Positions 1-30,959 of a stretch of 30,959 nucleotides of DNA are shown in pieces. This stretch comes from a virus, in IMG/VR virus record IMGVR_UViG_3300049448_000046, positions 1 through 30,959 of that record. The stretch is one strand, 5' to 3'. How positions within the stretch are numbered: the stretch's first letter is position 1; the number at the start of each line of letters is the position of its first letter. Under the pieces are notes generated by a model, which saw only the letters and a program-made list of their open reading frames with translations, made no database searches and was not told the origin of the DNA. The position numbers were made by a program, and so were the translations under genes.

Positions 1-69
1 CTGCAGCCCTTCCGCGCGGATCTGCCCCATCTTCAGGATGGTCTCGGCAATCCGATCCGCCGCCCCCAC
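1..69 (-). CDS. Partial CDS, N-terminus only (cut by window edge)
   Basis: An open frame of 23 codons runs off the left edge. It starts with GTG at 67-69, whose G is shared with the TAG stop of the upstream gene, the same coupling used throughout the operon. The visible residues read roughly (M)GAADRIAETILKMG and then continue hydrophilic and helical. Because it follows two ejection-type proteins, it may be another ejection or tail protein, but too little is visible to assign a function. Confidence 0.55.
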   Translation of the reverse strand, partial: MGAADRIAETILKMGQIRAEGLQ

Positions 70-920
70 TAGCTATTCCCCGTGCTGGTCGCAGACAGAC
101 CGAGCTTGCTGAGGTCGAGCAGGTTGCCCGTGTTCTGCTGCTTCGTCTGATTCTGCAACTGCGCCAGCGGCAGATACCCGAGCCCCAGCGCCGCCTGAAT
201 ATTGCTCTGCCCAATGGCCTGCTGGGTGCGCCCGTTCAGCAACGTGCCCTTCGCCGCCGCCCCCGCCATCATGCGCCGGTTGTTCTCATCCAGCGCGAAC
301 TGGATCCCCGGCATGTTCATGGCCTCTTGCTCTGTGGGCACCGTCGCATAGAGCGACCCGAAGCCGCCCATACCCCCGCCGCTGCTACTGTTGCGGGCAT
401 CGCCTTGGCCGTAGTAGGTGCCACCCCACGCATCGCCCTTCGCGTTACTCTTGGCAATCCAGTTGCCGCCGCTGTCGAGCACCCGATAGATCTGCCCGTT
501 GATATTCAGGGAGTCCATGCGGCCATATTCATCCGTGAGGCCGGGCTGCACCTGATACCCCTTGGCCTGCAACTGCGCCATGAGCGCATTGATGGCCGTA
601 TGGTCTTTGTTGTCGTTCGTGTTGGCACCATTCGGCAAGCTGGGAGCCAGGGCCTGAATATCCGCTTCGACATTCCCGCCGCCGCCCGTTCCGGCCGCAG
701 GCGTCGTCGGCGTAATCCCGGCGTTCGGATCGGCGGGGTTGATCATGCCGCTCGTCGCGCCGAGGCTGCCCAGATTCCCCGCCGCTTGCGGAGGACTCCC
801 GGCCACGGGCTGCGTGGTGCTGATCGGACTATTCGAACCAAAACTCCCGGGGCGCAGGCCCATCTGCGCTAATGACCCTTGCTGACTGCCGGCCATCGGA
901 TCAGTGGAGATATACGCCAT
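69..920 (-). CDS. Putative DNA-ejection / internal virion protein (283 aa)
   Basis: I start this at the ATG at 918-920 (MAYISTDP), which overlaps the upstream TGA as TGATG and has a GGGAGG ribosome site about 6 bases ahead; an upstream in-frame start lies inside the previous gene. The protein is rich in Gly, Ala, Ser, Gln and Asn. A flexible N-terminal third is followed by a compact segment around residues 110-160 (ALMAQLQAKGYQVQ to GQIYRVLDSGGNW). The C-terminal part (PGIQFALDENNRRMMAGAAA, TLLNGRTQQAIGQSN) resembles the C-terminal repeats seen in ejection proteins of many podophages. Position after the fibre genes and next to another Ala/Gln-rich protein fits injection with the DNA. The function is inferred from composition and context. 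Confidence 0.8.
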   Translation of the reverse strand: MAYISTDPMAGSQQGSLAQMGLRPGSFGSNSPISTTQPVAGSPPQAAGNLGSLGATSGMINPADPNAGITPTTPAAGTGGGGNVEADIQALAPSLPNGANTNDNKDHTAINALMAQLQAKGYQVQPGLTDEYGRMDSLNINGQIYRVLDSGGNWIAKSNAKGDAWGGTYYGQGDARNSSSGGGMGGFGSLYATVPTEQEAMNMPGIQFALDENNRRMMAGAAAKGTLLNGRTQQAIGQSNIQAALGLGYLPLAQLQNQTKQQNTGNLLDLSKLGLSATSTGNS

Positions 921-1495
921 CAGACTGCCTCCCAACCCTTCCCATCCCACTTGGCTTGTTGGCCGTTAATCATGCGCACCTCGCCGGGTTGCGCCGCCAC
1001 ACTGCTCTGACTCAGGCTCTGCGCCGAATTGGCCGCTTGCGTCCGTGAGTCAATCGCCTGCTGGTTCGGCGTCAGGTTCGGCATCCCCTGCGGTTGCCCC
1101 TGATACGCCGCCAGATCCCCCGGCGCCACAAAACCCGAGGTCGATCCATCAGGGTTGCGCGTCGGATTCTGGATGGCCGCCGAGCCGAGGCTGAGCGGCG
1201 GCGGGGCAATGTTCCCCGGCGTCACGCCTAAGCCGCTCCCGAGGGCCGCTAAGGCCCCGGCGCCCATGTTCTGATACGGGGCCACGGCCTGCTGCGTGTT
1301 GCGGTATTGCTGCTTCTGGAAGGCGAGGGCGTCTTCGGCGGCTTTCAGTTGATCCGCTGACCCCTGCTTCGCGGCATCGGCCTGCGTCTTGGCCGCTTCG
1401 GTCTGTCCATGTTGAGCAATTGCGGCCCCGCCCACTGAACCGGCGGCGCCGGCGATACCGCCCCAGACGACTGCGGGTATTGCAGCTAATGGCAT
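920..1495 (-). CDS. Putative ejection protein with N-terminal Gly/Ala hydrophobic segment (191 aa)
   Basis: The start is the ATG at 1493-1495 (MPLAAIPAVV), chosen because GGGAGAG sits about 6 bases upstream; it overlaps the GNAT gene by 10 bases. The N-terminus is a hydrophobic Gly/Ala segment (VVWGGIAGAAGSVGGAAIA, about residues 9-27). A coiled-coil-like stretch follows (QTEAAKTQADAAKQ to ALAFQKQQYRNTQQAVAPYQN), then a low-complexity Pro/Gln/Ser region, and the end is GQQAKWDGKGWEAV. The pattern of Gly/Ala helix, AEDALAFQKQQY and APYQNMGAGALAALG is common in podophage and siphophage DNA-ejection or tail-tip proteins. It is coupled to the next gene by TGATG. The role is inferred from this pattern. 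Confidence 0.8.
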   Translation of the reverse strand: MPLAAIPAVVWGGIAGAAGSVGGAAIAQHGQTEAAKTQADAAKQGSADQLKAAEDALAFQKQQYRNTQQAVAPYQNMGAGALAALGSGLGVTPGNIAPPPLSLGSAAIQNPTRNPDGSTSGFVAPGDLAAYQGQPQGMPNLTPNQQAIDSRTQAANSAQSLSQSSVAAQPGEVRMINGQQAKWDGKGWEAV

Positions 1496-1872
1496 CTCTT
1501 CTCTCCCTGCGGCCAAATAAAGGCTTTTCCCGGTATCGGATAGGCGCCCACGCGCTCGAGCATGGCATCCACGTCAGCGGTGAGCGATCCGGTCCAGACC
1601 GTCGTGAGTCCGGCCTCCTTGAGAAGCCGTCGCATGCCGGTCAACAGCCGGCGTCCGACTGATGGATGACGACGCATCTGCGGGGCAATCCAGATACCTT
1701 CGGCATGCCAGACCCGGATCAAACCCCAGCAGCCAACAATCGCGCCCGTCTCATCTTCCACGACGAGCACGCGGACCCCGTTCATCTCCGGCAATCGAGG
1801 CCACAAGTCGTCAAAACTCGTGCCCGCGAGTTTCGGCCAGTCCGCCGGCGGCAGTTCCCGCGTGATTAGCAT
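1486..1872 (-). CDS. GNAT-family N-acetyltransferase-like protein (128 aa)
   Basis: This small protein looks like a GNAT acyltransferase: a beta-strand pair (VRVLVVEDETGAIVGCWGLI, about residues 33-52), a core strand WHAEGIWIAP, then an acetyl-CoA-loop-like stretch RRHPSVGRRLLTGMRRLLKE (about 67-86) and the C-terminal VDAMLERVGAYPI helix/strand pair. GNATs transfer an acyl group from acetyl-CoA to an amine. Small GNAT-like genes do occur within phage tail and ejection regions, where their substrate is generally unknown. The ATG at 1870-1872 has no clear ribosome site, and the 28-base gap before it holds a TATACT-like motif. The fold call is from pattern; the substrate cannot be read from sequence. 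Confidence 0.8.
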   Translation of the reverse strand: MLITRELPPADWPKLAGTSFDDLWPRLPEMNGVRVLVVEDETGAIVGCWGLIRVWHAEGIWIAPQMRRHPSVGRRLLTGMRRLLKEAGLTTVWTGSLTADVDAMLERVGAYPIPGKAFIWPQGEKRCH

Positions 1873-1883
1873 GTGACTGTTAC

Positions 1884-1898
1884 CGAAGTATACGCCTG
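1884..1898 (-). promoter_or_regulatory. GTATAC-centred motif in gap before GNAT gene
   Basis: Read on the minus strand this is CAGGCGTATACTTCG, with TATACT at 1887-1892. It fills a 28-base gap in an otherwise overlapping gene chain. Very similar strings occur before the scaffold gene, at the 22.5 kb gene start and before the small terminase gene. No good -35 box is visible, and a start site near 1880 would leave only about 8 bases of leader, so a promoter role is uncertain. Confidence 0.25.
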
Positions 1899-1900
1899 CC

Positions 1901-4529
<2,629 letters not shown>

Positions 4530-4533
<4 letters not shown>

Positions 4534-4697
4534 CCCTTGATCTGCTCCTGCAGATCCGCTGACAGTAGTGGCAGGACTTCTTCAAACGACACGCCCGACC
4601 GTTCACAGAGCGCCCGCACTTTCAACAGACGCATCCGCAGATTCCCGAACTTCTCAAGGCTGCGCTGGAACCGATCCGCAATCTCCTGCGCGTTCAT
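4530..4697 (-). CDS. Small helical protein (55 aa)
   Basis: The ATG at 4695-4697 overlaps the gp10-like stop (ATGA), and the TGA at 4530-4532 overlaps the next GTG (GTGA), so it is coupled on both sides. It reads MNAQEIADRFQRSLEKFG and continues NLRMRLLKVRALCERSG, then SFEEVLPLLSADLQEQIKG. It is entirely helical and charged. The arrangement of short helices around CERSGVSFEEV looks a little like a helix-turn-helix, but it is too short to claim DNA binding. It sits between two parts of what looks like a split gp10, so a chaperone or linker role is possible. No family recognised. Confidence 0.75.
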
Positions 4698-5821
4698 GTC
4701 GGGGCCACAATCTCATCGGTGAACCGCGACATCCGCATGTCGTAAATCGCGCCGGAGAGACGGTCGCCAACGAAATGGGCTTCAAAGCAGAAGACATGCG
4801 AGCCCACCACGTGCGGCTCCCATTCGGCGGTCGTCGTGTTCCAGATCGCCCAGTTGACCCAGCGATCCATCGTCACGTCATAGAGCCACGTCCACCGATT
4901 CTGCGGTTGAATCAGCGCATAGAAATAATGGCCGTTCATCTGAAACGTCAACGCCTGCCCGTCATCGCTATATTGCTGGAGATCCTGCTCCACGCCAAAG
5001 GTCGAAATGCGCGTCGGCGTATAGCCCTGCGCCCGATAGACCACCCGCGCCCCATCGACGTTCAACCCACACCAGAACAGGGTGTTATCGAGCCGCTGCA
5101 CCGAGAAGGCGCCACTGGTGCCCTGCTCAATCACGACCCCGCTGACGGGCGCGAAAATCTCCGACGCCACCCCCGTGTTCACGTACACTTGACTGGTCTG
5201 CCCCCCGAGGAACCAGAGTTCTTCGTGGATCCGAATCATCGCGGCGAGGTTATCGCCGGTGGACGACCGTTCGGCCACATCTAACGGATCCCACACGAGT
5301 CCATCTTCCAGATTCGACCAGGAGAACGACCGCGATCCCCCGCCCTGCAGCGCCAGGAAATACCCGTTCAGGAACTCCACCATCTTGCAGGGGTTGGGAA
5401 AGTCGGGATCCGTCACCTGGGTAAACGTATTCGTCAGGGTGTTGTATATGTAGCCATCGCCACCCGAGGAAAACAGGATCTGATTCCCCGCCGATCCATT
5501 GCTCGCAAACGACACCGGGCGGCCATCATTCGTCACCGGATAGGTGGTCCCGATGGTGCCATCCGCAAAGAATTCACCGAAGAGCCCCCCACCGACCACG
5601 AAGGCCCGCTCGTTCATCGTGAAGAGCCCGCGGATGGGCTGATCCGGCCACACGAGCAGGGGATGAATCCCCGGCGTGCCCTGCAGATAGCCCGGTGCCT
5701 TCGTCCCGCCACCGGGCTGCGTCGATTCGACGAACTCATTGATCGTGCGCCCGATCTGCGCCTGCGGACTCCGCTCCGTATTGGAGCCGTCCACGAAGCC
5801 GGGCACCGAGAGGCGAGGCAT
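4694..5821 (-). CDS. P22 gp10-like packaged-DNA stabilisation / tail accessory protein, N-terminal part (375 aa)
   Basis: The true start is the ATG at 5819-5821 (MPRLSVPGF), in a TAATG overlap with the preceding small gene; longer in-frame starts run through upstream coding DNA. The protein follows the gp10 pattern: GYLQGTPGIHPLL early, then propeller-like repeats (RAFVVGGGLFGEFFADGT, ILFSSGGDGYIYNT, MVEFLNGYFLALQGGG, RIHEELWFLGGQTSQVY, FSVQRLDNTLFWCGLN, TWLYDVTMDRWVNW). In P22, gp10 binds below gp4 and plugs the portal to keep DNA in the head. At 375 residues it is shorter than P22 gp10 (about 470). It ends at GAIYDMRMSRFTDEIVAPT, just where related proteins continue into a DGGxTW/GKIGEY domain. 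That domain appears at the end of the 568-residue protein downstream. Confidence 0.85.
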   Translation of the reverse strand: MPRLSVPGFVDGSNTERSPQAQIGRTINEFVESTQPGGGTKAPGYLQGTPGIHPLLVWPDQPIRGLFTMNERAFVVGGGLFGEFFADGTIGTTYPVTNDGRPVSFASNGSAGNQILFSSGGDGYIYNTLTNTFTQVTDPDFPNPCKMVEFLNGYFLALQGGGSRSFSWSNLEDGLVWDPLDVAERSSTGDNLAAMIRIHEELWFLGGQTSQVYVNTGVASEIFAPVSGVVIEQGTSGAFSVQRLDNTLFWCGLNVDGARVVYRAQGYTPTRISTFGVEQDLQQYSDDGQALTFQMNGHYFYALIQPQNRWTWLYDVTMDRWVNWAIWNTTTAEWEPHVVGSHVFCFEAHFVGDRLSGAIYDMRMSRFTDEIVAPT

Positions 5822-5931
5822 TAGCCGACCCCCATCAGCGGGAGCAGATGCAAGGTGCCCGTCACCGGCGTGGATCCCACCGCTTGCGCATAGAGGGCAA
5901 AATACCCGCCGCCAAAGGGGAAGCCACCCAT
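5821..5931 (-). CDS. Tiny Gly-rich protein (36 aa)
   Basis: The ATG at 5929-5931 makes a TGATG overlap with the glycosyltransferase-like gene, and its TAA shares a base with the gp10-like ATG. The peptide begins MGGFPFGGGYFALYAQ and ends in HLLPLMGVG. It is Gly-rich and hydrophobic, with no family recognised. Coupling on both sides argues that it is translated; its short length and composition suggest a minor virion or membrane peptide, but this is a guess. Confidence 0.6.
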   Translation of the reverse strand: MGGFPFGGGYFALYAQAVGSTPVTGTLHLLPLMGVG

Positions 5932-6494
5932 CAGACGGGCACCTCGACCAGTGCCGCACAGCGCTGCTCCACGAGCGGAATGTAGTCGTAGTGCCCCGGC
6001 TGCATCGACAACCGATCCGGCGCCCATGCCGAGGGCAGATCCTCAATCGGCAGGTCCAATCGCGTCTGCGGATAGGCCAGCCACGTCATGATGCGTTCGG
6101 TCTCCCGCTTGTAGACGTGATCCTCGCCGTAGACCGCCCGATACTGGTCGAGCACCTGAATGGTCCGCTTCGGGAAGATCGAGCCCCACCCGAGCAGCGC
6201 GATGCGGCTCTTCGCATAGGAGGCCAGATGCGAGGGCTTCATCGCGCAGGTAATGCGATTCGGTTCCGCCGCCGCCAGCAGTTGCGCAATCGGTGCAAGA
6301 CAGTCGTCGTCTTGGTAATAGAGATAATCGTGCTGCGCCTTGGCGAACAGGGTCTGCTTGTGATGCGGGCTGTCGCAGTTCGTCAAGAATAAGCATTCGC
6401 CGAAGCCCACCGCCATCACGCGGTCCACAATGACCTGTGGATAGACTGGATCCTTCGTGATGAAGCAGGCCGAGATGTAACGGGGGTTGATCAT
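5931..6494 (-). CDS. Small GT-A-like glycosyltransferase (187 aa)
   Basis: The protein starts MINPRYISACFITKDPVYPQ, with the beta-strand/loop expected at the N-terminus of a GT-A nucleotide-binding fold. It has a DXD-type motif in HDYLYYQDDDCLAP (DDD at 62-64), which in GT-A enzymes binds a metal and the sugar nucleotide. A segment RIALLGWGSIFPKR (about 112-125) resembles the acceptor-side Gly-aromatic loop of such enzymes. It is shorter than most GT2 proteins (about 250-300 aa), so it is a minimal catalytic core. It is coupled (ATGA) to the C-methyltransferase gene and is the last gene of the sugar cassette. Donor and acceptor are unknown. Confidence 0.78.
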   Translation of the reverse strand: MINPRYISACFITKDPVYPQVIVDRVMAVGFGECLFLTNCDSPHHKQTLFAKAQHDYLYYQDDDCLAPIAQLLAAAEPNRITCAMKPSHLASYAKSRIALLGWGSIFPKRTIQVLDQYRAVYGEDHVYKRETERIMTWLAYPQTRLDLPIEDLPSAWAPDRLSMQPGHYDYIPLVEQRCAALVEVPV

Positions 6495-7765
6495 GCGCCC
6501 ACCACGTCTATCGTTGGCAACGGGAAGATCAGCTTGCCGCCCCGCTGCAAGAAGGCCGCTTCACGCTCAAGAATGAACGGCCTGAAATGCCATGGCAGCA
6601 CGAGGAAGTAATCCGGTTGCTGCGCGTGCGCGTCGGCTTCCGAGACAATCGGGATGTGCGTCCCCGGCGTGACGCAGCCGTTCTTATCGGGGTTCACGTC
6701 CGCGATGCAGGGCAGATCCTCAGCCGTCAGACCACAGGCTTGCAGCAGCACGTTGCCCTTGGTGGAGGCGCCGTAGCCAAACACGGTCTTGCCCGCCGCA
6801 CGGAGCGACCGGATCAGCGTCGGCAACTCGACCCGATGCCGCGCCACGGCCGATTGAAAGGCTGCGAAGCCGTCAGGCTCGTCCAGTCCGCGTTGACGCT
6901 CTGCACCCAGCAGCAGCGCAAGATTGGCGCTGTCCGCTTGATGATGCGACCCACGATGCGCGAACGTCACGGCGATGGATCCGCCGTTCGTGTCATTCGG
7001 CGTCGCCTCGATGATGCGCAGATCAGCGCGATCCGCCATCCACTGCAACTGCGTCAGCCCGTAATATTCCAGATGCTCGTGGCAGATCGTATCGTAGGCG
7101 CAGGAGTCGAGCAGCGCCGGCAGGTAACTCTGTTCCGTAAACCAGACCCCGTCATCCGCCAGGATGCGCGAGACGGCTTGCATGAACGCCAGCGGCTGCT
7201 CGAGGTCGTAGAGCATCGCAATCGAGGTCACGATCCGCGCCTGACGTGGGCCGACGATACGGCGGTAGACGGCCTCTGAGAAACAATCCGCCACGGCGCA
7301 GAGATGCGGCAGATAGAACGGACTGAATTTCGCCGCCGTGGGGTCAATCCCCACAAACGTCTGACCCCAGTTCTCATACGACCCGAGCAGCGTGCCGTCA
7401 TTGCTGCCGATGTCCAGCACCACATCACCGGCCCGCGTCGGACACCGCCGCTCGAGCGAGGTCGCAATGCCCGCCAAGTGCCGCACCATCGAGCCGTTCA
7501 ACCCAGACCGATAGCCGTAGTTGTCGCCATACATCAGCGAGGGCGCGTAACTCTGCCGCAACTGCACCAAGCCACCAGCAGGACACAGCATGAGCTCCAC
7601 GGGGCCGCTCGGCACCTCCACGCCCGCCTTCGGGAAGATGCCCGTCAGGGCCATCTCGCCCAGGTCGAGCAGGGACACGAGGTTCTGGCTGCCCGTCATG
7701 CGACAGGCGTCAATCTCCCGGTAGACCGAGGTCACCGGGCGGGATAGGGTCGCAGTGCGGGCCAT
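6491..7765 (-). CDS. NDP-sugar C-methyltransferase family protein (424 aa)
   Basis: I prefer the ATG at 7763-7765 (MARTATLSRP); a GTG at 7822 lies deeper in the upstream gene. Domain order matches the EvaC/TylC3-type sugar C-methyltransferases: an N-terminal Cys-containing region (about 20-70: CRMTGS, LDLGEMALTGIFP, CPAGGLVQL), a class I SAM domain (VLDIGSNDGTLL at 116-127), the family signature CHEHLEYYGL, and a C-terminal Rossmann-like domain (VFGYGASTKGNVLLQACGL). These enzymes add a methyl group to a ketosugar nucleotide. The usual zinc site of two Cys pairs appears degraded: C21 and C61 remain but their partners read T and G. No NDP-ketosugar synthesis genes lie nearby, so any substrate must come from the host. 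Confidence 0.87.
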   Translation of the reverse strand: MARTATLSRPVTSVYREIDACRMTGSQNLVSLLDLGEMALTGIFPKAGVEVPSGPVELMLCPAGGLVQLRQSYAPSLMYGDNYGYRSGLNGSMVRHLAGIATSLERRCPTRAGDVVLDIGSNDGTLLGSYENWGQTFVGIDPTAAKFSPFYLPHLCAVADCFSEAVYRRIVGPRQARIVTSIAMLYDLEQPLAFMQAVSRILADDGVWFTEQSYLPALLDSCAYDTICHEHLEYYGLTQLQWMADRADLRIIEATPNDTNGGSIAVTFAHRGSHHQADSANLALLLGAERQRGLDEPDGFAAFQSAVARHRVELPTLIRSLRAAGKTVFGYGASTKGNVLLQACGLTAEDLPCIADVNPDKNGCVTPGTHIPIVSEADAHAQQPDYFLVLPWHFRPFILEREAAFLQRGGKLIFPLPTIDVVGA

Positions 7766-8556
7766 GTTTTGGTGCTCAGAAAATGAAAGTAGGCAATCTC
7801 CCGCCCGAAGAAGCCCCGCCACGCGGGGTAATGCGTCAATGGCGCAAAGTCATCGTTAAAGCACTCAATCAACGCCCCATCCGGCGCCAAGGACAGATTG
7901 GGCGTGGGCTGATGCTGAATCAGCCGGTCGTAGCTATGCACCGCGAAGTAGGGGGGATGTCCGAACTTAATCTGCCCCGCGTCCGCGAGTTGCCGCACGA
8001 TCAGATCAAAGTAAATTTCATCGAAGCCGAAGATCGGCCGCCCGTTAACGGCGAACATCTCCTCCCAGTGCGGGACCTGCCGATACAGGGCATTGATCCG
8101 CGGCTCGTTCTTATAGAGGCACCACAGGCTGTTGACGTGATGGTGGTCATCGGACCAGAGGTCATATTGCGCCAGCGTCTCATCGGGCAGGAAGTGATCC
8201 AGCCGCCCGTAGAGCACATCCCAGTTCGTGATGCTCCAGTAGTCGCAGTCGGTGAGGAGGTCTGCGAACAGTTCTCCGAAGGCCGGGTAGTAGTCGCTGA
8301 GGAGTTTGACCGGGAGGAAGTCGGCATCGAGGAAGTTGCCCGAATCCACGCCAGTCGTCGCCTTGACCCGCGCATCGAACTGCGCGAAGGTCATCGGGAC
8401 AATCTCGACGTTCGGGCTCTTGGACGTGTAGCCGTGCGGCGTGAGAATCTTCCATGACCAGCCATACGGAGCAAGGCTGCCGATATGCTCAAGATACTGC
8501 TCCGTCCACGGGAACGGCGGGCCAAACTGGGGCAGGAGAAAGGTCTTTCTCAGCAT
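7732..8556 (-). CDS. DUF6625-type putative glycosyltransferase (274 aa)
   Basis: The start is the ATG at 8554-8556 (MLRKTFLLPQFG), 7 bases into the previous gene; a longer frame is out-of-frame shadow of that gene. The protein shows the layout of DUF6625 polysaccharide-biosynthesis proteins: an N-terminal strand FLLPQFGPPFPWTEQYLEHI, then KLLSDYYPAFGELFADLL (84-101), a DYWSITNWDVLYGRLDHFL block (105-123) at the place of the GT-A metal motif, YDLWSDDHHHVNSLWCLYKN, and GFDEIYFD. In the family the central block usually reads D-x-D; here it is NWD. It lies inside a run of sugar-modifying genes. The family call is from memory of the pattern; a glycosyltransferase function is inferred. Confidence 0.8.
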   Translation of the reverse strand: MLRKTFLLPQFGPPFPWTEQYLEHIGSLAPYGWSWKILTPHGYTSKSPNVEIVPMTFAQFDARVKATTGVDSGNFLDADFLPVKLLSDYYPAFGELFADLLTDCDYWSITNWDVLYGRLDHFLPDETLAQYDLWSDDHHHVNSLWCLYKNEPRINALYRQVPHWEEMFAVNGRPIFGFDEIYFDLIVRQLADAGQIKFGHPPYFAVHSYDRLIQHQPTPNLSLAPDGALIECFNDDFAPLTHYPAWRGFFGREIAYFHFLSTKTWPALRPYPAR

Positions 8557-9599
8557 GCGACCTTCCGATAGCGCACCCGCAGGCTCTGCGCCCGCTTCAC
8601 GCCGTCCTCTTCGACCTGCCAATTCAGGAGATCCGCGCTCACCTTCTTGAAGCCGCCCTGAATGCCCTCGAAGGCCCGGTCCTTCGCCCAACGGTGGGAA
8701 TCCACATCGAAGTGTTCGAAGACCTGGGCATTCCAATGGGACAGGTGACTCGGGGAGCCATAGGCATTCCGGCTGCCGGCATTCGGGACGTAATGCTCCA
8801 TGACGCCACCAGTCACGAGCACCCGGTTGACCTCGTTGATCACCGCCACCCGACGCTCAGGCGGCAGATGCTCCAGAAAGTCTTCCGAGAAGACGTAATC
8901 CACACTGGCGTCATCCAGCGGCAACGGTTCGGCCACGATGTCGCAGCGCGTAAAGAAGCTGCTGGGCACCGCCGGCGCTTGCCGGTCCACGTTGACCCAG
9001 CCGGGGAAGATGCGAGCCCCACACCCCAGATGCAGCCGGGAGAACCCCGACAGCCACTCGCTGCGCCCTTCGACGGCCCGGAAGTGCATCGGGTTGACCC
9101 GCAGTTGGCTCTCATAGCAGATCAACGCCTGGAGTTTCTGCTGATACTCGGGGCGCGTCCATTCCACTTCCGTCGTGCCCACGGGCTGCAGATCGACATC
9201 CCGATACTGACTGAGCTTCTGATAGGTCGCATAGCAGCGCAGCTGATCGGTCCCGAAGACCGCCGCCGCGGCGAGGCTGACTAGATCATGGTGGGGATGC
9301 CCGCCCTCGAGCGCCGGGGCATAGACCGTGTCCACATCCGAGAGCGTGCCGAACGCCGCGATCAGCGCCGCCATCGTCAGGCCGTCATCCGGCAGACCGA
9401 GGCGCCGCGTCTGACAGCCGAGCACCGCATGGGCCTTCTCGGTCTCTTCCGCCCGCTCCTCCGCGGAACAGCCGGTCTCGCCCCGCGCCGGCTGCACGAC
9501 GGAATCCGTCACCACGACCACCGTCGGCTGCTCCCGCAGGCACGTCACGGCCGCAAAGAGCGCCGAATCATCGTCATGGGGCGATAGCAAATACGTCAT
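8550..9599 (-). CDS. PIG-L-type deacetylase fused to SAM-dependent methyltransferase (349 aa)
   Basis: Two domains are visible. Residues 1 to about 175 look like a PIG-L/LmbE zinc deacetylase: SPHDDDSALFA (metal motif, H8 with D9-D11), VVVVTDSVVQPARG, AEETEKAHAVLG and GGHPHHDLVSLA (HPHHD, 101-105). These enzymes remove N-acetyl groups from sugars such as GlcNAc. Residues about 180-349 are a class I methyltransferase: RLHLGCGARIFPGWVNVD (188-205, SAM-binding GxG and acidic residue), DASVDYVFSEDFLEHLPPE and INEVNRVLVTGG. The ORF is continuous, so this is a natural fusion. It overlaps its neighbours by 4 and 7 bases within the sugar cassette. Sequential deacetylation and methylation of one sugar is an inference. 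Confidence 0.88.
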   Translation of the reverse strand: MTYLLSPHDDDSALFAAVTCLREQPTVVVVTDSVVQPARGETGCSAEERAEETEKAHAVLGCQTRRLGLPDDGLTMAALIAAFGTLSDVDTVYAPALEGGHPHHDLVSLAAAAVFGTDQLRCYATYQKLSQYRDVDLQPVGTTEVEWTRPEYQQKLQALICYESQLRVNPMHFRAVEGRSEWLSGFSRLHLGCGARIFPGWVNVDRQAPAVPSSFFTRCDIVAEPLPLDDASVDYVFSEDFLEHLPPERRVAVINEVNRVLVTGGVMEHYVPNAGSRNAYGSPSHLSHWNAQVFEHFDVDSHRWAKDRAFEGIQGGFKKVSADLLNWQVEEDGVKRAQSLRVRYRKVAC

Positions 9600-10486
9600 G
9601 TGCGCAGAAAGAGCACGCCGTCGTTATCCGCCGTCTCAGCCATCCGCTTCCACTGATCGGCGTTCTTCTGCCAGCGGGGATTATTGGATCCGTCCCCTGC
9701 CAATTCAGCCATGAACAGCACGGCTTCCTTGAAGCGTGGATTGATGATCAGGCACTGCACGAGCGCATCACGGGCATCGTCGGGCATATGCAGCGCCCAA
9801 TAGACCCGCGACATGGTGAGAAAGGCTTCGGCCTTTTCCGCGAGGAACCGGGACTGCTGGACGTAGCGCCCCAGCATGACCAGGGCTTGGTCATACTGGC
9901 CACGGTAGAAATACTCGCGCCCGAGGTAGAACCGCTCGCGGATGCAATCGGGCCGATCCGCCACTTCCTTCTCCAGAATCCGCATCGAGCGCAGGGGATC
10001 GAGCGTGTGCGCCGGCGAATAGCCGTAGGTCAGCGTCACCGCGCCCACGTCTTCACCCATGACGGAGATATGGTTGTGAATCGCGCCTTCCCACCAGACA
10101 TTCGGGGAGCGCAGAAAGAGCCGAGGGAACCAAAAGTGGGACGGCGGCCCGGATTCGGCCGTCATCTTGACGTTCACGGCCATGAACCCCTTGGCCGCCG
10201 CCTCGCGCACGGCGCTGAACGGACAGGTCAGGAACTCGTCCGCATCAATGGACAGAATCCAGTCGCCCGTCGCCTTGCTCAGCGCATGGTTCCGCGCCTT
10301 CGCGAAGTCGTCACACCAGACAAAATCGGTGAAGACCTTATCGGTGTACTGCTTCGCGATCTCGACGGTGCGATCGGTCGAGCCGGTATCGCAGACGATG
10401 ATCTCGTCGGCCTCTTTCACGGACTCCAAGCAGCGAGCCAGGACCGCTTCTTCGTTCTTCGCGATGAGTACCGCCGACACCTTCAT
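9596..10486 (-). CDS. GT2-family glycosyltransferase with C-terminal TPR-like helices (296 aa)
   Basis: The N-terminal domain is a classic GT-A/GT2 fold: MKVSAVLIAKNEEAVLARCL, EIIVCDTGSTDRTVEIAK (29-46), DFAKARNHALSKATGDWIL, and the metal/sugar-nucleotide motif SIDADEF (79-85). WWEGAIHNHI follows as an acceptor-side segment. Residues about 190-290 are helical repeats of TPR type (RFYLGREYFYRGQYDQALVM, AFLTMSRVYWALHMPDDARD). This GT2-plus-TPR layout occurs in protein glycosyltransferases such as SunS-like enzymes, where the TPR part can hold a peptide acceptor. It is the first gene after the 615-residue GPT collagen-like fibre (ATG two bases after the fibre's upstream neighbour boundary). A protein acceptor is therefore plausible but not shown. 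Confidence 0.9.
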   Translation of the reverse strand: MKVSAVLIAKNEEAVLARCLESVKEADEIIVCDTGSTDRTVEIAKQYTDKVFTDFVWCDDFAKARNHALSKATGDWILSIDADEFLTCPFSAVREAAAKGFMAVNVKMTAESGPPSHFWFPRLFLRSPNVWWEGAIHNHISVMGEDVGAVTLTYGYSPAHTLDPLRSMRILEKEVADRPDCIRERFYLGREYFYRGQYDQALVMLGRYVQQSRFLAEKAEAFLTMSRVYWALHMPDDARDALVQCLIINPRFKEAVLFMAELAGDGSNNPRWQKNADQWKRMAETADNDGVLFLRT

Positions 10487-12334
<1,848 letters not shown>

Positions 12335-12335
12335 G

Positions 12336-12980
12336 TCAGTTGGGAATCAGGAAGAACGTCTTGCCAGCTGCCGCGACGGCTGGCTTGAAGACCGCAATCG
12401 CCACGGCTGATTGTCCAAACCCATCAAAGGACGAGGGCGAAAACGTCGGCGCCACCGCAGCGGCCGACCCCTGAATCAGATACGCCATCACAATCGAAAA
12501 GACCGACCCAAGGTCCACAAAATCAGTGACGGTAAACCCAGAATCCACCGTGGTCGTATTCGTCCAACCCGTGCCCCCAATCGCCACAATGAGGGAATTA
12601 TTCTGTGCGGGCGTAATCGACGGGCAGTTCGCGGTGGGCACCGGCAGCGTATTAGTCCCTGTCGCGCTATCGAAGGGCACCGCATTACTGCCACTCAACG
12701 CGACGACCGTAATCGAGGACTGCGCATCGGGATTGGTGAAGGTGTGCGAGCCATCGGTCACGGGGGCCGCGCAATACCAAATCTGCACCGCCGAGCTAAA
12801 GTCGCTGATGTAACTCCCGCCACCGGACCAGCTATTCATCTTGGAATCGGTGGGCGTGCCGGTCCCCGGATTCCCTGAGAGCGCCAAGACAATCAGATCC
12901 GCCCCCAGCGTGCTGATCGCCGTGGTGGTCGCCGTGACGATGCCAGAGCCGGATGCATGGGTGAGTAGCGCGAAGGCCAT
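12336..12980 (-). CDS. Predicted beta-rich virion/tail protein (214 aa)
   Basis: It starts [20 protein letters not shown] and is rich in Thr, Ser, Ala and Gly, with alternating strands such as [44 protein letters not shown] and [15 protein letters not shown]. This jelly-roll or sandwich pattern is typical of small phage fibre or decoration proteins, some of which lie beside collagen-like fibres. There is no signal peptide and no catalytic motif. It lies 1 base ahead of the 615-residue fibre gene, so it is likely co-translated with it. I recognise the style, not a named family. Confidence 0.8.
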
Positions 12981-12989
12981 GCCGGATGA

Positions 12990-14174
12990 CTACGGCTTCA
13001 TCACGCCGACACAGCCGACACTCGACGACGGATTCGGACAGGCCCGCAAGTTCCCGCTGATGTCACCATGCTGAAGAAACCACGTTGTCCAGACCTCCGT
13101 CGGCGGCGGTGGAGGTGGTGGCGTGTTAGTCCCCACCGTCACGGTCACGACCAGGAGGGAGGTCACCTGTTCATTCGCGGTCAGGACCCCAGGGACCCCG
13201 GCGCCGGTATCTTGCTGCCAGATCGCCGCCACTTTATGCACGCCCGCGCCAAGGATCGCGGGATCGAACGGGGAGGGGAGGAGCACCAGTTGATTCGGCG
13301 GGGCGTTGTCCGTCGCGATCAACGTCCCCGCCACGCCGTTATGCAGGTCCATATCGACCCGCGTCATCCCAATGGTGTTCGGCATCCGTGCGTCTGCGAT
13401 GTAGCTGTAGAGGAAGGGCGTGGGCGCCGTGATCGCCCCGAGGATCGGTGCAAGGATCGGCAGATACGTCCGATACTCCGAGAAGTTCGCGCCGATCTGA
13501 TCGCCCCAGAGTCTCAAGGCTTGGTCCTGCGTGGAGATCGGTGAGCAGGAGGCCGTGGTCTTGATCCCACCACCATACAACTCGACCTCAGGCTTCGTGG
13601 GATCCAGCATCGAGTAGAAGGGGATCGACAAGGCGGCGTCGGTCCGGTCGCCATTCGTGAAATTCGTGCGTGTCTCCAAGGTGACGATGAACCATCCACG
13701 CTTAGGGACATCGACCCCCACACCATTCGACCCATCGGCTTTACTCAGATCCACGACTACATGACCGGTGATCGTCACCACCCCGGTGGGGTTGCCGAGT
13801 AAGGGCAGTGGGCTGTCCCATGTCACCTGACCCAGCAGCGGGCCGAAGAGGCTCGCATAGTTAATGATCGACCCATCCACATGGAACAGCACGAGGTCGA
13901 AGGGAATCGTAAAGTTCCCAGTGATCTCGGAGTAGATCGGCGCATGGGCTTCGAGATGGGTGTGACCGAGTGAGGGGGAGATCAACTGGGGGACTTGCGT
14001 GCCATCTGGATTACTGTTCGCTGGACGCCAATGACATTGCGCCGACAGCAGCGGCCACGCTGACGGACTCGCATAGGCCGTCACACTGGAGTCATAGGGG
14101 TATTGATGAATGGTCTGCGCCTGGGCAACGGACGCCAAATACAGCACGGACAGCGCGGTCAGGAGTGGTTTCAT
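12990..14174 (-). CDS. Predicted secreted protein with signal peptide, unknown function (394 aa)
   Basis: The first 19 residues (MKPLLTALSVLYLASVAQA, then QT) are a textbook Sec signal peptide with an Ala-x-Ala cleavage site. The mature part is beta-rich: SLGHTHLEAHAPIYSEITG, FDLVLFHVDGSIINYASLFG, TGVVTITGHVVVDLSKADGS, VDVPKRGWFIVTLETRT, TRVDMDLHNGVAGTLIATDN and VHKVAAIWQQDTG. A PPPPPPP linker leads to a short C-terminal segment with two cysteines (LRACPNP, VGCVGVM). A Sec-exported protein within a virion gene block is unusual. It starts directly after the preceding stop (TAAATG). It could be a captured host envelope or extracellular protein, or one displayed on or released from infected cells. 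No function is claimed. Confidence 0.82.
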   Translation of the reverse strand: MKPLLTALSVLYLASVAQAQTIHQYPYDSSVTAYASPSAWPLLSAQCHWRPANSNPDGTQVPQLISPSLGHTHLEAHAPIYSEITGNFTIPFDLVLFHVDGSIINYASLFGPLLGQVTWDSPLPLLGNPTGVVTITGHVVVDLSKADGSNGVGVDVPKRGWFIVTLETRTNFTNGDRTDAALSIPFYSMLDPTKPEVELYGGGIKTTASCSPISTQDQALRLWGDQIGANFSEYRTYLPILAPILGAITAPTPFLYSYIADARMPNTIGMTRVDMDLHNGVAGTLIATDNAPPNQLVLLPSPFDPAILGAGVHKVAAIWQQDTGAGVPGVLTANEQVTSLLVVTVTVGTNTPPPPPPPTEVWTTWFLQHGDISGNLRACPNPSSSVGCVGVMKP

Positions 14175-14546
14175 TTAGGGGATCACTTCGACATAGGTCA
14201 GCACGCCACCCACCGGCACCCCGGCAGACAGATTGATGTCCAGTGCCTCGCCGGCCACGGTCTCACACCAGCCCCACTCATTCGGGCCGAGCACGAACCC
14301 GGTATTCGCAATCTCATAGAACAGGCCCGAGATGTCGCCGGCGGTATGGGATTGAAACTTCACATTGACGATGCCGCTGGAGGTCAGGGCAAAGGCCAAG
14401 ACGCTGATCTTCTTCCCCGGCACGGCCGCGACAATCGTGCCGGTCGCACTCACCGCCACGGGCGCGTGCTTCACCTCAGACTGATTCGATTGCAGCCGGA
14501 AGGCACTGGACGTGACTTCCGCCACCCCCCCGATGCGGGTCGTCAT
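14175..14546 (-). CDS. Small phage virion-type beta protein (123 aa)
   Basis: The pattern KHAPVAVSATGTIVAAVPGK, KISVLAFALTSSGIVNVKFQ, SGLFYEIANTGFVLGPNEWG and GEALDINLSAGVPVGGVLTY is a recurrent small virion-associated domain in many tailed phages, where similar reading frames follow head and tail genes. It is predicted to be an all-beta sandwich. It is coupled by ATGA to the coiled-coil gene upstream. The exact location in the virion is unknown. Confidence 0.82.
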   Translation of the reverse strand: MTTRIGGVAEVTSSAFRLQSNQSEVKHAPVAVSATGTIVAAVPGKKISVLAFALTSSGIVNVKFQSHTAGDISGLFYEIANTGFVLGPNEWGWCETVAGEALDINLSAGVPVGGVLTYVEVIP

Positions 14547-14827
14547 CCGCGCACAATGACGCGAGGATTCACCGCCGCGCCGATGCGCTCGTTGAGTTGC
14601 ACCTGGAGCCGCTCGAGCGCCACCCGGGCATCGCGGTAGGCGGCATCAGCCTCCGTGACATACCCGTCCTGCTCGCGCGTCACGGCATCGAGCGCGGCCT
14701 GCTTCTCCGCAATCGCCGCCCCGGCGGCACTTTGGGCCTGCTGCAGCGCCTCGGCCTTCTGCTCCGTGGTGTCGAACGCCTCGTCTAATTGCTTGAGTAG
14801 ATCACTGGAACTGGACTTTTTTGCCAC
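14543..14827 (-). CDS. Coiled-coil small protein (94 aa)
   Basis: I start at GTG 14825-14827 because AAGGAG lies 8 bases upstream; a GTG at 14834-14836 abuts the same ribosome site and is unlikely. After a basic KKSSSSDLLKQLDEAF start, residues about 15-80 are a long amphipathic helix with heptad spacing (AEALQQAQSAAGAAIAEKQA, ARVALERLQVQLNERIG). It lacks a signal or membrane segment. It may be a structural assembly factor; no family recognised. Confidence 0.78.
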   Translation of the reverse strand: MAKKSSSSDLLKQLDEAFDTTEQKAEALQQAQSAAGAAIAEKQAALDAVTREQDGYVTEADAAYRDARVALERLQVQLNERIGAAVNPRVIVRG

Positions 14828-14839
14828 GCGGTTCACTCC

Positions 14840-15178
14840 TTACGAATCTGAGGCCAAGACCCACACGTCTACCGTGCCTGTCGTTACCGCCGTCGCAATC
14901 CGCACCCGCACGGCGGCATAGACGCCGGAAATCGAAATGCTCGTAATCTTGTCAATCGCGGACCAGTTGGCCGTGGCGAGGTTTGCCCACGTCCCGGCAT
15001 AGGTCGGGCTGTGCGCCGTTTCCACGACCACCGAGCCGGCCGCCGAGGTATGGTCCCAGACCACATAGAACGTCGATTCGACGTAGCGCCCGATGTAGTC
15101 GTCGGGCAGCACGGCCACGGCGTTCTGGGCCGTCAAGCCCTGCATAATCTTCTGCAACGGAACGAACAGCACAGCCAT
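14840..15178 (-). CDS. Small beta-rich virion-type protein (112 aa)
   Basis: The ATG at 15176-15178 has a good AAGGAGT site 6 bases upstream. The sequence ESTFYVVWDHTSAAGSVVVE, YAGTWANLATANWSAIDKIT and VYAAVRVRIATAVTTGTVDV is an all-beta, Thr/Ala-rich pattern like small phage proteins that report or decorate the head-tail region. It lies just after the gp4-like gene. Function not assigned. Confidence 0.8.
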   Translation of the reverse strand: MAVLFVPLQKIMQGLTAQNAVAVLPDDYIGRYVESTFYVVWDHTSAAGSVVVETAHSPTYAGTWANLATANWSAIDKITSISISGVYAAVRVRIATAVTTGTVDVWVLASDS

Positions 15179-15187
15179 CAGGACTCC

Positions 15188-16177
<990 letters not shown>

Positions 16178-16181
<4 letters not shown>

Positions 16182-16396
16182 GTCGTCTCCGCTTTCCGCG
16201 GTCGTCCGCGCTTCTTCGGTTCATCAGGCGCCGGCGGTTCCAGGATCAACTGGTAGGCGTCCGGCGCAGGCCAGTCTGGTGAGGGGGCGTCCAGGCCACC
16301 GGCCTGCACCGCCGCCTCGTAGTCAGACACAGTCTGCACGATGAGAAAGACCCCGCCACGCCAGTAGACGTGACGGGGAAACGTCAGATCCGACAC
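16178..16396 (-). CDS. Small protein with basic AT-hook-like tail (72 aa)
   Basis: The N-terminal half is hydrophobic/aromatic ([18 protein letters not shown], a beta pair), then an acidic Pro-rich stretch, then a C-terminal [10 protein letters not shown] motif that resembles an AT-hook. It lies between the coat-proximal gene and the short collagen gene with one-base overlaps. A role touching packaged DNA or a head protein is possible. No family recognised. Confidence 0.7.
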
Positions 16397-16863
16397 TACG
16401 CCACCGAGGCCGCAATCGAACCCATGCCAATGACCTGATAGCTGTCAGAAGCATCGCCGTTCTGCGTCACGCCGGTCACGATGATGATGAACCGCTTCGA
16501 GTTCAGCAGCGCAATCGTCGCCACCGAGCTCTTGCTGTTCCCGACCACCAACGTCCCGCCCGTGCCGACCGCCACCGTCAGCGTGGTATCACCCACGTTC
16601 ACGATGTCGAGTTCGAACGAGGCCCCGACCGAGCAGGCCGGCAGCGCCGCATTGAGCAGCGTGGCCGTCGGCAAGGTCGCCGTCTGGGCATCGTCGCAGT
16701 TCACGATGAGCACGCCGCCGAGGACTTCGGCCGCGGTCAGCGTGCGGGCCCCGCCGCCGGTTGTCAGCGTCATCGCTGTCGCAACCCGCGTGGGGATGGG
16801 GATCATGCCGCTGCGCGGCTCGCCGGTCAGCGGGGAAAAACCAGAACCGTAAGGCATTGCCAT
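16396..16863 (-). CDS. Coat-adjacent beta protein, possible capsid decoration (155 aa)
   Basis: It begins MAMPYGSGFSPLTGEPRSG with an AGAGGAG-type ribosome site 5 bases upstream, directly after the coat gene. The pattern ARTLTAAEVLGGVLIVNCDD, ATLPTATLLNAALPACSVGA, FELDIVNVGDTTLTVAVGTG and SKRFIIIVTGVTQ is shared by small proteins found next to major capsid genes in many tailed phages. The location favours a decoration or head-fibre role, but this is inference. Confidence 0.82.
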   Translation of the reverse strand: MAMPYGSGFSPLTGEPRSGMIPIPTRVATAMTLTTGGGARTLTAAEVLGGVLIVNCDDAQTATLPTATLLNAALPACSVGASFELDIVNVGDTTLTVAVGTGGTLVVGNSKSSVATIALLNSKRFIIIVTGVTQNGDASDSYQVIGMGSIAASVA

Positions 16864-16875
16864 GTTCTTCTCCTC

Positions 16876-18120
16876 TTAACCGCAGGCGATTGCCACGGCG
16901 CAGTTATCTGAATAGAGCGACCCGAAGCCCATCAGGACATCGAACCGGTGGATCATCTTCGACTGAACAGGATCCCACGCCTTCACAAAGCGGATGCTGA
17001 TTCCCGTGTCGGGATCCCGCTGCTGTGAGGACATTTCGACCGCTTTCGGCGTCTCGAGCTTGACCCCGACCAGCGCGAACGCATCGGGATGAATCGCCAG
17101 CCCGACCTTGCCCACTTTGCCGTTGGGGCTCGTGGTGCCAGGCCAGAGGACCAGCGCGGTCGTCGCCGTCGGCAGCGCGTTCACGTTCTGATATGGCGAA
17201 CCCGGGCCGTAAATCGCTGGCGAGATGCTCAACGTGGCCGAGGTGCCCGAGGCTGTCACATCCGCGAGGACCGTGACCTGCATCGTGGTCGCCGTGGTCG
17301 TCGTGCGACGGGTCATCGGGTTGACGGCATAGAAGCCGGTGATCCCGATCTTGTCGCCCTTCTTGAACGTGTCGCCGTTGGTGCAGGTCACGGCAATCGT
17401 CGTGTCCCCGCTCGCCATCGTGGTCGTGATGGTCACGGCGCCGGCCCACGTGCCCGCGGTGTGGCTGTAGAGCGACATGCTCTCATACCACTTGAACCCG
17501 CTCAGACGCCCGAGGGAGCCTTCCTTGAACAGCCGCGACACTTCGTCATCGGGCTGGAACAGGGACTGAATCGCCGGGGTCAGCGAGGTGTTGACCGAGG
17601 GCGGGATGATAAAGCCCTTGTTGCCTGAGGGCGGGCAGGCTTTCTCAATCAGCCGCTGGCGGGCCTGCATCGTGATCGTGGTCGAGGTCGGGTCGGTCCC
17701 GAGCACGCCGACGACGTTGTTGGCATGCTGATAGGCATACTGCGTGAACCGGCTGTCAATCTCCTGCGCGATATAGGACATGCAGGGATCGAGCACCTGA
17801 TCACGCAACTGCGCATCGGGCTTGGTGACTTCGAGGGCCTTCTGCACGTCATCCCACTCAAGGTCTACGCCGAAAATCTGATCGACCGTGACCGTGGTGT
17901 AGATGCGTGTCACCGCCTGTGGGTTATACCCGAGGCCGGTGCGAATCGTCGGCTGGAACGGACGGGGGACACGGACGGTCTCGCCGACCGCGAAGTCCCG
18001 CGTAAATTCCTTGTTGTAGTTCGTGTTGCCAAACTGGGCCACGGCCAGCTTGTTCGTGAGCAGTCGGAGCCCTTCAGTCGTCAGCCAATCGACGACATTC
18101 CAGGAGTTCGTTGTCGGCAT
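16876..18120 (-). CDS. P22-type major capsid (coat) protein (414 aa)
   Basis: The N-terminal region NVVDWLTTEGLRLLTNKLAV, FGNTNYNKEFTRDFAVGETV and RVPRPFQPTIRTGLGYNPQA, then DQIFGVDLEWDDVQKALEVT, follows the P22 coat family (HK97 fold with an inserted domain). The middle VSRLFKEGSLGRLSGFKWYE and the Thr/Ala-rich insertion with a GDKIGITGFYAVNPMTRRTT block also fit. P22 coat is 430 residues. The C-terminus contains RFVKAWDPVQSKMIHRFDVL and GFGSLYSDNCAVAIACG. It assembles the procapsid on the scaffold encoded just upstream. Order portal, scaffold, coat agrees. Confidence 0.94.
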   Translation of the reverse strand: MPTTNSWNVVDWLTTEGLRLLTNKLAVAQFGNTNYNKEFTRDFAVGETVRVPRPFQPTIRTGLGYNPQAVTRIYTTVTVDQIFGVDLEWDDVQKALEVTKPDAQLRDQVLDPCMSYIAQEIDSRFTQYAYQHANNVVGVLGTDPTSTTITMQARQRLIEKACPPSGNKGFIIPPSVNTSLTPAIQSLFQPDDEVSRLFKEGSLGRLSGFKWYESMSLYSHTAGTWAGAVTITTTMASGDTTIAVTCTNGDTFKKGDKIGITGFYAVNPMTRRTTTTATTMQVTVLADVTASGTSATLSISPAIYGPGSPYQNVNALPTATTALVLWPGTTSPNGKVGKVGLAIHPDAFALVGVKLETPKAVEMSSQQRDPDTGISIRFVKAWDPVQSKMIHRFDVLMGFGSLYSDNCAVAIACG

Positions 18121-18129
18121 CGGAGCCGC

Positions 18130-19092
18130 CTATCTATGTGCCGCCACATCTCGCGCATTCTGCGCAGCCTTGTAGCGACGAAAGTCCCCAGACGCCAGCG
18201 CCGCATCAACATCATCGACCGGGGCGACAGCCCGAGTCGAGAGCGTTTGCGGAGGCGGCGGGGCACTCGTCCGAGGGACAGATGGCACCGAGGAAGGCGT
18301 CAGACTCGCGTCAATCTTCCCGAGCTCGTAGACGGCACGCGCCGGCGGGAGGCTCAGGATGCGTTGAAACTCGTCTTTATGCGTGCCGAGATGGTAGAGC
18401 AGTTGCGGAGGACTCGCAGACCGGGCGATCACGTCGCCCATCGCTTCCGTCGTCGCGTTCTGCACCGGCAGATGCTGCGTAATCGGATTCACCACCGACC
18501 AGTAGTCGGGATGGTCCGTCACAAAGGTCTCCGCGGCGTGACGGTAGGCGGTCTGCAACTCCGTGGCCTCTCGAGCCGCTTCTGCGCGGGCTTGCTGGTC
18601 CGCATAGGCGTGCTGTTTCCGAGCGGCCACATCCAGCGTAAACTCGGCGCTATAGACTTCATAGCGAATATCCGATCCCGCTGGCTGCTGCGTGCTCCAC
18701 GTATCGTAATCAGGAAAGGCCGCGGCAGGCGATGAGACTGCCGGTTGGACATCTGGACGGCTGACCGGGACCGGGGCTGAGACTTCGGCGCGGAGTTGCG
18801 CCCGCGTCTTGAGCAGTCCGTCAATCTCGGCTTGCAGTTCCTGTTTCCGACTCTCGGCGTTCTTCTTCTTCGGTGAGCCCGGTTCCGAGGCGGGCGTAGC
18901 AGCGACCTCCGTTGAGGCGACCTGTTCCACAGGCTGGTCGGCAGGCGTATCCGAGTCGTTCGCCTTGGGGGCTTCTCCGGTCTTGCGCCATTCCGCCACT
19001 TGGGCGCTGCTCATCCCCGAGAGGTTCGGGAGGGCTGGACCCGCAGGCGTTTCAGCGACCGCTGACGAGGCGGCAATCGGTTCGTCGGCCAT
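18130..19092 (-). CDS. Putative scaffold protein (320 aa)
   Basis: It sits between portal and coat, the standard place of a scaffold. Composition is Ala/Pro/Ser-rich and acidic at the N-terminus, with a coiled-coil-like block (KKKNAESRKQELQAEIDGLL, about 75-94), a second helical block (QQARAEAAREATELQTAYRH, AETFVTDHPDYWSV), a Pro-rich hinge (VPRTSAPPPPQTL) and a short C-terminal basic helix (GDFRRYKAAQNARDVAAHR) that would suit coat binding, as in the P22 scaffold. The N-terminus MSSAQVAEWRKTG motif recurs in phage scaffolds. A GGAAG ribosome site lies upstream, in a 28-base gap. Confidence 0.86.
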   Translation of the reverse strand: MADEPIAASSAVAETPAGPALPNLSGMSSAQVAEWRKTGEAPKANDSDTPADQPVEQVASTEVAATPASEPGSPKKKNAESRKQELQAEIDGLLKTRAQLRAEVSAPVPVSRPDVQPAVSSPAAAFPDYDTWSTQQPAGSDIRYEVYSAEFTLDVAARKQHAYADQQARAEAAREATELQTAYRHAAETFVTDHPDYWSVVNPITQHLPVQNATTEAMGDVIARSASPPQLLYHLGTHKDEFQRILSLPPARAVYELGKIDASLTPSSVPSVPRTSAPPPPQTLSTRAVAPVDDVDAALASGDFRRYKAAQNARDVAAHR

Positions 19093-19120
19093 GCTGGTTA
19101 CTTCCTATCCATGGGTATGG

Positions 19121-19294
19121 TCACGAAGTATACACGGGTTTGCGGTCGCTGCTCAGGAGTTTGATGGCCACATCAATCTCCCGCAGGTCCATCGCGGCAT
19201 CGGCCACGCCATGCCAGTCGGCCGCTTCGACCTTCAGGAGCAGATCCGAGATAATCACCGCCCGCCGCCGTTCCAAGAGCGGCAGGCTCATCAT
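19121..19294 (-). CDS. Small helical protein after portal (57 aa)
   Basis: The ATG at 19292-19294 overlaps the portal TGA as ATGA (a second ATG follows at once). It reads MMSLPLLERRRAVIISDLLL, then KVEAADWHGVADAAMDLREI and DVAIKLLSSDRK. It is a charged two-helix protein. Small helical proteins between portal and scaffold are common but unnamed in such phages. No signal or membrane segment. Coupling supports translation; function unknown. Confidence 0.72.
   Translation of the reverse strand: MMSLPLLERRRAVIISDLLLKVEAADWHGVADAAMDLREIDVAIKLLSSDRKPVYTS
19126..19138 (-). promoter_or_regulatory. TATACT-like motif before scaffold gene
   Basis: Minus-strand reading is CCGTGTATACTTCG, with TATACT at 19127-19132, near the stop of the 57-residue gene. 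A start site near 19120 would leave a roughly 29-base leader holding the scaffold ribosome site. The -35 region (TGAGCA) is poor. It resembles three other gap motifs in the window. Confidence 0.3.
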
Positions 19295-21645
19295 GCCGAC
19301 GGCTCCGCAGGTTCAGGGGCCAGATCGGCCGCTTGCTGCCCTTGCTCTAAGGCTTGCTGGTGCCCCTGTGCACCCTGCTCGAGGGCCTGCTGATGCCCGA
19401 CCTGCGCCGCTTGCAAGGCCTGCTCGTGCTCCTGCTCGCTCAGGGCCTTTTCATGCGTCATCTGGGCCGTGGCGTGGATCACATCCTGGGCGTGCCCGAC
19501 ATGCTCCATGTGGAGGTCGAGCGCCTTCGCGCTGCGCTGCTCCACCGCATCCACGAACGTCCGCGCCTCTTCGGCGTCAATCTTGGCGCCGGCAATCGCA
19601 ATCTGGGCCGACTGCTGAATCCACGCGAGCCGCTCCCTGCCCTGCTGCTCGAGCGTCATCTGTTGGAGCTTCTGCTGCCCCTCCAGTTGCTGCTTTTGCA
19701 TGTCAATCTGGCCCTTGGCCTGGGCTTCGGCCTGCTTCTCAGCCACCTTGGACTGAATGGCCTGCTTGAGTTGCTGGTTCTCTTGCCCCATCTGCTGCAG
19801 CGCGGCCTTAATCTGCGGCGGGATCTGGTCCTGTCCGTCCTGCTCCGCATACTCCGGCGGGGTCACGATCTTGGCAATCTCATCGCCAATCTCGCCCAGA
19901 TTCTTCAGCTTCACGGCCAGCCCGAGCACCGCCCCCGCCGCCTTCGGCCCGGAGACCTGCGCAATCATCTGGAGATTGCTCACGAGGGTATCGGTAAACG
20001 CGGCGCCCTCGGCTCGCTGGCTCTCGAAGGCCGGCCCCTCGCTAATCGTGACGGTATGGTCCCCCGCCACGCCGTTCGGCATGTCGCCCTTGCGCTGCAT
20101 CTGGGGATTGTTGATGCTGACCGTCTTGGCGTTGTCCTTCGCGTCCCGCACCCCGACCTCGCGGGGCGTGTCATACACCTTCGGGATCAGGTTTTCGACA
20201 ATCACCGCGCCCTGGTGCAGCATCTCGTTGTAGTGGTCGATGAAGTGGAACGAGCCCTTCTGCTGCGAGCTCTCAATCTGCTGCAGCGCCACGCCGGACT
20301 TGTCATTGCGCCGCTGGGCCTGCGTCGGCAACGGACTAATGCCCATCGCGGCCTGAATCGCCCGCCGCGCCGACTCCGCGCCAATCTCCAGATTCTGGAT
20401 GAACGGCTCGTAGGGGTTACGAACGGGAAATTCGGGTGCCTGACCGGGCATGCCGTCGATGAACGCCTCGACCTCAATCACCGAGATAGGCTCGTGGAGT
20501 GACTTCGCGAGGTTCGCTAGTTGATCAGGCTTGAGCGAGCCTCGCCGCACGAAGTAGGGAATCTTCGGGGTCATCCCCACGAGTTCCGCCTGGCACGTCC
20601 GGTAGTAGCAATAGAGCATGTAGGGATCCCGCGCTAAGCGGGTCATGCTCAGGATCTTGCGCTTCGGGCCCGACCCCTCATCCACATAGATCACCATCCC
20701 GAAGCACGACACAAACGGGATGTATTTACCGGCCCACCGCTGCCGCTTCTCTTGCCCCGGCTTCTTGAGGATCTCGACCCCGTTGGTCAGATACATGCAA
20801 ACTTCGGGCACTTGCTCCTGCCGGCGGTCCACGACCTTCGCGCCGTTCGTCGGCATCTGCTCGAGTTCGTCGGTGTAGAAGCCCTGCGTCCGACCGTCTG
20901 GCAGTTGCAGCAGGACGAGTTCCTTCGTGACCGGCTCAATCGCCCAGTATTCCGCGACCTGCACGCGCTCTGGGGTAATCCAGGCCGGGGCCTGATTCAC
21001 CACTTCAGGCGTGAAGTTGGTTACTTCAGCCTTTGGAAACTCCCGGCGAAACTCCTTGATGCTCCGTGACTGCAAGTAGAACAAATAGGTCTGGTCGCTT
21101 GAGGACGGCCGCAACGCATCGGGATCCGACAGCACGAGGTCGGGATTCTCAATGCTGTCAATCCACAGGTCCTGCACGAAGCCCTTGGGCTGATACTTGG
21201 TATTGAACCGCAGCCAACCGTAGGACTGATGCACCGCGTTCTGGAAGGCCGTCGTATAGGCAATCTGCGCCTGCGAGCGATACTCAATCTCCCGCATCTT
21301 GCCTTGGTAGAACTCGGCGGTCTGGGCGTTGGCCCCATTGCCCGTCGGGTCAAACTTCGGGGCTCTGGGATTCGCCCGCACCTCGTTGATCAGTTGATTG
21401 AAGTATTGGTGCAGCTCGTCCAGGGACAGGCAGACGCGGCCGGCATCTTCTCGAGCCCGGCGATCCTTCGGCGCCCACGGATCCCCACCGACCACCCGCA
21501 TGTCCTCTTTGGCGGCATCACGGATCGGCTTCCACTGGTCGAGCGCATAGGTATAGCGCTCTCGGAGCTCCACGAGCAGGGCATCATCCTCTGCGGAATC
21601 GCTGGATTGACGCGCTGGCAACGGGCGGCCGGGATTCTCAGCCAT
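19291..21645 (-). CDS. P22-type portal protein (784 aa)
   Basis: The N-terminal half carries the P22 portal pattern: KPIRDAAKEDMRVVGGDPWA, DELHQYFNQLINEVRANPRA, AFQNAVHQSYGWLRFNTKYQ, SIENPDLVLSDPDALRPSSS, and later MTRLARDPYMLYCYYRTCQA and EQIESSQQKGSFHFIDHYNE-type residues (VALQQIESSQQKGSFHFIDH). The portal is a dodecameric ring at one vertex that passes DNA in and out of the head. After about residue 600 it becomes a long helical, Gln/Ala-rich tail (KQAIQSKVAEKQAEAQAKGQ) with a degenerate repeat near the end (GHQQALEQGAQGHQQALEQG). At 784 residues it is longer than P22 gp1 (725), mostly through this tail, which may form the portal barrel. It ends in an ATGA overlap with the 57-residue gene. 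Confidence 0.94.
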   Translation of the reverse strand: MAENPGRPLPARQSSDSAEDDALLVELRERYTYALDQWKPIRDAAKEDMRVVGGDPWAPKDRRAREDAGRVCLSLDELHQYFNQLINEVRANPRAPKFDPTGNGANAQTAEFYQGKMREIEYRSQAQIAYTTAFQNAVHQSYGWLRFNTKYQPKGFVQDLWIDSIENPDLVLSDPDALRPSSSDQTYLFYLQSRSIKEFRREFPKAEVTNFTPEVVNQAPAWITPERVQVAEYWAIEPVTKELVLLQLPDGRTQGFYTDELEQMPTNGAKVVDRRQEQVPEVCMYLTNGVEILKKPGQEKRQRWAGKYIPFVSCFGMVIYVDEGSGPKRKILSMTRLARDPYMLYCYYRTCQAELVGMTPKIPYFVRRGSLKPDQLANLAKSLHEPISVIEVEAFIDGMPGQAPEFPVRNPYEPFIQNLEIGAESARRAIQAAMGISPLPTQAQRRNDKSGVALQQIESSQQKGSFHFIDHYNEMLHQGAVIVENLIPKVYDTPREVGVRDAKDNAKTVSINNPQMQRKGDMPNGVAGDHTVTISEGPAFESQRAEGAAFTDTLVSNLQMIAQVSGPKAAGAVLGLAVKLKNLGEIGDEIAKIVTPPEYAEQDGQDQIPPQIKAALQQMGQENQQLKQAIQSKVAEKQAEAQAKGQIDMQKQQLEGQQKLQQMTLEQQGRERLAWIQQSAQIAIAGAKIDAEEARTFVDAVEQRSAKALDLHMEHVGHAQDVIHATAQMTHEKALSEQEHEQALQAAQVGHQQALEQGAQGHQQALEQGQQAADLAPEPAEPSA

Positions 21646-21854
21646 CAGGACTCCGTGACCCGCAACCGTTCAGGCAGCAAGGACTCCACCAGCCGGCGCT
21701 CAGCCTCGGTCAATTCGACGTGCGCGACGTAGGCGTCATATTCGGTGCGGGTCTTGAAATGCTGCGCGAACCTGGAGAGGCGAGCCGTAAACAGGCTGCG
21801 CGGGAGGGTGCCGCCTTCTGGGCTACGCGGATTCAGTCGCGCCTCACGCCCCAT
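21645..21854 (-). CDS. Small helical protein (69 aa)
   Basis: It overlaps the upstream TAA and the portal ATG by one base each, so it is coupled in the packaging operon. It reads MGREARLNPRSPEGGTLPRS, then LFTARLSRFAQHFKTRTEYD, and ends AERRLVESLLPERLRVTES. The second half forms two amphipathic helices. No family recognised; perhaps a small head-morphogenesis factor. Confidence 0.72.
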   Translation of the reverse strand: MGREARLNPRSPEGGTLPRSLFTARLSRFAQHFKTRTEYDAYVAHVELTEAERRLVESLLPERLRVTES

Positions 21855-22126
21855 TACTTCGCTTTGTGCAGGAACTTGCCCAGATTGCGATGCGGATGCT
21901 GCTGCGCCCGCCAGTCATAGGCATACGATTCGTGGTTCGGGTCTGCCGCGGGCTTGGCGGCTCGAGCCTTCTTGACGTGCTCAGGCTTGCCCTTCTCTGA
22001 GCCCACCGCGAAGTCATGCATCTGGTCGTGGGTCATGGATGACCGGATCTTCTCGGCCATCGGGAACGTGGCCCCGTGCTCCGCGGCTTGCATGAGTCGT
22101 TGCTGCGCTCGAGACTTGGCGGGCAT
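21854..22126 (-). CDS. DUF3008-like small phage protein (90 aa)
   Basis: The start MPAKSRAQQRLMQAAEHG and the MTHDQMHDFAVGSEKGKPEH segment resemble the DUF3008-type proteins (MPAKSKAQQR start, later Ser/Met-x-x-Gln-hydrophobic helix with DFA), which occur often in phage genomes near terminase and portal. Function in that family is not established. C-terminal residues are basic and aromatic (ESYAYDWRAQQHPHRNLGKF). The ATG at 22124-22126 follows the 36-residue gene by two bases. Confidence 0.78.
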   Translation of the reverse strand: MPAKSRAQQRLMQAAEHGATFPMAEKIRSSMTHDQMHDFAVGSEKGKPEHVKKARAAKPAADPNHESYAYDWRAQQHPHRNLGKFLHKAK

Positions 22127-22128
22127 GG

Positions 22129-22239
22129 CTACTCCGGGGAGATGTGGATCTGCCGCAGGAAGGCTTTATCGTCGCGGGACAGCTTCAGCAACTGCTCGAC
22201 CGCCTTGGCGTAGATGGCTTGCCGTTCGTCAGGACTCAT
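22129..22239 (-). CDS. Very small helical protein (36 aa)
   Basis: The ATG at 22237-22239 lies 11 bases inside the upstream gene and has GGAGAT about 9 bases ahead; the TAG is at 22129-22131. It reads MSPDERQAIYAKAVEQLLKL and then SRDDKAFLRQIHISPE. It fills an otherwise unexplained space between two genes, and its helix has good amphipathic spacing. I call it likely real but unproven. Confidence 0.55.
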   Translation of the reverse strand: MSPDERQAIYAKAVEQLLKLSRDDKAFLRQIHISPE

Positions 22240-22516
22240 GGCCGCTGATCTCCACCGTGCCCACGCCGTCAATGGCTTCCCGCTTCACGCTGATGTGCTC
22301 CTCGAGCCGCACATACCGGCGCTCAAGGGCAGCAATGCGGGAGTCCATGCCGTCCGCAAAACCAGTCACCCACGCGGTTAAGTCAGCCACTCGCTGCGTT
22401 AATTGCTCAACCTGCGCAGCAAGGTCGTCGCGCTCTTCAACCTGCAGCTTCGCCGGCTGCCAGGTATCCGTGGTCTTCAGCGCCTGATAGGGGTCCACTG
22501 GCACGGCAGTATACAC
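22229..22516 (-). CDS. Coiled-coil protein after large terminase (95 aa)
   Basis: The frame opens with GTG at 22514-22516 (MYTAVPVDPYQALKTTDTWQ). Residues about 27-80 are a clear heptad helix (EERDDLAAQVEQLTQRVADL, MDSRIAALERRYVRLEEHIS). It resembles spanin-less structural or connector coiled coils but has no named family. It lies 5 bases after the terminase stop. The start overlaps a GTGTATACT motif seen at other gene boundaries. Confidence 0.75.
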   Translation of the reverse strand: MYTAVPVDPYQALKTTDTWQPAKLQVEERDDLAAQVEQLTQRVADLTAWVTGFADGMDSRIAALERRYVRLEEHISVKREAIDGVGTVEISGHES

Positions 22517-22520
22517 CTGT
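22508..22520 (-). promoter_or_regulatory. GTATAC-centred motif after terminase gene
   Basis: Minus-strand reading CAGGTGTATACTG, with TATACT at 22508-22513. It matches motifs before the scaffold and small terminase genes, but here it overlaps the start codon of the coiled-coil gene, so a promoter at this site would miss that start. Weak. Confidence 0.2.
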
Positions 22521-22521
22521 T

Positions 22522-23790
22522 CTACGTCCAGCCGACGCGAGGTCGATAGGGCTGTGCTGCAGCCACCGCTTCAGGCGTCCGCTGCCGCGTGGCGAGATAC
22601 CGGAAGGCATCTGCCCCATGGCTCGCCCAATCATGCACCGGCACCGCTTTGAACTCGTTCAGGCGCGTATTGTAGTCGCGCCGGTAGTGCTGCAATGCCT
22701 CAAGCCCCGCCTTGCACCGCTCCGCATCGAACCAGCACCGCGGCAGCAGCATCCGAGCCGCGTGGATCCCGTCCTCGAGGTCCACGTTGGGGCAGACCTG
22801 AAAAGTAATCCCTAAACTCCGAGCCGTCTCGAGCCGGCTGCGCCCAGAGGCCATCTCCCGCACCTGGATATCATGCGGCGCCCAGTGCTTGCCGTAGAGA
22901 TACCCTTTCTTGTCGAGCACCTGCTTGTAGTGCGGGAAGCCTTCCCCGCTGGATTCGTAGTAGTCAATCAGGCGCACCTCGCCCGACCGCAGCGACTGGC
23001 TGAACCAGATGACCATCGCATCCCCGACACCCAGGTCCCAGTCCGTATCCACCGGCACCGTCGGCTCAATCGGCACGCTGCAGATATGTCCCGACGCACG
23101 CGCCGCTTCGAGCTCCGCGCTGTAGATCGCGCCCTTGATGCTGGCCTCGAAGCTGTTCTCATACTCCTGCTGGAACTCGTCGGCCGTCATATCCTTGCGG
23201 GCCGCCGCCAGTTCATCAGGGGCGATGATGCCCGTCTCGCTCGCCTTATGGCTCGAGAAGAACCACTCCGGATCCGCCTTCGCCTGCTGGATCACGTCGT
23301 AAAACTGGTTCTTGCCGGCGGGCGTCCCAAGGAACAGCGCCCATCCCTGCCGGTCACTGAGCGCCGGCCGCAGCACCTCGCTGAACACTTTCGGCGGCAT
23401 CAGACCGTATTCATCCAGCACCACGCCGTCGAAGTAGAGCCCGCGGAGACTATCCGGATTGTCTGCCCCGTAGAGCCGCACCTGCCCGCCGTTGGGATAG
23501 GTCACGCTCAGTTCAGAGATGCTGACCTTGCAGCCGGGGATCGGGCTGGCGTAGTGCGTCAGGTAGTCAAACGCGATGCTCTTGGCCTGGGTATAGGTCG
23601 GGGCCAAGAAGCCGAACCGGGGCCGCTCCCGCTTGCACTCGAGCGCCGCGACTTGCAGATGGTTCAATGCCAGCACGGTCTTGCCAAAGCGCCGATGACA
23701 GACCACCGCGCCGAACCGATGCGCCCGCATGCCCTTGTGAATGGCGAGGTGGGCGGGGGTCCGTGGCTGGTAGGTCAGTTCGATTACCAC
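22522..23790 (-). CDS. terL: Terminase large subunit (422 aa)
   Basis: This is the DNA-packaging motor. Visible motifs: Walker A-like CHRRFGKT (31-38), Walker B with catalytic Glu VVLDEYG (123-129), coupling motif FLGTPAGKN (153-161), then an RNase H-like nuclease domain with VPVDTDWDLGVGDA (245-258, metal-binding Asp residues) and a C-terminal HDWASHGADAFRYLATR (386-402) with a conserved Asp. The ATPase drives DNA into the head and the nuclease cuts the concatemer. Length fits headful-type terminases. It overlaps the small-subunit gene by 7 bases. Confidence 0.95.
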   Translation of the reverse strand: MVIELTYQPRTPAHLAIHKGMRAHRFGAVVCHRRFGKTVLALNHLQVAALECKRERPRFGFLAPTYTQAKSIAFDYLTHYASPIPGCKVSISELSVTYPNGGQVRLYGADNPDSLRGLYFDGVVLDEYGLMPPKVFSEVLRPALSDRQGWALFLGTPAGKNQFYDVIQQAKADPEWFFSSHKASETGIIAPDELAAARKDMTADEFQQEYENSFEASIKGAIYSAELEAARASGHICSVPIEPTVPVDTDWDLGVGDAMVIWFSQSLRSGEVRLIDYYESSGEGFPHYKQVLDKKGYLYGKHWAPHDIQVREMASGRSRLETARSLGITFQVCPNVDLEDGIHAARMLLPRCWFDAERCKAGLEALQHYRRDYNTRLNEFKAVPVHDWASHGADAFRYLATRQRTPEAVAAAQPYRPRVGWT

Positions 23791-24185
23791 GGGATTTTCA
23801 GCACGATTTCAAGCGGCCCGCCTTCAGGGCCCGTCACCTGCACCTGTTCAGCGGGCTTGTCGAGCGCCCGGTTCAGCAGGTCGGTATACGCCTGGACGCT
23901 GGGATCCTTCTCCCAGACCTCGATGATCTCCTCGTCATCCCCCAGTTTGACCTTCGCCATCGCTTCCGTGACGCGGATGAACTTGCCGCTATTTTTGTGG
24001 CGGGTGACGAGGTATTTGATGCCTTTGGCGTTCGCGACCTGGGCCGCGGTCATGTCCTCAAGGTGCGCACAGATAATCCGGCGCAACTCCTCACGCTTGA
24101 GGGCTTTATCAATCGTGGCATGGCTGAGGGCGCCCTTGGGGCGTCCACCCTTCAGCCCGTTGTCGCGGGAGGCTTTACCGCCCAT
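23784..24185 (-). CDS. Putative terminase small subunit (133 aa)
   Basis: It lies immediately ahead of the large subunit and overlaps it, the usual position of TerS. The N-terminus (KASRDNGLKGGRPKGALSHA) is basic with a GRPKG motif, followed by helices (IDKALKREELRRIICAHLED, MTAAQVANAKGIKYLV) and a central region ending SVQAYTDLLNRALDKPAEQV. The last part QVTGPEGGPLEIVLKIPW matches the tail of many small subunits and related phage proteins, where it may contact the large subunit. TerS recognises the packaging site. Role is supported by place and tail motif. Confidence 0.82.
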   Translation of the reverse strand: MGGKASRDNGLKGGRPKGALSHATIDKALKREELRRIICAHLEDMTAAQVANAKGIKYLVTRHKNSGKFIRVTEAMAKVKLGDDEEIIEVWEKDPSVQAYTDLLNRALDKPAEQVQVTGPEGGPLEIVLKIPW

Positions 24186-24204
24186 AATGAGGCATGAAAC
24201 CTAG

Positions 24205-24221
24205 GAAACCTACTATACACC
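24205..24221 (-). promoter_or_regulatory. TATAGT-like motif before small terminase gene
   Basis: Minus-strand reading CAGGTGTATAGTAGG, with TATAGT at 24212-24217 overlapping the stop of the upstream gene. A start near 24205 would give a leader of about 20 bases before the ATG at 24185. It shares CAGGTGTATA with the 22.5 kb motif. No clear -35. Confidence 0.28.
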
Positions 24222-24407
24222 TGAGTCCGCCATCTGCTTGGTCAGCATCTCCAGGCTGCGACGGAGCAAGGCGTTCTCCTGCTGGAGACGGGAGACTTCG
24301 GCGCGTAACTCGGTTAGTTCATCAGGATAATGCACATTCCCATCCTCATCTATTTCGATGACTTGCTCAGATGGGAGGCGGGTGGGGGTGTCGTCAGGCT
24401 CAGACAT
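24213..24407 (-). CDS. Leucine-zipper-like small protein (64 aa)
   Basis: I use the ATG at 24405-24407 (MSEPDDTPTRLPSEQ), which has AGAGGA about 6 bases upstream. The C-terminal half is a coiled coil with leucine spacing (ELTELRAEVSRLQQENALLR, RSLEMLTKQMADSGV). The N-terminal PDDTPTR repeats a motif found twice in the preceding gene, suggesting an N-terminal duplication. It may dimerise; function unknown. It immediately precedes the small terminase. Confidence 0.7.
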   Translation of the reverse strand: MSEPDDTPTRLPSEQVIEIDEDGNVHYPDELTELRAEVSRLQQENALLRRSLEMLTKQMADSGV

Positions 24408-25266
24408 CAAGATCCTCTGTCGCGCGTGAACCGTCAGTCCCTGATCCACCGACAGGATCTACCGCGTCACGCGACTTAGCTTCACCGATCAGTTGTTGGA
24501 TATGCTGCTCGCGTCGTGCTAGTCGAATGGCGAAGTCTCGGCCAGCTTGTAGGGCATCCATGACCACCAAATCCTCTCTGCTATACTCCCCGTTCGTGGC
24601 CTCGTGCATCGCCTTGAATCCTCTTTCGATTCGCTGCACGCGCGGATCGCTAGAACCCTCGTCTAAGCCATCGGCATAACCTTTCGCATAGCCAGCGTCG
24701 AAACCATTTTCGTAGCCACTACCGAGCACAACAAAGTCGTCACGTAAAATCGCGGACAATTCAGCAGCCGTCACGAGCATGGCATCCGGCCAATCGACAG
24801 GACTCGTCCTGTCTGGTAATTCAGCCACACGCTGAACAACCCGCGCGATGTGCTCTGGCTCTGATGGCGTTAGCTTGTTATCGCTCTGCGGTAGATCCTG
24901 TCCTCCAAATAGTCTCGCCCGGTCCACGCGCGACTGATCGTCGTCCTTCGTCTGTGGTGTGGGGGTATCGTCAGGGGCGACGGGCGGGCCTTGACTCACG
25001 CTGCCAAGTTCTCCGACGCATTGGAAACACTTCCATTCGCAGGGTGAATCTGGCACCGGAGCCGTCGCGGTCCATGTCATGTCGTTGTGACAGTTCGGGC
25101 AGCGTGGAGCAACTAATGGCACGCCAACCTTTTGATCTGGCGGGGTGTCGTCAGGGGGGCGGGACGCGGCGGGTCGATCAAAGACGAGCACACAGGACAC
25201 ACAGCCCACGACACGTTGCCGATGTCCGTGAGCACATTCTGGCGTTGGGGGGCGGGACTCAGACAT
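24400..25266 (-). CDS. Cys-rich protein with predicted zinc ribbons and Gly-Tyr segment (288 aa)
   Basis: The ATG at 25264-25266 has GGAGG 6 bases upstream. Two Cys sets are visible: C11 with HGH and CVSC (22-25), and CPNC (56-59) with CEWKCFQC (76-83), each able to bind zinc. A flexible acidic linker with repeated PPDDTPP-like text (DDTPP, DDTPTPQTKDDD) follows. Later a GYENGFDAGYAKGYADGLDE segment (about 184-203) is a short repeat of Gly-Tyr/Gly-Phe every four residues, often seen in helical phage and bacterial proteins. The rest is helical (RVQRIERGFKAMHEATNGEY). No family recognised; possibly a nucleic-acid-binding regulator. Confidence 0.8.
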   Translation of the reverse strand: MSESRPPTPECAHGHRQRVVGCVSCVLVFDRPAASRPPDDTPPDQKVGVPLVAPRCPNCHNDMTWTATAPVPDSPCEWKCFQCVGELGSVSQGPPVAPDDTPTPQTKDDDQSRVDRARLFGGQDLPQSDNKLTPSEPEHIARVVQRVAELPDRTSPVDWPDAMLVTAAELSAILRDDFVVLGSGYENGFDAGYAKGYADGLDEGSSDPRVQRIERGFKAMHEATNGEYSREDLVVMDALQAGRDFAIRLARREQHIQQLIGEAKSRDAVDPVGGSGTDGSRATEDLDV

Positions 25267-25269
25267 CAG

Positions 25270-25356
25270 CTACCTCCGACTCCTGAACGCATCCCAGAAG
25301 CCTAACGCACAGACTCCAAAGAACAGAATCGCGGCAATCCATACATCTGTGCTCAT
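25270..25356 (-). CDS. 28-residue membrane peptide
   Basis: The ATG at 25354-25356 overlaps the previous TGA (ATGA), and the TAG at 25270-25272 lies next to the ribosome site of the following gene. It reads MSTDVWIAAILFFGVCALGF then WDAFRSRR: one hydrophobic segment (about residues 6-21) followed by a basic end, an N-out/C-in membrane pattern. Such very small membrane peptides are common but seldom annotated in phages. No function known. Confidence 0.6.
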   Translation of the reverse strand: MSTDVWIAAILFFGVCALGFWDAFRSRR

Positions 25357-25580
25357 GCGGGGTCGGTCCTCTCAGTGCCCGCCGCCCGGATCAGTTCCAC
25401 TCGGTCAACGCTGCGCCAATGCTTACCGGTGTCCGTGTCAGGCGTCAGCCAGTTCGCTGGAGCGAGCCACATCCCGCCGCCTCTCCGCTGGCCGATAGCC
25501 GCCAGAGACGTACCGCCGCCAGTCTTCCAATAAACACGATACAGCCCCGGCGCGAGCTTCGCAGCTTCCTCTCGGCTCAT
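25353..25580 (-). CDS. Small phage protein (75 aa)
   Basis: The core APGLYRVYWKTGGGTSLAAI, MWLAPANWLTPDTDTGKHW and RSVDRVELIRA follows a small protein type seen repeatedly in phage early regions (Gly-Leu-Tyr-Arg, then Trp-Lys, then Leu-Ala-Pro-x-Asn-Trp, then a Trp-Arg-x-Val-Asp-Arg-Val end). It is predicted to be beta-rich. The function of this type is unknown. It is coupled on both sides by 4-base overlaps. Confidence 0.78.
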   Translation of the reverse strand: MSREEAAKLAPGLYRVYWKTGGGTSLAAIGQRRGGGMWLAPANWLTPDTDTGKHWRSVDRVELIRAAGTERTDPA

Positions 25581-25873
25581 GGCTGCTCCTTGGGGCCGTC
25601 GGCCTGCGCGAGGGCGGCGCGAGCTTCGATAATCTCAGGTTCGGTTTCAGGATCCCAGTTCCCGCAGTCGCCGCTTTCAATCAGCGCCACGTATCTCTCC
25701 GTGACGTGCTTCAAAGCCTTCTCCAGCGCGGGCAGCGCCACGAAGGCGCGGGCGTCGCCTTCCTCCTTGGCCGTGATGATCACGTTGCCCGTCGCATCCT
25801 TTACCACCCAGAGGCGCGGGCCGTACTGCCAGCCGGTGTGTTCCACGGTGAGCGGGGCGGGTGTCCTCGGCAT
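25577..25873 (-). CDS. Small hypothetical protein (98 aa)
   Basis: I prefer the ATG at 25871-25873 because GAGAGG sits 5 bases ahead; a GTG just upstream is only 2 bases from it. The N-terminal half (YGPRLWVVKDATGNVIITAK) is a beta meander, the second half (ARAFVALPALEKALKHVTER, IIEARAALAQADGPKE) helical and acidic. The C-terminal Ala-rich helix is a frequent tail in small phage proteins. No family recognised. Confidence 0.75.
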   Translation of the reverse strand: MPRTPAPLTVEHTGWQYGPRLWVVKDATGNVIITAKEEGDARAFVALPALEKALKHVTERYVALIESGDCGNWDPETEPEIIEARAALAQADGPKEQP

Positions 25874-26515
25874 CACAACCTCTCAGAAAGAAACGACTTA
25901 GACGCGCGTGGACCGTCCGTGGCTATCCCGTCTTGGGGATCTACCGCGCCGACCGACGGGAGTGATCCCCACTGTTCCGCCATCGCGGCGGCAATCCCCG
26001 AGAGCGTCCGACTGCGCTCCTTCCACCGATCCGGCCCAGGTGACGCGTGATGCACCCGTGGGGTCCGACCCTCCACGATCTGCGTGGGTTGCAGCTTCGG
26101 CAGGTTCTTCAGCCAAAGGCATGTGGCCTTCGTTTCACCGTGCCCGAACTGCCACGGTTGGATGATCTGGTCAGGCTTGCGAATCCGTGAACTGATGATA
26201 CTGATCGGGTTCTCTAATGCAATCAGTGGAATAGGAGCCGCCAAAAGTTGCCGCACAAACCACAGCGCATCCGCCTGTTCTCGGTGTTTGCCCTTAAACC
26301 ACCGCGCCCCACTGACCGCCAGATGCGTGCAGGGTGGATGAGCAATCAATAAATCCCACTGCCTGATGCCCATAGCAGGCTAACGCATCGATCTGATGGT
26401 GATACTCGCTCGCGTCTTCGGTGGGCAGCACGTCGCAACTCCACGCGTCATGTCCAGCGGCCCGAAAGGCAGACCGCACAATCCCGCTGAACTCACAGGC
26501 GACCAACACTCTCAC
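25873..26515 (-). pseudogene. C5-type cytosine DNA methyltransferase-like gene, apparently frameshifted
   Basis: The GTG at 26513-26515 opens a frame with RVLVACEFSGIVRSAFRAAG (motif I-like) and HDAWSCDVLPTEDASEYHHQ. Around 26360-26383 the coding signal shifts by +1 into a second frame with WDLLIAHPPCTHLAVSGARW (motif IV PC pair), PLIALENPISII (motif VI-like ENP), PWQFGHGETKATCLWLKNLP and GPDRWKERSRTLSGIAAAMA. Together these match one phage methyltransferase-like family, normally a single protein. An in-frame TAG just above the second part prevents its being read from further up, though ATG 26371-26373 could start it. Either the gene is broken, a sequencing error is present, or frameshifting occurs. 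The downstream part alone would lack the SAM motif. Confidence 0.75.
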
Positions 26516-27237
26516 GTCTCTAACCCCCCTCTATCGGTGCGGACGTGCGAGGGGATGGCCTCGGCAAAGTTGAAGACCTCTTGCGCCAGCCGCTTGGCCG
26601 CGATCTCGCAATAGCGCTCGTCTATTTCAATGCCGATAGCCGCTCGTCCTAAATTCTTCGCGGTTCGAAGTGTCGTGCCTGACCCCATAAACGGATCGAT
26701 GATGCAGGCATTCGGCTCGGTCGTGCAGCGAATGAGCCATGACATCACGGCTTCTGGTTTTTGCGTTGGATGGAGCGGGGTAGGCGCACGATTGAACCGA
26801 TAAATATTCACCTCCGAGCCTGATCCGTGCCACTGAGCGAACGGCCGACGGCAGTAAATCGCCTCCTCGACTGCGCTGACGAAATTACCACGAGGATTGA
26901 GACCAGAATCGCCCTTATCCCAGAACACATAATGCTTCAGTTGGAATCCAGCCTTCATGGCCTCGGCAGCAATAGCCCCAGCCTGTTTAGTATCGTGGAA
27001 GGCCACAACTGAGCCGACTGAATCGGTCAATAGACCGATCCAACCATGATCGACCGTCCGATCCCAATCGCCATAGTCAAGATCCACAACCTCGCCACGC
27101 ATCTGAACCTTGCCATCTTGGGCCATAAGGCCATACGGCGGGTCTGTCACAACAGCATCGCCAATTATTGACGGCAGTAACTCCCGGCAGTCTCCGTGGT
27201 AGATCGTGATCCCGGCATGCTCGTAGTAGGGCTTCAT
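26512..27237 (-). CDS. DNA N4/N6-methyltransferase, beta class (241 aa)
   Basis: Motif IV DPPYG (32-36) comes first, followed by a target region and HPTQKP (156-161), and then motif I DPFMGSGTTLRTAKNLGRAA (181-200) with IGIEID. This order marks a beta-class amino-methyltransferase, which modifies adenine N6 or cytosine N4 using SAM. Asp-Pro-Pro-Tyr is found in both types, so the base cannot be fixed. Phage versions often protect their DNA from host restriction. No matching restriction enzyme is seen. It is coupled to the VRR-NUC-like gene (ATGA) and to the frameshifted methyltransferase (GTGA). Confidence 0.93.
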   Translation of the reverse strand: MKPYYEHAGITIYHGDCRELLPSIIGDAVVTDPPYGLMAQDGKVQMRGEVVDLDYGDWDRTVDHGWIGLLTDSVGSVVAFHDTKQAGAIAAEAMKAGFQLKHYVFWDKGDSGLNPRGNFVSAVEEAIYCRRPFAQWHGSGSEVNIYRFNRAPTPLHPTQKPEAVMSWLIRCTTEPNACIIDPFMGSGTTLRTAKNLGRAAIGIEIDERYCEIAAKRLAQEVFNFAEAIPSHVRTDRGGLET

Positions 27238-27494
27238 ACTTTTACTGAGAACAGCGCCAGCGCCTCATCGACGCTCGAGACCACCGGAAACCAGCAGCGG
27301 CGCCACAATGCCGCCTGTAAGGACGTTAAATGCCCTCTGGGGCGCTTCACCTCAATCACGACCCATTTACCTTTGCGGCCCACCAACAAGTCCGGCACGC
27401 CCTCCTGGTTGAGAATCAGCACCTCGCAGCCGATGGCCCGCAACGCCGCCACAATGGCCGCTTGATTGAGATCCTTCTTGCCGGCTTTACGCAT
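27234..27494 (-). CDS. VRR-NUC-type PD-(D/E)xK nuclease (86 aa)
   Basis: The pattern is a minimal PD-(D/E)xK fold: an N-terminal helix (LNQAAIVAALRAIGCEVLIL), then GVPDLLVGRKGKWVVIEVKR (32-51) with PD at 34-35 and EVK at 48-50, and a final helix that positions a Gln (LTSLQAALWRRC). VRR-NUC proteins include phage Holliday-junction resolvases and structure-specific nucleases. A role in recombination or DNA repair during replication is likely; it sits just before the DNA methyltransferase. Confidence 0.88.
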   Translation of the reverse strand: MRKAGKKDLNQAAIVAALRAIGCEVLILNQEGVPDLLVGRKGKWVVIEVKRPRGHLTSLQAALWRRCWFPVVSSVDEALALFSVKV

Positions 27495-27723
27495 GGATTA
27501 GCGCCCCGTTGAGAATCACCACGCGATCCGTAGAAATAGGTTCCGTTAAATCAGGATCAGCTATCAGCGGCGACGGATGAAGCGCATCTAATGGGATCAT
27601 GTCGCCGTCCACACCACGCGTCAGCATGAATATCTGCAGCAAAATGTGAATCCGCTCACCGGTAACGGGATTCCTCGGATGTAGCCCGCGAATCTGCACT
27701 TCATCGAACTTCTGCAGCTTCAT
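27487..27723 (-). CDS. Small hypothetical protein (78 aa)
   Basis: It reads MKLQKFDEVQIRGLHPRNPV, then TGERIHILLQIFMLTRG, then VDGDMIPLDALHPSPLIADP. Predicted beta strands surround a short helix. There is no Cys pair, membrane segment or catalytic motif. It overlaps neighbours by 4 and 8 bases, which supports translation. No family recognised. Confidence 0.72.
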   Translation of the reverse strand: MKLQKFDEVQIRGLHPRNPVTGERIHILLQIFMLTRGVDGDMIPLDALHPSPLIADPDLTEPISTDRVVILNGALIHA

Positions 27724-28067
27724 GCCCGGGCCTCATCCTGCTTCTTGCAGCAAACCCATGTCGCAGAGCACTTTACGTCATGCGGACAGGGCGTGATGTA
27801 GTGCGTCCGGACCGTTGGCGTCGGTAGATATTGCAGCGGGGCCACGAGAAACAGCCCGATGGGATGCTTGCGCTTCACGACCAGATAATTATCCGTGTCG
27901 AAGTAGCCGGATAAGGCGTCCAGTATCATCTGCTGCGTCACGCCGTTGGTCCGCAGATGCGTCCCGAGCTTCCCAAAATCTAAGGGGGACAGGATCAGGG
28001 CGCAGGGCACGCCATACTTCTCTGACCAGAGTGCCCGATACGTATCAAAGACTTGACTCTCAGCCAC
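27720..28067 (-). CDS. Hypothetical protein resembling C-terminal part of phage replication proteins (115 aa)
   Basis: The start is GTG 28065-28067. The segments YRALWSEKYGVPCALILSPL, DFGKLGTHLRTNGVTQQMIL and DALSGYFDTDNYLVVKRKHP then GLFL follow a pattern that I associate with C-terminal parts of phage replication or helicase-loading proteins (LWxxxYG, then helix, then FF/YF, then HPxGLF). The Cys-rich end (TPCPHDVKCSATWVCCKKQD) may bind metal. A complete initiator is not visible, so this is a weak assignment. Confidence 0.7.
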   Translation of the reverse strand: MAESQVFDTYRALWSEKYGVPCALILSPLDFGKLGTHLRTNGVTQQMILDALSGYFDTDNYLVVKRKHPIGLFLVAPLQYLPTPTVRTHYITPCPHDVKCSATWVCCKKQDEARA

Positions 28068-28245
28068 GAGTCACCTTCTTGGGACGACCACCCTTTTTGC
28101 CGTTCTCTCGCACGGCTTTGGTCTTAGCTGCGCTCCGGGCCTTGCCGCCCTTGCGCCCAAGAATGACGGCATGGGGATTCTTCGCCTCTTCTGCCGCCAT
28201 CTCGACCGACCAGAGCCGCGCTTCTTTAGCACTCATGGCCCGCAC
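28060..28245 (-). CDS. Small basic KGG-repeat protein (61 aa)
   Basis: Either GTG 28243-28245 or ATG 28234-28236 may be the start; the GTG follows a weak AGGGG site. Two basic Gly-rich segments (ILGRKGGKARSAAKTK and ENGKKGGRPKKVTRG) resemble repeats in small phage and bacterial proteins that probably touch DNA or RNA. It follows the Cys-rich gene by two bases. No function is established. Confidence 0.72.
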   Translation of the reverse strand: MRAMSAKEARLWSVEMAAEEAKNPHAVILGRKGGKARSAAKTKAVRENGKKGGRPKKVTRG

Positions 28246-28247
28246 GA

Positions 28248-28517
28248 TTACCAGCCCCTATCCGTGATGAGGGCCACGAAGCACTCCTCCGATGTCCTCT
28301 CACGCACGGCTTCGATTTGGAGGTCAATCTTTGCAATGCGCCGGGCCTTCTTCTCCGCAGGCGTGAAGTCGGCTGCGACCCCACACGCTTCGGCCTTCTC
28401 GGCCGTGTCGGCGTCCATCCGGGCCAAGTCCCGTTGGCAGTCAAGGCAGATCCACCGACGCAGCGCCCAAATCTTATCCGCGCCGCAGGTCTTGCAGGTC
28501 TTGGTCGTCTTCGTCAT
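28248..28517 (-). CDS. Small zinc-ribbon-like protein (89 aa)
   Basis: The ATG at 28515-28517 (MTKTTKTCKTCGADKIW) is preceded by GGAGA and lies about 42 bases after the predicted start site of the promoter at 28566-28594. Two Cys pairs, CKTC and CLDC (WICLDCQRDLARMDADTAEK), suggest a zinc ribbon. A helical C-terminus (FTPAEKKARRIAKIDLQIEA) follows. A longer frame from 28643 is ignored because it would run through the promoter. As the first gene of a regulated transcript it may be a small regulator, but this is inference. Confidence 0.78.
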   Translation of the reverse strand: MTKTTKTCKTCGADKIWALRRWICLDCQRDLARMDADTAEKAEACGVAADFTPAEKKARRIAKIDLQIEAVRERTSEECFVALITDRGW

Positions 28518-28565
28518 GGTCTGTCTCCGCGTGCTCGGCGGCGCCCATCGCCATCCGATACAGAG

Positions 28566-28594
28566 AGTATTACCTAAGCGTTTAGGTATGTCAA
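28566..28594 (-). promoter_or_regulatory. Strong minus-strand promoter
   Basis: On the minus strand TTGACA (28589-28594) is a perfect -35 box, followed after 17 bases by AATACT (28566-28571), four of six matches to TATAAT. Predicted start near 28559. It would drive the 28517-to-left gene chain. Confidence 0.7.
28572..28587. promoter_or_regulatory. Palindromic operator inside promoter spacer
   Basis: ACCTAA-GCGT-TTAGGT has perfect 6-base arms and occupies almost the whole spacer between the -35 and -10 boxes. This is where a phage repressor usually binds. The repressor is not encoded in the window. Confidence 0.6.
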
Positions 28595-28635
28595 CAACAA
28601 AATGAGGGGTCACGAAAATAAATCTAAGCACGCCT

Positions 28636-28738
28636 CCAGACACCTTTTTCTCTCATCGCCCTATTGGGTCTGAGGAGAAAGCCTGCTCTACAATGCTTCA
28701 CACAACAGCATGAGAGGACGGGGCGCGGAGGTGTCTGG
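28636..28738. repeat. 10-bp inverted repeat with 83-base gap
   Basis: CCAGACACCT at 28636-28645 pairs with AGGTGTCTGG at 28729-28738. Both lie in the gene-free stretch. It could be a paired protein-binding site or chance. Confidence 0.35.
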
Positions 28739-28879
28739 TCAGCGCACTTCCCCGTGCGTTTTCAGGTCAAGCCTGGGTCTTGCACGACGCCACACGTCAG
28801 CGGCTCTCTCGAGCGGCCCCGGTTCAATGGCTGCCGGTTGACACGTCACTACACCGTCCGTAGTGGTCAGCGCGGGAAG

Positions 28880-28909
28880 TTGCGGAACTGCTTGTGGGTT
28901 TGCTAGACT
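28880..28909 (+). promoter_or_regulatory. Plus-strand extended -10 promoter for small RNA
   Basis: TTGCGG (28880-28885), 18-base spacer, then TGCTAGACT (extended -10, TAGACT at 28904-28909). Start near 28916. A terminator follows about 40-75 bases downstream, so the unit is very short. Confidence 0.55.
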
Positions 28910-28915
28910 GGGCCA

Positions 28916-28991
28916 ACGCTTGGCCGGCATCTGAACCATGCCCGACAAGTAACGCTCCAAAGGATTCCCGCCTTTCGGAGCGTTTTCTTTT
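28916..28991 (+). ncRNA. Putative small non-coding RNA (about 75 nt)
   Basis: The predicted transcript runs from the promoter above to the intrinsic terminator and contains no open frame of note. It can form a GGCAT/ATGCC stem (28926-28930 with 28938-28942) and a long terminator stem. It is on the strand opposite to all genes. Target and function unknown. Confidence 0.5.
28951..28991 (+). terminator. Intrinsic terminator, plus strand
   Basis: Stem AACGCTCC (28951-28958) with GGAGCGTT (28977-28984) is extended by AAAGG with CCTTT around a 7-base loop and a one-base bulge, then a TTTTCTTTT tract (28983-28991). It lacks a T tract in the minus direction. Confidence 0.8.
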
Positions 28992-29003
28992 GAGGCGGTC
29001 AAT

Positions 29004-29219
29004 CTACGCTTTCCTGAAGGCGAAGTCAACATCGAGGAAGTAATCGCCGCACCAATCACGGCCAGACACGTCAGGCCATGCCTTCGTGAATCGCGTCGTC
29101 AGCGGCGGTTGCGCCTTGAAGATCATTGGCGCATGTCGCCGGCAGTGACCCTGACCATCCTCTGGGGTTTTCGAGAGACGACCATCCCAGAATTTGCATG
29201 AAAAACATGTTTCAGCCAT
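29004..29219 (-). CDS. Small Cys-rich protein (71 aa)
   Basis: The pattern ETCFSCKFWDGRLSKTPEDG, QGHCRRHAPMIF and GRDWCGDYFLD places four cysteines in the layout CxxC...CRRxxP...WCG that recurs in small phage and bacterial proteins and suggests a metal-binding site. Function of that type is not known. An upstream AGAGG/GGGAG ribosome site is present. It is the last gene before the 486-base gene-free stretch. Confidence 0.8.
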   Translation of the reverse strand: MAETCFSCKFWDGRLSKTPEDGQGHCRRHAPMIFKAQPPLTTRFTKAWPDVSGRDWCGDYFLDVDFAFRKA

Positions 29220-29241
29220 TTACGCCTCTGCTCCCACGGAG

Positions 29242-29439
29242 TCAAGCCACAAGATGTAGCGCAGCCCAGAGCGCCACGACCAGGATCGCGCCAGAGATGA
29301 GACGGTCTAATCGCTCGCTGCCCGTATCCACGGGAAACTTCCCCGGCACATACGGGAACCGTTTCCCGCAGCGCAGACAAAACTCCCCAATCTCATTCGT
29401 GAAGTAGTAACGATGCCCGAGGATCCAACACGTCAACAT
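29242..29439 (-). CDS. Small membrane protein with Cys motif (65 aa)
   Basis: A perfect AAGGAGG ribosome site lies 6 bases before the ATG at 29437-29439, partly inside a 10-base palindrome (29448-29457). The N-terminal part MLTCWILGHRYYFTNEIGEF then CLRCGKRFPYV resembles small DUF1660-type phage zinc-ribbon proteins (Cys, Gly-His, then CxxC-Gly-Lys). The C-terminal ISGAILVVALWAALHLVA is one membrane helix. A membrane anchored metal-binding peptide is suggested. Function unknown. Confidence 0.8.
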   Translation of the reverse strand: MLTCWILGHRYYFTNEIGEFCLRCGKRFPYVPGKFPVDTGSERLDRLISGAILVVALWAALHLVA

Positions 29440-29512
29440 GAAACCTCCTTAGCTAAGTAAGGTGCCGGTAGTCTCCACGCGACCGGCGGCACGTCCAAGC
29501 GCAGGAACAGCG

Positions 29513-29728
29513 TTAGTGCTGCCTCTCAGTGCGCGGAGATGGGTCAAAATACCATTCCAGCGAGGGTTCAAAGAGTTCCGCGCTGAGATACTGTTTCATC
29601 AGGGCCGATGCCCACTCGGCCGGGAAACGTCGGCGCCCACGTTCCCCGCAACACAAACCGCAAAGACACCCAATATCGAGCACACCGTGATACGCATCCC
29701 GCGTCCGCTGGAGTCGTTTGATAGGCAT
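29513..29728 (-). CDS. Small Cys-containing protein (71 aa)
   Basis: The ATG at 29726-29728 overlaps the previous TAA (TAATG). It reads MPIKRLQRTRDAYHGVLDIG, then CLCGLCCGERGRRRFP, and ends ELFEPSLEWYFDPSPRT. A longer open frame reaching 30100 is out of frame with the real upstream genes. The Cys cluster may bind metal. No family recognised. Confidence 0.72.
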   Translation of the reverse strand: MPIKRLQRTRDAYHGVLDIGCLCGLCCGERGRRRFPAEWASALMKQYLSAELFEPSLEWYFDPSPRTERQH

Positions 29729-29982
29729 TACAGCAGCCGGTATTCGGTCACGGTGAACTTCCGCCCGTCCCGCTCCACCCGGTAATCCCGTTGTTCCACG
29801 ACATACCCCAGTTTCCGTAGATCCCGCACCCGCGCCGACCACCCCGCATACCCGCCGACCTGGGCAATCTCTCGCCCGTCTACCCACTGCCCCCGGTGCG
29901 CGTCCAGCAGGGCATACACCCGCCCCGTCAGGCTCGTAGGGTTCAGGGACTTCGGGGTGTAGCTCAGGGTGCCCTGCGTCAT
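29728..29982 (-). CDS. Winged-helix DNA-binding-like protein (84 aa)
   Basis: After a short tail, residues about 18-84 fit a small winged helix: LTGRVYALLDAHRGQWVDGR, EIAQVGGYAGWSARVRDLRK (helix-turn-helix), LGYVVEQRDYRVERDGRKFT (wing). Such proteins are common in phage early regions as regulators or replication accessories. It is coupled (ATGA) to the small gene upstream and (TAATG) to the Cys gene downstream. Exact role unknown. Confidence 0.83.
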   Translation of the reverse strand: MTQGTLSYTPKSLNPTSLTGRVYALLDAHRGQWVDGREIAQVGGYAGWSARVRDLRKLGYVVEQRDYRVERDGRKFTVTEYRLL

Positions 29983-30161
29983 GGTCGTGGCTCCTGGGGC
30001 ATCCTGACCACCTTCCGAGGCCCTTGGAAGTCAAACCGGCGCCAGTCGATCCGCGGCGCCTCCGTCCACCCCTCCGTGCTCCCCCGGTTTGCCAAGGCAT
30101 CCAGCCACTCAGGGGACACGTAGGACGAACGGCTGGGGAACCACCGCTGCAGGAAGGTCAT
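29979..30161 (-). CDS. Small hypothetical protein (60 aa)
   Basis: The ATG at 30159-30161 overlaps the HNH stop (TGATG); a GTG one codon upstream is possible. It reads MTFLQRWFPSRSSYVSPEWL, then DALANRGSTEGWTEAPRIDW and RRFDFQGPRKVV. Basic, Trp/Arg-rich, no motif recognised. It ends in the ATGA overlap with the winged-helix gene. Confidence 0.65.
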   Translation of the reverse strand: MTFLQRWFPSRSSYVSPEWLDALANRGSTEGWTEAPRIDWRRFDFQGPRKVVRMPQEPRP

Positions 30162-30493
30162 CACTGCCGCCTCGCTTTCGTAAACGTGAAGTGCCCTACC
30201 GTGCCGGCAATCACCAGGTCATACGTATGCACATCTGCATGGCAGGTTGAGCACAAGAGCAGCAGGTTATCCGGGTTGCTCCGCAGGCTCTTCGACTGTG
30301 ACCGTTTCACCACATGATGCACATGCCCCGCTGGCGCCACCCCGCTGTTGCTGCGCCGCACCCGCCGCCCACACGCCCGACAGGTTGAGCCGTCCCGCGC
30401 CCAGACCGCCACAATGGCCTCCCGCAGCTTCTTGTCCTGGTCCCGCTTCTGGTCGATCCGGTCCCGCGTAGGTTGAGGCTTGGGGAATCTCAC
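30161..30493 (-). CDS. HNH endonuclease (110 aa)
   Basis: I start at GTG 30491-30493, in a GTGA overlap with the NinB-like stop and with GGAGG 4 bases upstream; the longer frame into the upstream gene is unlikely. A basic helical N-terminus leads to DGSTCRACGRRVRRS (CxxC), GHVHHVVKRSQSKSLRSNPD (HH with Asn in the second half) and NLLLLCSTCHADVHTY (CxxC-H): a zinc-stabilised HNH nuclease. It resembles the pairing of NinB and a zinc nuclease in lambda-like ninR regions. In other phages HNH proteins help packaging, but here it is far from terminase. Confidence 0.9.
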   Translation of the reverse strand: MRFPKPQPTRDRIDQKRDQDKKLREAIVAVWARDGSTCRACGRRVRRSNSGVAPAGHVHHVVKRSQSKSLRSNPDNLLLLCSTCHADVHTYDLVIAGTVGHFTFTKARRQ

Positions 30494-30906
30494 GCCGCCT
30501 CCGTATCGCCAGGAAGCGGAATGTTCATCCCGAACTCCGTGGCGGCCCACCGCACCGTCCACTCGATCAACTCGGTAAACTGCGCCGTCGTCATCTGCGA
30601 CGACCGCACCTTGGGCAGTTCCCCGAGCCGCTCGTCCTGAATCACCCCGAAGCACTTGGCGACCAAGGCATAGTGAACGGCCTCATGTTCGTGCTTGTCA
30701 TAGCCGGTTTCCTGGGCAATCAGTGGCACGATGATGCCCCACCACAGCCGGTTTTGTTTGTCGCTCCGCTTGTTATAGTGGCGCTTCACGGTCACATCGA
30801 CCGGCTGACCTTCCAGCGACTTCAGCCAGCCAGAGCGTTGATACCGCTCCCGCGGCTCGAGCACCAGGACGCCCTTCTCCACCACGCCGTGGAAGACAGG
30901 GGTCAT
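30490..30906 (-). CDS. NinB/Orf-like recombination protein (138 aa)
   Basis: I choose ATG 30904-30906 (MTPVFHGVVEKGVLVL), in an ATGA overlap with a partial upstream gene, over the ATG at 30928-30930. The pattern VEKGVLVLEPRERYQRSGWL, KSLEGQPVDVTVKRHYNKRS, SDKQNRLWWGIIVPLIAQET and later MTTAQFTELIEWTVRWAATE then GMNIPLPGD fits the NinB-like family. In lambda this Orf protein helps load recombinase on single-stranded DNA. The SDKQN/WWG block and Trp-Ala-x-x-x-x-Gly end are the strongest signs. Confidence 0.85.
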   Translation of the reverse strand: MTPVFHGVVEKGVLVLEPRERYQRSGWLKSLEGQPVDVTVKRHYNKRSDKQNRLWWGIIVPLIAQETGYDKHEHEAVHYALVAKCFGVIQDERLGELPKVRSSQMTTAQFTELIEWTVRWAATEFGMNIPLPGDTEAA

Positions 30907-30959
30907 TCGCCACCAGTTAGATGCGCCCATATGAGGCCGCTCTTTATCCGTCCGACGGT
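30903..30959 (-). CDS. Partial CDS, C-terminus only (cut by window edge)
   Basis: An open frame enters from the right edge and ends TVGRIKSGLIWAHLTGGE, with TGA at 30903-30905 overlapping the next ATG as ATGA. Only 18 residues are visible, so it cannot be assigned. The overlap supports its reality and sets the start of the NinB-like gene. Confidence 0.55.
   Translation of the reverse strand, partial: TVGRIKSGLIWAHLTGGE

Follow-up and report, generated by a model that had tools for sequence, protein, structure and literature searches.

A short unit at 28880-28991 on the plus strand of the window (the whole 30,959-nt stretch of an IMG/VR virus record analysed here) very probably represents a real family of small phage RNAs that has so far been neither described nor named, because shuffled sequences lack such a unit, relatives keep it, its stems covary, it is the plus strand that folds, and Rfam holds no match for it. 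We are highly confident that this interval specifies a real structured RNA. The best explanation as a whole, a phage small RNA that most likely acts as a cis-encoded antisense RNA, is one that we hold in even balance. For phages known solely from metagenomes, annotated small RNAs are rare, and support from covariation is unusual evidence for so short an RNA. Exchange of the RNA together with one neighbouring gene, which encodes a 115-aa protein, moreover ties an antisense RNA to an early phage module in a way that can be tested.

Anatomy of the unit

The window carries portal, large terminase, methyltransferase, HNH and NinB-like genes, and a survey of its open reading frames bore out the preliminary description in placing all likely genes on the minus strand. 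The extended -10 promoter which that description had placed on the plus strand can be read directly as a sigma70-like TTGCGG-18-TAGACT (28880-28909), in which the -35-like TTGCGG (28880-28885) is followed, after an 18-nt spacer, by the hexamer (28904-28909) of the extended -10 element TTGCTAGACT (28900-28909). Between the -10 and the terminator stem lie 41 nt, in line with the approximately 40 bases originally given, and the terminator (P3, 28951-28991) has the bulged stem and T tract ascribed to it: a 13-bp stem with one bulged C (AACGCTCC-AAAGG / CCTTT-C-GGAGCGTT, 28951-28984), a C-rich loop AUUCCCG and the T tract TTTTCTTTT (28983-28991). With its ends placed from the promoter and the T tract, the predicted RNA runs from 28915/16 to ~28991 on the plus strand and measures ~76-77 nt, close to the ~75 nt first proposed. 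Upstream of the terminator it is predicted to form a 31-nt hairpin (P2, 28919-28949; CUUG-GCC-GGCAU-CUGAACC-AUGCC-CGA-CAAG), the loop of which holds a YUNR motif (CUGA). The computed fold of the RNA reaches -28.4 kcal/mol (z = -3.6), a value equalled by 0 of 200 shuffles.

Two further inverted repeats flank these elements. A palindrome, GGCCAA-CGC-TTGGCC (28911-28925), covers the predicted start site, and relatives have an inverted repeat at the same place with a spacer of 3-5 nt; a role as a DNA operator is disfavoured because the spacer is not constant. Upstream of the promoter, the repeat CACTAC-ACCGTCC-GTAGTG (28847-28866) reads CGCTAC-ACAGTCC-GTAGCG in G008, with one compensatory change.

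A simple promoter/terminator scanner listed neither end of the unit, since the weak -35 keeps the score of TTGCGG with TAGACT below its cut-off and its stem rule does not allow for the bulge. A scan designed for this layout, which asked for a promoter and, within the next 25-115 nt, a hairpin at least as stable as -14 kcal/mol together with TTTT, recovered the unit in the window, gave one instance in each of three relatives, and found this promoter-plus-terminator pattern 0 times in 40 Markov-shuffled windows. Its one other match in the window, at 28664, is a possible second plus-strand unit (28664-28764; TTGGGT-19-TACAAT, then a hairpin of -15.5 kcal/mol and TTTT), for which L092 keeps the hairpin and the -10 and has a changed -35, with no covariation. 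The only other strong intergenic terminator seen in the window is a minus-strand one (16351-16378, CCCCGTCACG...CGTGGCGGGG), which is kept in G006 and G008.

Conservation among related phages

Relatives were gathered by protein searches in IMG/VR, and in eight other records promoter, hairpin and terminator occupy the corresponding position. Two of these (3300047471_000080 and 3300047311_000096), referred to hereafter as type A, carry the same 71-aa gene beside the unit as the window does; their RNA body is 67% identical to the window's, and the 80 nt downstream are 95% identical. The remaining six (type B; G001, G009, G011, G012, G013 and G014) have a different sequence laid out on the same plan at the same place. 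A sequence-plus-structure model of type B gives the window a score of only 10 bits, so that what links the two types is their place and anatomy and not their sequence. L092, a type B record, holds the type A upstream segment CAGCGCGGGAAG, which bridges types A and B. Promoters in the relatives read TTGCCT-17-TAAACT, TTGCGA-17-TAGAAT, TTGAAT-17-TAGAAT and TTGACG-17-TAGAAT, and the spacing is 17-18 nt in every variant. Independent lineages are few in this collection, about 5.

Beyond these records, blastn against named phages and plasmids returned no match for the locus, and comparison of the window's genes with named phages revealed no relatives of the region; the terminase is ~47% identical to those of Pelagibacter HTVC010P-like and Rhodoferax P26218 phages. 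Neither the type B motif nor the 115-aa protein was matched in bacterial genomes. Exact-pattern scans with the terminator arm, the promoter and the type A motif gave matches that were mostly due to chance, and were set aside. No family of Rfam 15 scored above its gathering threshold; RF00489 (ctRNA_p42d) gave a weak match confined to the terminator hairpin (18.3 bits, E 0.15), far below its gathering score of 50, and the window RNA is a non-member of that family.

Evidence for a folded plus-strand RNA

A possible phage small RNA had been proposed for this locus from the letters alone, with covariation of the stem in related phages as a suggested check. The check was strongly positive, and covariation together with recurrence at the same place supports the proposal. 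Across 7 distinct sequences, the helices of which were aligned by hand in an alignment fitted to the structure, which favours the result, 117 of 119 stem cells are paired and 13 of 17 pairs have changed on both sides; the paired-cell count was matched in 0 of 5000 shuffles. Within type B alone, in a MAFFT alignment with the structure given, 7 of the 11 terminator pairs show double changes, and sliding the partner destroys the signal. The helices contain 21 G-U pairs, and mismatches are absent on the plus strand; on the minus strand each of these G-U pairs would become A.C, so it is the plus-strand RNA that folds. The T tract and the promoter also lie on the plus strand in every variant.

We consider it extremely unlikely that the conservation is due to chance or a coding artefact, meaning a bidirectional hairpin or a gene on the minus strand. 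The earlier statement that the product has no useful reading frame holds for the plus strand; on the minus strand, however, a frame without stops spans the locus in 8 of the 8 records examined (chance of 3-8% per record), as a coding artefact would have it. Against such an artefact, substitutions in these 8 records show no excess at third codon positions and frameshifting indels fall inside the unit; we therefore do not read the minus frame as a conserved protein, and rejected a minus-strand gene at the locus. The G-U asymmetry and the presence of all T tracts on the plus strand argue against chance and artefact alike, and no shuffle matched the observed values in either the covariation test or the unit scan.

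Neighbouring genes and exchange of the locus

Downstream of the unit, on the opposite strand, lies the gene for the 115-aa protein (27720-28067, minus strand), which is present in 9/9 records with the RNA and in 0/4 with the locus exchanged. The latter (G002, G004, G006 and G007; four records, three of them distinct) are those in which the corresponding interval is readable; G005, G010, G015 and G016, which stop too near the locus for a verdict, were left out of the co-occurrence count. In the four exchanged records the whole interval, including the 115-aa neighbour, is replaced by another gene, the best family matches of which are to replication initiation (E 0.12 for G002) and a DnaD-like loader; as E values span 0.12-0.22, the replication label is only a lead. 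The 115-aa protein itself matched nothing in Pfam, PHROGs or NCBIfam, and its structure model is of low confidence (pLDDT 49); presumably it resembles the C-terminal parts of phage replication proteins, which we likewise take as a lead only. Between this gene and the unit, the minus strand carries a strong promoter (28566-28594, TTGACA-17-AATACT), the boxes of which enclose a palindromic operator, TACCTAAACGCTTAGGTA; the same 37 nt are found in G006.

Relatives that lose the promoter and stem while keeping the flanking genes had been named in the preliminary description as the observation that would speak against a small RNA. G003 (L078) shows this in part: a GIY-YIG-like endonuclease gene (~3788-4500 of the record) replaces the promoter and the first hairpin, with the flanks and the 115-aa gene kept, but a terminator is kept as well. 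In G002, G004, G006 and G007 the RNA is gone, but so is the 115-aa neighbour.

That the RNA is a by-product, and that opposite-strand transcription itself matters, either by interference or by opening a replication origin, appears decidedly unlikely. Such a role would agree with retention of both promoter and terminator, and with the gene of weak replication resemblance found at the RNA's place in some relatives, yet it would make the P2 hairpin needless, and the pairing of P2 is kept by compensatory changes; features of an origin were not noticed either.

On its other side, the unit is faced by the converging 71-aa gene (29004-29219, minus strand), which contains a CxxC motif, is 99% identical in both type A relatives and is absent at this place in type B. 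The location between early and middle gene blocks given in the preliminary description is plausible; its accompanying remark, that regulatory RNAs often act between such blocks, is not counted here as evidence.

Possible minus-strand transcription across the unit

A conserved element reading TTGACT-17-TAAATG (29217-29245, minus strand) is a putative promoter. It overlaps a 40-nt stretch (29220-29259) that is conserved before different genes in ten records and reads as a minus-strand promoter. In the type B version (TTGACT-17-TAAMTT) the -10 lies 15-16 nt beyond the 3' end of the RNA, so that, from the position of the element, a transcript starting there would have the complement of the entire RNA at its 5' end. 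In the window the element is weaker and the 71-aa gene lies between it and the RNA; with its TAAATG, which overlaps the start codon of 29004-29219, it makes a poor promoter, and G008 lacks the element before the 71-aa gene. Since no good terminator was recognised on the minus strand from the upstream genes to the unit, transcripts of that strand are expected to run through it and so to include its exact complement. Farther upstream on that side, a 31-nt hairpin sequence at 29462-29492, GTGCCGGTAGTCTCCACGCGACCGGCGGCAC, is identical in nine records, in which it lies upstream of different genes, and occurs twice in G008; from its sequence it looks like a conserved regulatory or module-boundary element.

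A possible antisense mechanism

We suggest the following mechanism, in which transcription of either strand, the pairing, its outcome and its target are what we infer. An RNA of ~76 nt, consisting of the P2 hairpin with a U-turn loop and the intrinsic terminator P3, would be transcribed opposite all the genes from a sigma70-type promoter of its own. Minus-strand transcription from the 29004-29439 side would cross the unit, and the resulting transcript would hold a perfect complement of the RNA, situated in an untranslated stretch before the operon that lies downstream (from the 115-aa gene on). Contact between loops at P2 would initiate pairing, and the outcome could be RNase cleavage or a block to expression of that operon. 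This antisense mechanism, whether like that of phage lambda OOP RNA or like that of a plasmid countertranscript, is a tentative reading of sequence to which we give somewhat less than an even chance.

Cis antisense control is favoured on account of the geometry, the U-turn motif in the P2 loop and the want of a shared trans target in the phages. The geometry fits an RNA complementary to an untranslated leader, most clearly in type B, where minus transcription is predicted. YUNR occurs in the P2 loop in 5/5 distinct loops (random expectation ~4e-4) and in no P3 loop, and U-turns are found in the recognition loops of antisense systems in which loops make the first contact (PMC4485353). A search of phage translation starts gave no trans target shared among the phages and no shared match of at least 10 nt.

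The P2 stem is invariant in type B even as the flanks and the promoter spacers vary, a pattern suggestive of sequence-specific binding to a partner other than the RNA's own complement; for this reason two other readings were kept. One, which we regard as rather unlikely, is action in trans, in which the small RNA would pair with mRNAs of the host, or distant phage ones, either through its C-rich terminator loop (UUCCCG / UCUCCCA) against a Shine-Dalgarno sequence or through the P2 loop. Presence of the C-rich loop in every variant would be consistent with it, as would the type B P2 stem, invariant with its flanking nucleotides while the flanks diverge; the phage translation starts lack a shared target, though, and no seed is common to types A and B. 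The other, a protein-binding RNA or decoy in which a phage or host protein recognises the P2 stem and its internal mismatches, is quite unlikely. Here the outer stem and internal loop of P2, with GCC/CGA in type A and a C.A mismatch in type B, are invariant within each type, but the motif sequence is completely different between the types and no known binding motif was identified.

Comparison with known antisense RNAs

Antisense control in cis, the reading we prefer, has well-described counterparts. Phage lambda OOP RNA is 77 nt long, is made from its own promoter pO, ends at the intrinsic terminator tO and lies opposite early genes (PMC12197685; PMC5869508). The window RNA resembles it in size and layout, being of ~77 nt, with its own promoter and intrinsic terminator, and opposite phage genes. 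The overlap of OOP with the 3' end of cII amounts to 52 bases (PMC5869508), whereas the window RNA is predicted to end ~12 nt short of its neighbour's stop codon (28991 versus 29004-29006), so that an overlap would call for read-through; as it does not overlap the coding end of the neighbouring gene, we do not file it as an OOP RNA. Nor was a cII-like gene recognised in the window, and no sequence relation to OOP was seen. P22 sar RNA is another small antisense RNA of a phage, with 68/69 nt (PMC12197685); its target is ant, and no ant-like gene was recognised in the window.

Plasmid countertranscripts such as pMV158 RNAII offer a further likeness, in that they are short, have a terminator hairpin and are antisense to the untranslated region of an operon, as we propose for the RNA described here. 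Many plasmid countertranscript RNAs use U-turn loops (PMC4485353). RNAII of pMV158 is itself without U-turns and is 48 nt long, in contrast to ~76 nt and a YUNR-bearing P2 loop in the window RNA, and where countertranscripts of replication genes control an initiator, the 115-aa protein of the window matches no family. It is conceivable, if unlikely, that types A and B form a two-type family of phage countertranscript RNAs attached to an exchangeable replication or early-control module, in which diversified loops and terminators set phage-specific cross-inhibition. Such a family would recall the incompatibility RNAs of plasmids, though in phages that only metagenomes have revealed.
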